Assembly (NCBI RefSeq): GCF_009363555.1
Contig: NZ_CP045372.1
Span: 3,049,501 to 3,113,500, forward strand
DNA from: Sulfitobacter sp. THAF37
GTDB lineage: Bacteria; Pseudomonadota; Alphaproteobacteria; Rhodobacterales; Rhodobacteraceae
Direction: 5' to 3'
Length of the DNA stretch: 64,000 bases
Every line of letters begins with the position of its first letter. Position 1 is the first letter of the stretch. Of this stretch, positions 1-64,000 are shown piece after piece. The notes below the pieces were generated by a model that was not told where the DNA came from, made no database searches, and worked only from the letters and a program-made list of their open reading frames with translations. Position numbers and translations under genes: made by a program.

Positions 1-300
1 GGGCTGAGCCGACTGAGCCTCGCCGCGGTGCCGGATTTCCCCGCGCTGAACCACCCGCTGCTGGCACCGCTGCGCGGTCGCGTGCTGGACCGCGCCGGGG
101 CCGCCGGACTGATCCGGTTCAAATCCGCCTTCGCGCCAAGCTGGTCGCCGCGCTATGCCGCTGCCCCCGGCCGCGCCGGACTGGCGCTGGCCCTGGCCGA
201 CATCGCCCGCGAGGTGCATCATCCATACGCGCTGCGGCATGGAAACCTGTTTCATGAACAAGATGAAGAATATGAACTTGCCCCCCGACGGGCTGCGTGA
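1..300 (+). CDS. Phosphatidylglycerol lysyltransferase-like (MprF/DUF2156) C-terminus, partial
   Basis: The reading frame is open from base 1 and stops at 298-300, so only the last 99 residues are present and the start lies outside the window. The end contains a run like FKSAFAPSWSPRYAAAPG followed by an amphipathic stretch (LALALADIAREVHHP). This is the typical C-terminus of the DUF2156 aminoacyltransferase domain of MprF-like proteins, which transfer an amino acid from aminoacyl-tRNA to phosphatidylglycerol on the cytoplasmic side of the membrane. The membrane flippase part cannot be judged. The family call is from pattern recognition of this short segment only. Which amino acid is transferred is unknown. 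Confidence 0.6.
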   Translation, partial: GLSRLSLAAVPDFPALNHPLLAPLRGRVLDRAGAAGLIRFKSAFAPSWSPRYAAAPGRAGLALALADIAREVHHPYALRHGNLFHEQDEEYELAPRRAA

Positions 301-332
301 AATAGGCAGATCACCACGCGCGGAGTATACCA

Positions 333-1349
333 ATGTCCAATGCACTGACCGATCTTCTGGCCGAAAAGGGCTATCTGCTGGCCGACGGGGCCACCGGCAC
401 CAACCTGTTCAACATGGGGCTGATGTCCGGCGACGCGCCCGAGATGTGGAACGTGGAACAGCCCGAGAAGATCATCAAGCTCTACCGGGGGGCGGTGGAC
501 AGCGGCAGCGACCTGTTCCTGACCAACAGCTTCGGCGCCAATGCCTCGCGGCTGAAACTGCACGGGGCGCAGGATCGTGTGCACGAACTGGCGCGCGTGT
601 CCGCCGAACTGGCACGCGAGGTGGCCGACACCGCCGGGCGCAAGGTGATCGTCGCGGGCTCGGTCGGCCCGACGGGCGACATCATGGAGCCTGTCGGCAC
701 GCTCAGCCATGCCGAGGCGGTGGAGATGTTCCACGAGGCTGCGGACGGGCTCAAGACCGGCGGCGTCGACATCGGCTGGCTGGAGACCATCAGCGCGCCC
801 GAGGAATACAAGGCCGCCGCCGAAGGCTTCGCACGCGCGGGCCTGCCCTGGTGCGGCACCATGAGCTTTGACACCGCCGGGCGCACGATGATGGGCCTGA
901 CCTCGGAAGGCATGGTGGACATGGTCGAAGGTCTGGACGAACGGCCGCTCGCCTTTGGCGCCAACTGCGGCACGGGCGCGTCCGACCTGCTGCGCACCGT
1001 ACTGGGGTTCACATCAAAGAACCCCTCCCTGCCTGTCATCTCCAAGGGCAACGCCGGTATTCCCAAGTACCACGACGGCCATATCCACTATGACGGCACG
1101 CCCGAACTGATGGGCAAATATGCGGTCATGGCGCGCAACTGCGGGGCCACGATCATCGGCGGCTGCTGCGGCACCATGCCGGAGCATCTGGTGGCGATGC
1201 GCGCCGCACTGGACAGCCAACCCAAAGGCGATGCGCCGACGCTGGACGAGATTACTTCAGTCCTCGGGCCGTTTTCCTCCGACAGCGACGGCACCGGCGA
1301 TGAAGCCCCGGCCAAGCGCGAACGGCGCGGCGGACGGCGGCGCGGCTGA
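333..1349 (+). CDS. bmt: Betaine--homocysteine S-methyltransferase-type protein (Zn-dependent homocysteine methyltransferase)
   Basis: A 338-residue cytosolic protein of the homocysteine S-methyltransferase (Pfam S-methyl_trans) family. The N-terminal LADGATGTNLF is the family's first beta-strand motif. The Zn/thiolate ligands are visible as Cys212 (GANCGTGASD) and the Cys278-Cys279 pair (IIGGCCGTMPEH). Length matches the single-domain family, with a short Arg/Gly-rich tail. A GGAG ribosome-binding site lies 7-8 nt before the ATG. The neighbourhood includes a corrinoid-binding protein (2739-3440) and a DUF1638 protein (4352-5047). In roseobacters such genes take part in B12-dependent methionine formation, so the methyl donor may be a methyl-corrinoid rather than betaine directly. 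The homocysteine role is well supported; the donor is inferred. Confidence 0.85.
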   Translation: MSNALTDLLAEKGYLLADGATGTNLFNMGLMSGDAPEMWNVEQPEKIIKLYRGAVDSGSDLFLTNSFGANASRLKLHGAQDRVHELARVSAELAREVADTAGRKVIVAGSVGPTGDIMEPVGTLSHAEAVEMFHEAADGLKTGGVDIGWLETISAPEEYKAAAEGFARAGLPWCGTMSFDTAGRTMMGLTSEGMVDMVEGLDERPLAFGANCGTGASDLLRTVLGFTSKNPSLPVISKGNAGIPKYHDGHIHYDGTPELMGKYAVMARNCGATIIGGCCGTMPEHLVAMRAALDSQPKGDAPTLDEITSVLGPFSSDSDGTGDEAPAKRERRGGRRRG

Positions 1350-1446
1350 AACCTGCCGGGCCGCAGGAACGGGTTCCGGGCCAGGAAATCCCCTGTCGAT
1401 CCTGATGTGCACCCGGCCAACGCCGCGCGGCGTTTGGCAGAAGAGG

Positions 1447-2529
1447 TCAGAACAGCGACAACTGGGCCGTCTCCTTGACCGGCGGGCGGAACAGGTCGCA
1501 GCGCATGGGCGGCGCGCGCAGCCCAAGGCCCAGCCGTTTTACAGCCACGTCGAAACGCCGCGCGATGATCTCGGCATAGGGTCCCTCCCCCCGCATCCGG
1601 CGATGCCATGTGGCATCGTATTCCTTGCCGCCATGCATCTCGCGCAGGCGGGCCATGATCCGCTCTGACCGATCTGGGTAATGGCGGGCAAGCCAGTCCT
1701 GCACCAGCGGCGACACCTCGCGCGGCAGACGCAGCATGATCCAGCTGGCATGGCGCGCACCGGCGTCGCGCCCCGCCTTGAGAATGTCCTCCAGCTCGGG
1801 GTCCGTCAGCGCGGGGATCAGGGGCGCGGCCATGATGCGCACCGGCACCCCCGCGCCCGACAACGCCCGCACCACCTGCAACCGCCGCGCCGGGGCCGGC
1901 GCGCGCGGCTCCATCAACCGGCTGAGCCTGGCATCCAGGGTGGTGACTGAAATGCCCACCCGCACCAGACCGCGCCGCGCCATATCGGCCAGAATGTCGA
2001 TGTCGCGTTCGATCAGCGCGCCCTTGGTCACGATGGCAACCGGGTGGCCTGTCTCCGACAGCACCTGCAGGCAGGCGCGCATGATCTCATGCGCGCGCTC
2101 GATCGGTTGATAGGGGTCGGTGTTGGTCCCGATGGCGATCGGGGCCACCCGGTAGGATTTCGCGGCCAGCTCGCGCTTCAGCACCTCCGGCGCATCGGGG
2201 CGCGCCACCAGCCGGGTTTCGAAGTCCAGCCCCGGTGAGAGCCCGAGATAGGCGTGACTGGGCCGCGCGAAGCAGTAGACGCAACCGTGTTCGCACCCCC
2301 GGTAAGGGTTGATCGAGCGGTCGAAGGGCAGATCGGGCGAGCTGTTGTAGGTGATGACCTTGCGCGGCACCTCGATGGCGGTCTGGGTGCGCAGGACCGG
2401 CAGGTCGTCATCGGGCGTCCAGCCATCATCGACCTGCACCCTTTCGTGCCGTTCGAACCGACCGGCGTTGTTGCTGCCCGCCGCGCGCCCGACCACCTTG
2501 AATCGCCGATCTTCCCTGTCCATGCCCAA
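1447..2529 (-). CDS. PA0069-family radical SAM protein (SplB-related)
   Basis: A 360-residue protein with the cluster-binding motif at Cys79-Cys83-Cys86 (CEHGCVYC, a CX3CX2C spacing) in the context NPYRGCEHGCVYCFARP, characteristic of the COG1533 / PA0069 family related to spore photoproduct lyase. The motif ligates a [4Fe-4S] cluster that cleaves S-adenosylmethionine. The substrate of this family is not established. The start codon at 2529 lies only 5 bp from a GAAC-N7-GAAC LexA-type box (2535-2549), which suggests SOS control and hence a DNA-damage link. The gene converges on bmt with about 100 bp between the two stops. Family assignment is secure; function is inferred. Confidence 0.85.
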   Translation of the reverse strand: MGMDREDRRFKVVGRAAGSNNAGRFERHERVQVDDGWTPDDDLPVLRTQTAIEVPRKVITYNSSPDLPFDRSINPYRGCEHGCVYCFARPSHAYLGLSPGLDFETRLVARPDAPEVLKRELAAKSYRVAPIAIGTNTDPYQPIERAHEIMRACLQVLSETGHPVAIVTKGALIERDIDILADMARRGLVRVGISVTTLDARLSRLMEPRAPAPARRLQVVRALSGAGVPVRIMAAPLIPALTDPELEDILKAGRDAGARHASWIMLRLPREVSPLVQDWLARHYPDRSERIMARLREMHGGKEYDATWHRRMRGEGPYAEIIARRFDVAVKRLGLGLRAPPMRCDLFRPPVKETAQLSLF

Positions 2530-2534
2530 AACTA

Positions 2535-2549
2535 GAACAAAATGAGAAC
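2535..2549 (-). promoter_or_regulatory. Candidate LexA (SOS) box
   Basis: GAACAAAATGAGAAC is an exact GAAC-N7-GAAC direct repeat, the reverse complement of GTTC-N7-GTTC, which is the LexA recognition form in alphaproteobacteria. It lies 5 bp from the radical SAM start codon, where repressor binding would block transcription or initiation. The site is seen directly; binding is inferred. Confidence 0.65.
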
Positions 2550-2738
2550 AGCGACAACCGAAATAGATCGCATTGAAAGCGTCAACGCCTTGTCTCCTCG
2601 GCTAAAAAAAGCGTAGTCTCATACCGATGGCGTCGCGCTTTACGCGGCCCATGTCGCAATTCGCTCTTCCGAGGGCGCGAAATCGTGACATGTAGGCAAA
2701 AGCGCACCGCGCCTGCAAAGACGGCAGAAGGGACCACC

Positions 2739-3440
2739 ATGTCTGACGATGAAGAAATCATCCTCTCCGAACTCGATGACGAAGAGCTTGTGCAACAGAT
2801 GTTCGACGACCTTTACGACGGTCTCAAGGAAGAGATCGAAGAGGGCGTAAACATCCTGCTGGAACGCAAGTGGGAGCCTTATGAAATTCTGACCAAGGCG
2901 CTTGTCGGCGGCATGACCATCGTCGGTGCGGATTTCCGCGACGGGATCCTGTTCGTCCCCGAGGTGCTGCTGGCCGCCAACGCCATGAAGGGCGGCATGG
3001 CCATCCTGAAGCCGCTTCTGGCCGAAACCGGTGCCCCCACCATCGGCAAGATGGTCATCGGCACGGTGAAAGGCGACATTCACGACATCGGCAAGAACCT
3101 CGTCGGCATGATGATGGAAGGTGCCGGTTTCGAGATCGTGGACCTTGGCATCAACAACCCGGTGGAAAACTATCTCGAAGCGATCGAGAAGGAAAAGGCC
3201 GACATCCTGGGGATGTCCGCGCTGCTGACCACGACGATGCCCTACATGAAAGTCGTGATCGACACGATGGTCGAACAGGGCATCCGCGACGACTACATCA
3301 TCCTCGTGGGCGGCGCGCCGCTGAACGAGGAATTCGGCAAGGCCATCGGCGCAGACGCCTATTGCCGCGATGCCGCCGTGGCCGTGGAAACCGCAAAGGA
3401 ATGGATGCACCGCAAACACAACAGGGCTGCGTCCGCCTGA
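2739..3440 (+). CDS. Corrinoid (cobalamin)-binding methyltransferase protein
   Basis: A 233-residue protein of the MtbC/MetH-B12-domain family. An N-terminal four-helix cap with a strongly acidic start (MSDDEEIILSELDDEE) precedes a Rossmann-like B12-binding domain. The axial-ligand motif is DIHDIG, with His115 in a DxHxxG pattern, and later SALLTTTM and VGGAPLN carry the usual S-L and GG corrinoid contacts. The chosen ATG has an AGAAGG ribosome-binding site 7 nt upstream; an upstream in-frame start would lack one. It carries the methyl group between a donor protein and a homocysteine methyltransferase such as the neighbouring bmt product. The methyl-tetrahydrofolate and reactivation partners are not in this window. 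Confidence 0.85.
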   Translation: MSDDEEIILSELDDEELVQQMFDDLYDGLKEEIEEGVNILLERKWEPYEILTKALVGGMTIVGADFRDGILFVPEVLLAANAMKGGMAILKPLLAETGAPTIGKMVIGTVKGDIHDIGKNLVGMMMEGAGFEIVDLGINNPVENYLEAIEKEKADILGMSALLTTTMPYMKVVIDTMVEQGIRDDYIILVGGAPLNEEFGKAIGADAYCRDAAVAVETAKEWMHRKHNRAASA

Positions 3441-3470
3441 TCGCCGCCCCGCGCGATAGCATTGAACGGC

Positions 3471-3503
3471 AAAGCCCTCGAATCAACTTCGGGGGCTTTT
3501 TCG
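3471..3503 (+). terminator. Rho-independent terminator of the corrinoid protein gene
   Basis: AAAGCCCTCGAA pairs with TTCGGGGGCTTT (one G-U pair) around a short loop and is followed by TTTTT. It sits about 30 bp after the stop codon of the corrinoid protein gene. Confidence 0.8.
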
Positions 3504-3601
3504 CGTCTGCCCGAATTGCAAACCATGGGTAGGCTCCCTGCGCGCAGGGTCTTTTTCCGGGGCCGGACAGGTCATATCTTGATACCTGAAAGAGAGGACC
3601 G

Positions 3602-3787
3602 ATGCCCCCTGAACGACTTGCCCTGATCCTTGTTGCCGTGATCGTTGCCGCGGCTGTCACCGTCTGGCTGGCCCATTTCGCGGCCTCGGCGCTGAGCGTG
3701 CCACCGGCGGCGACGGCGCTGGTCCCGGTGATCGTCATGGCCCTGGTGCTGGTCCGGCTTCTGCGCGGACGGACCAGCGGGAAATAG
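3602..3787 (+). CDS. Small two-helix membrane protein, unknown
   Basis: A 61-residue hydrophobic protein with two predicted membrane segments, about residues 6-26 and 37-53, and a short Arg/Lys-rich C-terminus (RLLRGRTSGK) likely in the cytoplasm. The ATG is preceded by GAGAGG at 5-6 nt spacing, which supports real translation despite the small size. It stands alone between a terminator and a convergent gene. No family was recognised. Confidence 0.55.
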   Translation: MPPERLALILVAVIVAAAVTVWLAHFAASALSVPPAATALVPVIVMALVLVRLLRGRTSGK

Positions 3788-3789
3788 GG

Positions 3790-4281
3790 TCAGGCCCTGC
3801 CGCGTGTCAGCCAGACCATTACCGCGACCATGACCACGCCATAAAGGACGTGCCCCACCAGTGCGACCCAAGCGATCCCGGTGAAGTTCAGAAAGAACGG
3901 CAGGCCCGCAATGGCAGTGATCCCACCAATCGCAAACACCCACAGCCCAAAACCGTAGACCGCCGCGGGCACGATCCACGGCAGGCCGTGGCCGACAATC
4001 CGGGTCCAGACCGGCCTGAAGATAAACAACCATCCCACCGGATAGCCGATCAGCCCGACGAGATAGAAATGCATGAAGTAGCCCGCGAAATCTCCGTTCG
4101 GCAGCCCAAGGGTGCCGAACAGGCTTTTGGCCAGCCCGTGCGGTGACAGATTGGCGAACCCCAAGCCAGGGCTGACAATCTGCCCCCAAAGGTCAAAAGC
4201 CATCGTCGCGAAGCAGCCCGATATGAACATCAGCCCGAGCGTGGCCGTGTTGACACCCGGTTTGTCTGAGTAAGCCGTCAT
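3790..4281 (-). CDS. Uncharacterised integral membrane protein (possible DUF2938-like)
   Basis: A 163-residue protein with about four membrane-spanning stretches (for example near residues 13-33, 60-85, 97-120 and 130-155) and a conserved-looking centre, YFMHFYLVGLIGYPVGWLF. The open frame extends far upstream, but the ATG at 4281 was chosen because the protein becomes membrane-like from there and the upstream part overlaps the divergent DUF1638 gene and its promoter. An AGGGA lies 11 nt upstream. It resembles DUF2938-type membrane proteins, but this is not certain. It is divergently transcribed from the DUF1638 gene. Function unknown. Confidence 0.6.
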   Translation of the reverse strand: MTAYSDKPGVNTATLGLMFISGCFATMAFDLWGQIVSPGLGFANLSPHGLAKSLFGTLGLPNGDFAGYFMHFYLVGLIGYPVGWLFIFRPVWTRIVGHGLPWIVPAAVYGFGLWVFAIGGITAIAGLPFFLNFTGIAWVALVGHVLYGVVMVAVMVWLTRGRA

Positions 4282-4351
4282 CTGTGTTTGATCCCTGTCT
4301 GAAATGTCGTATCTGACAGATCGAGCTACGCACCTTCCGTGGCACCATGCA

Positions 4352-5047
4352 ATGATGCCGACAGACCTACACGCATTGGTTAGAATTGTGACAGAGCACG
4401 CGCCGCCCCAGCCCGACCTCGACCAGCTGACCGAAACAGGCCTGCGGGCCAAGGGCGCGGGGTCGATCCTGCTGATCGCCTGCGGCGCATTGGCACGAGA
4501 GATTCTGGACCTGAAAGCTGCCAACGGCTGGACGCATCTGGACCTGACCTGCCTGCCCGCGAAATATCACCTCTACCCCGAAAAGATCACCGCAGCGGTG
4601 CAGGATGCCGTGAAGAAGCACCGCGCCGATTACGACGACATCTTTGTCGTCTACGCGGATTGCGGCACCGGCGGGCAATTGCAGCAGGCCTGCGACGCGC
4701 TGGGGGTCAAGATGGTCGCGGGCCCGCATTGCTACAGCTTCTTCGAAGGCAATGACGCCTTTGCCGCGAAGGCGGAGGAGGAATTTACCGCCTTCTACCT
4801 CACCGATTTCCTAGTGCGGCAGTTCGACGCCTTCATCGTGAAACCGATGGGGCTGGACAGGCATCCCGAGCTGCGGGACATGTATTTCGGCAATTACGAC
4901 AAACTGGTCTATCAGGCGCAGACCGATGACCCGGAGTTGACGGAAAAGGCCCGCGCCTGCGCCGAGACGCTGGGGCTGGCGTTCGAGCGGCGCTACACCG
5001 GGTATGGCGATCTGAAAACCGCGCTGGCCGATCTTTCGCGGCCATGA
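4352..5047 (+). CDS. DUF1638 domain-containing protein
   Basis: A cytosolic protein of about 231 residues with DUF1638 hallmarks: ILLIACGALAREIL, a following HLDLTCLPA segment, IFVVYADCGTGG and GPHCYSFFEG. Conserved cysteines in these motifs could bind metal or a thiol. The start is uncertain: tandem ATG codons at 4352 and 4355 are used here, with an upstream ATG at 4304 and a GTG at 4389 as alternatives. Known DUF1638 genes often sit beside corrinoid methyltransferase genes, as here (bmt and the corrinoid protein are within 2 kb), so a role in corrinoid-dependent methyl transfer or reactivation is likely but unproven. Confidence 0.8.
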   Translation: MMPTDLHALVRIVTEHAPPQPDLDQLTETGLRAKGAGSILLIACGALAREILDLKAANGWTHLDLTCLPAKYHLYPEKITAAVQDAVKKHRADYDDIFVVYADCGTGGQLQQACDALGVKMVAGPHCYSFFEGNDAFAAKAEEEFTAFYLTDFLVRQFDAFIVKPMGLDRHPELRDMYFGNYDKLVYQAQTDDPELTEKARACAETLGLAFERRYTGYGDLKTALADLSRP

Positions 5048-5175
5048 CCGCGGCGGTCTGAAAAGCACGGACCGCCAGAGCGTTCCCTTCGCGTCGAAGC
5101 CGCAGAGGCCCGCTTACCGGCAAAGTCGCCCCGCCCACCGAATGCGCCAGCCTGACGGCGTGAACCGCACCGCGC

Positions 5176-5586
5176 TCAAGTGGTCTGGGCAGCGGTCTCT
5201 CTGATCCGCTCGATCATCGCGCGCAACCCGTTTGAACGCTGCGCGGACAGGTGATCGTTCAGCCCCAGACGGCCCATTTCCGCCCGCGCATCGACCGCGA
5301 CGACCTCGTCCGGGGTCAGACCATTGTAGAGCACCCGCAGCACCGCGATCAGACCCGAGACGATCATCGCATCGCTGGCCCCGTCGAAATGCAACCTGCC
5401 GTCGTCGAACTGGGCGTGCAGCCAGACCTGGCTGGCGCATCCGTCCACCTTGGTCGCGGGCACGCGCAGCGCCTCTTCCAGCGGGTCCATCGCCTTGCCC
5501 AGGTCGATCACGTGGCGATAGCGGTCTTCCCAGTCGTCCAGAAACTCGAAATCCTCGACAAGTTCTTCGAAAGCGGCGGTGGCCAT
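5176..5586 (-). CDS. sufE: SufE family cysteine desulfuration protein
   Basis: A 136-residue protein, the normal length for SufE. The persulfide-accepting cysteine is Cys50 in KVDGCASQVW, matching the GCxSQVW signature. SufE accepts sulfane sulfur from the SufS cysteine desulfurase and passes it to the SufBCD scaffold for Fe-S cluster assembly in the cytosol. The ATG at 5586 was chosen because MATAAFEELVEDF begins the conserved helix and AGGGG lies 8 nt upstream. Other Suf-type genes (sufT, an A-type carrier) occur elsewhere in the window (36.5-37.3 kb), so it is not in a suf operon. Confidence 0.92.
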   Translation of the reverse strand: MATAAFEELVEDFEFLDDWEDRYRHVIDLGKAMDPLEEALRVPATKVDGCASQVWLHAQFDDGRLHFDGASDAMIVSGLIAVLRVLYNGLTPDEVVAVDARAEMGRLGLNDHLSAQRSNGLRAMIERIRETAAQTT

Positions 5587-5708
5587 GGAGGGGTCCCCTG
5601 TATTGCGGTTTCGCCAGAGGTAAGCAGCGCCCCGGCAAAGGTCCACCCCCTTCCCAAGGAGTGTCGAATAGGCTAGTCAAAGATCAAGAAAACACCCGAG
5701 GCAGCACA

Positions 5709-6230
5709 ATGCGCAAGACCCTGACCCTATTCGCGGCTCTCACCCTTACCCTGTCGGCCTGCGGGGCGATCCGGGACAGCCGGGTCAATCCGTTCAACTG
5801 GTTCGGTCAGTCCCGGTCGGTGGCCACCACAGCGCCGGAGCAGACCAATCCGCTGATCCCGCGCCGCAACGGGTTCTTTTCGCGCGCGGGTGCGGCGGAC
5901 GCCGTGTACCTGGGCCGCCCGTTCGAGCAGGTCACAAACCTGACGGTCGAACGGGTTCCGGGCGGTGCCATCATACGCGCGACCGGCCTTGCGGCGCGAC
6001 AAGGCATCTATGCCGTGCAGCTTACCCCCGCCAACGAGGACGAAGAACCGGTGAACGGCGTGCTGACCTACCGTCTGGAAGGGGTGCGGCCAAAGGCGAA
6101 CACGCCTGTCGGCACCGTGCCCACGCGCGAGGTCACAGCGGGCCGCAAGCTGACCGATCAGCAGTTGCGTGACGTCAACGTGATCCGGGTGGAGGGCGCG
6201 CTGAACGCCCAGGAGACACGCCGCCGCTGA
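5709..6230 (+). CDS. Putative lipoprotein, unknown
   Basis: A 173-residue protein with a type II signal peptide: Lys-containing n-region, hydrophobic run TLFAALTLTL, and lipobox LSAC with the acylated Cys18. After processing it would be membrane-anchored in the periplasm. The mature part begins with NPFNWFG, followed by a Pro/Thr/Gln-rich stretch and a short beta-rich domain (TNLTVERVPGGAIIRATG). The longer upstream open frame was rejected because only this ATG gives a signal peptide. Similar roseobacter lipoproteins exist, but no function is known to me. Confidence 0.8.
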   Translation: MRKTLTLFAALTLTLSACGAIRDSRVNPFNWFGQSRSVATTAPEQTNPLIPRRNGFFSRAGAADAVYLGRPFEQVTNLTVERVPGGAIIRATGLAARQGIYAVQLTPANEDEEPVNGVLTYRLEGVRPKANTPVGTVPTREVTAGRKLTDQQLRDVNVIRVEGALNAQETRRR

Positions 6231-6293
6231 CAAGGCATCAGCGAAGGCGACATTTCAAATCGTTACAGGACGTTCTTTATCCTGCCGCCACAG

Positions 6294-6641
6294 TCAGGCT
6301 GCGGCGGTGACGATGATTTCCACGGTGAAGTCCGCACGGGCGAGTTTCGCTTCGCCGCAGGCCCGCGCGGGCGCGTGACCTTCGGGCACCCAGGCATCCC
6401 AGACGCCGTTCATCTCTTCGAAATCCGACATGTCCGCCAGCCAGATCACGGCCTGAAGGATCCGCGACTTGTCCGACCCGGCCTCGGCCAACAGCTTGTC
6501 GATGCTGTCCAGGCAATCCTGCGTCTGCTGGGCGACGCTCGCCCCCGGCGTGCCCACCTGACCCGCCAGGTAGATGGTGCCGTTATGGGTAACGATCTGG
6601 CTCATCCGGGTGTTGGTGTGCTTGCGGGTGATTTCAGACAT
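6294..6641 (-). CDS. RidA/YjgF family protein
   Basis: A 115-residue protein with the RidA fold signature: IVTHNGTIYLAGQVG, the central QTQDCLDSIDKLLAEAGSDKS helix, and C-terminal GEAKLARADFTVEIIVTAA. RidA enzymes hydrolyse reactive enamine/imine intermediates from PLP enzymes. The conserved arginine of the catalytic RidA subfamily (IPxxxRPA) is not obvious; the corresponding segment reads GHAPARACGEAKL, in which an Arg is present, so activity is plausible. The ATG at 6641 has an AAGGAG site 7 nt upstream. It follows rnd on the same strand, separated by 26 bp, so the two may be cotranscribed. Confidence 0.85.
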   Translation of the reverse strand: MSEITRKHTNTRMSQIVTHNGTIYLAGQVGTPGASVAQQTQDCLDSIDKLLAEAGSDKSRILQAVIWLADMSDFEEMNGVWDAWVPEGHAPARACGEAKLARADFTVEIIVTAAA

Positions 6642-6667
6642 TCTTTTCTCCTTCAAGGGTTTGCATG

Positions 6668-7825
6668 TCAAACTTCGACCACTTTGACGTCGTTGCCACG
6701 GGCGGTGAGCGCGATTTCACCGTCACACAGGCGCAGCGCGTCGTTGCCGAAAACCTCGCGCCGCCAGCCGCTGAGGGCGGGCACATCGCGCAGCCCCGCC
6801 GCGATCCCGTCGAGGTCCGAGGCCGGTGCGATCAGCTTGGCGGCGACACCCGCCTTTTCCGTCTTGGCCTTGAGAAGCACGCGCAACAGGTCGGCCAACG
6901 CCGGGTTCACCTGCAGCTTGTCGCGGCTGCGGTCGGGCTGCGGCATGTCGGCGGGCTTGCAGGCGACGCCCGCGCGCACCGCCGCCAGGATGCCGTCCGC
7001 GATGTCGCCGCGCCGCGCCTCGCGCAACAGCAGCCTGGCACGACCCAGCTCCTCCGGAGTGGAGGGTTTGAGGCTGGACAATTCGATCAGCGCATCGTCC
7101 TTGTAGACCCGGTTGCGCGGCACGTTGCGGCTTTGGGCGTAGTCTTCGCGGAAGGCGGCCAGTTCCCGCACGATGGCCAGGAACTTGGGCGAGGACGTCC
7201 GGGTCTTGACCCGCTTCCAGGCGTCGCGGGGCCGGGTGATGTAGGTCTCGGGGTTGGTCAGTGTCTCCAGCTCTTCGCTGACCCAGCGTTCGCGGCCGCT
7301 TTCCTCCAGCTTGTCGCGCAGGAATTCGTAGATCTGGCGCAGGTGGGTCACATCGGCCAGCGCGTATTTCTTCTGATCGTCGCTCAGCGGTCGGCGGGAC
7401 CAGTCGGTAAAGCGCGAAGTCTTGTCCACGCCGGTATGGCAGATCTTGCGCACCAGGGTCTCGTATCCCACCTGTTCGCCGAACCCGCAGACCATTGCGG
7501 CGACCTGGGTGTCGAACAGCGGTTCGGGAAACACCTGCGCATCGACATAGAAGATTTCCAGGTCCTGCCGGGCCGCGTGAAACACCTTGACCACCGATGT
7601 ATCGCGAAACAGCTCGTAAAGCGGGTCGAGCGAGATGCCGTCGGCCAGCGGATCGACCAGCACGGCGTTGCTGTCATCCTTGCCCGGCATCGCCAGCTGC
7701 ACGAGACACAGCTTGGAGTAATAGGTACGTTCGCGCAGGAATTCCGTATCGACGGTGACATAGGGGTGTGCAGCGGCCTCGGTGCAGAAGGCGGCCAGAT
7801 CGGCGGTACTGGTGATCGTTTTCAT
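6668..7825 (-). CDS. rnd: Ribonuclease D
   Basis: A 385-residue DEDDy 3'-5' exonuclease. Metal-binding residues are visible: Asp26 and Glu28 (VDTEF), Asp88 (HAARQDLEIF), and the Tyr154/Asp158 pair (YALADVTHL). A C-terminal HRDC domain follows (about residues 205-290, with PRNRVYKDDALIEL). RNase D trims tRNA 3' ends and other stable RNAs. Length and domain order are normal. It lies between purN and ridA on the minus strand. Confidence 0.95.
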   Translation of the reverse strand: MKTITSTADLAAFCTEAAAHPYVTVDTEFLRERTYYSKLCLVQLAMPGKDDSNAVLVDPLADGISLDPLYELFRDTSVVKVFHAARQDLEIFYVDAQVFPEPLFDTQVAAMVCGFGEQVGYETLVRKICHTGVDKTSRFTDWSRRPLSDDQKKYALADVTHLRQIYEFLRDKLEESGRERWVSEELETLTNPETYITRPRDAWKRVKTRTSSPKFLAIVRELAAFREDYAQSRNVPRNRVYKDDALIELSSLKPSTPEELGRARLLLREARRGDIADGILAAVRAGVACKPADMPQPDRSRDKLQVNPALADLLRVLLKAKTEKAGVAAKLIAPASDLDGIAAGLRDVPALSGWRREVFGNDALRLCDGEIALTARGNDVKVVEV

Positions 7826-7885
7826 GAAGTCACTTCTGAGATGCTGGTCCGCTTACAGCTACAGCATGTCCGCCCTCTTTGCCAG

Positions 7886-8482
7886 TCACCCCGTCAGGTC
7901 GATCCGGCGACGGTCCCCGGCGGCAAAGCGGCGCAGCACGGCGGGGTACAGCCGGTGTTCCTGCTCCAGCACACGGGCGGCCAGGGTTTCGGGTGTATCG
8001 TCCGGCGCCACGGCGATGCGCGCCTGTCCCAGAATCGGACCATCGTCCAGCGCCGCTGTCACTTCGTGGACGGTGCAGCCATGTTCGGCATCCCCCGCCT
8101 CCAGCGCGCGGGCGTGGGTATGCAGGCCCTTGTACTTGGGCAAAAGCGACGGATGGATGTTGATCATCCGCCCGGCCCAGGCATCGGTGAACCCTGCCGT
8201 CAGCTTGCGCATGAATCCCGCCAGGCAGATGATCTCCGGTGCATGGGGGGCTAGGGCAGCGGTCACAGCCGCCTCGAACCCCGCGCGATCGGCTCCGAAG
8301 GGACGGTGATCGACCACCTCGGTCGCGATCCCCTGCCCCGCCGCCCAGGCGATGCAGCCCGCGTCGGCGTTGTTCGACAGCACCACGGCGGGCCGCGCGG
8401 GGTGGTCCCCCGTCATGTCCGCCACCAGCGCGCGCATGTTCGACCCGCCGCCGGACGCAAAGATCGCCACCCGTCTGATCAA
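7886..8482 (-). CDS. purN: Phosphoribosylglycinamide formyltransferase
   Basis: A 198-residue GAR transformylase, the usual length. N-terminal [12 protein letters not shown] binds the phosphoribosyl group; [16 protein letters not shown] carries the catalytic His and Asn; TAALDDGPI holds the catalytic Asp. It transfers a formyl group from 10-formyltetrahydrofolate to GAR, the third step of purine synthesis. Its ATG overlaps the purM stop by 4 bp (ATGA), so translation is coupled to purM. Confidence 0.96.
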
Positions 8483-9525
8483 AGCAGGCTGCCCGTGTAG
8501 GCGACCCCACTGCGGTCCACGATGCGGCCGATTTCAATCGCCTCATGTCCATCGGTGGCAAAGGCGGCCTTGGCCGCATCGACCCGATCCGGGGACACCA
8601 CGGCGATCATGCCGATGCCCGAGTTGAAGGTCTTGAGCAGTTCCGCCTCTGCCATGCCGCCCTGGCTGGCGAGCCATTCAAAGACCGCGGGAAGGTCCCA
8701 GGCGCCCAGGTCGATCTCGGCCCCCAGCCCTTCAGGCAGGACGCGCGGCAGGTTCTCGGTCAACCCGCCGCCGGTGATATGCGCAAGCGCCTGTACGCAA
8801 TCCGCGCGCAGAGCCGCGACCGCCCCTTTGACGTAAAGCCGCGTCGGTGTCAGCAGCGCCTCGCCCAGCGTGCCCTCGGCCCAGGGGCAGGTATCGGCCC
8901 AGCCCAGCCCGCTCAGCTCCACGATCCGGCGCACCAGCGAATAGCCGTTGGAATGAACCCCGTCGCTGGGCAGGCCCAGCAGCACATCCCCCTCGGTAAC
9001 AGCGCGGGGCAGTTCGGTGCCGCGCTCCATCGCGCCGACGGCGAAGCCTGCCAGATCGAAGTCGCCCGCATGGTACATGCCCGGCATCTCTGCCGTTTCA
9101 CCGCCGATCAATGCGCAGCCGGAAGCGGCACAGCCCGCCGCGATTCCTTCGATGATGCGGGTGGCCTGGTCCAGCTCCAGCTTTCCGGTGGCGAAATAAT
9201 CCAGAAAGAACAGCGGCTCGGCCCCCTGACACACCAGATCGTTGACGCACATGGCGACCAGGTCGATGCCGATGCTGTCCACATTGCCGGTGTCGATGGC
9301 GATGCGCAGCTTGGTGCCCACGCCGTCGGTGGCCGCGACCAGCACCGGATCGGTGAAGCCCGCCCCTTTCAGATCGAACAGCGCGCCGAAACCGCCCAGC
9401 CCCGACATCACCCCGGGCCGCGCGGTGCGCTTCGCCGCCGGTTTGATCCGTTCGACCAACGTATTGCCCGCGTCGATATCGACGCCCGCATCCGCGTAGG
9501 TGATCCCGTTTTTAGGTAATGACAT
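8479..9525 (-). CDS. purM: Phosphoribosylformylglycinamidine cyclo-ligase (AIR synthetase)
   Basis: A 348-residue ATP-dependent cyclase converting FGAM to AIR in purine synthesis. It starts with the expected [16 protein letters not shown], followed by [19 protein letters not shown] (ATP-binding), [27 protein letters not shown] and [17 protein letters not shown]. The family length is normal. It is first in the purM-purN operon, transcribed away from tRNA-Ile. Confidence 0.97.
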
Positions 9526-9639
9526 GCCATGGCCCCCGGCGCAGTGATCCCGTTCGCGCCGGGGTTAGTGCATCGCCGCGTCCTGCGCAACGGTAAGCCT
9601 TGACGAAACCGCTTCACGCGCCTACCCAGCCACCGTGGC

Positions 9640-9716
9640 GGGCCTGTAGCTCAATTGGTTAGAGCAGAGCGCTCATAACGCTTTGGTTGCGGGTTCAAGT
9701 CCTGCCGGGCCTACCA
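9640..9716 (+). tRNA. tRNA-Ile(CAT), lysidine-modified type
   Basis: A 77-nt cloverleaf with acceptor GGGCCTG pairing to CGGGCCT, D-arm GCTC...GAGC, anticodon loop CTCATAA, T-loop TTCAAGT and encoded CCA. The anticodon CAT is at 9674-9676. Overall sequence is closer to the minor isoleucine tRNA, whose C34 is converted to lysidine by TilS, than to elongator or initiator Met tRNAs. The tRNA call is certain; the Ile identity is likely. Confidence 0.85.
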
Positions 9717-9835
9717 TTCATCCGCCAGATACACCAATGACGCATACTCACGTACGACGTCTGATGCGACCGGTCCAGTCCCGTGTGTCTGACATGCCCC
9801 CGAGAGTCCCAGACAACGCTTGACCCTCACCTTAA

Positions 9836-9855
9836 ATATCAATACTTCCAGATAT
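9836..9855 (+). promoter_or_regulatory. Candidate ArsR operator
   Basis: ATATC and GATAT form an inverted repeat separated by 10 bp in an AT-rich stretch ending at the arsR start codon. ArsR/SmtB repressors bind such imperfect AT-rich dyads over their own promoters. Assignment is inferred. Confidence 0.4.
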
Positions 9856-10188
9856 ATGGATAAAATACACGCTCTCGACGCTCTCGCGGCTCTCAGCCAG
9901 CCTACCCGGCTCGATGTGTTCCGCCTGCTCACCAAGGCCGGAGAAGCAGGCATGACCGCAGGTGATATAGGCGACACTCTCGGGGTTCGTCAGAATACGA
10001 TGTCGGCCAACCTGAGCATCCTGTCCCGGGCCAATCTGGTCCGGAGCACGCGCGAGGGCCGCAGCATCCGGTATTTCGCCGATATGGGCGGGATGCGCGA
10101 TCTTTTGTCCTTTCTCATGGAAGACTGTTGCGGCGGACGCCCCGAGCTTTGCCAGCCCGTCATCAATGAACTCGCTTGCGCCTGCTGA
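9856..10188 (+). CDS. arsR: ArsR-family arsenite-responsive repressor
   Basis: A 110-residue winged-helix repressor. The core LSQPTRLDVFRLLTKAGEAGMTAGDIGDTLG is the ArsR-type start, and VRQNTMSANLSILSRANLV is the recognition region. The usual helix-3 ELCVCDL arsenic site is absent. Instead cysteines cluster at the C-terminus (Cys91, Cys92, Cys99, Cys108, Cys110), resembling the C-terminal arsenite site of the Acidithiobacillus-type ArsR. It is followed 33 bp later by acr3, so it likely represses the pair. The ATG at 9856 was preferred over an upstream TTG; no strong ribosome-binding site is visible. Confidence 0.88.
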   Translation: MDKIHALDALAALSQPTRLDVFRLLTKAGEAGMTAGDIGDTLGVRQNTMSANLSILSRANLVRSTREGRSIRYFADMGGMRDLLSFLMEDCCGGRPELCQPVINELACAC

Positions 10189-10221
10189 GGCGCGGCATTC
10201 CCAAAAGGATACTTGACCGAC

Positions 10222-11289
10222 ATGACTGATACATCTCTTCCCGCCGCGGCGGGTCTGGGAACCTTTGAACGCTGGTTGTCCGTCTGGGTGGCTCTTGCCA
10301 TCGGCGGCGGGCTGCTGCTGGGCAATCTCTTTCCGGGTCTCTTTTCCTTTCTGGCGTCGTTGGAGATCGCCTCGGTCAACCTGCCCGTGGCCCTACTGAT
10401 CTGGGCGATGGTCTATCCAATGATGGTCAGCGTGGATTTCGGCGCCTTGCGCCAGGTCGGAGACAAACCAAAGGGTCTGGTCGTGACCCTGGTGGTGAAC
10501 TGGCTGATCAAACCCTTCACGATGGCGGCCCTCGGCGTGCTGTTCTTCGAAGGTGTCTTTGCGGGCCTGATACCACCCGACGATGCGCAGGCGTATCTGG
10601 CGGGCGTTATCCTGTTGGGGGCGGCCCCCTGCACCGCGATGGTCTTTGTCTGGTCGAACCTCACGCGGGGCGATGCAACCTACACGCTGGTGCAGGTCAG
10701 CGTAAACGATGTGATCATGGTCTTCGCCTATGCGCCTATCGTTGCCGTCCTGCTCGGGGTAACGGACATCGTCGTGCCGTGGGATACGCTGCTGCTGTCA
10801 GTGGGCCTCTACGTCATGCTGCCTCTGCTGGCCGGGTATCTGACGCGCAGGACCCTGGTTGCGAATGGCGGCGAAGCAGCGGTTGACGGGTTCAAATCCC
10901 GGGTACAACCATTCTCGATCCTCGGGTTGCTGGTGACGGTGGTGCTGCTGTTCGGATTTCAGGCAGAGGTCATTCTTGAGCGCCCGCTCGTCATCGCGCT
11001 GATCGCCGTGCCGCTGCTGATCCAGTCCTACGGGATCTTCTTTGTGGCCTACCTTGCCGCGCGGGCATGGCGCATTCCGTTCAACGTCGCCGCGCCCTGC
11101 GCGATGATCGGCACCTCCAACTTCTTTGAACTGGCTGTCGCTGTCGCCATCAGCCTGTTCGGGCTTGGGTCGGGCGCCGCCCTGGCGACGGTCGTCGGCG
11201 TTCTTGTCGAAGTGCCGGTCATGCTTTCCCTCGTTGCCTTCGCCAACCGGACGCGGCACTGGTTTCCCGATGTCGGCGATGCATCGTGA
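10222..11289 (+). CDS. ACR3-family arsenite efflux permease
   Basis: A 355-residue membrane protein with about ten hydrophobic segments. It carries the ACR3/BASS signatures: [40 protein letters not shown] with the functionally important Cys, and [23 protein letters not shown]3 proteins extrude arsenite (some also antimonite) using the proton gradient. It lies just downstream of arsR. No arsC, arsH or arsenate reductase gene follows, so this is a minimal arsenite operon. The ATG at 10222 was preferred to a TTG three codons upstream. Decayed element DNA begins 19 bp after the stop. Confidence 0.92.
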
Positions 11290-11307
11290 GCATCGTGATC
11301 CACCTTG

Positions 11308-11396
11308 GGCCCCGGACCCATTAATTCCGCACACTCAGTTTGACAGATTTTTCCGCTGACCACGGCCCGGCAGGGCATTGCGCAGCTGAAATGTCC
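11308..11396 (+). repeat. Truncated copy of the 30.5-kb TIR element
   Basis: Bases 11308-11355 match the left end of the element at 30535-30582, sharing for example GGACMCATTAATTCC and CAGTTTGACAGATTTTTCCG. Bases 11366-11396 match its interior at 30772-30800 (CCCGGCAGGGCATTGCGCAG). The roughly 200 bp between them in the intact copy are missing, and no right terminal repeat is seen. This is an internally deleted remnant. Confidence 0.75.
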
Positions 11397-11489
11397 AGAC
11401 GGGAAAGCCGGAAGTCGATTTGGGTCGACACGGTCGGCTGTGCAGGCGTGCGGCTGTCTGGCATGATACCGAAACCGCCCCGGGCGCCG

Positions 11490-11942
11490 CTACCTGCGCG
11501 CGGCGCTCACATGCCAGTTCACGGTCATCTCGGCCACGCTGTCACCGCCCTCGTCGCGGATGTCCACCGTGACGTCAAAGGCTGCCTTGCCCTGCGACCT
11601 GATCCGCTCCAGCAGCGTGCCGCCCGGTTCCGAGGTTTCAGCATGGGCGGTCAGGGTACCCAGGGCGACCTTGAGATAGCCGATCTGTGCCGAGGCCGCG
11701 ACGGGACGCAGATCGAAGATCATCGGCGCCAGCGCCCCGGCCACCGCGGCGCCCGAGGCGGCTTCGCCCAGGGTGAACATCGCACCCGCATGCATCGACT
11801 TGATGTGATTCGAAACCTCCTGCCGTTGCACCAGCCTGGCGCTGGCGGTGCCATCGGCGATCGTCAGCAGTTCGACGCCGGTGTGAGTTGCAAACGGCAC
11901 TGCACTGTCGAGATGTGTCTTGATCATATCAAAGGGTGTCAT
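11490..11942 (-). CDS. Hotdog-fold thioesterase (PaaI/DUF4442-like)
   Basis: A 150-residue protein with a single hotdog domain. The central helix region SNHIKSMHAGAMFTLGEAASG matches the PaaI-like pattern in which an HAG-type motif positions the thioester. The later ASAQIGYLKVALG strand is also typical. Such enzymes hydrolyse acyl-CoA or acyl-ACP; the substrate cannot be told. The ATG at 11942 is chosen for its GGAG site 6 nt upstream. It lies downstream of the histidine kinase on the same strand with a 74-bp gap. Confidence 0.8.
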   Translation of the reverse strand: MTPFDMIKTHLDSAVPFATHTGVELLTIADGTASARLVQRQEVSNHIKSMHAGAMFTLGEAASGAAVAGALAPMIFDLRPVAASAQIGYLKVALGTLTAHAETSEPGGTLLERIRSQGKAAFDVTVDIRDEGGDSVAEMTVNWHVSAARR

Positions 11943-12016
11943 GTCGGGCTCCGTTCCGTTTGCCAAAGCCTGACCCGCCGGGGTGTCCGGATCAACGGTG
12001 GCGTGGCGTCACCCTG

Positions 12017-13342
12017 CTAACGTGCGATCACGATATCGGCCCGCAGACCGCCCAGCCGCGTCGATTCGCCCAGCCGCAGCACGCCGCCGTGGGCACGGGC
12101 GATATCGGTGGCGATGGCCAGACCCAACCCGACGCCGCCACCCTTGTCCTGGTTGCGCGCGGGATCGAGCCGGGTGAAGGGCTTCACAGCCTCCGTCCGC
12201 CGCGCCTCGGGAATGCCGGGGCCGTCGTCCTCGATCCTGATCCGCAGGGATTTTTCGCTGAGCATGACCGAAACCTCGGCCCGCGCGCCATAGCGGACCG
12301 CGTTGGAGATCAGGTTGTCCGCCGCCCGCCTGAACGCCAGAGGCCGCAGCTTGACCGTTCCGGTCCCATCGCCTTCGCGCGGCAGCAGGGTCACGTTCCG
12401 TCCGGCCCGGCGCGCATCCTCCACCACATCGGCCATCAGGGCATGGGGATCGACCGCCTCCGGCTCACCTTCGGCGGCGCCCTTGGCAAAGTTCAGGAAC
12501 TCGTCCAGCATCCGCTGCATGTCTTCCACGTCCTGCAAGAGCGGCGCGGCCTCTTCGTCCTCCAGCATCGACAGACTGAGCCGCATGCGGGTCAGGGGCG
12601 TGCGCAGGTCGTGACTGACCCCGGACAGCATCAGGGTGCGCTGTTCCATCTGCCGCTCGATCCGCGCACGCATATCGACAAAAGCGTTGCCCGCCGCCCG
12701 AACCTCCACCGCGCCGGAGGGGCTGTAGGGTTCATGCCGCCCCCGGCCAAACGCCTCGGCCGCGCGTGCCAGCCGTTTGATCGGGCGCAGCTGGTTGCGC
12801 AGGTAGATCGACGCGATCAGGCTGAGGACCACACCGAAAAAAACGGTATAGACGAACAGCTGATGCGGATTCGACGCCGAGATGCGCCGCCGGTCGAACC
12901 GCAGCATCAGCGGCCCCCTGTCCGTATCGACGTACAGATCCACGATGTTGTCGTCCGCCAGATCCACCGCGCGAAAGCCGGGCAGCCGCAGCGCCAGCCG
13001 ACGCGCCAGAACCCGGCCCGAATAATCGTACCAGCGGTAAATGTTGGCCGCCGGAACCGCGGCCTCCGGCACAGCGGTTGCGCTGATCTCCAAAAGACCC
13101 AGCTGGTCGCCGACCGCATCGCCGACATTCGCACCGGGCGGCGACTGCGACACCACCTGCAACACCAGCGCCAGCTCCCGCGCGACGGTGTCCGACATCT
13201 GGTTCGTCACCCCTTCGAAATGCCGCTGGGCAAAGATGACCACGACCACGAGTTGCAGGATCACCACCGGCAACAGGAGGATCAGCGCCGCGCGACCGTA
13301 GATGCCCCGGGGCACATAGCGTTTGAGCCAGGCAAAAAACAT
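12017..13342 (-). CDS. EnvZ-like sensor histidine kinase
   Basis: A 441-residue inner-membrane kinase. Membrane helices lie at about residues 18-40 and 163-182, enclosing a periplasmic sensor of about 120 residues; then a HAMP domain (182-235), a dimerisation domain with His244 (SGVSHDLRTPLTRMRL), the N box DNLISNAVRYG, and the G boxes DDGPGIP and GVGLGLAI. The SHDLRTPLTRMRL H-box is of the EnvZ type. No response regulator gene is adjacent, which is unusual for this class. The ATG is preceded by AAGG at 7 nt. A 269-bp inverted-repeat element begins 11 bp upstream of the start codon. The signal sensed is unknown. Confidence 0.9.
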   Translation of the reverse strand: MFFAWLKRYVPRGIYGRAALILLLPVVILQLVVVVIFAQRHFEGVTNQMSDTVARELALVLQVVSQSPPGANVGDAVGDQLGLLEISATAVPEAAVPAANIYRWYDYSGRVLARRLALRLPGFRAVDLADDNIVDLYVDTDRGPLMLRFDRRRISASNPHQLFVYTVFFGVVLSLIASIYLRNQLRPIKRLARAAEAFGRGRHEPYSPSGAVEVRAAGNAFVDMRARIERQMEQRTLMLSGVSHDLRTPLTRMRLSLSMLEDEEAAPLLQDVEDMQRMLDEFLNFAKGAAEGEPEAVDPHALMADVVEDARRAGRNVTLLPREGDGTGTVKLRPLAFRRAADNLISNAVRYGARAEVSVMLSEKSLRIRIEDDGPGIPEARRTEAVKPFTRLDPARNQDKGGGVGLGLAIATDIARAHGGVLRLGESTRLGGLRADIVIAR

Positions 13343-13352
13343 GTCTAGACCT

Positions 13353-13621
13353 TAGGTCGTATTGATATTCATTGTCGACCACCCGCGCGAGACGGATTTT
13401 GCCGTCGGCGCCCTGATGTGAGCGCAGCAATGTGATCATTGGAAACGAACATCCGGGATGGCAGGTGCAAAATCCGCCGCGCCCCGCAGGGGTTTCGCCA
13501 AAATTGCCCATTTCTGCGTTAAGAGAGCTTGAAATAGCTGGCTATTCCTGCGCTCTCTTGCCTGGAACTGAGCAATTTTGGACTGAAACAGGTGGGCGAC
13601 AATGAATGTCAACACGACCTA
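13353..13621. mobile_element. MITE-like element B (269 bp, 31-bp TIRs)
   Basis: Bases 13353-13383 and 13591-13621 form inverted repeats matching at 28 of 31 positions, each beginning TAGGTCGTRTTGAYATTCAT. Both ends carry TA, compatible with a TA target duplication. The interior has nested inverted repeats: CCAAAATTGC (13498-13507) with GCAATTTTGG (13572-13581), AAGAGAGC with GCTCTCTT, and AATAGC with GCTATT. These could fold into a long hairpin of about 84 nt. No transposase is encoded, so it would move only by help in trans. It fills the gap between the kinase and the MBL hydrolase and lies next to the kinase ribosome-binding site. Confidence 0.75.
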
Positions 13622-13665
13622 GACAGCGCCCGACCCGCATGAAAGCCGAAATGAAAGGTCCCGCA

Positions 13666-14577
13666 ATGCTGCCACCCGACGACTTCAATCCCCCGGTTGG
13701 TCAGGCCGTCGCGCTGGAGCCGGGACTGCGCCGCATCGTGGCGCCGAATCCTTCGCCCATGACCTATCGCGGCACCAACACCTATCTGCTGGGCACCACC
13801 GGCGTGGCGGTGATCGATCCCGGCCCGCCGGACGATGCGCACCTTCAGGCGATTCTCGACGCGCTGGAACCCGGCCAGCGGATCAGCCACATCATCGTCA
13901 CGCACAGTCACCTCGATCATTCCCCCCTCGCCCGGCCCCTGGCCGACCGCACCGCCGCGCCGGTGCTGGCCTTCGGCGGCCCCCTCGCAGGCCGCTCGGC
14001 GATCATGGCGCAGCTTGCGCAAAGCGGCCCCATGGGCGGCGGCGAAGGGATCGACCATGACTTCGCCCCCGACGTGACCCTGGCCGACGGAGAGAGCATC
14101 CGGGGCGACGACTGGACGCTGGACGTCCTGCATACCCCGGGCCATCTGGGCAATCATATCAGCCTGGGGTGGGGAGACGCCTGCTTTACCGCCGATCATG
14201 TGATGGGCTGGGCCTCTTCGCTGGTCTCGCCGCCGGACGGGGACCTGACAGATTTCATGGCCTCCTGCGCCCGGCTTGCGGCCCGAAGCTGGCGGGTGTT
14301 CTACCCCGGCCACGGCGCCCCAGTGACAGAGCCCGCCGCCCGGCTGGACTGGCTGACCGGCCACCGCGGGGCGCGCGAAGCCGCGATCCTGGAGGCGCTG
14401 CAGGAAGCCCCCGCAGATGCCGCCACCCTCGCCGCCCGCATCTACGCCGACACCCCCGCCGCCCTGCTGCCCGCAGCCACCCGCAACGTGCTGGCGCATC
14501 TCGTTGATCTGACCCAGAAATCGCGGGTAACGCCCCAGGGCGATCTGCACGCCGACGCCACCTTCCGCCTGCGCTGA
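13666..14577 (+). CDS. MBL-fold metallo-hydrolase (LACTB2-like)
   Basis: A 303-residue cytosolic protein. PNPSPMTYRGTNTYLLG opens the fold; THSHLDHSPLA is the HxHxDH metal-binding motif, followed by HTPGHLGNHISL and YPGHGAPV. The C-terminal 75 residues (DWLTGHRGAREAAILEAL) form the winged-helix extension seen in LACTB2-type hydrolases. The substrate is unknown; related proteins act on RNA or thioesters. Of several in-frame ATG codons, 13666 is preferred because AAAGG lies 8 nt upstream and the first ATG (13606) lies inside the inverted-repeat element. Confidence 0.85.
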   Translation: MLPPDDFNPPVGQAVALEPGLRRIVAPNPSPMTYRGTNTYLLGTTGVAVIDPGPPDDAHLQAILDALEPGQRISHIIVTHSHLDHSPLARPLADRTAAPVLAFGGPLAGRSAIMAQLAQSGPMGGGEGIDHDFAPDVTLADGESIRGDDWTLDVLHTPGHLGNHISLGWGDACFTADHVMGWASSLVSPPDGDLTDFMASCARLAARSWRVFYPGHGAPVTEPAARLDWLTGHRGAREAAILEALQEAPADAATLAARIYADTPAALLPAATRNVLAHLVDLTQKSRVTPQGDLHADATFRLR

Positions 14578-14658
14578 GCCCCCCCGCGAAAAAGTCGCAT
14601 TTTTGCGGCTTTCCCCTCTGGACGCGGAAAATCCGCACTGCTATATGCCCGGGACCGT

Positions 14659-14733
14659 TCCGGCGTAGCTCAGCGGTAGAGCAGTTGACTGTTAATCAAT
14701 TGGTCGTAGGTTCGATCCCTACCGCCGGAGCCA
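14659..14733 (+). tRNA. tRNA-Asn(GTT)
   Basis: A 75-nt cloverleaf: acceptor TCCGGCG pairs with CGCCGGA, anticodon loop CTGTTAA with anticodon GTT, T-loop TTCGATC and encoded CCA. The sequence is standard for bacterial tRNA-Asn. Confidence 0.96.
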
Positions 14734-14869
14734 ATTCCCTTAAGAAGATCATAGACTTACGAGACATCTCGGTGAGGTGGCTCAGGGGGTGTTTGGTGTT
14801 GGTAAGCGTATAGTAGGAAGTTGGCGGTCCCGTGCTTACTGACGGTCACGGGTGATTTGCCCCGTTTCG

Positions 14870-15138
14870 CTAACCTAGGGCCATGTTCACCCGATCCAGA
14901 TTGGGCGCAAAGTCGTGGATCGTCGCCAAGGTCTCGGGGCCAAACTCCCCTTGCCGGTAATCGTCGGCCACCCGGACCGGCTTGAACACCTCGGCATGTG
15001 TCAGCCCAGCGTCCAGCAAATCGGCAAGTCGGCAAGTCGGGCTTTCGCGATCCGATCCGGCACCGCGCCAGGTGTCTGGCCAATCTTGTCGGTGGCTGCC
15101 TGCTCACCGTGGACCCGGCGCTCAGCCGTCCTACGCGG
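14870..15138 (-). pseudogene. Frameshifted relic of an unrecognised gene
   Basis: Read on the minus strand, this stretch begins immediately after the stop codon of the HTH-PBP regulator, in the same frame, and codes for TDKIGQTPGAVPDRIAKAR. An 8-bp tandem duplication (CGGCAAGT at 15022-15029 and again at 15030-15037) then shifts the frame. Removing one copy restores a continuous protein running through LTHAEVFKPVRVADDYRQG and TLATIHDFAPNLDRVN to a TAG at 14870-14872. I do not recognise the family. The position beside a tRNA-Asn gene suits old integration debris. The remaining bases between the tRNA and the relic (14734-14869) show nothing identifiable. Confidence 0.5.
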
Positions 15139-16035
15139 TCAGGCGTTCCAAATGACATGGCCAAGCTCGGCGATGTCGTAGCCGCCATAGGCACGCGCCC
15201 GGCGGGCGAATGCGGCGCCCGCGCAGAAGGTCATGAGCTTTTGCATGGGGGCGTCGAACCAGGCCTTTCGCTCCACCAGCAGGGCGAACTCCTCTTCGAT
15301 CACCGGAAGGAACGCCAGCCCGTAGGCCCGGGCGACCGCTTCGATGCCGAAGGTCGCGTCCGCATCGCGGCGGCGGACCGCCTCGGCCGCTTCGTCCTCG
15401 GTCCTTGCGACATCGGACAGCTGCAGGCTGGACAGATCCAGCCCCGCATTGCCAGCAAGGTGCCGGAACAGGATTTCGGTGCCGGATTCCGGCTGACGCG
15501 GCGCAAACCTGTACTTGGCGAGGTCCGGCAGACTGGCCGGCGCAGGGCCGTCGGGGCGGTGGATCAGTCCCCGCTGGCGCCGGGCAAAAGTGACCAGAAC
15601 GGCGTTCTGACCGGCGGCAGCCCGGGCCACGTCGGGGACGTTCCACCGGCCCGTTGCGGGATCGTGAAGGTGCAGCCCCGCCGCGACCCCCTCGCCCTTC
15701 GTGAACCGCTGCAGCCCGTCGAGAGAGCCGTCGTAATAGCTGGCCAGCCCGCAGCGCGATTGCCGGATGGCCCAGTCGAGCAAGGGATCGTGGCTGCCCA
15801 ACAGGATCGGGGCGCGCTGTGGCGCCGCGGCCCCCTGCGCCACACCGCCCGATTTCGCCCGCTCGATCCAGGCCCTGATCTCCTCCGCCGGGAACAGCAG
15901 CTTGCCCGTCGCCCTGGAACACGGCACGCTGCCTGACGCCGCGAGATCGTAAATCTTGCGCTCTTTCAGCCGCAGCAGTTCTGCGAGTTCCCGGACCGTC
16001 AGATACGCGTGGTCCGGCATGGCAGGTTCCGTCAT
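15139..16035 (-). CDS. HTH plus periplasmic-binding-like domain transcriptional regulator of tungstate/molybdate genes
   Basis: A 298-residue protein. The N-terminus (about residues 10-58, YLTVRELAELLRLKERKIYDL) is an excisionase-type HTH_17 DNA-binding domain. The rest (about 80-298) resembles the PBP-like domain PF12727 and shows a HDPLLDWAIRQ start, YDGSLDGLQRFTKGEG and GLHLHDP, as in ModE/TupR-like metal-oxyanion sensors. It is last in the tupB-tupC-tupA cluster, 55 bp after tupA, and likely senses tungstate or molybdate. The ATG at 16035 has GAGG about 10 nt upstream; an ATG five codons later is an alternative. Confidence 0.8.
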   Translation of the reverse strand: MTEPAMPDHAYLTVRELAELLRLKERKIYDLAASGSVPCSRATGKLLFPAEEIRAWIERAKSGGVAQGAAAPQRAPILLGSHDPLLDWAIRQSRCGLASYYDGSLDGLQRFTKGEGVAAGLHLHDPATGRWNVPDVARAAAGQNAVLVTFARRQRGLIHRPDGPAPASLPDLAKYRFAPRQPESGTEILFRHLAGNAGLDLSSLQLSDVARTEDEAAEAVRRRDADATFGIEAVARAYGLAFLPVIEEEFALLVERKAWFDAPMQKLMTFCAGAAFARRARAYGGYDIAELGHVIWNA

Positions 16036-16090
16036 GGCATCCCGGTCCTCTTGTCGGGGCGGAAGGCGGGCTTGCGCCCTCGCAACCTTA

Positions 16091-16906
16091 TCAAGGCTTC
16101 GGCGCATTTGGAAAGAACAGCTGCTGATCCGCAACCCGGTAGGCCGCGATGGCCGCCTGCCCCTCGTCCGAGATCAGCCAGTCCGCAAACGTCCGGGCCG
16201 CCTGCGCATTCACGTTCGGACATTTGGCCGGGCTCACCGGGATCACGCCATACTGGTTGAACAGGTCCGTGTCGCCTTCGACCGCAACCGCGTAATCCTG
16301 TTTGTTGTCGAAACTGATCCAGGTGGCGCGGTCGGTCATCACATAGGCGCCCATGCCGATGCCCGCGTTCAGCGTGGCCCCCATGCCGGAGCCGGTTTCG
16401 CGGTACCAGTCACCGCTGGCCGCGGTCGGATCCACGCCGGCGTCATCCCACAGCGTCATCTCTTTCTTGTGGGTGCCGCTGTCATCCCCGCGCGAGGCGA
16501 ACAGCGCACCCTGTCCGGCGATCTGCGCCAAGGCGCCCTGCACATCGTCCATACCGCCCACACCGGCCGGGTCCGCGGTGGGGCCGACGATCACAAAGTC
16601 GTTGTACATCAGATCGGTGCGGTCGCTGCCAAAGCCCGCTGCGACGAATTTCTCCTCCGCCGGTTTGGCGTGGACCAGCAGCACGTCGCCATCGCAATTC
16701 TCGGCGTTCCTGATCGCCTGACCGGTGCCCACCGCGACCACGTTCATCCGGATGCCGGTTTCGTCCTGGAAGAGGGGCAGCAGGTGGTCGTAAAGGCCCG
16801 AATTCGCGGTCGAGGTCGTGGACTGCACGATGATCGCGTCCTGCGCCCAGGCGGCGGTTCCGGTCAGAGCGACGAGCGCGGCGGTGATGAGGGGTCTTGC
16901 AAGCAT
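16091..16906 (-). CDS. tupA: Tungstate ABC transporter substrate-binding protein
   Basis: A 271-residue periplasmic protein with a Sec signal peptide (MLARPLITAALVALTGTAAWA, cleavage after AWA). The mature start IIVQSTTSTANSGLYDHLLP holds the TTST-xx-SGL oxyanion-binding motif of the TupA/WtpA-type group rather than the ModA pattern. SRGDDSGTHKKEMTLW is a second conserved ligand-contact segment. It delivers tungstate (possibly molybdate) to the TupB permease. AGGG lies about 7 nt upstream of the chosen ATG. Tungstate specificity is inferred from family similarity. Confidence 0.88.
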   Translation of the reverse strand: MLARPLITAALVALTGTAAWAQDAIIVQSTTSTANSGLYDHLLPLFQDETGIRMNVVAVGTGQAIRNAENCDGDVLLVHAKPAEEKFVAAGFGSDRTDLMYNDFVIVGPTADPAGVGGMDDVQGALAQIAGQGALFASRGDDSGTHKKEMTLWDDAGVDPTAASGDWYRETGSGMGATLNAGIGMGAYVMTDRATWISFDNKQDYAVAVEGDTDLFNQYGVIPVSPAKCPNVNAQAARTFADWLISDEGQAAIAAYRVADQQLFFPNAPKP

Positions 16907-16931
16907 TTCTATCCCTTTGCTTCTTGCAGGT

Positions 16932-17666
16932 TCAGACGATGAGTTCGCCATTCAGATAATCCCGGGCCACGGCGCTGCGCGGCTGGGGAAAGAACTCGGA
17001 CGCGGGGGCATGTTCGGCCACCCGCCCCCGATGCAGGAACACGACATCGTCGGCCATGCGCCGCGCCTGCCCCAGGTCGTGGGTGACAAAGACGATGCGC
17101 GTGCCGGTGTCGCGCGCCTGCGCCACGATCCGTTCGATCGCAAGGACCGAGGCCGGGTCGAGACTGGCGGTAGGCTCGTCGAGAAACATGATCTCGGGGT
17201 CGGTCGCCAGCGCGCGGGCCAGCGCCAGCCGCTGCGCCTCGCCCCCCGACAGCAGGCGCGCGGGCTGTCGGGCCTTGTGCGTCAGGCCGACATGGTCGAG
17301 CAGCGCGCGGCGCCGGTCGCGGTCCTTTCCCCGCGCCCGCAGCACGAAGTCGATGTTCGCGGCAACCGACCGGCGCAGCAGTACGGGCTTTTGAAACACC
17401 AGCGCCTGCCGCGACATCACCGCGCCCGGTTCCAGCCCTCCCCATGTGATCCGGCCCGACGTGGGCGGGATCAACCCATGCAGCAGTTTCAGCAACAGGC
17501 TCTTGCCCGCGCCGTTCGGTCCCATGACCATCGTGCAACCCGACCCCGCCAGATCAAGCGACAGACCGTCCAGCACCGGGGTCCCACGCAGGCGCAGAAC
17601 AAGGTCGCGCACCATCAGCGGCAGCATGGTGCCCTTGGCGTCAGGCATGGCGGCGGCGTCAGACAT
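16932..17666 (-). CDS. tupC: Tungstate ABC transporter ATP-binding protein
   Basis: A 244-residue ABC ATPase with Walker A GPNGAGKS, Q-loop ALVFQKPVLLRR, signature LSGGEAQR, Walker B IMFLDEPT and switch His (FVTHDL). No C-terminal TOBE domain is present. It energises uptake through TupB from the cytoplasmic side. Its start overlaps the tupB stop by 8 bp and tupA starts 26 bp after its end, so the three genes form one transcription unit. Confidence 0.9.
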   Translation of the reverse strand: MSDAAAMPDAKGTMLPLMVRDLVLRLRGTPVLDGLSLDLAGSGCTMVMGPNGAGKSLLLKLLHGLIPPTSGRITWGGLEPGAVMSRQALVFQKPVLLRRSVAANIDFVLRARGKDRDRRRALLDHVGLTHKARQPARLLSGGEAQRLALARALATDPEIMFLDEPTASLDPASVLAIERIVAQARDTGTRIVFVTHDLGQARRMADDVVFLHRGRVAEHAPASEFFPQPRSAVARDYLNGELIV

Positions 17667-18366
17667 AGGCCTGCCGTGTCGCGGTCATCCGCACCGATTG
17701 CGCCGCCGCGTTTACGCCAAGGGCGATCACCAGCAGGATGATCCCCAGCGCCAGCGCCAGTGCCAGATCTCCCTTGGACGTCTCCAGCGCGATGGCCGTG
17801 GTCATCACCCGCGTCAGGTGGTCGATGTTACCGCCGACGATGATCACGGCCCCCACTTCGGCAACCGCACGACCGAACCCGGCAAGGCCCACGGTCAAGA
17901 GCGAATAGCGCGCGTCCCATAGCAGCGCGCGCATGGTCTGCACCCGCGTCAGGCAAAGCGAGCGGAACTGTTCGGCGTATTCGCTATGCAGATCCTCCAA
18001 CACCTGCCGCGACAGGGCGGCGACAATGGGCGCGATCAGGATCGTCTGTGCCACGATCATGGCCGCGGGGGTGTATAGCAGCCCGAGAAACCCCAGCGGC
18101 CCCGAGCGGGAAAGGTAAAGATACACCAGCAGCCCCACCACAACCGGCGGCAGCCCCATCAGCGCATTCATGACGATCAGAACGACGCCGCGCCCCCGGA
18201 ACCGGGAAATGGCCACCAGAGCGCCCAGCGGCAGCCCGACAAGGCAGGCGATGGCGGTGGCCGACAGGCTGACCCGCAGCGACAGCAGCACGATCTCCAG
18301 CAGGTCGGCATCCACCGACCACACCAGCCCCAGCGCAAGGCCAAGAGCGTCCCAAATGCTGTGCAT
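17659..18366 (-). CDS. tupB: Tungstate ABC transporter permease
   Basis: A 235-residue inner-membrane permease with about five helices and the binding-protein-dependent transport (BPD) EAA-like loop, EYAEQFRSLCLTRVQTM. It is first in the tup operon. The ATG has GGGGA about 5 nt upstream. The 264 bp upstream contain an imperfect dyad around 18447-18464 (GGAGATTTCGCTATTTCC) that might be an operator for the regulator at the operon's end, but this is only a guess. Confidence 0.88.
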   Translation of the reverse strand: MHSIWDALGLALGLVWSVDADLLEIVLLSLRVSLSATAIACLVGLPLGALVAISRFRGRGVVLIVMNALMGLPPVVVGLLVYLYLSRSGPLGFLGLLYTPAAMIVAQTILIAPIVAALSRQVLEDLHSEYAEQFRSLCLTRVQTMRALLWDARYSLLTVGLAGFGRAVAEVGAVIIVGGNIDHLTRVMTTAIALETSKGDLALALALGIILLVIALGVNAAAQSVRMTATRQAYV

Positions 18367-18630
18367 AATTTCCCCAGACCTGCATTTTCTCCGGACTTGG
18401 CGCAGCTACGCCCGGGCGGAAACATAGATCAAGACCGAATTTTCGGGAGATTTCGCTATTTCCGGCCAAGATGTCGTATCTGGACCGTGGCCTGACAGTA
18501 TTGCAAAATTTACGGTCGTGGCAGGCTACAGCGCGCTGCTGCCCCGCAAATCGGCCGTTTTGCGATGCCCTGACCCGCGGCCCTGCGCACCGCTCGGACA
18601 GCGGCGCGCCGAAGGCCGGTACCGGATTAA

Positions 18631-20653
18631 TCACTCTACCGTCTGCTTTACGACCGACAGCAGTTCGCTGTTCCCGATCGGCTTTTCAATACGGGGCGCC
18701 GCCACCCTGGGATCATCGGCTGCGAAACTGCCGCCGTGGCCGCTGACCACGACAAATGGCACCGATTTCGCGTTCAGGGCTTCCGCGACGGGTGCCGAAC
18801 TCTCGTCGCCCAGTTCCGCGTCGAGCAGGACAATGTCCGGCGTGCCCCGGCGCAGCGCCTCAAGGGCGGCTTCGACGGTGCCGAACTGGCCGAAAACGTG
18901 ATGCCCTTCGGACGCGAGAAGATCGGCCAGATCAAGCGAGATGAGCGCATTATCCTCCACCACCATCACCGAAAGCACCGCCTTCTGCGGCTTCGGGCGC
19001 TGCGTCTCAGGCTCCGCAGGCGGTCCCGAAGGACGAACCTGCCGGTCCACCGGCAGGCTGAACCGATAGGAGATGCCATTCTCGTCCAATGTGCAGGTGA
19101 CTTCGCCCCCGAACTGGCCTTTGACCAAGTTCGCCAACAGGACAGACCCGAAGCCCCCCCTGGTATTGCCGAGGTCCGGAACAGCCTTGGCCGGCGCGCC
19201 GCTCTCCACCCAGTCGAGCGTCATGTTCTGGTCCGCGTCGACCGACCATGATACCGAAAGCCTGCCGTCGCGTTGCGCGATGCTGCCATACTTCAAGGCA
19301 TTGGTCATCAGCTCGTGCAGGATCATCGCAAACGGCTGCGCCTGCTGCGGGGAGAGCAGGAGGCGCGGGCCGTCCAGGGTGACACGTTCGGATATCTCGG
19401 AACCCAATGGCGCCAACTCGTCCTCAAGCAGGTCGCGGAATGCAAGGTTCGTCCATCTTTTCCGGCCCAGCAGGGAATGCACCCGCGACAGCGCGGTAAA
19501 TCTGTCGATCAGCTTGGCCTTCACATCCGCCACATCGGTGCCCTTGGTCATGCGCGTGATGGACTGAATCACCGCCAGCATGTTGCGCGCCCGGTGGTCG
19601 ATCTCGGCGGCCATGACCCTCTCACGCTCCCGGTGACGTTCGCGGTTGATCCAGACCATTGCGGTCTCAAGCACCCTTTCCACCAGCGCAACGCTCACGG
19701 GGGGCACCTGCCCTCCTCGGCTGACCTGTAGATAAAGAACAGACACCGCCTGCCCGCTTTCCATCCAGGGTATGGCGAGGAAGCCGCCGATGCCCGCGTC
19801 CTCCAGCTGGCGACGGTCGCTGTCGGTCAGCCCCGGATCTGTCGCAACCAGCTGCAAGGCTTCGCCCGACATGAGCCGGTCGATCTGTTGCGGGGTGAAA
19901 AGAGTCTCACCGGTCGGGGCCGAACCATCGCCGCACCATTCACGGGTCACGGAGACGACCGGTTTGCCGTCGGATATCGTCCGCTCCAACATGCCGGTCC
20001 GCGATGCCTTCAACAGCTTGCCCAGACGCTCCAGCACCAGCTCCAGCGCCTCGTCGGTATTGCCCACAGGCGCGCAGGCCCTGGTTCAGCGCCACGAGAC
20101 CTTCGGCGTTCCGGGTCTCGATCACCCTTTCGGTGGTTTCGTTCCCTGAATTGAATATCCCCACGATGCGCCCGTCCTCGGCCCGCAGGGGCGTGAAGCT
20201 GTAGTTCCAGTAGGTCTCCTCCTCAAAGCCGTAGCGCGACATGGGCAGCAACTGGTCCTCAAGGAACATTCCCTTTCCGCTGCCGATGATCTGCGCAAAC
20301 TGCGGCTGAATGATGTGCCAGATGTCCGCCCAAACGTCCTGGGCCCGCGCGCCAAGCGCATCGGGATGGCGCGGCCCCGGAATGGGCGCCCAGGCGTCAT
20401 TGTAGAGCAATCGCAGCTCGGGTCCCCAGTAGATCGCCGTCGGAAAGGCCGAGTTCAACGCGATCGACAACGCCGAACGCAGCGTCTGCGGCCATGTCTC
20501 GGGCGGCCCGAAAGAGTGATCGCGCCAATCATAGCTTCGTATACGTTGGGCCATCTCGCCGTTACCGGCAAGAAAGTCCATCGGATCGTAAACACTTTGT
20601 TTTCTAAGCACAGACGCGCTTCTCCCCCCCGCGGGCAACGCTTCGGCGGCCAT
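18631..20653 (-). pseudogene. PAS-GAF-HWE histidine kinase with receiver domain, split by a frameshift
   Basis: Two minus-strand frames form one protein. Residues from the ATG at 20653 encode a PAS domain (AFPTAIYWGPELRLLYNDAW, EETYWNYSFTPLRAEDG). After NQGLRA the frame shifts, and the second frame continues VGNTDEALELVLERLGKLL into a GAF-like domain, the HWE kinase (AEIDHRARNMLAVIQSIT, HELMTNALKYGS, WVESGAP) and a C-terminal receiver (VVEDNALISL, LLDAELGD, KPIG). A single extra base in the run rendered GCCTGTGGGCAA (near 20068-20074) explains the break. All catalytic motifs remain, so the lesion is recent, a sequencing error, or the downstream half is made separately from the GTG beside the shift. 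HWE kinases often serve light or general stress signalling. Confidence 0.75.
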
Positions 20654-20697
20654 GATCTGTCCCCGGTCAACCGATACTAGAACGCAAGTGCGCCACA

Positions 20698-21036
20698 TCA
20701 AGGACAATGATACAAATTATTTACCTTACCGGCCCGCGCTCCCCGCTCCGCCCGCAAAGACACCTGCTCCAGCAAATATCGCAGGCGCCCGATCCTTTCT
20801 TGAGCGGCAAGGATGCCGTGGGGTGCGAATAGCTCGAACTCCAGGCATCTTTGGTGAAGCCGAGCAACCTTTACAGCCTTGTAGCAGTTCGGAAACGAAA
20901 TAAGGCTCCCCGTGTTCGGCTGCGAAACAGAAATATCCGCCGGTTCCCGGCACCAAGCCGCGAGCAGTCTTCGCCAGCACCACCAATGTTCTTCCAGCCC
21001 AGGTGTTTGACCCCACGCCAGAGCATGGGCAGCCAA
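20698..21036 (-). pseudogene. Possible decayed reading frame, unrecognised
   Basis: The gap between the HWE kinase and the RTX gene holds minus-strand coding-like sequence in two frames: TARGLVPGTGGYFCFAAEHG in one, then CLEFELFAPHGILAAQERIG and RLRYLLEQVSLRAERG in the next, as if a frameshift joined them. No family was recognised, no good start or ribosome-binding site is visible, and base composition is lower in GC than the neighbours. It may be a relic or chance. Confidence 0.25.
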
Positions 21037-21107
21037 CTCAGCTCCGTAAACAAAGGCAGGAGCGGCCCCTATTCAAAGAGGCCGCTTTCGATCTTGGCAG
21101 GTCAATT

Positions 21108-22493
21108 TCAGAGTATGAAATCATCCGAACTCATGGAAGTCACATCCAAGAGCATTATCGTCAGGTCAGCTACGCCATCGCCATCAATATCGCCTTCGAC
21201 GAAACCGTCACCGCCATCCGTGAAAAAGCGCAGTTGTCCTTCTGCACTGAATTCAGAAGTTCCGATGTAGGTGAATTTTTGGTTGCCAGTGGCCGACACC
21301 CTCGCATCGATAGACGCCAGTTCAAGTATGTCACCCGCTTCGAAGTCAAGAATGACATCCTGCTGAGAGAGCGTGCTTTCCGAGACCGAGTTGAATTCGA
21401 ACACATCCGCCCCAGCGCCGCCTTCAAGAGTGTCGGCCCCGGTGCCGCCACGCAGCAGATCATTTCCGCCATCGCCTATGAGGCTGTCATCGCCGCTGCC
21501 CCCGACCATGGTGTCTTCGCCCTCATCCCCGCGCAGCAGATCGTTTCCTCCGCCCCCTTTCAGCGTATCTGCTCCTTCTCCGCCGCGCAGGAGGTCGTTT
21601 CCGCTGCCGCCGCGCAGGACGTCGTTGCCCTCATCACCGTGGAGTTGGTCGTTGCCCTGATCACCCGTCAGAACATCGTCACCGTCCTTACCGCGGATCG
21701 AATCGTTGCCTTCGTCGCCGCGCAGCACATCATCGCCCGCACCACCGTTCAGGGTATCGTCGCCAATCCGACCACGAAGCAGATCATCGCCACTGCCGCC
21801 GCGGATCAGATCGTTGCCGTCGTCTCCATACAGCTCGTCGTTGTTGCTGCCACCGTCAATGAGATCGTCGCCTTCATCGCCGCGTATCACATCCTCGCCG
21901 CTACCTCCGACCAGCGTATCGTCACCCGTTCTGCCGCGCAGCAGATCGTCACCGTCATCTCCATTCAAGAGATCCTGGTTGGCACCGCCAGATATGAAGT
22001 CGTCGCCATTTCCACCTGCCAGGGTGTCATCTCCGCCTTTCCCATTCATGACGTTGTCGAAATCGTCACCGGAAAAATCGTCAGGCAGTTCGGTGCCGAT
22101 GTATGGGTTCGGGAAAACCTCGCCGGCCACCGGCGACAGGTCGACGCCAAGCACGACGGCACCCAAGAGGTTCGGCAAGCTGTCTGGGTAATGGAAGTAG
22201 ATTTCACCGCCCGCCGTGAAGGCAATGAGATCGACTGAACTACCGAGCGGGACAAGCAGCCCACCCACAATGATACCCGGAGTAGCTGTTCCGGCACCGA
22301 TGTACGATATGGGCTCTCCCCCAAATGTACTTGTGCCATCATCACTTTCCTGAAGCGTTCCGTCATTGTCAGACAAATCAGCGAACTGGCTCCCTGAAAA
22401 ATCTCCCAGAATGATGTTCGGAGCGGTTTGCAATAGATCCGTCCCAAGCAACGTACCGTTGTATTGGAACACCCGGATTTCCTTAGTAGGCAT
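21108..22493 (-). CDS. RTX (hemolysin-type Ca2+-binding repeat) protein, type I secreted
   Basis: A 461-residue acidic protein. Residues 1-140 form a beta-rich domain beginning EIRVFQYNGTLLGTDLLQTA. About residues 144-375 are an uninterrupted array of RTX nonapeptides (GGxGxDxLx; for example GGSGDDLLRGRIGDDTLNGG) that bind calcium and fold into a parallel beta-roll outside the cell. The last 80 residues (ADVFEFNSVSESTLSQQDVI, then LDFEAGDILELASID and a terminal DDFIL) are the serralysin-type C-terminal module carrying the uncleaved type I secretion signal. No catalytic domain is visible, and no ABC/MFP secretion genes are adjacent. A run of A/T-rich intergenic DNA precedes it. It may be a surface or adhesion protein. 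Confidence 0.88.
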   Translation of the reverse strand: MPTKEIRVFQYNGTLLGTDLLQTAPNIILGDFSGSQFADLSDNDGTLQESDDGTSTFGGEPISYIGAGTATPGIIVGGLLVPLGSSVDLIAFTAGGEIYFHYPDSLPNLLGAVVLGVDLSPVAGEVFPNPYIGTELPDDFSGDDFDNVMNGKGGDDTLAGGNGDDFISGGANQDLLNGDDGDDLLRGRTGDDTLVGGSGEDVIRGDEGDDLIDGGSNNDELYGDDGNDLIRGGSGDDLLRGRIGDDTLNGGAGDDVLRGDEGNDSIRGKDGDDVLTGDQGNDQLHGDEGNDVLRGGSGNDLLRGGEGADTLKGGGGNDLLRGDEGEDTMVGGSGDDSLIGDGGNDLLRGGTGADTLEGGAGADVFEFNSVSESTLSQQDVILDFEAGDILELASIDARVSATGNQKFTYIGTSEFSAEGQLRFFTDGGDGFVEGDIDGDGVADLTIMLLDVTSMSSDDFIL

Positions 22494-22712
22494 TGGTAAA
22501 CCTCACTTTTTAAGTTAAAAAGTGCAACCTTCAGTCGGAAGCACCACCCCCAGGGTTGTATTTGAATGTGGCGAATTTAAGAAAATCGTAAAGAATTCAC
22601 ATCAGGTGGCGACGTTTAGGCGCCCGAATTAACGAAAATTTAGTGATTTGCGATTAACGCAACCTGCCCGCTGCAACGGATCCCGCGGTTTCGTTGCAGC
22701 GGGCAGCATCTC

Positions 22713-22912
22713 GTTTCCGGACCCATAGATTTTGCATGTTCACGTCGACGGGCCTTATCACGCGCCTGTGAAACTTGCGCCGGAACAGTGACGCTATTCC
22801 AAGCAGATGTGACGCCCCTCTCTGGCCATTGCGGCGCAATGCTCTGCCGGGCAATGGGCTGCTGGAAACTCTGTCAAACCGGCGGTGCAGGATGAATGGG
22901 TCCTGATCCCGC
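22713..22912. repeat. Decayed, rearranged copy of the 30.5-kb TIR element
   Basis: GGACCCAT near 22719 and ATGGGTCC near 22897 mark degenerate inverted ends. CTGTCAAAC near 22871 matches the reverse complement of the element's subterminal CAGTTTGACAG. Bases 22788-22815 match 30610-30637 at 24 of 28 positions (core CAAGCAGATGTGACGC), and GCGCAATGCTCTGCCGGGCA matches the reverse complement of the element's interior at 19 of 20. The relative orientation of the blocks differs from the intact copy. The rest of this gap (22494-22712 and 22913-23064) shows only AT-rich leader sequence of the RTX gene and nothing else recognisable. Confidence 0.6.
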
Positions 22913-23064
22913 CGCACGTCAAGCGAGAGGAACTTTGAGTTTCTGCGAATTGCCGCCAAAGCTACGGTTTGGCCTGCCCACGCCCCCGCACACAGACAAC
23001 CTGCAAACGCGGACCCGAACGCGAGCGAAAAATACGAAATTTAGATTGAAAGTCAGGTGGTTCA

Positions 23065-23140
<76 letters not shown>

Positions 23141-23175
23141 GGCCCGGCTCTCTTAGCCCAAGGCCGGGTGCCGCA

Positions 23176-23745
23176 TCAAGCCCCTAATGTCAGGCGCTCC
23201 TGATGTCCGCCCGCGACGTGAAACACCACGCCCTGCCCGCCGCCGATTTCGCGCAGCGCGGATGGCGTTTGGCCGGTCAGGATCAGACGCAACATGCGCG
23301 AGGTAATGCCATGGGTCACAAGGACCGACGGCCTGTCCAGACCGGCGAGAAACGCGGTACAACGGCGGTGCAGTGCCGCCAGCCCTTCGCCGCCGGGTGC
23401 CAGTTCGTACAATTCGAAACCGTCCCGCGCGCCGGTTCGCGCGATGAGGTCTGCGCGGTCCTCTCCGGCCCAGTCGCCCAGCCCGATCTCTGCCAGGGCG
23501 GGGTCCGTCAGCAGCGCGCCGGGCATGTCCCGCATCACGATCCGCGCGGTCTGAACGGCTCTGCCCTGGGGGCTGCTGATCACCTGAAAGCCCGTCAGGT
23601 CGCGTTGTGCCAATATGCGCCGCTGCGCTTCGGCCTGCGCCCGCCCCTGATCGGTCAGGTCGGCGTGGAAATGCCCCTGCAGCCGACCGCTTGCATTCCA
23701 CGTCGTCTCGCCGTGGCGCAGGATGTAAAGCGGCGGCGGCGTCAT
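23176..23745 (-). CDS. Histidine phosphatase family protein
   Basis: A 189-residue protein of the phosphoglycerate-mutase-like superfamily. The catalytic LRHGETTWN carries the phospho-acceptor His, VISSPQGRAVQTA the second Arg, and VLVTHGITSRML the second catalytic His. Substrate is unknown (phosphosugar or nucleotide loop phosphatases are related). Its ATG overlaps the stop of the next upstream gene by ATGA, which decided the start. It is a diverged paralogue of that neighbour, so the pair probably arose by tandem duplication. Confidence 0.85.
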   Translation of the reverse strand: MTPPPLYILRHGETTWNASGRLQGHFHADLTDQGRAQAEAQRRILAQRDLTGFQVISSPQGRAVQTARIVMRDMPGALLTDPALAEIGLGDWAGEDRADLIARTGARDGFELYELAPGGEGLAALHRRCTAFLAGLDRPSVLVTHGITSRMLRLILTGQTPSALREIGGGQGVVFHVAGGHQERLTLGA

Positions 23746-24320
23746 TCGGGCGCTTCCAGGCATGTCTCGATGCCGTCTTTCAGCACGTAGACGCATCCCT
23801 GAAGGTTCGACAGCCCCCCGGCGGCCTCCGGCGGCAGGCCACAGGCTTCCGCCCGCAGAACCTGCCCCAAGAGCCCGTGTGCAACGACGACGGTGGGACG
23901 GTCGAGGCTGCGCATGAAATCGCGGATACGGTCCTGAAAGGCCGCCAGCCCCTCTCCGCCCGGCGCGACTTCGTAGATGTCGAGCGGCGTCGGCGCACGG
24001 GCAGCGAGATCCGGTTGCGTCGCGAGGATCTCGTCACGCAGCAATCCCTGCCACGCGCCCGCGTTGATCTCCATCAGGCGCGGATCGGTGCGGTACGCGG
24101 CCCCTCTCAGCGCGATATCGGCCGTCTGCCGTGTCCGCCCCAGGGGCGACACAAAGATCGCCGGCCTTTGCGCGAGGATCGGCGGCATCAGGTCGGCCTG
24201 GCGCCGCGCTTCGGCGGCTCCCTGTTCGGTCAAAGGGGAATCGAGCTGGCCCTGAAGCCGGTATTCGCGGTTCCATTCCGTTTGGCCATGGCGCAGGAAC
24301 CAGATCGTCGGATATGTCAT
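23742..24320 (-). CDS. Histidine phosphatase family protein (paralogue)
   Basis: A 192-residue phosphoglycerate-mutase-like protein: FLRHGQTEWNREYRLQGQLD with the catalytic His, FVSPLGRTRQTADIAL, and VVVAHGLLGQVLRAE with the second His. The Glu-containing EINAGAWQGL segment holds the acid catalyst. The open frame extends upstream into unrelated sequence; MTYPTIWFLRHG is the natural start. It is translationally coupled to the second paralogue at 23176-23745. Substrate unknown. Confidence 0.85.
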   Translation of the reverse strand: MTYPTIWFLRHGQTEWNREYRLQGQLDSPLTEQGAAEARRQADLMPPILAQRPAIFVSPLGRTRQTADIALRGAAYRTDPRLMEINAGAWQGLLRDEILATQPDLAARAPTPLDIYEVAPGGEGLAAFQDRIRDFMRSLDRPTVVVAHGLLGQVLRAEACGLPPEAAGGLSNLQGCVYVLKDGIETCLEAPE

Positions 24321-24524
24321 GTCTGCACTTTCTGCATCCCGCTTCGCATTGCGCGAACCGGCGATGAATCGCCTGCGTTGCATAAAGGACTCAGACGGTG
24401 CGGAACACCCCCGCGATCGCCCGATCGGCGCTGAATTGGTGTTGAGCTGGCGCACGCAAGAGCAGACAACTGGGCCATCGGCACCCGGACAACCGGGGCT
24501 TGCAGAACCTGTTGGAGCAGCATC

Positions 24525-25238
24525 ATGAAAACCTACCTTACTGCCGCGCTTGGCAGTGCCCTTCTTTTTGCCACTACCGCACATGCGGTCGAGATAACCG
24601 GTGGGTCGGCACAGCTGTCCTATTCCGGGTTCACCACCAATACCGACGTCGACAAGCTGTCCGCCGAAGGATCGGTCGAACTGGGATTCGACCGGAACAT
24701 CGGTGCGCAGCTTGATCTGGGGCTGACCAAGTTCGGCGCGACAGACGAAGACGTGCAGACCATCGGGGTGCACGGCATCTACCATGTCGATGAATTTACG
24801 TCGCTTGGGGCGTTCTACGTGAACGACAATTTCAATGCGGGCGATGCCGATTTCTACGGCATCGAGGCGGGCCACGAAATGGCTTTGTGGGACTTCGAAG
24901 GGTATCTTGGCCGTCTTGATGACAGCGCCGCGGACGCGACGCTCCTGGGCGTGTCGGCCCGGTACGAATTGCAGAACGGCATCGGTGTCACCGGGGCACT
25001 TGACCACCTGAACCCCGAAGGCGTCGGCGATGCGACCCGTCTTGGCGTTAAAGTCGACCGGGACGTGATCGGCAGCGACGTCAACCTGTTTCTCGAAGTC
25101 GGCGCGGTTCGCGCGGATGTCGGCGGCGGAAGCGACACGGAAACCTATGTCGGCATCGGCGGCAAGTATGTCTTTGGCGCAGAACGCGGTGCGACCTTTG
25201 AACAGCGCGGGCTTGCGAAATTCCTGCCTGGCTTCTGA
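24525..25238 (+). CDS. Outer-membrane beta-barrel (porin-like) protein
   Basis: A 237-residue protein with a Sec signal peptide (MKTYLTAALGSALLFATTAHA, cleaved before VEITGG). The mature part alternates hydrophobic and polar residues in many short strands (AQLSYSGFTTN, GSVELGFDRN, TYVGIGGKYVFG), as in barrels such as YfaZ-like or small porins. A second strand pattern recurs about every 20 residues. It ends in -LPGF with a terminal aromatic residue, a common outer-membrane insertion signal. GGAG lies 7 nt before the ATG. It is divergent from the phosphatase pair. Function is unknown. Confidence 0.75.
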   Translation: MKTYLTAALGSALLFATTAHAVEITGGSAQLSYSGFTTNTDVDKLSAEGSVELGFDRNIGAQLDLGLTKFGATDEDVQTIGVHGIYHVDEFTSLGAFYVNDNFNAGDADFYGIEAGHEMALWDFEGYLGRLDDSAADATLLGVSARYELQNGIGVTGALDHLNPEGVGDATRLGVKVDRDVIGSDVNLFLEVGAVRADVGGGSDTETYVGIGGKYVFGAERGATFEQRGLAKFLPGF

Positions 25239-25249
25239 ACCGAATTCGA

Positions 25250-25272
25250 GGGGCGCGGCATTGCTGCGCCCC
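25250..25272 (+). terminator. Possible terminator hairpin after the beta-barrel gene
   Basis: GGGGCGC pairs with GCGCCCC about 12 bp after the stop codon, with inner GC..GC pairing. No T-run follows, so it may act only as an mRNA 3'-end stabiliser. Confidence 0.4.
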
Positions 25273-25380
25273 CATATCATGAGAAGAGCTGTCAAAGACC
25301 GCCGGTCCGGCGCTGTCCCCTGTTATCCGACAGGCCATTCAAACCAAGGAAAGGTGTTTAGTCAGACGACTGAAAGGCGC

Positions 25381-25450
25381 GGGAAAAATGGTGGGTGATA
25401 AGAGATTTAGCTCCTGACCCAGAGTGCCCGCAGGGCGCGCGTCGGTCAGG
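25381..25450 (-). repeat. Copy 1 of a 70-bp repeat containing a tRNA-Val 3' end
   Basis: This 70-bp unit matches 25488-25557 at 68 of 70 positions. Its first part reproduces the last ~30 nt of the tRNA-Val(CAC) gene (TGGTGGGTGATAAGAGATTT), including CCA, but the T-loop lacks one base, so it cannot be a functional tRNA half. The second part contains a TGACC...GGTCA dyad with a GC-rich centre. Confidence 0.8.
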
Positions 25451-25487
25451 CGATCAACACGCTGACCGGTCGATCCACAAGGCACGC

Positions 25488-25557
25488 GGGAAGAATGGTG
25501 GGTGATAAGAGATTTAACTCCTGACCCAGAGTGCCCGCAGGGCGCGCGTCGGTCAGG
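25488..25557 (-). repeat. Copy 2 of the 70-bp tRNA-Val 3'-end repeat
   Basis: A near-identical copy of 25381-25450, spaced 107 bp from it start to start and 46 bp before the genuine tRNA-Val(CAC). The order of partial, partial, complete tRNA is what repeated integration at, or duplication of, the tRNA 3' end would leave. The remainder of this gap (25273-25380) shows nothing recognisable. Confidence 0.8.
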
Positions 25558-25602
25558 CTCTCCGTCTGGCGGAACCTGTCATCACCCCAAATGGTAGGAA
25601 AA

Positions 25603-25677
25603 TGGTGGGTGATAAGAGATTTGAACTCCTGACATCTTCGATGTGAACGAAGCGCTCTACCACTGAGCTAATCACCC
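25603..25677 (-). tRNA. tRNA-Val(CAC)
   Basis: A 75-nt cloverleaf on the minus strand: acceptor GGGTGAT pairing ATCACCC, anticodon CAC (complement at 25643-25645), T-loop TTCAAAT and encoded CCA. Two partial copies of its 3' end lie directly downstream of the gene (at lower coordinates). Confidence 0.95.
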
Positions 25678-25735
25678 TTGCCGCGCGAATTAGCCAATCG
25701 CGCGGGACGTTGCAAGAGGGGAAGCGAAAAACCTG

Positions 25736-26167
25736 CTATTCGGCGGCATCCGGCATTTCGTCGGAAGGTCCGGTCTGCGGCGGGGATGATTGGCGCACCT
25801 TGGCAATCATGACGCGGCCGTTTGAAAACTGTTTTTCGCGGCGGACCTTGACCTTGCCAAGGTCCGGCAAGTTCAGCTCGCGGCTGTCCGCCAGCGCCTC
25901 ACCCAGGACGGCAAGCATGCTTTCGATAACCGGCTTGGCATCCCTTTTCTTGATGCCGGAACGCTTGACGACCTTGTCGATCAGTTCCTTCTTGCGCAGC
26001 TCGGGGCCAAGGATGACCGGCTGCGGCGATTTGACGACTGTCGGAGCTGGCGATGCGGCGGCGGCGGGCGCGTTGCCGTCAATCGCGGTGACCGGAGCGG
26101 GAGTGGATGATTTTGTTGCCACGGGGGTCTTTCTGGTCCTTGAGGACCTGGTTGATTTGGTTGCCAT
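25736..26167 (-). CDS. HU/IHF-family DNA-binding protein with a basic N-terminal tail
   Basis: A 143-residue protein. The first 60 residues are a low-complexity Lys/Arg/Ser/Thr then Ala/Pro-rich tail (MATKSTRSSRTRKTP), resembling histone H1-like tails. Residues 68-130 match the HU/IHF fold: RKKELIDKVVKRSGIKKRDA, a central helix ESMLAVLGEAL and LNLPDLGKVKVRREKQF. The usual DNA-inserting beta-arm with its Pro is shortened. The ATG at 26167 has GAGG 7 nt upstream. It likely compacts or shapes DNA. It stands alone after tRNA-Val. Confidence 0.8.
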   Translation of the reverse strand: MATKSTRSSRTRKTPVATKSSTPAPVTAIDGNAPAAAASPAPTVVKSPQPVILGPELRKKELIDKVVKRSGIKKRDAKPVIESMLAVLGEALADSRELNLPDLGKVKVRREKQFSNGRVMIAKVRQSSPPQTGPSDEMPDAAE

Positions 26168-26203
26168 TGTACTGCCTCGTAGATTTTTTGCTTTTCTTCC
26201 CAT

Positions 26204-26604
26204 CTAGCACAACGAATTTCGCGTGGATATGAAAATACACGCCACGCTCTGCGAAATCGCCTGACTGTGCCGATCTTGCGCATTTTTTCCACGAAGGCGC
26301 GTGGGAATCGTCATTTCTGCGTCGCGCGCCATCAGTTGATGCCGTTGATGTTGCAATACGCCCTCACCGGGCACCTGCCGGTCTCTGTTGACCGATGCGA
26401 TCAGGTCACTTCAGTATTTACGCATCTTCTTCAGGATATTTCAGGAAAGACCTTATTGCAGCATCCGCACTGTCGCGGTGCATCGCGACCTCGTCTGTCG
26501 CTGCCCGTTCGTGTGCCGAACCCGCGGCAAGCGCGCCCGTCATCGTGGAAGAGATTTCAGCCTCTTCCGGCGGCCCAACAGAGGCTGGCCGCGGGCCACC
26601 AAGG
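26204..26604. other. Intergenic stretch without identifiable genes
   Basis: No frame here has a plausible start with a ribosome-binding site or a recognisable protein. It contains the promoter region of the HU-like gene, which is AT-richer near 26200-26240, and otherwise sequence of ordinary composition up to the lon terminator. Confidence 0.5.
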
Positions 26605-26638
26605 AAAAAGCGCCCCGACTTGCATCGGGGCGCTTTGC
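26605..26638 (-). terminator. Rho-independent terminator of lon
   Basis: AAAGCGCCCCGA (26607-26618) pairs perfectly with TCGGGGCGCTTT (26625-26636) around TTGCAT. On the minus strand it lies 23 bp after the lon stop and ends in T-rich sequence (CCTT and TTTTTCC). Confidence 0.85.
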
Positions 26639-26660
26639 TGTTTCAGGGCCTCGTCGCGGC

Positions 26661-29072
26661 TTAATGCGTGGTGGCGCTGTCGCCCGATCCCTTCTGCGCG
26701 GCAAGTGTCGCGGCCGCGGCGGCGTCCTCGGCCTCCTGATCCCATTCGATCGGGTCAGGCATGGACACCAGCGCATGTTCCAGCACTTCGGAGACGTGGC
26801 TGACGGGAATGATGGTCAACCCTTCCTTCACGTTGTCCGGAATATCCGGCAGGTCCTTTTCGTTCTCCTCGGGGATCAGCACGGTGGTGATACCGCCGCG
26901 CAGGGCCGCGAGAAGCTTTTCCTTCAGCCCGCCGATGGCGGACGCATTGCCGCGCAATGTGACCTCGCCGGTCATGGCGATGTCCTTGCGCACGGGGATC
27001 TGCGTCAGCACCGAAACGATGGCCGTCACCATGGCCAGACCCGCGCTGGGTCCGTCCTTGGGTGTGGCCCCGTCCGGCACGTGAACGTGGATGTCCAACG
27101 TGTCAAAACGCGGCGGCTTGACCCCGATCCTCGGGCTGATCGACCGCACATAGCTGGAGGCCGCGTCGATGGACTCCTTCATCACATCGCCCAGTTTCCC
27201 GGTTGTCTTCATCCGGCCCTTGCCCGGCAGGCGCAACGCCTCGATCGACAGCAGCTCGCCCCCGACAGAGGTATAGGCAAGGCCGGTCACGACCCCGATC
27301 TGGTCTTCTTTTTCGGCCAGACCGTAACGGTGTTTGCGCACACCCAGGAAGTCCTCAAGGTTGTCGCCGGTGACGGTGATGCTGTCCTCTTCCTTGCGGA
27401 TGATCTTGGTCAGCGACTTGCGCGCCACCTTGGCGATTTCACGCTCAAGGTTCCGCACGCCCGCCTCGCGGGTGTAGTAGCGGATCATGCCGGTCAGCGC
27501 GGAATCCTCGATCGAGAATTCCTTGGCCTTCAGACCGTGATTCTTGACCTGCTTGGCCACCAGATGCTGCTTGGCAATCTCGCGCTTCTCGTCCTCGGTG
27601 TAACCGGACAGCGGAATGATCTCCATCCGGTCCAGCAATGGCCCCGGCATGTTATAGCTGTTCGACGTGGTCAGGAACATCACGTTCGACAGATCATATT
27701 CCACTTCGAGATAGTGGTCCACGAAGGTCGAGTTCTGTTCCGGGTCAAGCACTTCGAGCATGGCAGACGCAGGATCGCCACGGAAGTCCTGCCCCATCTT
27801 GTCGATCTCGTCGAGCAGGATGAGCGGGTTCGTTGTCTTGGCCTTTTTCAGCGCCTGGATGATCTTGCCCGGCATGGAGCCGATGTAGGTCCGGCGGTGG
27901 CCCCGGATCTCGCTCTCGTCCCGGACGCCGCCCAGCGAGATGCGGATGAACTCGCGGCCCGTTGCCTTGGCCACGGATTTACCCAAAGACGTCTTGCCCA
28001 CGCCCGGCGGGCCGACAAGACACATGATCGGCCCCTTCAGCTTGGACGACCGCTGCTGCACGGCAAGGTATTCGACGATGCGTTCCTTCACCTTTTCCAG
28101 ACCGTAGTGATCGTCATCCAGCACCTTCTGAGCCTTCGACAGGTCCTTCTTGGTGCGCGACTTCACGCCCCACGGGATGGACAGCATCCAGTCGAGGTAG
28201 TTGCGTACCACGGTCGCTTCCGCAGACATCGGCGACATGTTCTTGAGCTTCTTCAGCTCTGCGTCTGCCTTTTCGCGCGCCTCTTTCGACAGCTTGGTCT
28301 CGGCAATCTTGGCCTCCAGTTCGGCGACCTCGTTCTTGCCGTCCTCGCCGTCGCCCAGCTCCTGCTGGATCGCCTTCATCTGTTCGTTGAGGTAATATTC
28401 GCGCTGGGTCCGCTCCATCTGCGACTTCACGCGGGTCTTGATCTTTTTCTCGACCTGCAGGACCGACATTTCGCCCTGCATCAGGCCATAGACCTTTTCC
28501 AGCCGTTCAGAGACCGACAGCGTCTCAAGCAGGTCCTGCTTTTGCTCAACTTCGATGCCCAGATGGCCGGCGACCAGATCGGCTAGCCGCGCAGGCTCTG
28601 CCGACTCGCCCACGGCGGTCAGCGCCTCGTCCGGCACGTTCTTCTTGACCTTGGCATAGCGTTCGAATTCGTCCGCGACGGTCTTGATCAGCGCCTGCGT
28701 GGTCGCGGCATCGCCCGGCATCTCGGTCAGATACTCGGCGCGCGCTTCGAAAAAGTTCTCGTTTTCAAGGTATTCGGTGATGCGCACCCGCGCCTGCCCT
28801 TCGACCAGCACCTTCACGGTGCCGTCGGGCAGCTTGAGCAGTTGCAGCACATTGGCCAGCACGCCAGCCTTGAAAATGCCCTTGCTGTCGGGGTCGTCCT
28901 CACCGGGGTCGATCTGGCTCGACAGCAGGATCTGCTTGTCGTCGGACATCACTTCCTCAAGTGCGCGCACGGATTTATCGCGGCCGACGAACAGCGGTAC
29001 GATCATATGCGGGAACACGACGATATCGCGCAGCGGCAACACCGGGTAGGATGCGTTAAGTGGCTCTAACAT
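26661..29072 (-). CDS. lon: ATP-dependent protease Lon
   Basis: An 803-residue protein of normal Lon length: N-terminal substrate-recognition domain ([20 protein letters not shown]), coiled middle, AAA+ module with Walker [10 protein letters not shown], Walker [12 protein letters not shown], and C-terminal Ser-Lys protease with Ser676 ([11 protein letters not shown]) and Lys719 (GGLKEK). It degrades misfolded and regulatory proteins in the cytosol. The ATG at 29072 gives the canonical [16 protein letters not shown] start. It is a single-gene unit with its own terminator. Confidence 0.97.
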
Positions 29073-29323
29073 GCTCTTTTCCTTATACTAGCAAGACGAA
29101 AAGGTCCCTTTCTAGGCAACCGCCTTCGTCTCCTGTCATGGGGTGGATATGTATACCCGACCCGCCTGTTTCAATCCCTTTCAGGACCCCGGACCATCAT
29201 CGCGCGCCTGCCCGGACATGGCAACCGGCGTTTTGACCCGCGACGCGCCTGTTCGCGCGTGATGGGCCGCCATGCGCGACGAACCGGTCGCCGCGCATGA
29301 ATTTTCAGCAGCCGGTTCCGGCG

Positions 29324-30421
29324 TTACTCTGCCGCGTCGCGGCGGTATTCGGGATAATCCGTGAACCCCTCGCGCCCGCCACCGTAGTAGGTGTCCCTGT
29401 CGCCCTCCGCGATGGGCAGATCGTGCTTGTAGCGTTCGACCAGATCGGGGTTGGCGATGAACGGGCGGCCAATGGCGATGAATTCCGCGTGGCCGTCTTC
29501 AACCGCCTTGAGCGCCATCTGGCGGTCATAGCCGTTGTTGGCCATGTAGGGGCCTTTGAACAGCTCGCGCAGCTTGACGATGCTCTGCCCCTCTTCCAGG
29601 TCACGCGCCCCGCCGGTCGCACCTTCGACCATGTGGAGATAGGCCAGGTTGAAACGGTTCAGCGCCTCGACCACGTATTCAAAAGTTTCTTGCGGGTTGT
29701 CATCGCTGATGCCGTTGGCGGGCGAGAACGGCGAGAGCCGAAGACCGACACGGTCGCCCCCCCACACCTTCGTCACCGCGTCCATCACCTCAAGCAGCAG
29801 CTTGGCGCGGTTTTCCACCGGGCCACCGTAGCCATCGGTGCGGTAGTTGCTGCCGGTCTTCAGGAACTGGTCCAGCAGGTAGCCGTTGGCGCCATGCACC
29901 TCGACCCCGTCAAAGCCCGCCTCCTTGGCCATCTTCGCGGCATTGGTATAGTCGGCGATCAGGCGCGGAATTTCCACAAGTTCCAGCGCGCGGGGATCCG
30001 ACGTGTTCTCGAACCCGTTCGCGGTAAAGGTTTTCACCCCCGCGTTGCTGGCCGAAGGGGCCACCGGTTGCTGACCGTTCGGCTGCAACGAGGTATGGCT
30101 GATCCGGCCCACATGCCAAAGCTGCACGACGATCTTGCCGCCCGCCTCGTGCACGGCATCCGTCACCCTGCGCCAGGCCGCGGCCTGACCGGGCGTGTGG
30201 ATGCCCGGGGTCTGGATGTACCCCTTGCCTTCGGGGCTGATCTGGGTCGCCTCGGTGATGATGATGCCGGCACCGGCGCGCTGGCGGTAGTAATCGACAT
30301 GCATGTCGCCCACTTCGCCGGTGTCGTTGTCCGCGCGGTTGCGGGTCAGCGGCGCCATCACCATGCGGTTGCGTGCCTCGATTGCCCCGGCCTTGCCGGG
30401 GGTGAAGAGCGGTTGGGTCAT
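29324..30421 (-). CDS. Old Yellow Enzyme family alkene reductase (NemA-like)
   Basis: A 365-residue FMN-dependent (beta/alpha)8-barrel oxidoreductase. MAPLTRNRA binds FMN, WHVGRISH and EVHGANGYLLDQFL hold substrate- and FMN-binding His/Asn residues, NYRTDGYGGPVENR carries the catalytic Tyr, and FIAIGRPFIANPDLV closes the phosphate site. Such enzymes reduce activated C=C bonds, N-ethylmaleimide or nitrate esters with NAD(P)H. The ATG at 30421 has AGGA 8-9 nt upstream. Its promoter region is bounded by the TIR element 112 bp upstream. Confidence 0.92.
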   Translation of the reverse strand: MTQPLFTPGKAGAIEARNRMVMAPLTRNRADNDTGEVGDMHVDYYRQRAGAGIIITEATQISPEGKGYIQTPGIHTPGQAAAWRRVTDAVHEAGGKIVVQLWHVGRISHTSLQPNGQQPVAPSASNAGVKTFTANGFENTSDPRALELVEIPRLIADYTNAAKMAKEAGFDGVEVHGANGYLLDQFLKTGSNYRTDGYGGPVENRAKLLLEVMDAVTKVWGGDRVGLRLSPFSPANGISDDNPQETFEYVVEALNRFNLAYLHMVEGATGGARDLEEGQSIVKLRELFKGPYMANNGYDRQMALKAVEDGHAEFIAIGRPFIANPDLVERYKHDLPIAEGDRDTYYGGGREGFTDYPEYRRDAAE

Positions 30422-30532
30422 TTCGGGAGTCCTTGGAATGTTTCCTTTGGCAATCGAAGGTAATCCCTCCCCTCGCCCTTGCAAGAGCATGCAACCCCGC
30501 CATGCGCCCATCACAGCGCGGCGCCGGATCGC

Positions 30533-30885
30533 TAGGCTCTGGACACATTAATTCCATACGCTCAGTTTGACAGATTTTTCCGAAGACAAGAAGCACCTGC
30601 GCAGGAATAGTGGTTCTATTTCAAGCAGATGTGACGCAGATTGCGGGAAAATCCGTCAACCCCGTCACGCCCAAGGCGTGCCAGTATGCCACGGCGCTCC
30701 TTCGGAGCGACGGGCGGCGATTTCACTTCATTTCAACGTCTTGGGTCGCTTGCAGATAGAACCCACCGCTGCCCGGCAGGGCATTGCGCAGCAATGTCCC
30801 GAGAGGGGATTGGCTGCACGCCCCAAACCATTGAAATCTCGTGAAATCGCCGCTGAGCATATAGAATTAATGGGTCCAGAGCCTA
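30533..30885. mobile_element. MITE-like element A (353 bp, 33-bp TIRs)
   Basis: Bases 30533-30565 and 30853-30885 are inverted repeats matching at 30 of 33 positions, each reading TAGGCTCTGGACMCATTAAT at the outer end. Both ends are TA, compatible with TA target duplication. No transposase is encoded. A truncated copy lies at 11308-11396 and a decayed one at 22713-22912, so this is a dispersed family. The right end supplies the TAG stop of tgt (30883-30885). Its interior shows no convincing gene. Confidence 0.8.
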
Positions 30886-32010
30886 CAGCGGGTCGATATC
30901 GCCCTGCGCGCGGGTCGCGTGGAAATCGGCTTGCCATGCGCCGAAGGTGCCCGCCGCAATCGCCGCCCGCATCCCGGCCATGATGTCCTGAAAATAGTGC
31001 AGGTTGTGCCAGGTCAGCAGCATGGAGCTTATGATCTCCTGGCTGCGGAAAACATGGTGCAGATAGGCGCGGGAATAGTGGCGGCAGGCCGGACAGGAGC
31101 AATTTTCATCCAGCGGGCGTGGATCGTCCGCGTGGCGCGCATTCTTGATGTTCAGCACGCCGAGCCGGGTAAACACCTGCCCCGTGCGCCCCGACCGCGA
31201 CGGCAGCACGCAATCCATCATGTCGATGCCCCTGGCCACCGCGCCCACGATGTCATCGGGCTTGCCCACGCCCATCAGATACCGCGGTTTGTCCTCGGGC
31301 AGCTGGTCGGCGGCATAGTCCAGACAGTCGAACATCGCCGCCTGCCCCTCGCCCACCGCCAGACCGCCAACCGCGTATCCGTCGAACCCGATCTCGCGCA
31401 GGGCCTCGGCGCTGTGCTGGCGCAGGTCGCGTTCCAGCCCGCCCTGCTGGATGCCGAACAGCGCATGGCCGGGCCGGTCGCCAAAGGCGTCCTTCGACCG
31501 CTTTGCCCATCGCATCGACAGCTCCATGCTGTCGGCAATGCGGTCGCGCGATGCGGGCAATGCGGGGCACTCGTCGAAACACATGACGATGTCGCTGCCC
31601 AGCAGCGCCTGTATCTCCATCGAGCGTTCCGGCGTGATCTCGTGCCGCGATCCGTCGATATGGCTCTTGAAGGTCACACCGCGCTCGGTCAGCTTGCGCA
31701 GATCGGCAAGGCTCATCACCTGGAAACCGCCCGAATCCGTCAGGATCGGCCCGGACCAGTTCATGAACCTGTGCAGCCCGCCCAGACGCGCCACCCGCTC
31801 TGCCGTGGGGCGCAGCATCAGATGGTAGGTGTTGCCCAGCAGGATATCGGCCCCGGTGGCGGCCACGTTTTCGGGCATCATCGCCTTGACCGTCGCGGCG
31901 GTGCCCACCGGCATGAAGGCGGGCGTGCGGATATCGCCCCTCGGCGTGTGGATCACCCCGGTGCGTGCCTTGCCATCCGTGGCCTGTCTTTCAAAGGTGA
32001 TCGGGGTCAT
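30883..32010 (-). CDS. tgt: Queuine tRNA-ribosyltransferase (tRNA-guanine transglycosylase)
   Basis: A 375-residue TIM-barrel enzyme that swaps guanine-34 for the queuosine precursor preQ1 in GUN-anticodon tRNAs. [13 protein letters not shown] carries a catalytic Asp, [13 protein letters not shown] and GGLAVGEGQ are substrate loops, [11 protein letters not shown] holds the second Asp, and [16 protein letters not shown] gives the Zn site. AAGGA lies 8 nt before the ATG. The stop codon lies at the very edge of a TIR element, so the last residues (GDIDPL) may have been altered by that insertion. Confidence 0.96.
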
Positions 32011-32121
32011 GCGTCCGTCCTTTCGCCGCCTCTGCAGGCGGATACCCCCTTGCGGTGAAACTTGCAATTCGCAGTGAAAGAGGCGCAGATATGAAGAGGA
32101 CCACCTCAAGAGGATTGCACA

Positions 32122-33015
32122 GTGGACATCGAGAACCTGATCGTCGGAGTGCTGGAAAACAACCTGGCCTTCCTGCTGCTGGCTGTCCTTGTCGTCATTG
32201 TCATCTTCAAGGCGGTCAAGATCGTGCCGCAGTCCGAACAGCACGTCGTCGAACGCTTCGGCAGGCTGCGCAAGGTGCTGGGGCCCGGCATCAACATGAT
32301 CGTCCCCTTCATCGACCGCGTGGCGCACCGGGTGTCGATCCTTGAGCGGCAGCTGCCAACCGCCAGCCAGGATGCGATCACCCGCGACAACGTGCTGACC
32401 CAGGTGGACACCTCGGTCTTCTATCGCATCACCGAACCGGAAAAGACCGTCTACCGCATCCGCGACGTGGACAGCGCGATCTCGACCACCGTGGCGGGGA
32501 TCGTCCGCGCCGAGATCGGCAAGATGGACCTCGACGAGGTGCAGGCGAACCGCTCGGCCCTGATCACCACCATCAAGGCCAACGTGGAGGACGCGGTGGA
32601 CAACTGGGGGATCGAGGTCACACGGGCCGAGATACTCGATGTGAACCTTGATGCCGCCACCCGCGCCGCGATGATGCAACAGCTCAACGCCGAACGTGCC
32701 CGCCGTGCCCAGGTGACCGAAGCCGAGGGCAAGAAGCGCGCGGTGGAACTGGCCGCCGATGCCGAGCTTTACGCGTCTGAACAGACCGCCAAGGCACGCC
32801 GCGTGCTGGCCGAGGCCGAAGCCTATGCAACCCAGGTCGTGGCCGAGGCGATCAATCAGAACGGGCTGGAAGCCGCGCAATACCAGATCGCCCTGAAACA
32901 GGTCGAAGCCCTGAACGGCATGGGGTCGGGCCAGGGCAATCAGACGATCATTGTCCCCGCAGAGGCGCTGGCCGCCTTTGGCGATGCGTTCAAGCTGCTC
33001 GGGGGGCGAGGCTGA
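32122..33015 (+). CDS. SPFH/Band 7 membrane protein (QmcA/stomatin-like)
   Basis: A 297-residue protein with one N-terminal membrane helix (about residues 14-31), then an SPFH domain ([37 protein letters not shown]) and a long Ala/Glu-rich coiled coil ([20 protein letters not shown]). Such proteins form large cytoplasm-facing cage oligomers that scaffold membrane microdomains and protease complexes. The start is GTG with GAGG 9 nt upstream. The following NfeD gene overlaps its stop, the classic SPFH/NfeD operon pairing. Confidence 0.93.
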
Positions 33016-33290
33016 TGGCGGCCTATCTGACGCTCTGGTGGGTCTGGATCTGCATCGCACTGGCGCTTGGCGTGCTGGAACTGCTGACACCCGGCTTCAT
33101 CTTTCTGGCCTTCGGGTTGGGTGCCATCATCATGGCGGGCCTCGTGCTGGTGCTGCCTACGGGCAACGTGCCGGCCCTGCTTGCGCTTTTTGCGATCCTG
33201 TCCCTGCTGGTCTGGATCGGCCTGCGCTATGCCTTCCGTCGGCAGTCCAGCGGCGCGCGTATCATCACCCGCGATATCAACGAAAACTGA
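33015..33290 (+). CDS. NfeD family short membrane protein
   Basis: A 91-residue protein with two to three membrane helices and the motif [20 protein letters not shown] typical of short NfeD (NfeD1b) partners of SPFH proteins. The C-terminal OB-fold is largely missing; only a 20-residue basic tail follows. Its ATG overlaps the SPFH stop (TGATG), so translation is coupled. It likely forms a complex with the SPFH protein in the inner membrane. Confidence 0.85.
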
Positions 33291-33332
33291 AGGCGCGCTT
33301 GACCCCGGGCGCGGCGGACTAATTACCTGACG

Positions 33333-35003
33333 ATGCAGCCGACCCCGATCATCCGCTTTTTCCGACAGCTCGCCCTGCGGCTGGTGCTGGTGCTGGTCTG
33401 CACCGCCTCTGCCGCCTGGGCGCAGGACCCCTGGTTCGAGCAGGACAGTCTCAACCCCGGCCTGCCGCCCGCACCGTCCTCCATGGACCGCGCCACACCG
33501 ATGGCGGCGATGGAAACATTTCTGCACCTCACGGACCAGGGACACTTCAGCGAAGCGGCGCATCTGCTGGACCTGTCCGACGTCGCGCAGGCCGACCAGC
33601 AGTTCGTCGGCGCGGTCCGCGCAGAGGAACTGGCGGTCATCCTTGAGCGCAAGGTGGTCATCCCCTGGTCCTCGCTTGAGGATCGGCCCGATGGCTGGAT
33701 CTCGGGCAGTTCCGACGACAACGACACCGGGCGGGTGCGCCGCTCGATCCTGATCGACCGGCTGGAACGCAGCGGTCATCCGGTGCCCCTGCGGCTCAAC
33801 CGGATCAAGGTCGGAGAGGACGCGGCACCGGTCTGGGTGTTCTCGCGACAGACGGTGGACAACATCCCGGCACTGCACGAACTCTACGGGCCCACCGAAC
33901 TGGAAATGGCCATGCCCGAATGGCTGCGCGTCCCGGCATTCTGGGGCATGTTCCTTTGGGAAGTGCTGTTCCTGCCGGCCTTCATGCTGCTTGCCCTGAT
34001 CGCGGCGACAATCGCCTACCGCATCCTGCGCCGGATCGGCGACAATGCCAAACACCGCAGCGTGCGGTTCGTCGCGCGGTCGTCGAAATGGCCCGCGGCG
34101 ATCATCATCTTCGCCTTCACCATCGGGACGGCCACCAGCCGCATTCTCGTAGTGACGGGGATCATCGACGCGGTGGTGTCGCCCCTGGTGCTGATTTCCT
34201 ACGTGGTGGCGATCACGCTGGCAATCGTATTGGTCATCGACGAGATCTTCGACCGCATCAGCGTTTCCTCCGCGACCGAACTGGCCGACCCGGAGAACGC
34301 GCATCTGCGGGCGGTTGCGACCACCATTTCCGCCGCGAGAAAATTCGTGATCGTGATCGCCACGCTGGCGGCTTCGGGGGTTGTGCTCAGCTCCATCACC
34401 ACCTTCGGCACGCTCGGCCTGTCGCTGCTGGCCTCTGCCGGTGCCCTGACGGTGGTGCTGGGTTTCGCGGCGCGCGAGGTGCTGGGCAATATCCTGGCCT
34501 CCGTCCAGATCGCGCTGAACCGCTCCGCCCGGATCGGCGATCTGCTGATGTTCGAAGGCTATTTCTGCACCGTCGAGCGGATCGACTTTACCTATGTGCA
34601 GCTGATGGTCTGGGATGGAACCCGCCTGATCGTGCCGGTCAGCACCTTCGTTTCGGACCCGTTCGAGAACTGGTCGATCGAGGATACCGAAATGATACGG
34701 CCCATTTATCTGACCCTCGCGCATGGGGCGGACGTGGCGCATCTGCGCAAGGTCTTCTTCGACCTGCTGGACAAGGAGGACCCCTCCGATGTGGCGCCGA
34801 TGGACCGCGCAAAGGTCAACGTGATCGAACAGGACGCCATTGGCATGAAGGTCCGCTTTGAACTTCCAACAGCCAATCCCGGCACCTTTTGGGACGTGGA
34901 ATGCCGCGTCCGCGAGGCGCTGCTGGCCGAGGCCGCCCGCCTGGAGTGCGAAAGCGACCGCCGGGTCTTTCCGATGATCCCGCAGGACATCACACCGGCT
35001 TGA
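33333..35003 (+). CDS. MscS-family mechanosensitive ion channel with N-terminal periplasmic domain
   Basis: A 556-residue protein. It begins with a signal peptide or anchor (LVLVLVCTASAAWA), followed by a soluble periplasmic domain of about 170 residues. Then come several membrane helices (about 205-375) and the MscS pore helix ASAGALTVVLGFAAREVLGN and core GILASVQ-type region (NILASVQIALNRSARIGDLL), with the conserved beta domain (LMVWDGTRLIVPVSTF). These channels open under membrane tension to release osmolytes on osmotic downshock. It is larger than MscS itself, like the YbdG/YnaI-type extended family. Confidence 0.88.
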   Translation: MQPTPIIRFFRQLALRLVLVLVCTASAAWAQDPWFEQDSLNPGLPPAPSSMDRATPMAAMETFLHLTDQGHFSEAAHLLDLSDVAQADQQFVGAVRAEELAVILERKVVIPWSSLEDRPDGWISGSSDDNDTGRVRRSILIDRLERSGHPVPLRLNRIKVGEDAAPVWVFSRQTVDNIPALHELYGPTELEMAMPEWLRVPAFWGMFLWEVLFLPAFMLLALIAATIAYRILRRIGDNAKHRSVRFVARSSKWPAAIIIFAFTIGTATSRILVVTGIIDAVVSPLVLISYVVAITLAIVLVIDEIFDRISVSSATELADPENAHLRAVATTISAARKFVIVIATLAASGVVLSSITTFGTLGLSLLASAGALTVVLGFAAREVLGNILASVQIALNRSARIGDLLMFEGYFCTVERIDFTYVQLMVWDGTRLIVPVSTFVSDPFENWSIEDTEMIRPIYLTLAHGADVAHLRKVFFDLLDKEDPSDVAPMDRAKVNVIEQDAIGMKVRFELPTANPGTFWDVECRVREALLAEAARLECESDRRVFPMIPQDITPA

Positions 35004-35054
35004 AGCCACGCGGGCAAGCCGATAGGCAGACCGGGCAGCAGCAGGAGAACCGCC

Positions 35055-36434
35055 ATGAACGCTTTGACATTCGGCTGGGAAGAATGGGTATCCTTGCCCG
35101 ACCTCGGTCTGCCCGCCATCAAGGCCAAGGTGGATACCGGCGCGCGCACCTCGGCACTGCATGCACACGACATCGAAACCTTCGGCTCCTCCGCCAAACC
35201 CAAGGTGCGGTTCAACGTCCACCCCATTCCGGGCCGCGAAGACATTTCGATCACCTGTTCCGCCCCCCTCATCGACCGCCGCGAGGTCACGTCCTCCAAC
35301 GGGGAAAGCGAACAGCGCCTCGTCATCGGGTCGACGCTGGAGGTGGCTGGCGAACGCTGGCCGATCGAGATCACCCTGACCAACCGGGCCAGCATGAACA
35401 GCCGCATGCTGCTGGGCCGTCAGGCGCTGGGGGATAACATCATCATCTCCGCAACCGAGCGGCGGCTGCAGCCCGACCTCAGCTATGACGTCTATCACAG
35501 TGCAAAGGTCCGTCACGCGGCCCCCCGGCGGGCCCTGCGCATCGCCGTTCTCAGCCGCGAGGACAACTATTCCACCCGCCGCCTTGTCGAAGCCGGTGAG
35601 GAACGCGGCCACACCGTCGAGGTGATCGACACCACACGCTGCTACATGGCGATCAATGCTCTCGCCCCCGAAGTGCATTACGACGGCAAGCGCCTGCCGC
35701 GCTACGATGCCGTGATCCCGCGCATCGGCGCATCCATCACCGCCTACGGAACCGCCGTGATCCGCCAGTTCGAAACCATCGGCACATACAGTGTCAACGG
35801 CAGCGCGGGGATCACCGCCAGCCGCGACAAGCTGCACGCGCACCAGATCCTCGCCTCCAAGAAGATCGGCATGCCCACGACCGCCTTCGCCGCGTCGCCC
35901 AAGGACACGAGCAACCTGATGGCGCTGGTCGGCACCGCCCCGCTGATCGTCAAACTGCTGGAATCGACCCAGGGCAAGGGCGTGGTGCTGGCCGAGACGA
36001 AAAAGGCCGCCGAATCCGTGATCGATGCCTTCCGGGGTCTCAAGGCGAACTTCCTGGTGCAGGATTTCGTGAAAGAGGCGGCAGGCGAGGACATCCGCTG
36101 CCTGGTGGTGGCGGGCAAGGTCGTGGCGGCGATGAAACGCACCGGGGCGGAGGGGGATTTCCGCTCCAACCTGCACCGGGGCGGATCGGCCAAGGTTGTG
36201 CGCATCTCGAAAGAGGAACGTGACACCGCCGTGCGCGCCGCCCGCGCCTTTGGCCTGGGCAAGGCGGGGGTGGACCTGCTGCGCTCCGAGACCGGGCCGA
36301 AGGTGCTTGAGGTCAATTCCTCCCCCGGTTTCGAAGGCATCGAAAAGGCCACCGGCAAGGATATCGTCGGCAAGATCTATGACGAGATCGAAGCACGGGT
36401 GAAACCGCAGCCAAGCCGGCGGCGCAAGTCGTGA
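35055..36434 (+). CDS. rimK: RimB-RimK fusion: retropepsin-like domain plus ATP-grasp ligase
   Basis: A 459-residue protein. Residues 1-150 match the RimB / putative ATP-dependent Zn-protease (pepsin-like) domain: [20 protein letters not shown], with the DTGA active-site triad, and [10 protein letters not shown]. Residues 160-459 are the RimK ATP-grasp ligase ([63 protein letters not shown]). RimK adds glutamates to ribosomal protein S6, and RimB removes or limits them, so the fusion puts both activities in one chain. AGGAG lies 8 nt before the ATG. Cytosolic. The architecture is clear; the S6 target is inferred. Confidence 0.88.
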
Positions 36435-36530
36435 CGCAGACCTGGCGCTCAGGCAGATTGGCCGCCCCCCTCTGGACGCGGGACGGGCCTATCCCTATAT
36501 AAACAGTCAGGAACCAGAGCAGAGGCAGAA

Positions 36531-36893
36531 ATGACCGAGAACGCACACCCGCTCGAAGGCACACCGCTGATCGCGCCCTCCAGCACCGATCACCCGCTCT
36601 ACGATCAGGTGGTCGAGGCCTGCCGCACGGTCTATGACCCCGAGATCCCGGTAAACATCTACGAGCTGGGCCTGATCTATACCATCGACATCGACGCGGA
36701 AAACGCGGTGGACATCAAGATGTCGCTGACCGCGCCCGGTTGCCCGGTGGCAGGCGAAATGCCCGGATGGGTCGCCGATGCCGTCGAACCGCTGCCCGGG
36801 GTCAAACAGGTGAACGTGGAACTGGTTTGGGAACCGCCCTGGGGCATGGACATGATGTCCGACGAGGCGCGGCTGGAACTGGGCTTTATGTAA
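36531..36893 (+). CDS. sufT: SUF system Fe-S assembly protein SufT (MIP18/DUF59)
   Basis: A 120-residue protein. VYDPEIPVNIYELGLIY is the MIP18/DUF59 signature and LTAPGCPVAGEM contains the conserved Cys71. SufT-type proteins help mature Fe-S proteins. GAGGCAGAA precedes the ATG. It is followed 70 bp later by an A-type Fe-S carrier gene in the same orientation, supporting a shared Fe-S role. Confidence 0.9.
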   Translation: MTENAHPLEGTPLIAPSSTDHPLYDQVVEACRTVYDPEIPVNIYELGLIYTIDIDAENAVDIKMSLTAPGCPVAGEMPGWVADAVEPLPGVKQVNVELVWEPPWGMDMMSDEARLELGFM

Positions 36894-36963
36894 ACCCCGG
36901 TTTCCGCCCCCGCTTGAGAACACGGCGCAGGACCCCTATCTTGCGCGTAACAGGAGGCACCAA

Positions 36964-37326
36964 ATGTTCGGCATTCCCGGCAAGCAAGCCGTCACCATGA
37001 CGCCCAAGGCGTCCGCCCAGATATCCAAGCTGATGGCATCCGCGGGCCATGCGGGCCTGCGCATCGGCGTCAAGAAGGGCGGCTGCGCGGGCATGGAATA
37101 CACCATGGAATACGTGGATACCGCCGATCCCAACGACGAAGTCGTGGAGCAGGACGGCGCCCGGGTGATGATCGCACCGATGGCGCAGATGTTCCTGTTC
37201 GGCACGGAAATCGACTATGAAACCACGCTGCTGGAAAGCGGGTTCAAGTTCTCCAATCCCAATGTGACCGAAGCCTGTGGATGCGGCGAATCCATCAAGT
37301 TCGACGAAAATCTCGGCGCCAAGTGA
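36964..37326 (+). CDS. A-type Fe-S cluster carrier (HesB/IscA/SufA family)
   Basis: A 120-residue protein with the three cluster-binding cysteines: Cys41 (VKKGGCAGMEY), Cys105 and Cys107 (TEACGCGESI). The family length is about 107-120. It receives Fe-S clusters from the scaffold and delivers them to apoproteins. AGGAGG lies before the ATG. It may be transcribed with sufT. Whether it should be called sufA, iscA or erpA cannot be decided. Confidence 0.9.
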   Translation: MFGIPGKQAVTMTPKASAQISKLMASAGHAGLRIGVKKGGCAGMEYTMEYVDTADPNDEVVEQDGARVMIAPMAQMFLFGTEIDYETTLLESGFKFSNPNVTEACGCGESIKFDENLGAK

Positions 37327-37649
37327 GCCTTGGCGCGGGGGATATCGCCTTCGCACGGGACCTGTTTTCAGACATACCTGACCTGACCACCCGCCGCATG
37401 TTCGGCGGGCTGGGCATCTATTGCGGCGATACCATTTTTGGTCTGATGCTGTCCGACGGACGCCTGATGCTCAAGGCGCGGGGCGATTTCGCGCAGCGTC
37501 TGGCAGAGGACGGGGCCGAGCAATGGATCTACAGCCGCAGGAGCGGGGCCGATAGCGCCATGCCCTACTGGACCCTGCCGGAGGCCGCGATGGACGACCC
37601 CGATCGCGCCACGGCCCTTGCGCGGGATGCGATTGCCGCCCTGCGCTGA
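37323..37649 (+). CDS. TfoX N-terminal domain protein
   Basis: A 108-residue protein matching the TfoX_N domain: FARDLFSDIPDLTTRRMFGG, LGIYCGDTIFGLM and YWTLPEAAM. The start is the GTG at 37323, overlapping the preceding stop (GTGA), which implies coupling to the Fe-S carrier. Stand-alone TfoX_N proteins are widespread and their function is not known; TfoX itself regulates competence in other bacteria. No C-terminal TfoX domain is present. Confidence 0.82.
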   Translation: MSLGAGDIAFARDLFSDIPDLTTRRMFGGLGIYCGDTIFGLMLSDGRLMLKARGDFAQRLAEDGAEQWIYSRRSGADSAMPYWTLPEAAMDDPDRATALARDAIAALR

Positions 37650-37652
37650 GCT

Positions 37653-38585
37653 TCAGGCCCTGGCAAGGTGGAGGTAAGTCTCGTTATAGCGTTTCGACAG
37701 GTGGTCCCCCGCGGTGATCACCCGGTCCGATCCCGGCGGGGCCACATTGGTTTCGCGCGACGGATTGAAGAACAGCGGCACCGAGAGGCGTTCATCACTG
37801 CCGCCGACAACCCGGTGCGGTGTCGCGATCACCTTTCCATTGCTCCAGAACTCCAGCATCTCGCCGAAATTGATGACAAAGGTCCCCGGTTGGGCCGTGA
37901 CGGGGGTCCATCCGCCGCCGCGCGTGCGGACCTCCAACCCGGGGGTCCCGTCCGTGGCCAGCAGTGTCAGACAGCCATAATCGGTGTGCGGTGCGATGCC
38001 GAAATCCTTTTCTCCCGCCAGTGCCGGCCTCTGCGGATAGTAATTGCCCCGCAAAAGCGCCATCGGGGCGTCAAAGGCGGCGTCGAAAGCGTCACGCCGC
38101 CGACCGATCGCATGGGCCACCCCGCGCAGCACCTCCAGTCCCACGGCGCAGGCGTCGGTGTAGTAGCCTTCGATTGTCTGCCGAAACCCGTCGGGCGTTT
38201 CGGGCCAGACGTTGGGCGCATAGAACGGGTCAGCAAGACGCGGATCGCCCGCGGGCAGCGTCACACCGCAGTCAAAGACCTGCTTGTAATCCGGATTGGC
38301 GGCCGGATCGACCTGCTCTGCACCCGACCTGCCCCATCCCCGGTTGGACCCGGTCCTGGCCATGTCGACAGCGGCCTTGGCCGCTTCGGGCTGCTTGAAG
38401 AACGCCTGGTAGGCCGCGATGACGTCGCGGACCCGGCGGGCCGGAAGCGCGGTGTTGTGGATGGTCGCAAAACCCACGTCCATCGCCGCCACGCGCATGG
38501 CATCGACGGCGCCCGGATCGCCAGCGCCAAGCGCCTGTAGATCGATGTGGGGAATCATCCCGGATGTCGCGTTGTGGGCATTCAT
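37653..38585 (-). CDS. Isopenicillin-N-synthase-like 2OG-Fe(II) oxygenase
   Basis: A 310-residue enzyme of the plant-type DIOX family: N-terminal MIPHIDLQALGAGD, the Fe-binding HxD...H set (APHTDYGCLTLLATD and ATPHRVVGG), and the 2-oxoglutarate-binding RxS (ERLSVPLFFNPS). It would hydroxylate or desaturate a small molecule; the substrate is unknown. The start at 38585 is tentative; the ATG nine codons later (MIPHIDL) is also plausible. It converges on the TfoX-N gene with only 3 bp between stops. Confidence 0.88.
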   Translation of the reverse strand: MNAHNATSGMIPHIDLQALGAGDPGAVDAMRVAAMDVGFATIHNTALPARRVRDVIAAYQAFFKQPEAAKAAVDMARTGSNRGWGRSGAEQVDPAANPDYKQVFDCGVTLPAGDPRLADPFYAPNVWPETPDGFRQTIEGYYTDACAVGLEVLRGVAHAIGRRRDAFDAAFDAPMALLRGNYYPQRPALAGEKDFGIAPHTDYGCLTLLATDGTPGLEVRTRGGGWTPVTAQPGTFVINFGEMLEFWSNGKVIATPHRVVGGSDERLSVPLFFNPSRETNVAPPGSDRVITAGDHLSKRYNETYLHLARA

Positions 38586-38679
38586 GAGGCAAGTCTAGGC
38601 CCGGTTGCCCTGTCGGCAAAGCCTTTCGTTGCCGCCCCGGTTGGCGGCTGGTAATCTGCAAGAAAATCAGGAGACTTTC

Positions 38680-39423
38680 ATGCCCCCCAAGATCGCCGCC
38701 GGAAACTGGAAGATGAACGGCACGCAATCGGCCCTCGACGAACTCGACACCCTGGCAGGGATCCTGCCCAAGGACGGCGTTGAGGTTGTCATCTGTCCGC
38801 CAGCCACCCTGCTGGTTCCTGCCGCGGCGCGCGGGTCGGCCATCGCCATCGGCGCGCAGGATTGCCATGCGGCCGAAAAAGGCGCGCACACCGGGGACAT
38901 CTCCGCAGCGATGGTGGCGGATACCGGCGCGGCCTACGTGATCCTGGGCCATTCCGAACGCCGCGACGCGCACGGCGAGACCGACGCCGACGTCAACGCC
39001 AAGATGCACGCAGCCTGGGCTGCCGGGCTGACCGCGATCCTGTGCCTTGGCGAATCCGAAGCCGACCGTGACGCGGGCCGCACGCTGGATGTGGTGGGCG
39101 CGCAGCTCGCGGGCTCTCTGCCCCAGGGCGCCACCCCGGACAACACCGTGCTCGCATATGAACCGATCTGGGCCATCGGCACCGGCAAGGTACCGACACA
39201 GGAGCAGATCGTCGACGTACACGATTTCCTGCGCGCACAGCTGGTGGACCGGCTTGGCGCACAAAGCGGCAACGCCATCGCGCTGCTCTACGGCGGGTCC
39301 GTCAAGGGGGACAATGCCGCGACGATCTTCGAAGCGCAGAATGTGAATGGTGCGCTGGTGGGCGGTGCCAGCCTCAAGGCCGCCGACTTCGCGCCCATCG
39401 TGTCGGCGCTGGCGGCATCCTGA
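38680..39423 (+). CDS. tpiA: Triosephosphate isomerase
   Basis: A 247-residue TIM barrel. Catalytic Lys11 lies in GNWKMNG, the electrophilic His in ILGHSERR, the catalytic Glu in AYEPIWAIGTG, and YGGSVKGDN binds phosphate. It interconverts dihydroxyacetone phosphate and glyceraldehyde 3-phosphate. AGGAG lies 7 nt before the ATG. It is divergent from the oxygenase gene. Confidence 0.97.
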   Translation: MPPKIAAGNWKMNGTQSALDELDTLAGILPKDGVEVVICPPATLLVPAAARGSAIAIGAQDCHAAEKGAHTGDISAAMVADTGAAYVILGHSERRDAHGETDADVNAKMHAAWAAGLTAILCLGESEADRDAGRTLDVVGAQLAGSLPQGATPDNTVLAYEPIWAIGTGKVPTQEQIVDVHDFLRAQLVDRLGAQSGNAIALLYGGSVKGDNAATIFEAQNVNGALVGGASLKAADFAPIVSALAAS

Positions 39424-39499
39424 ATTTCTTTATGCCCAAAATACTCTGACACATCGCCTGCACGGGGCGGCGCACCCACATGATGCGCCGCCGCCGGGG

Positions 39500-40957
39500 C
39501 TAGTTCGTGATGATCTCCGGCCCCATCATCAGCGTCGGCAGCCAGGTGGAGATCACGGGCACATATGTCACCATGATCAGGAAGACAAAAAGCACGGCGG
39601 TAAAGGGCAGCGCCGCTCTGACCACCTTCATCATCGGCATGTTGGCCACCCCCGATGTCACAAAGAGGTTCAGGCCGACGGGCGGTGTGATCATCCCGAT
39701 TTCCATGTTGACGACCATGATGATGCCCAGGTGAATGGGGTCGATGCCCAGCTCGATCGCAATCGGGAACACCAGCGGTGCCACGATCACCAGCAGGCCC
39801 GACGGTTCCATGAACTGGCCGCCGATCAGCAGGATCACGTTGACGATGATCAGGAACATGATCGGCCCCAGCCCCGCGTCCAGCATGGCAGAGGAAATCT
39901 GCTGCGGGATCTGTTCGTCGGTCAGCACATGCTTGAGGATCAGCGCGTTTGCGATGATGAACATCAGCGTGACCGTCAGTTTCCCCGCATCGAACAGCGT
40001 GTCCCGGGTATCGGGGTGGAAAAAGCACGTCACCAGCGCCCAGGGCTTCTGCAGCAGCGTGCTCCGCCGCGCCGCCGGGACTTCGGCAGCGCCCATGCTG
40101 CGCGCGCCCGCAGGCGCATTAGCCAGGGCTTCGGGTGCCGTGTCGGCCTTCAGCGGACCGATGTCACGATAGATGAACATCGCCACGAGGAAGGCATAGA
40201 CGGACGCGACCGCCGCCGCCTCGGTTGGCGTGAATATCGCCCCGGTGACACCGGGCACACCGTAGATTCCGACCATGATGATGACGATCAGCATCAGACC
40301 CCAGAAGGCTTCGCGGAAACTGGTCCAGATCTCGCCCCAGCCCGCCCAGACGCCTTTCGGCATGTCGCGGATCACGGCCATGATGTAGATCGTGACCATC
40401 AGCATCACACCGGCAAGGATACCCGGAATGACGCCCGCCAGGAACATCCGGCCCACCGACACATCCGTGGCCGACGCATAGACCACCATCACGATCGAAG
40501 GCGGGATGAGAATGCCAAGCGTCCCCGCGTTGGCGATGACACCGGCGGCGAAATCCTTGGTGTAGCCCGCCTGACGCATTGCCGCGATCACGATGGACCC
40601 GATGGCCACCACCGTCGCGGGCGACGAGCCTGAAAGTGCCGCGAACATCATGCAGGCCAGAACCCCGGAAATCGCCAGACCGCCCCGCAGATGCCCCACA
40701 CAGGCGATGGAGAACCGGATGATCCGACGCGCCACCCCGCCCGTGGACATGAAGGAAGACGCGAGGATGAAGAACGGGATCGCCAGCAGCGTGTAATGCG
40801 CCGCCATCGCGCCGTAGAGGCTTTGCGCGATCGACGCCAGAGAGGTATCCGACAGCACCAGCAGGAACAGCATCGACGACAGGCCGAGCGATACCGCGAT
40901 CGGCACGCCGATCAACATCAGACCGACGACCATCAGGAAAAGAACAAGTACATCCAT
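39500..40957 (-). CDS. dctM: TRAP transporter large permease subunit
   Basis: A 485-residue inner-membrane protein of the DctM family with about 12-13 helices. Conserved segments include LIGVPIAVSLGLSSMLFL, ALSGSSPATVVAIGSI, NAGTLGILIPPSIVMVVYA and GMITPPVGLNLFVTSG. An insertion of about 70 residues near the centre (DIGPLKADTAPEALANAPAG) is cytoplasmic and longer than usual. It transports dicarboxylates with Na+ using the DctP-bound substrate. AAGG lies about 10 nt before the ATG. Last gene of dctP-dctQ-dctM. Confidence 0.93.
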   Translation of the reverse strand: MDVLVLFLMVVGLMLIGVPIAVSLGLSSMLFLLVLSDTSLASIAQSLYGAMAAHYTLLAIPFFILASSFMSTGGVARRIIRFSIACVGHLRGGLAISGVLACMMFAALSGSSPATVVAIGSIVIAAMRQAGYTKDFAAGVIANAGTLGILIPPSIVMVVYASATDVSVGRMFLAGVIPGILAGVMLMVTIYIMAVIRDMPKGVWAGWGEIWTSFREAFWGLMLIVIIMVGIYGVPGVTGAIFTPTEAAAVASVYAFLVAMFIYRDIGPLKADTAPEALANAPAGARSMGAAEVPAARRSTLLQKPWALVTCFFHPDTRDTLFDAGKLTVTLMFIIANALILKHVLTDEQIPQQISSAMLDAGLGPIMFLIIVNVILLIGGQFMEPSGLLVIVAPLVFPIAIELGIDPIHLGIIMVVNMEIGMITPPVGLNLFVTSGVANMPMMKVVRAALPFTAVLFVFLIMVTYVPVISTWLPTLMMGPEIITN

Positions 40958-40961
40958 CGGA

Positions 40962-41675
40962 TCAGACCTTTGCGTCTTCGGCGGCGGCCTTTTCGACCGC
41001 TTCCTCGGCTTCATGGCTCACGATCATGCTCTCGCGGCGGCCGGCAATCACCCCAAGCGTGGCCTGGACAAAGCGGAACAGCAGCAGCGCACAGCCAAGC
41101 GGCAGGATCACGTAAGGCACGAGGCGCGGCATCTTTTCATAAGGCTCTGTCACAAGCTGGTTTCCGTCCATGAAGGAATTGAAAGTATAGGCAAGCCAGT
41201 CGTTCATCCACTGGAACGGGATCGGTATCTGGTCGCTTTCGTAGAAGGACTGCGAACGACGCTCGACAAAACCGGTGGGAAACCAGCGCCCCTCGGTCGG
41301 GTTGAACCCGGCGAAAGGTGCCCAGAAATCCCACGCCCCCTTCATCATCAACACCGCGTAGAAGACGCAGATCAGCCCCGACAGGATCGCCAGCCATCGC
41401 TTCGGGCCGGTCGGCAGGACGCTGGTGACAGCATCGACGCCCAGATGCGCCGTGACCTTGACGCAATAGCTGATCCCGAACAGCACCAGCCATGCGAAAA
41501 GGACAAGCGTCAGTTCGAGCCCCCAGATCAGGGCGTGGTTGAACACGTATCGCAGCACCACGTTGACGAAGGTCACAAGAGTCATCAGACCCAGCAGCAC
41601 GGCAATGGCGGTTTCTTCGAATGTGTGGATAAAGCGGCCGAAGGCACCCTTCGGCTCGTATCTGCTGGCGCTCAT
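40962..41675 (-). CDS. dctQ: TRAP transporter small permease subunit
   Basis: A 237-residue protein with four helices: about 31-51, 61-82, 101-125 and 190-215. The region HALIWGLELTLVLFAWLVLFG matches DctQ. A soluble insert of about 60 residues between helices 3 and 4 makes it longer than the classic 160-residue form. GGAGG lies 6 nt before the ATG. It partners DctM. Confidence 0.9.
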   Translation of the reverse strand: MSASRYEPKGAFGRFIHTFEETAIAVLLGLMTLVTFVNVVLRYVFNHALIWGLELTLVLFAWLVLFGISYCVKVTAHLGVDAVTSVLPTGPKRWLAILSGLICVFYAVLMMKGAWDFWAPFAGFNPTEGRWFPTGFVERRSQSFYESDQIPIPFQWMNDWLAYTFNSFMDGNQLVTEPYEKMPRLVPYVILPLGCALLLFRFVQATLGVIAGRRESMIVSHEAEEAVEKAAAEDAKV

Positions 41676-41758
41676 GATCTTCCTCCCGTCACGCGCGGCA
41701 GGCACGGGCCGCCAGGTGGCGGCCCGGCCCCGGTATCGTCATCCTCGTTGCCGGAGGA

Positions 41759-42760
41759 TTACATGGAACCGTTGATTTCCTGCGCGGCTGCGATGTTGTC
41801 CGCGCCGACACCTTCCTCGAACTGTGACCAGACCGGCTTCATCGCGTCGACCCAGGCCTGGCGCTGCTCGGGGGTCAGTTCGCGGATCACGCCGCCGGCG
41901 TCCAGGATCGCCTGGCGGGCTTCCATGTCCACTTCGTTCACGGCCGCGTTCCGCTCTGCCGTCACCTCGTCCACGATGGTGGCCAGCTGGTCGCGGATTT
42001 CCGGATCCAGACCTTCCCACCAGTCGGAGCCGGTCACGACCAGGTAGTCGAGCACACCGTGGTTGGTTTCGGTGGAGCCATCCTGCACTTCAAAGAATTT
42101 CTGGCCGTAGATGTTGGACCAGGTGTTTTCCTGACCATCGACAACGCCGGTCTGCAGCGCGCCGTAGACTTCGGAAAAGGCCATCGGCTGCGGGCTGGCT
42201 TCCAGTTGCTCGAATTGCGCGACAATCACGTCAGAGGGCTGCACGCGGAATTTCAAGCCCTTGGCGTCACCTGGCATTTCCAGCGGCTTGTTCGCCGACA
42301 TCTGCTTCATGCCATTGTGCCAGAAACCCAGACCCTGAAGACCGCGGCGCTGCATCGAGTTCTTCAGCGCCTCGCCCTTCTCGCCCTGCTGGAACTTGTC
42401 CACGGCGTCGATGTTCACGAACATGAACGGCAGATCGAAAATCTGGAACTGCTTGGTGAAGGCCTCGAATTTCGACAGCGAAGGCGCGGCCATCTGCACG
42501 TCGCCCTGCAGCATCGCTTCGAGAACCTGGTCGTCGTCGTAAAGCGTGGAGTTCGGGAAAACCTCCATGCAGGCCTTGCCGTCCATCTCTTCGTTCACGC
42601 GTTTCTCAAGCAGCGACGCCGCAAGACCCTTGGGGTGCTTGTCGGTGTTGGTCACATGGCTGAACTTGATCACCATCTCGCCGTCATCGCAGGCAGCGGC
42701 AACGGCACCCGCGCTGACGGACATGGTCAGGGCAACGGTGGCGGCAGTAAAAAGCTTCAT
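41759..42760 (-). CDS. dctP: TRAP transporter dicarboxylate-binding protein
   Basis: A 333-residue periplasmic protein with a Sec signal peptide (MKLFTAATVALTMSVSAGAVAAA). The mature part shows the DctP pattern: VIKFSHVTNTDKHPKGLAA, the ligand Arg in LKFRVQPSDV, and the YGALQTGVVDGQENTWSNIY motif. It captures C4-dicarboxylates for DctQM. GGAGG precedes the ATG. It heads the operon, with candidate DctD boxes about 190-240 bp upstream. Confidence 0.93.
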   Translation of the reverse strand: MKLFTAATVALTMSVSAGAVAAACDDGEMVIKFSHVTNTDKHPKGLAASLLEKRVNEEMDGKACMEVFPNSTLYDDDQVLEAMLQGDVQMAAPSLSKFEAFTKQFQIFDLPFMFVNIDAVDKFQQGEKGEALKNSMQRRGLQGLGFWHNGMKQMSANKPLEMPGDAKGLKFRVQPSDVIVAQFEQLEASPQPMAFSEVYGALQTGVVDGQENTWSNIYGQKFFEVQDGSTETNHGVLDYLVVTGSDWWEGLDPEIRDQLATIVDEVTAERNAAVNEVDMEARQAILDAGGVIRELTPEQRQAWVDAMKPVWSQFEEGVGADNIAAAQEINGSM

Positions 42761-42950
42761 TATGGTCTCCTCCCAGAGCATTTGGAATCAGTCTGGCGCA
42801 CCCTTCGGAACGCGCTGGATCTAAGGAGCCATATTTGCGCTACCTTTCACAAGCGCGTGAAGCGCGGCGCTGCATTCCTTAAAAACTACTAACATTATCA
42901 ATGTACTATAGAAAAAACTTAAACGGAGAATTCGGCAGCAGACGCAATCA

Positions 42951-42968
42951 TGTGCGAATTCCCGCACA
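42951..42968 (-). promoter_or_regulatory. Candidate DctD box 1 upstream of dctP
   Basis: TGTGCGAATTCCCGCACA has perfect 6-bp arms (TGTGCG/CGCACA). It shares GTGCGRnTTyCCGCAC with the second box. Such GTGCG...CGCAC dyads are the kind of site DctD binds in rhizobia. Assignment is inferred from position. Confidence 0.6.
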
Positions 42969-42983
42969 GGGCTTTCGGCAGGC

Positions 42984-42999
42984 GTGCGGTTTTCCGCAC
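42984..42999 (-). promoter_or_regulatory. Candidate DctD box 2 upstream of dctP
   Basis: GTGCGGTTTTCCGCAC is a perfect 6-bp dyad with a 4-nt centre. Its centre lies 32 bp from that of box 1, about three helical turns, so dimers would bind the same DNA face. It ends 5 bp before the dctD stop. Confidence 0.6.
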
Positions 43000-43004
43000 A
43001 ACTC

Positions 43005-44234
43005 TCACGCCCGGAAATCTTCAGGCCGGATGCCGTACCGGGTCAGTTTGTCATAGAACGTCTTGCGCGGCAGCTTGAGCGCCTCCGCCGCGGCAGAGGC
43101 CCGCCCGTCCGAGCGTCGCAGCGCCGCCTCCAGCAGGGATTTCTCGACCCGGGCCATCTGTTCTGCCAACCCCAGCGAGGCGTCCGGTTCGATATCTTCG
43201 TTCAGCCCCAGTACGAAACGCATCGCCACCGACATCAGCGCCCGCGTATTGCCAGGCCAGTCGCGGCGCATCAGCGACGCCACCACATCGGGCGTGACCT
43301 CGCGCGCGCGCAGGCCCGACTGCTCTGCCGCCTGATCGACATAGCGGCGAAACATCACCGGAATGTCCTCGGGGCGCTCCGACAGGCTCGGGATGCGCAC
43401 GCTCAGCCCCTCCAGCCGCCAGTAGAGTTCGGCGTTGAAACGGCCAGCCTCCACCTCGGCGGCCAGATCACGTGTGTTGCCTGCAATCAGGCGCACCGAG
43501 CTCTGGCCTTCGGTCGTCTCACTCAGGATCAACTGGACCTGTCGCGGCAGTTGCGAGATTTCGTCCAGGAACAAACTGCCGCCATCTGCCTGTTTCAGGG
43601 TGTCCGGCAGGGTTTCAGGCGACAGACCCGAAGCCGCCTGTTTGACAAATGGCGCCTTGGAGCGCGCCGAACTCAGGTGCAGCACTTCGGCGATCTTGGA
43701 AATGCCGGTGCCGGGCGCGCCATTGATCAGCGTGTCGCCCTCCGTCTGCGCGACCAGCCGTACCCGCCGGCGCAGCCCGTCGGACAGTGCCGATGTGCCA
43801 AAGATCATCCGCGCCGCCGGATCGCCGGTTTCCATCATCTCGCGCAGGCGACGGTTTTCCAGCACCAGCGCGCGGGTCTTGAGCGCACGCTCCAGAACCG
43901 CCAGCAGGTCGGCGGGCGCACAGGGCTTTTCGAGAAAGCCAAAGGCGCCCTGCCCCATGGCGGCGACCGCCATCGGGATGTCCCCCTCGCCGGTCAGCAG
44001 GATCACCGGCAGGTCGGGGTCCTGCGCACGGGCATACTCCAGCAGATGGAAGCCGTCGCGCCCCGGCATCCGGATGTCCGACAGGATCACCCCGTCGAAC
44101 GACCGCGTGATCCTGTCCTTGGCCGCGACGAAGGACCCCGCCATCAACGCGCTGATCTGCGCAAGCTCCAGCGTCTGCGCCAGCGCCTCGCGCACCGCCG
44201 CGTCGTCGTCGACCAGAAGAACCTTTCCCTTCAT
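43005..44234 (-). CDS. dctD: DctD-type response regulator with degenerate AAA+ domain
   Basis: A 409-residue NtrC-architecture protein: receiver (phospho-acceptor Asp53 in LSDIRMPG, Lys103), AAA+ domain (about 145-330) and Fis-type HTH (LLEAALRRSDGRASAAAEAL). The AAA+ domain is abnormal. Walker A reads GAPGTGIS (172-179) instead of GxxGTGKE. The region that normally carries SELFGHEKGAFTGA is missing, the sequence passing from ASGLSPETLPDTLK straight to DGGSLFLDEI. Walker B and the DLYYRL-like segment (ELYWRL) remain. It cannot be a normal sigma-54 activator. It overlaps dctB by 4 bp and sits beside dctPQM. Confidence 0.88.
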   Translation of the reverse strand: MKGKVLLVDDDAAVREALAQTLELAQISALMAGSFVAAKDRITRSFDGVILSDIRMPGRDGFHLLEYARAQDPDLPVILLTGEGDIPMAVAAMGQGAFGFLEKPCAPADLLAVLERALKTRALVLENRRLREMMETGDPAARMIFGTSALSDGLRRRVRLVAQTEGDTLINGAPGTGISKIAEVLHLSSARSKAPFVKQAASGLSPETLPDTLKQADGGSLFLDEISQLPRQVQLILSETTEGQSSVRLIAGNTRDLAAEVEAGRFNAELYWRLEGLSVRIPSLSERPEDIPVMFRRYVDQAAEQSGLRAREVTPDVVASLMRRDWPGNTRALMSVAMRFVLGLNEDIEPDASLGLAEQMARVEKSLLEAALRRSDGRASAAAEALKLPRKTFYDKLTRYGIRPEDFRA

Positions 44235-46000
44235 ACTGCCGCCGCTTCCTTTGCATGCCGTTCCAGTGTCACGGTGAAGAGCGCACCGCCCGCATAATTG
44301 CTGCCCCGGATCTGCCCCCCGAAACTCTGCACGATGCCATAGCTGATCGACAGGCCAAGTCCCATCCCCGCCGTGGGACCCTCCGACTTCGTCGTATAGA
44401 ACGGGTCAAAAACCTTGTCCGGCATCTCGATTCCCGGCCCGGTATCGCGAAAGCTGACCGTGACGTCGTCGTCTTCGACCACCTCGATCTCCAACCGCTT
44501 TTCCGGCGTACCGGCCATCGCGTCCACCGCATTGGTGATCAGGTTGACAAAGACCTGGCTCAGCCGCACCTCGCCGCCGCGGACCCAGGTGGGGGCTTCA
44601 AGAACAGGATGCACCAGCGTCACGCCCGCGTCGTCCACATGGGCGCGGGTCAACTCAATTGCCCCCTCCAGCGCCTTGCGCAGGTCCACCGCGTCGTCGG
44701 TCTGCCGGTCCTGGCGGGCAAAAGCGCGCAGGTTCTGGATGATCCGCGCCATCCGTTGCGCCATTTCCGAAATCCGCGACAGATTCTCCTCCGCCCGCTC
44801 GGGGGCGCCGCGCGCCATGAATTGCCTGCCGTTCTCGGCAAAGGACCGGATCGCCATGAGAGGCTGGTTCAGCTCGTGGCTGATCCCGGCTGACATCTGC
44901 CCCAGCGCACTCAGCTTGCCCGCCTGAACCAGCTCGTCCTGTGCACGGCGCAATGCCGCCTGCGCCTCCTCGCGGTCCGCCGCCTCCGCCAGAAGCCGAC
45001 GGTTGGTGTCGCGCAGGGCATGGGTCCGCTCCGCCACGCGGTCTTCCAGCCGGGCATTGGCACTGGCCAGGGCGCGCCGCCGTTCGGCCGCCAGGAACAG
45101 CAGCGACCCGAAGGCGAGGCACAGCGCCGCCACCGCGCCCGCCTGCGCCGTCGCCAGCCGACGTGCCTGCGCGGTGTCCAGCAACACCTCGCCCGTCATG
45201 CCGATCACCGGCAACGCCTGAGTAAGGTGCAGCGCCGACCGGGGCAGATAGGGGCCCCAGTCCAGCCCCCAGATCTCGTGCCCCGCCACCAGGCGCGCCT
45301 CGAAGGGCGGCGCGGGGCCCACGGGTGGCTCCAGGCCCGGCGACCCCTGCGGCCTGCGCCAGAACAGCAATTCCGACCGGTTCGCAATCAGGACTTCACC
45401 ACCGCTGTCGGTAAAAAAGGCCGCCGGCGTGCTGCCGCGCCAGTTGTAGTCGATGCCACTGAGGTCCGTCACCACGGCCACCACACCCTGGACCCGGCCA
45501 GAGGGGCCAAAAACCGGTGCCGCGTGAAAGAATGCCCGCGCGGTCAGCGGCTCCGCCCCTCCGTGCCCCCATCCCAGGGCCCCCCGCATCGCCCGCCGTA
45601 CAAAGGGCTGCCCGGCCAGCCGGTCCGGCGCCGCCCGCCCCAGGGCAGAGGCGCGCAACCGTCCCGCCGCGTCGACAACCAGCACGTCCAGCGCGGCGGT
45701 CTTGTCCGCGACCTCCAGCAGCAGCGCGCCGATGTCACCCGCGCCGCCCCCCTCCAGCACCGCCAGAACCTCCGGGTGGTCCGCCATCAGCACCGCCAGA
45801 TCCCGGTACCGCTGCAACTGCCCGACCAGCCGGTCCCCGGCCAGGGCCAGGTCCGCGCGGCCCCGCTCGGCCAACAGGTCCAACCCCTGCGCGTGGAAAT
45901 AGCGCCAGACACCAGCCGTCAAAGCGGCCACCACCGCGAGAAAGGCCAGCATCACCGTCGCTCTTTGCCGTATTCCGCTCATCATACCGTCAGATTGCAC
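44231..46000 (-). CDS. dctB: DctB-type sensor histidine kinase
   Basis: A 589-residue inner-membrane kinase. Membrane helices lie at about residues 13-32 and 267-287, enclosing a large periplasmic sensor with a tandem-PAS (sCache) pattern (RYRDLAVLMADHPEVLAVL, FVRRAMRGALG, TDLSGIDYNWRG). Then come a coiled coil, the H-box LSALGQMSAGISHELNQPLM, and ATPase boxes (NLITNAVDAM, DTGPGI, GMGLGLSI). It senses dicarboxylates and phosphorylates DctD. The GTG at 46000 is taken as start because AAGG lies 6-7 nt upstream; ATG codons five and six triplets later are alternatives. The stop overlaps dctD (ATGA). Confidence 0.9.
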   Translation of the reverse strand: MQSDGMMSGIRQRATVMLAFLAVVAALTAGVWRYFHAQGLDLLAERGRADLALAGDRLVGQLQRYRDLAVLMADHPEVLAVLEGGGAGDIGALLLEVADKTAALDVLVVDAAGRLRASALGRAAPDRLAGQPFVRRAMRGALGWGHGGAEPLTARAFFHAAPVFGPSGRVQGVVAVVTDLSGIDYNWRGSTPAAFFTDSGGEVLIANRSELLFWRRPQGSPGLEPPVGPAPPFEARLVAGHEIWGLDWGPYLPRSALHLTQALPVIGMTGEVLLDTAQARRLATAQAGAVAALCLAFGSLLFLAAERRRALASANARLEDRVAERTHALRDTNRRLLAEAADREEAQAALRRAQDELVQAGKLSALGQMSAGISHELNQPLMAIRSFAENGRQFMARGAPERAEENLSRISEMAQRMARIIQNLRAFARQDRQTDDAVDLRKALEGAIELTRAHVDDAGVTLVHPVLEAPTWVRGGEVRLSQVFVNLITNAVDAMAGTPEKRLEIEVVEDDDVTVSFRDTGPGIEMPDKVFDPFYTTKSEGPTAGMGLGLSISYGIVQSFGGQIRGSNYAGGALFTVTLERHAKEAAAV

Positions 46001-46044
46001 ATGCGCCCTTGCATTGACCAGAGCCGCTCGGGCATCTGCACCTC

Positions 46045-47223
46045 ATGAAGACCCTTGCCCAATCCCCGCATGACCCCGCTTTCATCCAGGACCCCTACAC
46101 GGTCTACGACGCGGCACGCGCGCGTGGCCCCGTGCTCTACTGGGAGGACTACGGGATGCCCGCCGCCTTCGACGCGGCCACCGTGACGGCGCTGCTGCGC
46201 GACCGCAGGCTGGGCCGACAACACCCGGACCCGGCCCCGACACCGGCACACCTGCAGACCTGGGCGCGGCTGCACGACAACTCCATGCTGGAACTCGAAC
46301 CACCGCGCCACACCCGGCTGCGCGGCCAGGTGCTGCGCGCCTTCACCTCCAGGCGCATCGCGAACCTTGGTCCCGACATTGATCAGATCACGCAGGACCT
46401 GCTGGCCGACCTGCCGGACGACAGGCCCTTCGACCTGATCCCGCAGTTCTGCACGCAGCTTCCGGTGCGCATCATCGCCCGCCTGCTCGGCGTGCCCGAG
46501 GACAAGGCCCCCGACCTGCTGCGCTGGTCGACCGCGATGGTGGCCATGTACATGGCCGGTGCCACCCGCGCGACAGAGGACGCCGCCGAAGGCGCCGCGC
46601 GGGAGTTCGTGGACTACCTCAGCGGCTACATCGACCAGCGGCGCGCAAGGCCGGGTGACGACCTGATCTCACATCTCATCGGGGTGGAGACCCAAGGCGA
46701 CAGCCTCGACACGGACGAGCTGATCAGCACCTGCATCCTGCTGCTGAACGCGGGCCACGAGGCGACCGTGCACACGCTCGGCAATGCGGTCAAATGCCTG
46801 CTTGAGAACGCCACCGATCCGCTGGCACTGGCCCCGCACAACATCGCCGCCACGGTGGAGGAAGTGCTGCGCTACGACCCGCCCCTGCACATCTTCACCC
46901 GCCACGCCTATGACGACATCGACCTGGGCCAGACAACGCTGAAGAAAGGCGCGGAAATCGCGCTGGTCCTGGGCGCCGCGGGCCGCGACCCCGAGGTCCA
47001 CGTGGCCCCCGACCTGTTCAACCCGCAGCGCCCCGGCAGGCCCCACGCGGCCTTCGGCGGCGGGCTGCACTTCTGTGTCGGCGCGCCGCTGGCCCGGCTG
47101 GAACTGCAACGCGCCCTGCCCGCGCTTTTTGCCCATCTGCCCGACATGTCCCTGACCGAAACGCCGCGCTACGCGGACAGCTACCATTTTCACAAGCTCG
47201 AACGCCTGATGATCACCCCGTGA
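46045..47223 (+). CDS. Cytochrome P450
   Basis: A 392-residue soluble bacterial P450. The heme-ligating Cys344 lies in AAFGGGLHFCVGAPLARLE, the I-helix oxygen-binding motif is LLNAGHEATVHTL, and the K-helix ExxR is EEVLR. It lacks membrane anchors, so it would use ferredoxin-type partners. Substrate is unknown. No ferredoxin or reductase gene is adjacent. It is divergent from dctB with 44 bp between the starts. Its stop codon lies at the edge of a 21-bp inverted repeat. Confidence 0.92.
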   Translation: MKTLAQSPHDPAFIQDPYTVYDAARARGPVLYWEDYGMPAAFDAATVTALLRDRRLGRQHPDPAPTPAHLQTWARLHDNSMLELEPPRHTRLRGQVLRAFTSRRIANLGPDIDQITQDLLADLPDDRPFDLIPQFCTQLPVRIIARLLGVPEDKAPDLLRWSTAMVAMYMAGATRATEDAAEGAAREFVDYLSGYIDQRRARPGDDLISHLIGVETQGDSLDTDELISTCILLLNAGHEATVHTLGNAVKCLLENATDPLALAPHNIAATVEEVLRYDPPLHIFTRHAYDDIDLGQTTLKKGAEIALVLGAAGRDPEVHVAPDLFNPQRPGRPHAAFGGGLHFCVGAPLARLELQRALPALFAHLPDMSLTETPRYADSYHFHKLERLMITP

Positions 47224-47297
47224 GCAGCAGCCGGGTCAAGGATCGCGCCCCGCGCGACCGCGCGCAGCGCGGCATGTCCTTGACGCGGCTGCTGCTC
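47222..47297. repeat. Long inverted repeat at the P450 stop codon
   Basis: GAGCAGCAGCCGGGTCAAGG (47222 onward) pairs with CCTTGACGCGGCTGCTGCTC (to 47297), about 20 of 21 positions matched over 21-bp arms, with a GC-rich 34-nt centre. It overlaps the P450 stop codon. No T-run follows, so it is not a standard terminator. The rest of the gap to the Lrp gene (47298-47462) shows no gene. Confidence 0.7.
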
Positions 47298-47462
47298 GCA
47301 CCGACCCTCGGGAAAGGTCGTTCAGGACGCACCGCGCCCTGAACACCTTCTCAGCGGAAAACGCGCCGTCTCACCCCCCACCCCGCCGGGCCGCTCGGGC
47401 TCACATCGGCAACGGGCACCCATAGAAGGGCGTCACGGCGCAGCCGTGTCCGGCGGATCCGG

Positions 47463-47924
47463 TCACAACGGCAGCGCCACCGTCGACTTCAGCTCTTCCA
47501 TCGACAAAAGCGCCGTGACGTTGTGCACCCGCACCTCCGAAATCAGCGCCTGATAGAAGACATCGTAGGCCCGCGCATTCTTTACCCGGACTTTCAGGAT
47601 ATAGTCGATGTCACCCGCCAGCCGGTGCGCCTCCTGCACCTCGGGGCGGTCCCGCAACGCCTTGAGAAAGGCCGCCTGCCAGCCCGCTTCATGCTCGGAG
47701 GTGCGGATCAGCACGAAGAAACAGGCCTCGAACCCCAGCGCCTCGGCGTCCAGGATCACCGTCTGCTGTCCGATGATCCCGGCCTCGCGCATCTTGCGAA
47801 TGCGATTCCAGACCGGCGTCTTCGAAGACCCCACCGCCTTGGCGATATCCTCAAGCGATTGGGCCGCATCCCGTTGCAGCTCACCAAGAATTTTCCGATC
47901 TGTCTCGTCTATCCGAACCGACAT
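47463..47924 (-). CDS. Lrp/AsnC family transcriptional regulator
   Basis: A 153-residue regulator: N-terminal winged HTH (IDETDRKILGELQRDAAQSL, DIAKAVGSSKTPVWNRIRKM) and a C-terminal RAM (ligand-binding) domain (VQEAHRLAGDIDYILKVRVK). It is divergent from cysG with 156 bp between starts, and this region has an inverted repeat, so it likely controls the sulfite-reduction operon. The effector, perhaps a sulfur amino acid, is a guess. Confidence 0.88.
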   Translation of the reverse strand: MSVRIDETDRKILGELQRDAAQSLEDIAKAVGSSKTPVWNRIRKMREAGIIGQQTVILDAEALGFEACFFVLIRTSEHEAGWQAAFLKALRDRPEVQEAHRLAGDIDYILKVRVKNARAYDVFYQALISEVRVHNVTALLSMEELKSTVALPL

Positions 47925-47949
47925 TCCACAATTTTCCTTTTACCAAAAC

Positions 47950-47983
47950 TTCTGTTCCGCACGTCGCCGAAATTGGAACAGAA
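47950..47983. promoter_or_regulatory. Inverted repeat in the Lrp-cysG intergenic region
   Basis: TTCTGTTCC (47950-47958) and GGAACAGAA (47975-47983) are perfect 9-bp arms separated by 16 bp. The position between divergent starts suits an operator for the Lrp-type regulator or a Cys regulator. Assignment is inferred. Confidence 0.5.
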
Positions 47984-48080
47984 TTCCTTATCTGCCGGAT
48001 GCTATGGCCTCGTATCGGGAACATTTCCTATATTCAGGCGTAAGTCAACGAAGCACACCGGCCATCTCAAGGGGCACATC

Positions 48081-49475
48081 ATGGACCACTTTCCCATCTT
48101 TCTCGCCACCGAGGGGCAGCGCATCGCCCTGTCCGGCGGGGGCGACGCGGCGCTGGCCAAGCTGCGGCTTCTGCTGAAGACGCGGGCGCGTATCAATGTC
48201 TACGCCAGCGCCCCGGCGCCCGAGATCGCGGCATGGGCCGACGCGGGCAAGCTGATGCTGCATCGCCGCGCCTTCGGCCCCGGCGACGCGCTGTGCGCCC
48301 GGCTGTTCTATGCCGCCGACGAGGACGCGGACGAAGATGCCCGCACCGCCGCCATTGCCCGGGCCGAAGGCGCATTGGTCAACATCGTCGACAACCTTCA
48401 CGACAGTGAATTCATCACCCCCGCCATCGTGGACCGTGACCCGGTGACGGTGGCGATCGGGACCGAAGGCGCGGCACCCGTGCTGGCCCGCGCGATCAAG
48501 GCGGATCTGGAAGAACGCCTGCCCACATCGCTGGGGACGCTGGCGCGCATCGGCAAGGGCTTTCGCAAGATGGCCGACGCGCTGCCTTTTGGCCGGGCGC
48601 GGCGGGACTTCTGGCGCGACTATTATTTCAACACCGGCCCCCGCGCGGTGGCCGACGGCGCAGACGCCGTGGAGAACAGCCTGCACGGGCTGCTGGACGA
48701 CCACCTGAACCGTTCCGCCCGCCCGGGCCACGTCGCCTTTGTCGGGGGCGGCCCGGGTGATCCGGAACTGCTGACGCTCAAGGCGCGCCGCGCATTGGAT
48801 GAGGCGGACGTGGTGATCTACGATCGCCTGATCAGCCCGGAAATACTGGAACTCGCCCGCCGCGAAGCCCAGATGATCGACGTCGGCAAGGAAGGTTTCG
48901 GCCCGTCCACCAGCCAGGAGACAATCAATGACCTGCTGGTCGAACATGCGCAGTCGGGCGCTCAGGTGGTGCGGCTGAAATCGGGCGATGCCACCGTATT
49001 CGGCCGCCTGGACGAGGAAATCGACGCCATCGACGCCCATGGCATCGGCTGGCACATCGTCCCTGGCATCACCTCGGCCTCCGCCGCCGTGGCGACGATC
49101 GGGCAAAGCCTCACCCGCCGGGGGCGCAACGCATCGGTCCGGTTCCTGACGGGCCATGACATGAAGGGCTTCGCCGATCACGACTGGGCGGCACTGGCCC
49201 GCCCGAACGAAGTCGCCGCGATCTACATGGGCAAGAAATCCGCCCGCTTCGTTCAGGGTCGCCTGATCATGCACGGCGCGGACCGCGCCACGCCTGTCAC
49301 CGTGATCGAAAACGCCTCGCGCCCGGATCAGCGGGTGCTGGAGACCACGCTGGACCGGATGGCCACGGATATTGCAGACGCGGCCATGACCGGCCCCGCG
49401 CTGACTTTCTACGGGCTTGCCCCGCGCGCCGCCGCGCAAGCCGCAACGCAAATGCCGATCGAGGAGATGGCCTGA
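48081..49475 (+). CDS. cysG: Siroheme synthase (CysG: precorrin-2 dehydrogenase plus uroporphyrinogen-III methyltransferase)
   Basis: A 464-residue bifunctional protein. Residues 1-200 are a dehydrogenase/ferrochelatase domain of CysG-N type (FLATEGQRIALSGGGDAALA). Residues about 215-464 are the SAM-dependent methyltransferase: VAFVGGGPGDPELLTLKARR, YDRLISPEIL, VVRLKSGDATVFGR, VPGITSASAA and IYMGKK. Together they make siroheme from uroporphyrinogen III for the following CysI. AAGGGG lies 8 nt before the ATG. First gene of the operon; its stop overlaps the next gene (TGATG). Confidence 0.94.
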   Translation: MDHFPIFLATEGQRIALSGGGDAALAKLRLLLKTRARINVYASAPAPEIAAWADAGKLMLHRRAFGPGDALCARLFYAADEDADEDARTAAIARAEGALVNIVDNLHDSEFITPAIVDRDPVTVAIGTEGAAPVLARAIKADLEERLPTSLGTLARIGKGFRKMADALPFGRARRDFWRDYYFNTGPRAVADGADAVENSLHGLLDDHLNRSARPGHVAFVGGGPGDPELLTLKARRALDEADVVIYDRLISPEILELARREAQMIDVGKEGFGPSTSQETINDLLVEHAQSGAQVVRLKSGDATVFGRLDEEIDAIDAHGIGWHIVPGITSASAAVATIGQSLTRRGRNASVRFLTGHDMKGFADHDWAALARPNEVAAIYMGKKSARFVQGRLIMHGADRATPVTVIENASRPDQRVLETTLDRMATDIADAAMTGPALTFYGLAPRAAAQAATQMPIEEMA

Positions 49476-49785
49476 TGCCGAAACCCTTTACCCCCAAGGT
49501 CGTGACAGCCAATGCCCTTCTGGAAGGCGACGTGATCTACATGACCACCAGCGGCTGGACTCGTGATCTGGCCGAGGCCGAGGTGCTGACCGATGAGGCC
49601 GACGCCGATCTGCGCCTGATCGAGGCGCAGTCCCAGCCCGACAAGATCGTCGGCGCCTACCTGGCCGATGTCACCGTCGAGAACGGCGTGCCGCACCCCA
49701 CCCATTTCCGCGAGGATTTCCGCGCCACCGGGCCCTCCAACTATCGCCACGGCAAGCAGGAAACCATCACAGAGGAGCGTTTCTG

Positions 49786-49786
<1 letters not shown>
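49475..49786 (+). CDS. DUF2849 domain-containing protein
   Basis: A 103-residue cytosolic protein matching DUF2849: VVTANALLEGDVIYMTTSGW, then a C-terminal RHGKQETITEERF. This family is found almost only in alphaproteobacterial operons for assimilatory sulfite reductase, between cysG and cysI as here. It overlaps both neighbours (TGATG at each end), implying strict coupling. Function is not known; an accessory role in siroheme insertion or the electron supply to CysI is a guess. Confidence 0.88.
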
Positions 49787-51451
<1,665 letters not shown>

Positions 51452-51462
<11 letters not shown>

Positions 51463-52240
51463 TCGCCCTTCAGTGACCGGTTCCGCCGGGACGGGATCGG
51501 GCGATGCGCCGACGCAGGGCGTGGCGTCCCGTGTGGCGCGGCTCAACTCAGAGCTGCGCCATCACAGCGCCACCGACGTGCTGCGCCGCGCTGTCGAGGA
51601 TATTCCGCATCTGGCGCTGGTTTCGAGCTTTGGCGCCGAATCCGTGGTTCTGCTGCACCTCGCGTCGATGGTGAACCGCGATCTGCCGATCCTCTTCATC
51701 GACACGGAACTGCTATTCACCGAAACGCTGGTCTACCAGCAGGAGGTAACGGAACGGCTGGGCCTGCGCAACGTGACCATCCTGCGCTCGGGCAATATCC
51801 GCGCGGCGGACCCGGACAACACGCTGCACCAGCGCGACACCGACGCCTGCTGCAACCTGCGCAAGACCGTGCCCCTGCAAACCGCCCTGCGCGGCTTTGA
51901 CGGTTGGATTTCGGGCCGCAAGCGGTTCCAGTCGGGGACCCGCGCGGCGCTGGAACATTTCGAACTGGAACAGCGCGGCCCCGGCCTGCCGGAGCGGATC
52001 AAGGTGAACCCGCTGGCGTATTGGGATCCTGCCGATGTGCGGACCTACATGACCGAAAACCGCCTGCCCCGTCACCCGCTGGTGGCGCAGGGCTATCCCT
52101 CCATCGGCTGCGCGCCCTGCACGTCGCCGGTGAAACCCGGCGAAGACCCCCGCGCGGGCCGCTGGAGAGACAGTGAAAAAGACGAATGCGGCATCCATTT
52201 TGTCGATGGCAAAATGGTGCGAACCGGAGGAAAGACATGA
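51452..52240 (+). CDS. cysH: Phosphoadenylyl/adenylyl-sulfate reductase (thioredoxin type)
   Basis: A 262-residue reductase. VSSFGAESVVLLHLASMVN is the PP-loop for the nucleotide, FIDTELLFTETLVYQ is typical, and DACCNLRKTVPL with GCAPCTSPV supply the two Cys pairs. These Cys-Cys/Cys-x-x-Cys motifs are of the [4Fe-4S] type, which usually acts on APS rather than PAPS. It makes sulfite for CysI. AAGGA lies 8 nt before the ATG. It overlaps the DUF934 gene (ATGA). Confidence 0.93.
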
Positions 52241-52635
52241 CGCAACTTATCAACGATACCGGCTTTGTCGCGGACGACTGGACCGGCGGCTTCTGCACCA
52301 GCGGTGCCGCCAACGACTGTGTCGCGCTGGACCTTGCATCGGACGCGAACCCCGAAGAGGTCGCCCTGTCCGGGATCAAGATCATCCGCGTCGATTTCCC
52401 GTCCTCCGCCGACGGGCGCGGTTTCACCATTGCGCGGGCTCTGCGCCTGCGCGGCTATACCGGACGGCTGCGGGCCAGGGGCCATGTCATCGCGGACCAA
52501 TACGCGATGGCCCGCCGCGCGGGCTTTGACGAGGTCGAGGTCCACGACGAGATCGCCAACCGCCAGCCCGAGGACCAGTGGCAGTTCCGGTCCGACTGGC
52601 GGGCGCACGACTATCAGTCCCGCCTGCGCGGCTAG
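52237..52635 (+). CDS. DUF934 domain-containing protein
   Basis: A 132-residue protein with the DUF934 pattern: VDFPSSADGRGFTIARALR, LRLRGYTGRLRARGHVIADQ and the acidic FDEVEV, then RAHDYQSRLRG. DUF934 genes accompany cysH and cysI in proteobacteria; the exact role is unknown. The ATG overlaps cysH's stop, with GGAGG upstream. Last gene of the cysG-DUF2849-cysI-cysH-DUF934 set. Confidence 0.9.
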   Translation: MTQLINDTGFVADDWTGGFCTSGAANDCVALDLASDANPEEVALSGIKIIRVDFPSSADGRGFTIARALRLRGYTGRLRARGHVIADQYAMARRAGFDEVEVHDEIANRQPEDQWQFRSDWRAHDYQSRLRG

Positions 52636-52690
52636 GCTGCGACAAAGGCAAAGATTGCCCTGAACCCATTGATCTTCTAAGAAGGGAACG

Positions 52691-52704
52691 CAAGCGATCG
52701 CTTG
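52691..52704. promoter_or_regulatory. Perfect 14-bp palindrome upstream of the FNR gene
   Basis: CAAGCGATCGCTTG is a perfect palindrome 14 bp before the chosen FNR start codon. Its position is consistent with a repressor operator, but no binding family can be named. Confidence 0.35.
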
Positions 52705-52717
52705 TGTACATGTGATT

Positions 52718-53560
52718 ATGACCGAGCAGACTCCCGTGAACAAGACCACAGCACAGCCCGCCCTGCCCGACGCGCAGACCGTGACGTCGGTAAAGCACTG
52801 GACCGACAAGCTTTTCTCGTTCCGGGTCGCGCGCCCCGCGTCGTTGCGTTTCCGGTCGGGCGAATTCGTGATGATCGGCCTGATGGGCGATCCGCACCCC
52901 GAGACCGGCAAGCAGAGGCCGCTGCTGCGCGCCTACTCCATCGCCTCTCCGGCCTGGGACGACGAGTTGGAGTTCTATTCGATCAAGGTGCAGGATGGGC
53001 CGCTGACCTCGAAATTGCAGCACATCCAGCCCGGCGACCAGATCATCCTGCGTCCCAAGCCCGTGGGCACCCTGGTGCATGACGCCCTGCTGCCGGGCAA
53101 GCGCCTGTGGTTCTTCGCCACCGGCACCGGCTTTGCCCCCTTTGCATCCCTGCTGCGCGAACCTGAAACCTACGAGAAGTTCGACGAGGTGGTGATGATG
53201 CACACCTGCCGCGACGTGGCAGAGCTGGAATATGGCCGACAGCTGATCGAGACCCTGAAATCCGACGAGATGATGCAGGAACTGATCGGCGCCGAAAACC
53301 TGGCCAAGATCCGCTACTACCCCACCACCACCCGTGAAGAGAGCCCCAAGATGGGCCGCATCACCACGCTGCTGCAGGACGGTACGGTCTTTGCCGATCT
53401 GGGGATCGACGGGATCAACAAAGACACCGACCGCGGCATGGTCTGCGGCAGCCTTGACTTCAACAAGGACATGATCGCCACGCTCGAAGGTTTCGGGCTG
53501 CAGGAAGGTGCGAACTCCGACCCGAAGCATTTCGTGGTGGAAAAAGCCTTCGTCGGCTGA
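52718..53560 (+). CDS. fpr: Ferredoxin--NADP+ reductase
   Basis: A 280-residue flavoprotein. LLRAYSIASPAWDDELEFYS is the FAD-binding RxYS motif and LWFFATGTGFAPFASLLREP the NADP-binding GTGxxP segment; the C-terminus (HFVVEKAFVG) is the flavin-covering end of the subclass IA bacterial FNR. It exchanges electrons between NADPH and ferredoxin or flavodoxin. Being just downstream of sulfite reductase it may power CysI. The ATG at 52718 lacks a clear ribosome-binding site; a GTG two codons earlier is an alternative. Confidence 0.9.
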   Translation: MTEQTPVNKTTAQPALPDAQTVTSVKHWTDKLFSFRVARPASLRFRSGEFVMIGLMGDPHPETGKQRPLLRAYSIASPAWDDELEFYSIKVQDGPLTSKLQHIQPGDQIILRPKPVGTLVHDALLPGKRLWFFATGTGFAPFASLLREPETYEKFDEVVMMHTCRDVAELEYGRQLIETLKSDEMMQELIGAENLAKIRYYPTTTREESPKMGRITTLLQDGTVFADLGIDGINKDTDRGMVCGSLDFNKDMIATLEGFGLQEGANSDPKHFVVEKAFVG

Positions 53561-53577
53561 ACAGACGCACAAGACAT

Positions 53578-53618
53578 GAAAAAACCGCGCTCCCAGCCGG
53601 GGGCGCGGTTTCTTTTTG
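53578..53618 (+). terminator. Bidirectional rho-independent terminator after fpr
   Basis: AAACCGCGCTCC pairs with GGGGCGCGGTTT around a short loop and is followed by CTTTTT. It sits between the convergent fpr and the alanine-rich gene and can serve both. Confidence 0.85.
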
Positions 53619-53634
53619 GGCTATGGCGTCCGGA

Positions 53635-54657
53635 TCAGATGTTCAGCGCCTGGCGCACCGTTTCCAGCGCATTTTCCAGCAGTTCCGGGTTGTTACGGGC
53701 TGCCTCCAGGCTGGTGGTCAGTGTCGTCTTCTGCATGGCGCTCAGATCGGACGTCTCGATCATCTCGGCGACCTTGTCGAAGTCGAAACCGTCAACCGTC
53801 AGCAGCTCGTCCACCATCGCGGGGTCCACACCCTCGACACCGGCGGCGGCTTCCTCGGCGGGGGTCTCTGCGTCAATTGCCGTCGCCGCATCTTCGGTGG
53901 CCTCTGCCGCGTCCTGAGCGGCATCGGCGGTGGCATCGGCTGCAGCCTCTGCGGTCTGCTCGGTGTTTTCGGCAGCAGTCGCGGCGGTATCCGCCGTGGC
54001 CTCGGCGGCATCTTCGGCGGTCTCCGCCGCGCTGTCCGCGGCAGTCGCCGCAGCCTCTGCCGTTTCCTCCGCAGCGTCGGCGGTCGCGTCTGCCGCTGCC
54101 TCCGCCGTCCGCTCGGCGTTCTCGGCAACAGTGTCGGCTGCATCCGCCGCCGCGTCGGTCGCAGCTGCTGTTGCATCAGCAGTCGCGTCCGCCGCATCCG
54201 ACGCGGCCTCGGCCGTCGCCGCAGCGGCGTCCTCGGCGGTCTCGGAGGTCGCGTTCACCGCGCTGTCCACAGCATCACCCGCCTGATTTGCCGCATCCTC
54301 GGCAACCGTCGCCGCGCCTTCTGCGGCATCCCCAATGGCGGCAACCGCCCCGTCGGTCGCTTCCGCCACGGCATTGCCGGCATCGGCGGCGGTGTCGGCA
54401 ATGGCCTCGCCGGCGGCATCTGCCGCCTCGGCGGTGGCATCCACGGCGTCGTTGACCGCCCCTTCAACCGCTTCGGCAGCTTCGCCAGCCGCCTCGCTCG
54501 CGCTTTCCAGCGCCTCCGGCGCATTGACCGCTTCCGACGCCTCGTTGACCGCCTCGGAGGCATCATTCGCCAGTTCACTGGGCGACTTGCCGGAATACAA
54601 CATATAGCCGCCGATGGCCACGGCGCCTGCGACAACGATCCAGATCAGATTCTTCAT
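53635..54657 (-). CDS. Membrane-anchored alanine-rich helical protein, unknown
   Basis: A 340-residue protein: an N-terminal membrane helix (NLIWIVVAGAVAIGGYMLYS), then about 230 residues composed mostly of Ala, Glu, Asp and Thr in short imperfect repeats (such as ADATADAAEETAEAAATAAD), with no charge-breaking Pro, and a conserved-looking 55-residue C-terminal domain (DELLTVDGFDFDKVAEMIET, ALETVRQALNI). The repeat region should form a long amphipathic helix like LEA or apolipoprotein-type proteins. GAGG lies 8 nt before the ATG. It is probably in the periplasm or at the membrane. Function unknown. Confidence 0.8.
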   Translation of the reverse strand: MKNLIWIVVAGAVAIGGYMLYSGKSPSELANDASEAVNEASEAVNAPEALESASEAAGEAAEAVEGAVNDAVDATAEAADAAGEAIADTAADAGNAVAEATDGAVAAIGDAAEGAATVAEDAANQAGDAVDSAVNATSETAEDAAAATAEAASDAADATADATAAATDAAADAADTVAENAERTAEAAADATADAAEETAEAAATAADSAAETAEDAAEATADTAATAAENTEQTAEAAADATADAAQDAAEATEDAATAIDAETPAEEAAAGVEGVDPAMVDELLTVDGFDFDKVAEMIETSDLSAMQKTTLTTSLEAARNNPELLENALETVRQALNI

Positions 54658-54858
54658 CTTCTTTCCTCTATTTGACGGCGCGGCAGCCACACGGGACCTT
54701 GCGCATCTCGCCTGCCCAAATGCGCAGGTGATCCGTCACATTCAAGCGCAAATTGCCGTAAAAGACGTCCCTCGCCCCAATTTACCGACTTGAAGAAGAC
54801 GGTTGCCCCGTCTACTTTGCAACTTCGAAAATACAGCAACCACCAAAGGATGACCACC

Positions 54859-55410
54859 ATCGCTCGCAGACCTCATAACGCGCCACCGACACGGGATACC
54901 GGACCGCGCGTCAACGAAAACATTCGTGCCCCGGAAATTCGCCTGATCGGCGCAGATGGCGAAAACGTCGGCGTCGTGTCACCGGCGCGCGCCATGGACA
55001 TGGCCGAGGAGGCCGGGCTCGACCTGGTCGAGATTTCGCCGAACGCCAATCCGCCTGTTTGCAAGATCATGGATTTTGGCAAGTTCAAGTATGAACAGCA
55101 AAAGCGTGAATCCGAAGCCCGCAAGAAGCAGAAGATCATCGAAATCAAAGAGGTCAAGTTCCGCCCGAACACGGACACCAATGATTACGACGTCAAGATG
55201 CGGAATGTTTTCAAGTTTCTGGAGAATGGCGACAAGGTGAAAGTCACCCTTCGGTTCCGTGGCCGCGAGATGGCGCACCAGAATCTGGGCCGCGAACTGC
55301 TGGAGCGTGTCGCCGAAGACACCAAGGATCTGGGCCGGGTGGAAAACTTTCCCAAGATGGAAGGCCGCCAGATGGTCATGCTGATCGGTCCCTTGCCCAA
55401 CAAGGCGTGA
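54859..55410 (+). CDS. infC: Translation initiation factor IF-3
   Basis: IF-3 with N-domain ([20 protein letters not shown]) and C-domain ([34 protein letters not shown]); about 184 residues from here. It binds the 30S subunit and checks the start codon. The likely start is the ATC at 54859: AAAGGA lies 8 nt upstream of it, while an ATG at 54850 overlaps that Shine-Dalgarno. Non-AUG starts (AUU, AUC) are usual for infC, allowing autoregulation. The usual downstream rpmI-rplT pair is not adjacent; a terminator follows. Confidence 0.93.
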
Positions 55411-55465
55411 ACAAGGCCACCAAAGACACCGCAAGCGGCCCCTTTGACCGCTGAAACGAATGAAA

Positions 55466-55500
55466 AAATCCCCGCAATCTCTTGCGGGGATTTCTTTTTT
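55466..55500 (+). terminator. Rho-independent terminator of infC
   Basis: AAATCCCCGCAA pairs perfectly with TTGCGGGGATTT around TCTC, followed by CTTTTTT. The reverse strand has an A/T tract as well, so it can also end the convergent OmpA gene. Confidence 0.9.
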
Positions 55501-55519
55501 CCGGCCTCGCCTTTCGACT

Positions 55520-57325
55520 TTAGCGCAGCAGCTCGGTGATGTTGCGCACCACCGCCCGGCGATTGGCCTGCTCGGCGTTGGGAGTCGGTACCTTCAGGTC
55601 GGATTCGCCGTAGCCCTGGGTCACGATGTTCTGCGCCGGGACGTCGAAATATTCCCTCAGCGCCAGTGCCACGGTTTCGGCCCGCCGGTCGGAAAGCGCC
55701 AGATTGTAGGTGGCGTCGCCCACCGCATCGGTATGTCCTTCGACCAGGATCACGGTGCGCGGGTCCTCGGCGATCTGCTCGCGCAATGCGGTCCCGATGA
55801 GCGCCAGGCTGCGTGCCTGCTCGGGCTGGATCGCGGCGGAACCGGTTTCGAACCGCACGGCGTCAAGTTCCAGCTGCGGCGCCAGCGCGCGCACCTGCTG
55901 AATGTCCCTGATCTGACGCAGAGAGAACGTGCGGTTGGTGTCAGCCGCCAGTTGGCGTTGCAATGCTGCGCGCAGCGCCTGTTCGTCCTGGTTGCTCACC
56001 ATCTCGACCTGTTGCTGCTGGTTCACCTGCGGCAACTCGTTGACGACCACCTGCTGTTCCTCGACCAGATCGTCGAACAGAACTGTCTGGTTGCCCTGGG
56101 CATCGACCGACACCCGGCGCAGAACGGACCCGTCGCGCGCGCGGATCGTGATGACCTGCGAACCATCGGTCTTGGTAACAATGGTGCGGCTGGACCCGTC
56201 GTCGAAAGTCTGGGTCTGGACCTGGTCCCCAGGCTGCCGCAGCAGCGCGTTTTCATCCTTCAGCACGCGCAATTCGCCATTCGGCTGTTCAAGGATCAGA
56301 CGGTCGCCGGAGCGGCTGACCACCTTGTCGCCGTTCTTCAGCACGGAGCCGACGGCGACCGCGCCAAGCCCGACGAGAAGTGCTTTCTCGAACGTGCTCA
56401 GACCATCGTCATCGGCGGCCGGTGCGGCTTCGGCGGTCTGCTCACCCGTGACGGTGGTCGCGAATTCCTCGTCCGGGGATCGAACGCTGTCTTCCGTGAC
56501 TTCCTCGGTGACCACTTCGGCGTCGTTGTTCTCCGCTTCGGCTGCAGCGGCCGCCGCAGCGATCGCCTGGCGTTCCGCCTCACGGTCAGCCGCACGCTGT
56601 GCCTCAAGCTCTGCCGCCACGCGGTCCGCTTCGGCCTGTGCTTCGGCTGTCATTTCCGCGTCTTCGGCGGCCTGCGCATCGGCAGCGGCCTGCGCATCTT
56701 CGGCAGCCTGCGCGTCTTCGGCGGCCTGCGCATCTTCAGCAGCCTGCGCATCTTCGGCGGCCTGCGCGTCGGCAGCGGCCTGCGCGTCGGCAGCGGCCTG
56801 CACATCTTCGGCAGCCTGCGCGTCTTCAGCGGCCTGCGCGTCGGCAGCGGCCTGCGCATCTTCGGCAGCCTGCGCGTCTTCAGCGGCCTGCGCATCGGCA
56901 GCGGCCTGTGCATCAGCGGCAGCCTGTGCGTCGGCGGCAGCCTGAGCGTCGGCGGCGGCCTGAGCGTCGGCGGCGGCCTGTGCCTCAGCGGCAGCCTGCG
57001 CATCGGCGGCGGCCTGAGCGTCGGCAGCGGTTTGACCGCTCGCAGCTGCGGCAGCATCGTCTTCCGCCTGCTGAGCCTGTTGCGCCTGGTTCACGACGTC
57101 CAGCCCGGTCCCGGCAGAGGCCGCCACATCGCCGCTTTGCGCCCTCAGGACAGCCAGTTGTTCGGCGGTTGTCACCGTCTCCTGCTCAAACAGACAGGGA
57201 AACGTCACATCTTCTGCACCCAGCTCACATACCGGAATATCGGTGCTCTGTGCAAAGGCACCGTGCGGCAATACCAGCAGCAGGCTCATTCCCAGTGATG
57301 TGGTTGATTTGAATAGCGTTTTCAT
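55520..57325 (-). CDS. OmpA-family outer-membrane protein with a long alanine-rich repeat region
   Basis: A 601-residue protein with a signal peptide (MKTLFKSTTSLGMSLLLVLP...AFAQ). After a short Cys-containing segment, residues about 90-245 are Ala-rich repeats of 6-7 residues (DAQAAADAQAAEDAQ). A middle domain (about 300-440) resembles a beta-rich region. The C-terminal 130 residues are the OmpA peptidoglycan-binding domain (VRFETGSAAIQPEQARSLAL, VEGHTDAVGDATYNLALSDR, QGYGESDLKVPTPNAEQANR). It tethers the outer membrane to peptidoglycan; the repeat probably spans the periplasm as a helix. Repeat length may vary between strains. Confidence 0.88.
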   Translation of the reverse strand: MKTLFKSTTSLGMSLLLVLPHGAFAQSTDIPVCELGAEDVTFPCLFEQETVTTAEQLAVLRAQSGDVAASAGTGLDVVNQAQQAQQAEDDAAAAASGQTAADAQAAADAQAAAEAQAAADAQAAADAQAAADAQAAADAQAAADAQAAEDAQAAEDAQAAADAQAAEDAQAAEDVQAAADAQAAADAQAAEDAQAAEDAQAAEDAQAAEDAQAAADAQAAEDAEMTAEAQAEADRVAAELEAQRAADREAERQAIAAAAAAAEAENNDAEVVTEEVTEDSVRSPDEEFATTVTGEQTAEAAPAADDDGLSTFEKALLVGLGAVAVGSVLKNGDKVVSRSGDRLILEQPNGELRVLKDENALLRQPGDQVQTQTFDDGSSRTIVTKTDGSQVITIRARDGSVLRRVSVDAQGNQTVLFDDLVEEQQVVVNELPQVNQQQQVEMVSNQDEQALRAALQRQLAADTNRTFSLRQIRDIQQVRALAPQLELDAVRFETGSAAIQPEQARSLALIGTALREQIAEDPRTVILVEGHTDAVGDATYNLALSDRRAETVALALREYFDVPAQNIVTQGYGESDLKVPTPNAEQANRRAVVRNITELLR

Positions 57326-57422
57326 TTGTCGTTCCTCACATTTTTCCGAACGCCGTTCGGGCAGCGCTTGTGAGTGAACGTCTCGAGCTCAATACGGTTC
57401 CGCCTGCCATCCCTGCCATGCA

Positions 57423-57458
57423 AAGAACCGCGCACCCCAAGGCACGCGGTTCTTCTCA
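57423..57458 (-). terminator. Terminator of the coxSLM operon
   Basis: AAGAACCGCG pairs with CGCGGTTCTT around CACCCCAAGGCA. On the minus strand it follows the coxM stop by about 20 bp and ends in a short T-rich stretch. Confidence 0.75.
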
Positions 57459-57476
57459 GCTACGTCGCAGGCAGGA

Positions 57477-58265
57477 TCAGGCGATTGCCGCCACCGCCCG
57501 TTTGGTCATCACACCGACCAGATGAGCACGATAGGCCGCCGTGCCGTGCAGGTCGCTGATCATATCGCCTTCGGCTTTCAGCCCGGCCACCGCATCGGCC
57601 GAGAAATTGGCGGACAGCGCCTCTTCCGCCTCGGTCCAGCGGAACACGCCGTCATTCGACGCGCCCGTCACCGCCACGCGCACACCATCGGCAAATTTCG
57701 CCACAAAGACCGCCACCAGCGGAAAGCGCGAAGCCGGCTGGATGAACTTCTCGTAATGCGCCGCTTCGGGCACCGGAAACTTCACTTCCGTAACGATCTC
57801 GCCCTCTTCCAGCGCCGTGGTGAACATCCCGAGGAAATAGTCATCCGCCGCGATCTCACGGTTGTTCGTGACGATCGTCGCGCCAGAGGCGAGCGCCGCC
57901 GCCGGATAGCAGGCGGAAGGGTCGTTGTTGGCCAGCGACCCGCCGATGGTGCCGCGATTGCGCACAGCCGGATCACCGATCCGCGCGGCAAGAGAGGCAA
58001 GGCCGGGATAATGCGCCTTGGCCTCGGCGGCAACGGTGGCGTGTGCGGTCCCGCCCCCAATGCACAGCTTGCCGTCGTCCGACATCCTGACGCCCTTCAT
58101 CTCGTCGATGGCGGTCAGCGACACCAGCACCGACGGCGCGGCCAGCCGCGCCTTCAGCGTCGGGATCAGGGTCTGCCCGCCGGAAATCGGCTGGGCCTCT
58201 TCCTTGCTCATCGCCTGCACCGCATCCGCGACCGTCTTGGGGCGTTCGACTTCGAAATTATACAT
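57477..58265 (-). CDS. coxM: Molybdenum hydroxylase FAD subunit (CoxM-type)
   Basis: A 262-residue FAD-binding subunit. PISGGQTLIPTLKARLAAPS and RIGDPAVRNRGTIGGSLANND are the two FAD/isoalloxazine motifs of the CO/xanthine dehydrogenase M-type family. It passes electrons from the [2Fe-2S] subunit to quinone or another acceptor. AAAGGAA lies 7 nt before the ATG. Third gene of coxS-coxL-coxM; a 119-bp gap separates it from coxL. Confidence 0.9.
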   Translation of the reverse strand: MYNFEVERPKTVADAVQAMSKEEAQPISGGQTLIPTLKARLAAPSVLVSLTAIDEMKGVRMSDDGKLCIGGGTAHATVAAEAKAHYPGLASLAARIGDPAVRNRGTIGGSLANNDPSACYPAAALASGATIVTNNREIAADDYFLGMFTTALEEGEIVTEVKFPVPEAAHYEKFIQPASRFPLVAVFVAKFADGVRVAVTGASNDGVFRWTEAEEALSANFSADAVAGLKAEGDMISDLHGTAAYRAHLVGVMTKRAVAAIA

Positions 58266-58384
58266 CGTCTTTCCTTTCGAACCTGGCACCGCCTGTGGGG
58301 TCTCGCGGCGGCACCGGCTTCTTTATGCCAAAAATACCTCTGGGGGGTCCGGGGGGCAACGCCCCCCGGCTCCGCCCTCTCAGC

Positions 58385-60748
58385 TTATCCCTGCATCGCC
58401 GCCCAGACGCGCGACGGCGTCACGGGCATGTCGATATGGGCCACGTCCTTGCCGCCCGAGCGCATCGCATCGAGCACCGCGTTGACCACCGCCGGGGGCG
58501 ACCCGATGGCCCCCGCCTCGCCACAGCCTTTCACCCCAAGGGGGTTGTGCGTACAGGGCGTCTGGCAGGAATGATCCACGTCGAACATCGGTACGTCGCT
58601 GGCCCGCGGCATGGCGTAGTCCATGTAGGACGCGCTCAGCAACTGGCCGTCGCTGTCATAGGCGCAATTCTCCATCAGCGCCTGACCGATCCCCTGGGCC
58701 AGCCCGCCATGCACCTGGCCGGTGACGATCATCGGGTTGACGATGTTGCCAAAGTCGTCCGCGGCGGCGAACCGCTCGATGGTGACATGGCCGGTTTCCG
58801 GGTCAAGCTCCACTTCGCAGGCATAGGCACCCGAGGGGTAGGTAAAGTTGCTGGGGTCATAGAACGCCGTCTCCTCCAGCCCCGGCTCGATATCCTCCAG
58901 CGGGTAGTTATGCGGCACATAGGCGGCCAGCGTCACGTCTCCCCAGGCCACCGACTTGTCCGTACCGGCGACGCTGAACGCCCCGTCCTTCAGTTCGATG
59001 TCGCCTTCGGAGGCTTCCAGCAGGTGCGACGCGATCTTCTTGGCCTTGGCGATGATCTTTTCCGTCGCGCGCACCATCGCCGATCCACCCACCGCGAGGG
59101 AACGCGACCCGTAGGTGCCCATGCCCATCGGCGTCTTGGAGGTATCGCCATGCACGATTTCGACCATGGAGGCGTCGATGCCGATCATCTCGGCGATCAC
59201 CTGCGGAAAGGCCGTCTCGTGCCCCTGCCCGTGGCTGTGGCTGCCGGTCATGACAACCAGGCCGCCGGTCGCGTTGACCCGCACCGTGGCGCTTTCGTAC
59301 AGACCGGCGCGCGCGCCCAGCTGACCCACCAGGTTCGACGGCGCGATGCCGCAGGCCTCGATATAGCAGTTCACCCCAAAGCCGCGCAGCTTGCCCTTGG
59401 CTTCGCTTTCCTTGCGCCGCGCTTCGAAACCGGCCAGGTCCGCGATCTCTTCGAGCTTGTCCATGGTGGCACCGTAGTCGCCGGTGTCGTATTCCACCGC
59501 CACCGGGGTGGCATAGGGGAATTCGGTGATGAAGTTCTGACGGCGCAGCTTGATCGGGTCGACCCCCAGTTCATGTGCGGCCTTGTCCACCAGACGCTCC
59601 AGCTGATAGGTCGCCTCCGGCCGGCCGGCCCCGCGATAGGCATCCACCGGCACGGTGTTGGTGAACACCGCCTTGACGTTCACATAGATCAACGGCGTCT
59701 TGTAGTTGCCCGCCATCAGCGTGCCATGCAGCCACGTCGGCACCGAGGGCGCGAATGTCGACAGATAGGCGCCCATGTTGGCGTAGGTATCGGTGCGCAG
59801 CGCGGTAAAGTTGTTCTCCGCATCCAGCGCCAGTTCGATCTTGGTCACATGGTCCCGGCCATGCGCGTCCGAGATGAACGCCTCCGACCGGCTTGAGGTC
59901 CATTTCACCGGACGGTTGCAGGCCTTGGCCGCAAAGGTGCAGAAGGCCTCTTCCTGGTAGTGGAAGATCTTGGTGCCGAAACCGCCGCCCACATCGGGCG
60001 CCACGACCCGCAGCTTGTGCTCGGGGATGCCCAGAACGAAGGCCCCCATCAGCAGCCGGATCACATGCGGGTTCTGCGAGGTGGTATAAAGCGTGTGTTC
60101 CCCATCGGAGCGGTTGTAATCGCCCACCGCCACGCGCGGCTCCATCGGGTTGGCCACCAGCCGGTTGTTGACCAGCTCCAGCGTGGTGACATGCGCGGCC
60201 TCTTCAAAGGCCTTGTTCACCGCGTCCTTGTTCTCTTCGACGAACCCCCAGTCATAGCAGAGGTTCGATGTCAGGTCGTCATGCACCTTGGGCGCGCCGT
60301 CCTTGACCGCCTCTTTCATGTCGATGACGGCGGGCAGTTCCTCGATGTCCACGACGATCGCTTCGGCGGCATCGCGGGCCTGCCCAAGCGTCTCAGCCAC
60401 GACGGCGGCGATGGGCTCGCCCACGTGCCGCACCTTGCCCTGCGCCAGCACCGGATGGCCCGGTTCCTGCATCGGCTGTCCGTGCTTGTCAGTGACCTGC
60501 CAGCCGCAGGGCATGCCGCCCACGCCTTCAAAGTCCTTGCCGGTGAAGATCTTCACCACCCCGTCCATACCTTCGGCCGCAGATGTGTCCACATTGGTCA
60601 GCTTGCCATGGGCCACGTCAGAGCGCAGGAAAAAGACATAGGCCTGTCCCCGCAGGTTGATGTCGTCGGTGTAATTGCCGTTGCCGGTCAAAAACCGGAC
60701 GTCCTCGCGCCGCTTCGTGCTGGCACCAATTCCGCCGTCTTTGGGCAT
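58385..60748 (-). CDS. coxL: Molybdenum hydroxylase large subunit (form II CoxL-type)
   Basis: A 787-residue Mo-molybdopterin cytosine dinucleotide subunit. The active-site loop reads AYRGAGR (residues 370-376), the form II signature; the AYxCSFR loop of true (form I) CO dehydrogenases, with its Cu-binding Cys, is absent. [13 protein letters not shown] carries the catalytic Glu744. Form II enzymes act on unknown substrates, and CO oxidation is disputed. GGAGG lies 7 nt before the ATG at 60748, which decided against a second ATG two codons upstream. Middle gene of coxSLM. Confidence 0.92.
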
Positions 60749-60831
60749 GTTCATTCCTCCCGAATGTGTCGGGCCGCTCCACCCCTGCATTTTCTCCTGC
60801 AGGGTGGGTCCGACCCCACGCGTTGATGTGC

Positions 60832-61317
<486 letters not shown>

Positions 61318-61437
61318 CTAGTCCTCCCCTTCGTGACCTTGTTTCTTCCCGAGTTAAACACGCAGGACATGGGTTGAGAATAGATAAATTCGGGGATCAC
61401 GGGATATTGGACTAAAGTACCCCGGCCAGTCCGGCGT

Positions 61438-62436
61438 TCAGGTCGTGCGGCCCCGGCGCGGCTGCGGGCGGGTCGGAATTTCCTTGAGCAATCCGCCCAC
61501 GCCCATGCCCGCGATGTCGGCTGATGTGACGGGCACGCCGCAGATCACCCGCGACAGCACCCAGTCGGCCCCGTTCAGCGCAGGCGCCCGCGCGCAGCCC
61601 GGAAGCCCGATCACGGGACGCCCCCCCAGATCGCCAAGAAACAACAGGTTGCCCGGGTCCACCGGCATGCCGAAGCGCGTGACGCTGCCCCCGGCGGCGC
61701 GCAGGGCGGCGGGGGCCACGTCGTCGATGTCCGACGTGGCGGAGCCGGTCAGCACCAGCACCAGGTCCGACGTGCACCCGGCCAGTGCTGTCGCCAGCGG
61801 CGCGCGGCGGTGCGGCACCATCCGCACCGCCTCAAACGTCACGCCAAGCGCCTCCAGCCGGCCCGCGATGGCGGTGCGCCCCTTGTCGCCCACGCCGCCG
61901 GGTATCTCGGTGATGATCAGCGTCGCGGTCTTCAGCACCGGCTGGCGCAGACCAATGGCACCCGCCGCGTCGACCGCCGCGCAGGCACGGTCGAGGTCCG
62001 CAAGCGGCACCGCGTAGGAAATGATCTTGATCGTGGCGACCATGCCGCCGTCGCGCATCTGTTGCCAGGGAGGGACGGTTGCGATGGTGATCATCGGATG
62101 CACAGCGTTCACCGCCTCAAGTGCTGGCACATCCAGCTCCGCCACCCCCGGCCCCTGGGCCAGCAAGTTGACGCGCCCGGTGAAAGCCCGCGTGAGCTTC
62201 AGCCCCTGGCCTTGCCCCAGAACGGCGCGCGCCAGCCGCTCCGCGGCGCGGTCTTCGCCCAGATCGTCCCGATCGAGCCGCGCAACGATCACGGTCTCAT
62301 GTCCCGCCTCGGCCAGGGCGTTCACATCCTCCGGTGTCAGCGTCCGGCCCTTGCGCAGACGTCCCTCCCCGGTCTGCACCGAATGGGCCAGCACCGCGCC
62401 CTCGGCTTCGGTCAGCGGAACCGGGCCGAATTTCAC
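61438..62436 (-). CDS. Molybdopterin-binding (MoeA/MoaB-like) protein
   Basis: A 332-residue protein with an N-terminal MoeA-like start (VPLTEAEGAVLAHSVQTGEG) and a C-terminal MoCF-biosynthesis domain (LVLVLTGSATSDIDDVAPAA, FGMPVDPGNLLFLGDLGGRP, VIGLPGCARAPALNGADWVL). These proteins bind molybdopterin and are encoded with CODH-type hydroxylases, probably making or inserting the cytosine dinucleotide form. It overlaps the XdhC/CoxI gene by 4 bp (ATGA) and precedes coxS by 120 bp. Confidence 0.85.
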   Translation of the reverse strand: MKFGPVPLTEAEGAVLAHSVQTGEGRLRKGRTLTPEDVNALAEAGHETVIVARLDRDDLGEDRAAERLARAVLGQGQGLKLTRAFTGRVNLLAQGPGVAELDVPALEAVNAVHPMITIATVPPWQQMRDGGMVATIKIISYAVPLADLDRACAAVDAAGAIGLRQPVLKTATLIITEIPGGVGDKGRTAIAGRLEALGVTFEAVRMVPHRRAPLATALAGCTSDLVLVLTGSATSDIDDVAPAALRAAGGSVTRFGMPVDPGNLLFLGDLGGRPVIGLPGCARAPALNGADWVLSRVICGVPVTSADIAGMGVGGLLKEIPTRPQPRRGRTT

Positions 62437-63398
62437 GGGCGCCTCAGGGTCTGGATCATCTCGGCCAGGATGGACACCGCGATCTCGGCCGGTCCGGCGG
62501 CGCCGATGTCCAGCCCGATCGGGCCGTGGATGCGCCCGACCCGGTCCTCGGCAAAACCCGCCTCGGCCAGCCGCGCCAGTCGCGACGCATGGGTGCGCGT
62601 GCTGCCGAGCGCCCCGATATAAAAGGCGTCTGACCGCAGCGCACAGTGGATCGCCGGATCGTCAAGCTTGGGGTCATGGGTCAGCAGCACCACGGCACAG
62701 CGGGCATCCAGCCCGATCTCCTCCAGCGCCGCGTCCGGCCAGTCGTTGACCACCTGCGCATCGGGAAAACGGGCCGCGGCGCCAAAGGCTTCGCGCGGGT
62801 CCACCACCACCGGATCGAACCCGGTGGCGCGCGCCATGCCGACCAGATGCTGCGCGATGTGAACGCCGCCCACGATGATCAGGCGCAGCGGCGGGTTGTG
62901 GATGGCGATAAAGGTCCCGCCATCCTCGCTGACCCCGGAGCGGTCCATGCGGAACCTGTCCGCGTGCCCCTCCTCGACCAACCTTCGGTGGCTGCCGTCC
63001 AGCGCCACCTCGTAGGCGACCGCCCGCCGTGCCGCCCGCGCGGCCACCAGATCGCGCAGCATCGCCTCGGGCATGCCGCCGTCTCCGACCGGCTCGACCA
63101 GGATGCGGATGTTGCCGCCGCAGGCAAGGCCCACGGCAAAGGCGTCGCCGTCGCTGACACCGTATTCCAGCACACGGTTGCCGCCTTGCTCCAGCGCCTC
63201 CAGCGCCTCGACCACCACCGCGCCTTCGACGCAGCCGCCCGAGACAGAACCTTCCATCTCGCCCTCGCCCGAGACGACCAGCTGCGCGCCCACCCGGCGC
63301 GGCGCGGATCCCCAGGTCTCGATCACCGTCGCCAGTGCCACCCGCTGGCCTGCGTCGATCCATGCCAGGGCCTGTTCCGGTGCTGTCTGCGCTGCCAT
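62433..63398 (-). CDS. XdhC/CoxI family protein
   Basis: A 321-residue protein with the XdhC/CoxI N-domain (VALATVIETWGSAPRRVGAQ, GSVSGGCVEGAVV) and the Rossmann C-domain (LRLIIVGGVHIAQHLVGMAR, CAVVLLTHDPKLDDP, FYIGALGSTRTHASRLARL). Such proteins handle the molybdenum cofactor, including sulfuration, and deliver it to the large subunit. AAGGA lies 8 nt before the ATG. It is the first gene of the accessory pair upstream of coxSLM. Confidence 0.92.
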   Translation of the reverse strand: MAAQTAPEQALAWIDAGQRVALATVIETWGSAPRRVGAQLVVSGEGEMEGSVSGGCVEGAVVVEALEALEQGGNRVLEYGVSDGDAFAVGLACGGNIRILVEPVGDGGMPEAMLRDLVAARAARRAVAYEVALDGSHRRLVEEGHADRFRMDRSGVSEDGGTFIAIHNPPLRLIIVGGVHIAQHLVGMARATGFDPVVVDPREAFGAAARFPDAQVVNDWPDAALEEIGLDARCAVVLLTHDPKLDDPAIHCALRSDAFYIGALGSTRTHASRLARLAEAGFAEDRVGRIHGPIGLDIGAAGPAEIAVSILAEMIQTLRRP

Positions 63399-63593
63399 TC
63401 TGCGATCCTTTCCACCCCGCCTGCCGGGAATGTAATGCGCGGGGCACCCGCGCTCAATGAGATAACACCACGGTGACACCCGCGCCGCCACCGCGACATT
63501 GGTCACAGCGCCCCGGCAGTCCGGCGGTCACTTGCACTGCCGCGCCGCGACAACTACATCTGTCGGCAAGAGATCAACATCGGAGACCCCACC

Positions 63594-63830
63594 ATGCCCA
63601 TGCAAGCCAGTGAGATCGAGGACCTGATCCGCGCGGCCTTTCCCGACGCCCGAATCGTGGTCGAGGGGAATGACGGCGTTCACATGGCGGCGATGGTGGA
63701 GGATGCCTCCTTCAAGGGCATGAACCGGGTGCAGCAGCAACGCGCGGTCTACGCCGCCCTCAAGGGCAAGATGGACGGGGCCAATGGCGAATTGCATGCC
63801 CTGGCCCTGACCACCCGGGCCCCGACCTGA
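63594..63830 (+). CDS. BolA family protein
   Basis: A 78-residue BolA/IbaG-like protein: MQASEIEDLIRAAFPDARIV and a conserved His in GVHMAAMVEDASFKG, then RVQQQRAVYAAL. BolA proteins bind monothiol glutaredoxins with a shared [2Fe-2S] cluster, and the next gene is grxD, 24 bp away, so they probably act together in Fe-S trafficking. Confidence 0.92.
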   Translation: MPMQASEIEDLIRAAFPDARIVVEGNDGVHMAAMVEDASFKGMNRVQQQRAVYAALKGKMDGANGELHALALTTRAPT

Positions 63831-63854
63831 ACACACTTTATCAAGGACAATCAC

Positions 63855-64000
63855 ATGAGCGACGCCAAGACGCAGATCCAGGACACCATCACCGCCAATG
63901 ACGTGGTCCTTTTCATGAAAGGCACCAAGGAAATGCCGCAATGCGGGTTTTCCTCCCGCGTGGCGGGGGTGCTGAACTACATGGGTGTCACCTATTCCGA
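63855..64000 (+). CDS. grxD: Monothiol glutaredoxin Grx4-type, partial
   Basis: The first 48 residues are present and the window ends inside the gene. QIQDTITANDVVLFMKGTKE is the family start, and MPQCGFSSRV carries the CGFS active site with Cys30. Grx4-type proteins bind [2Fe-2S] clusters, usually with BolA, which is encoded just upstream. AAGGA precedes the ATG. Confidence 0.93.
   Translation, partial: MSDAKTQIQDTITANDVVLFMKGTKEMPQCGFSSRVAGVLNYMGVTYS

Follow-up and report, generated by a model that had tools for sequence, protein, structure and literature searches.

The DctD response regulator of Sulfitobacter sp. THAF37 lacks the GAFTGA loop, the Walker A lysine and the first arginine finger. 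These losses are clade-wide, and they go together with a fixed spacing of the elements upstream of dctP. Comparing the locus with its relatives, we consider it fairly probable that phosphorylated DctD, bound to paired enhancer boxes, reaches a dctPQM promoter of the sigma-70 type by a DNA loop that IHF assists, and that it works there without hydrolysing ATP and probably without needing ATP at all. DctD would be a pseudo-ATPase descendant of a sigma-54 activator.

We studied the locus within a window of 64,000 nucleotides from contig NZ_CP045372.1. The genes run in the order dctB-dctD-dctP-dctQ-dctM, all on the minus strand, with dctD between dctB and dctP (Table 1). Among the named relatives, 73 of 80 carry the five dct genes in the same order and on the same strand, and the other seven have a partial set. 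dctP lies downstream of dctD on the same strand, at a distance of no more than 700 bp, in 86 of 101 loci; it is elsewhere in seven and was not found in eight. The closest named DctD match is that of Sulfitobacter sp. EhC04 (92% identical). Searching a plasmid collection, we found no close copy of dctD: 380 records gave a match, and the best place stayed below 60% identity in all of them. A cytochrome P450 gene (46045-47223 of the window) is divergent from dctB.

Table 1 Features of the dct locus, with positions in the window
Feature	Position	Strand	Remarks
dctM, TRAP large permease	39500..41014	-	
dctQ, TRAP small permease	40962..41705	-	
dctP, TRAP solute-binding protein	41759..42760	-	GGGAGGAG precedes the ATG
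Predicted -10 region GGCTCCT	42824..42830	-	weak match; 17 bp after the -35 block
Predicted -35 element CTTGTGA	42847..42853	-	first T of TTG 107 bp from the box 2 centre
Predicted IHF-like site TAGTACATTGATA	42896..42908	-	8/9 match; centre 57 bp from box 2
Predicted DctD-type box 2 (proximal)	42951..42968	-	TGTGCGGGAATTCGCACA on the dctP strand; dyad TGTGCGAATTCCCGCACA
Predicted DctD-type box 1 (distal)	42983..43000	-	TGTGCGGAAAACCGCACG on the dctP strand; dyad 42984-42999, GTGCGGTTTTCCGCAC
dctD, 409 aa response regulator (receiver, AAA+, Fis-type HTH)	43005..44234	-	without Walker A lysine, without GAFTGA
Fis-type HTH (PF02954)	43035..43157	-	residues 360-400
Walker B LFLDE, kept	43560..43574	-	residues 221-225
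GAFTGA-deleted segment	43578..43649	-	residues 196-219; 19 residues short of the syntenic canonical DctD of genome G065
Degenerate Walker A GAPGTGISK	43695..43721	-	residues 172-180; I178 in the place of the lysine
Asp53 codon, predicted phospho-acceptor	44076..44078	-	138/138 genomes
dctB, sensor histidine kinase	44231..46000	-	4-base overlap with dctD

DctD has the domain order of a group I enhancer-binding protein, and its Pfam matches above the cut-off are PF00072 (receiver), PF14532/PF00158 (AAA+), PF25601 (lid) and PF02954 (Fis-type HTH). Its Walker A motif is GAPGTGISK, against GETGTGKE in the canonical relatives, and the stretch from residue 196 to 219 holds 24 amino acids, against 43 in the GAFTGA-bearing syntenic DctD of G065. 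The first-pass annotation had read the Walker A motif as GAPGTGIS with its lysine lost, had noted that some 20 residues with GAFTGA are missing, and had found the receiver, the Walker B motif and the Fis-type HTH retained. We confirm these points, the deletion being 19 residues against G065, and the retained parts being borne out by the Pfam matches and by LFLDE. We add one loss that the annotation did not hold: the first arginine finger is also gone, FR having become FN at residue 267. The sensor I region is altered too. A predicted model of DctD (mean pLDDT 85.5, pTM 0.51) matches structures of NtrX, NtrC1, ZraR, PspF, FleQ and VpsR, with a query TM-score of about 0.45 over the full length and a target TM-score of about 0.7 for chains of the AAA+ domain. 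The model thus points to a kept AAA+ fold, and its TM-scores leave the domain arrangement unsettled. Among the NCBIfam profiles without the GAFTGA gap, PgtA was the best full-length one for DctD, scoring 257 bits against a cut-off of 650.

Searching the genome with models of three RpoN domains, we obtained no match, and each model matches in 4 of 14 control genomes, including E. coli and Caulobacter. A convincing RpoN match was also absent from 62 genomes of the genus. There, the DNA-binding domain model gave only five weak partial matches; the best of them had 23 bits and an internal stop, and one of the five lay just over the cut-off. PF00158 gave twelve places in the genome, among them six NtrC-type proteins and four weak matches (L009 and L010, read as Clp-type, and L011 and L012). 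Besides the DctD of the window, the NtrC-type proteins, named by resemblance, are L001 (DctD-like), L002 (NtrX-like), L003 (second DctD-like), L004 (NtrC-like) and L005 (AcoR-like). The Walker A lysine is kept in all these five, and GAFTGA is present in none. L003 (G000:C1) is part of a second DctB/DctD-like pair, about 50 kb from the locus and 7 kb beyond the window, with GETGTGKT intact and GAFTGA missing. A second intact DctD elsewhere in the genome, which the first-pass annotation had named as an outcome that would speak against its reading, was not found, L003 and L001 both being without GAFTGA. The sigma-54 route appears to be closed in this genome, because neither RpoN nor an intact second DctD was found in it.

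We extended the comparison to 296 Rhodobacteraceae genomes of 295 genera, each at least 90% complete, using a profile of 27 DctDs and aligning the loci of the best-scoring clade. The main form of DctD was defined as loci with at least 520 bits to a profile of lysine-less sequences; the census covered matches of about 338 bits or more, and a partial lysine-less copy in G132 was excluded from the main-form count. The main form is found in 138 of the 296 genomes, that is in 137 genera (G000 and G030 belong to the same genus). All 138 have 24 amino acids in place of 43 at the GAFTGA segment. None has the Walker A lysine, a count to be read with the definition of the main form, as membership and lysine loss are not fully independent. 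The lysine is replaced by I (69), T (44), V (17), L (3), N (3), S (1) or M (1), and in the 80 named loci by I (70), V (7) or T (3). The first arginine finger is absent from all 138 as well, while at the position of the second one 113 have R and 22 have K. The Walker B Asp is present in 132 and the Glu in 119, and Asp53, Lys103 and Asp10 of the receiver are present in every one.

The relatives of this form that occupy the same gene neighbourhood make up a ladder. G065 has a complete DctD, with GETGTGKE and GAFTGA. In G112, G292 and G243, 9 residues including GAFTGA are lost, and both Walker motifs and both arginines are kept. In four genera, represented by G156, G211, G171 and G169 (L161, L163, L164 and L165), 19 residues are missing and the Walker A lysine is kept, and Walker B, both arginines and sensor II are lost. 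In the main clade, the 19 residues are missing together with the Walker A lysine, and so is the first arginine finger. When the Walker A and the loop/Walker B columns are excluded, these forms nest in ladder order in a tree, with SH-aLRT values of 98, 96, 96, 96 and 95. The tree was computed by a quick method, its outgroup branch is long, and it includes the arginine-finger columns. A single branch sets off the main form, another sets off the Walker B-less form, and the three intermediates diverge one after the other rather than as one group. Because the forms nest in this way, GAFTGA appears to have been lost first and catalysis later, via two different routes. In the Walker B-less sister clade, dctP is oriented away from dctBD, and the spacing of the best box pairs is irregular (25-41 bp). 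The DctD-like proteins L166, L167, L168, L296 and L297 have GAFPGA or GAYPGA instead of GAFTGA. L296 and L297, which have dctP adjoining, show no upstream sigma-54 site of at least 18 points in our scoring, and another independent departure from sigma-54 is possible there.

By another explanation, DctD would not be independent of ATP in the cell. It could use another ligand at the altered P-loop through K180, or assemble into mixed oligomers together with an ATPase-competent member of its family, for instance L003, in both cases at a sigma-70 promoter. Two residues beyond the lost lysine, the equivalent of K180 persists in 136 of the 138 genomes, the L003 and L001 proteins of the same genome retain their Walker A lysine, and NtrC of R. 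capsulatus is described as needing ATP binding (PMC10274813). We think this explanation unlikely, since the first arginine finger is lost in all 138 genomes along with the lysine, since the sensor I region is altered, and since in the sister clade it is Walker B, sensor II and the arginine fingers that were lost instead, a pattern in favour of a lower demand for catalysis. K180 itself might still serve a ligand, ATP or another nucleotide.

Upstream of dctP, the first-pass annotation had seen two near-perfect dyads with centres 32 bp apart, and both were recovered, at 42951-42968 and 42984-42999. The best box pair scores 20-28 in 93 loci including the window, and 465 single-base shuffles reach at most 19. 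With the duplicate removed, a pair of at least 20 of 28 points was present upstream of dctP in 119 of 120 scanned main-form loci. Its spacing is 33 bp in 71 of these 119 loci, 32 bp in 41, 34 bp in 5 and another value in 2, so that 117 fall within 32-34 bp. Box-like sites with at most one mismatch number 13 in the genome, both boxes included, against 10 for a reversed control pattern. We find no sign of a wider DctD regulon in the whole genome, where no other two of the 13 sites lie within 100 bp of each other.

That annotation had also reported no GG-N10-GC pair on the dctP strand between 42761 and 42950. The pair is absent there, which is weak evidence alone, since 43% of shuffles are also without one; the absence of a sigma-54 promoter becomes a strong result because the RpoN domain models match nothing in the genome and no site above the threshold was found in the rows of the same form. 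Scoring sigma-54 sites with weights set by the author, and with a threshold of 18 out of 20.1 points chosen after the first scores were known, we found a site upstream of dctP in 0 of 121 main-form rows (120 distinct, the window being counted twice), in 0 of 3 GAFTGA-less intermediates and in 0 of 4 Walker B-less loci. Such a site is present in 6 of 9 canonical-class loci, namely in all six with a true GAFTGA; of the other three, two have GAFPGA and in one no GAFTGA was found. The site of G065, TGGCATGGATTCTGCA, lies 60 bp from box 2. The upstream scan dropped rows without a usable dctD, dctP or start (19 main-form, 21 canonical and 4 other), and among the dropped ones is L287, which has GAFTGA and a sigma-54 site of 18.7 in its flank. 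By these comparisons, DctD would be a member of the sigma-54 family by descent and not in function, as it fails on GAFTGA, on the ATPase residues, on RpoN and on the promoter.

A promoter-like element of another type was found at a conserved distance from the boxes. The two-block fit upstream of dctP in the main form gave xCTTGAG-N17-(G/C)TTTnCT. Its log-likelihood is 67.9, against -128.8 to -143.0 in four shuffled sets, with the duplicate dropped and 30 restarts on both sides. With the window counted twice, the value was 92.1 (30 restarts), against -126 to -136 for the shuffled sets (10 restarts). The distance from box 2 to the -35 element is 104-110 bp in 84 of 119 loci, compared with 4.8% of shuffles, and in the other 35 loci the best -35 element is elsewhere. 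In the 84 loci, the -35 element is at a variable distance from the start codon (standard deviation 10 bp). Scoring IHF-like sites against the IHF consensus, we found that 90 of 120 rows have a site with at least 7 of 9 matches inside a stretch of 34 bases, compared with 21% of shuffles, and 70 of these 90 sites are at +56 to +58. Among the 13 loci with the -35 element at 93-98 bp, the IHF-like site is at 45-48 bp in nine, likewise a turn closer; in the remaining four, it is at 35 bp in one and unmoved at 57-61 bp in three. Both distance classes, 104-110 and 93-98 bp, were defined after the distances were known, and the split-half test used sites fitted on all loci. The sigma-54 scan, the first motif fit, the IHF-like counts and the 13-locus comparison count the window twice (as itself and as L136) and include G132; the identities, the distances and the final fit are without the duplicate.

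Pairwise identity over the 84 loci of the 104-110 bp class, where the motif columns were chosen by search, is 0.86 and 0.72 for the boxes, 0.71 for the -35 zone, 0.40 for the IHF zone, 0.41 for the -10 zone and 0.27-0.32 between the elements. The stretches between the elements are thus near random, and the IHF and -10 zones are mildly above this level. The -10 element is weak across the loci and weakest in the window itself. In the 19 loci outside the main -35 cluster, the position of the element has a mean resultant of 0.54 at 10.5 bp and is in register with the cluster, a result that we take as a hint of helical phasing because the loci share ancestry. The genome has three full-length genes of the HU/IHF family, and a minus-strand frame of 155 aa holds a partial HU/IHF-family domain (25829-25996 of the window; G000:C1:3075329-3075496). 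The first-pass annotation had suggested a DctD that works with sigma-70 RNA polymerase, and the finding of a -35/-10-like element whose distance to the boxes is fixed lends support to this suggestion. The comparison suggests a dctP promoter of the sigma-70 type, as a prediction.

This geometry also bears on the direction of control. Instead of activating dctP, DctD could repress it or regulate it in both directions, as GAFTGA-less relatives can repress, which is described for Caulobacter NtrC at some sites (PMC10274813). We regard this as quite improbable, because the boxes lie about 107 and about 140 bp upstream of the predicted -35 element and not over the promoter, and because mutants of a TRAP regulator and of the TRAP transporter of R. 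pomeroyi are alike in losing fitness (PMC10041152), if, as we infer, the locus is the same. In the mixed cultures described in that paper, fitness of Ruegeria pomeroyi was lower for mutants in dctM SPO2626 and dctQ SPO2627 (each in two of three treatments) and in the regulator SPO2630 (in one of three); from their gene numbers, the three appear to belong to the same locus as the dct genes of the window, and in that case the mutants lend outside support to our main account as well.

Decay of dctD, with the boxes as leftovers, is rejected on dN/dS and the census and is very hard to credit: catalytic residues are lost and 2 of 138 copies carry an in-frame stop (L227 in G252 and L235 in G069), but the median dN/dS of dctD is 0.155 over 30 genomes of the genus (305 of 435 pairs, those within a dS range of 0.15-1.5), with 0.093 for the receiver, 0.192 for AAA+ and 0.103 for the HTH, the receiver residues are invariant, and boxes and spacing are kept across genera while identity between the elements is at the low level given above. 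The first-pass annotation had seen a test of its reading in whether homologues share the losses under purifying selection, or whether close relatives show a decayed copy; the former proved to be the case, in all 138 genomes and at this dN/dS, and the latter did not.

It is just as improbable that sigma-54 is still used in the relatives that keep RpoN, the change being limited to those without it. A strong RpoN match (E of 8.7e-20 or better) is present in 93 of the 296 genomes, with weak partial matches in 9 more, and RpoN is present in 31 of the 138 main-form genomes. Those 31 are likewise without GAFTGA, the Walker A lysine and the first arginine finger, and no sigma-54 site of at least 18 points was found upstream of dctP in the 26 of them that could be scanned, the other 5 being unscannable. 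The change in DctD is independent of RpoN loss, because 31 of the 138 genomes have RpoN.

NtrC-type regulators that lack GAFTGA and act at sigma-70 promoters are already known, and DctD resembles them in lacking GAFTGA and keeping the receiver and the HTH. The account in PMC10274813 describes R. capsulatus NtrC, Caulobacter NtrC and Vibrio cholerae VpsR, which differ in their need of ATP: binding for the first, binding and hydrolysis for the second, and none for VpsR. In PMC3162934, loss of GAFTGA is treated as a sign of sigma-54 non-use, and Jannaschia is named there as having a putative activator and no sigma-54. Like DctD, R. capsulatus NtrC is an NtrC-type protein of the Rhodobacterales with the GAFTGA loop deleted, and it is reported as a sigma-70 activator; DctD, unlike it, is without the Walker A lysine and the first arginine finger, whereas R. 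capsulatus NtrC is described as depending on ATP binding (PMC10274813). The NtrC-like L004 of our genome also lacks the loop, as R. capsulatus NtrC does, and keeps GTGKS. VpsR is NtrC-like and has no GAFTGA, acts at sigma-70 promoters without ATP (PMC10274813), and is among the fold matches of the DctD model. By the same account, it senses c-di-GMP and phosphate and does not require phosphorylation, whereas DctD has a complete receiver, an adjoining kinase gene and paired distant boxes. Caulobacter NtrC is likewise alphaproteobacterial, GAFTGA-less and active at sigma-70 promoters; it is described with an eight-residue deletion and a need of ATP binding and hydrolysis (PMC10274813), whereas DctD has lost 19 residues and the Walker A lysine.

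The canonical DctDs that adjoin TRAP genes (L162 of G065 and, in other alphaproteobacteria, L281, L282, L285, L286 and L298) share these neighbours with the DctD of the window, and L162 has all five genes. L162 and L282 have the same type of box at the same 32 bp spacing as the window. Unlike the DctD of the window, these canonical DctDs keep GAFTGA and have a strong sigma-54 site upstream of dctP (18.4-19.4 of 20.1). The Walker A lysine was seen in L162, L281, L282, L285 and L298, and the pattern did not find it in L286. A literature search, which covered titles and abstract openings and had most subscription journals outside its scope, found no published account of a DctD without both the lysine and GAFTGA. 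The new parts of our analysis are the clade-wide conservation, the ladder, the conserved geometry of the sigma-70 type and the independence from RpoN loss.

Taken together, we propose the following course of events for dctPQM activation. DctB would phosphorylate Asp53. DctD elsewhere binds to paired palindromes, and, judging from this and from the two dyads, phospho-DctD would bind two palindromes three helical turns apart. A bend of the IHF type about halfway would then bring it to RNA polymerase carrying the housekeeping sigma factor, at a promoter with its -35 element 107 bp downstream of box 2, and the contact with DctD would switch on dctPQM. Given the lost residues, this would happen without ATP hydrolysis and probably without ATP binding. 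The first-pass annotation seems correct in its facts and, to the extent that comparison can tell, in the mechanism it suggested. The wider account is, in our judgement, evenly poised: ATP-free activation by enhancer and loop at a sigma-70 promoter, reached by a stepwise conversion in place that kept the boxes, the IHF-type bend and the helical phase while the class of the promoter changed, with the ATPase dismantled in two sister lineages by way of different catalytic residues, those of Walker A in one and those of Walker B in its sister.

Many of the best 120 homologues listed are labelled 'sigma-54 dependent transcriptional regulator', which is probably wrong in mechanism for this clade. The role of an AAA+ domain in transcription, once it is unable to hydrolyse ATP and probably unable to bind it, is a long-standing question that becomes testable here. 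The forms of DctD would offer a series of living intermediates between an ATP-driven sigma-54 enhancer system and a sigma-70 one, in a transport operon of many marine bacteria.
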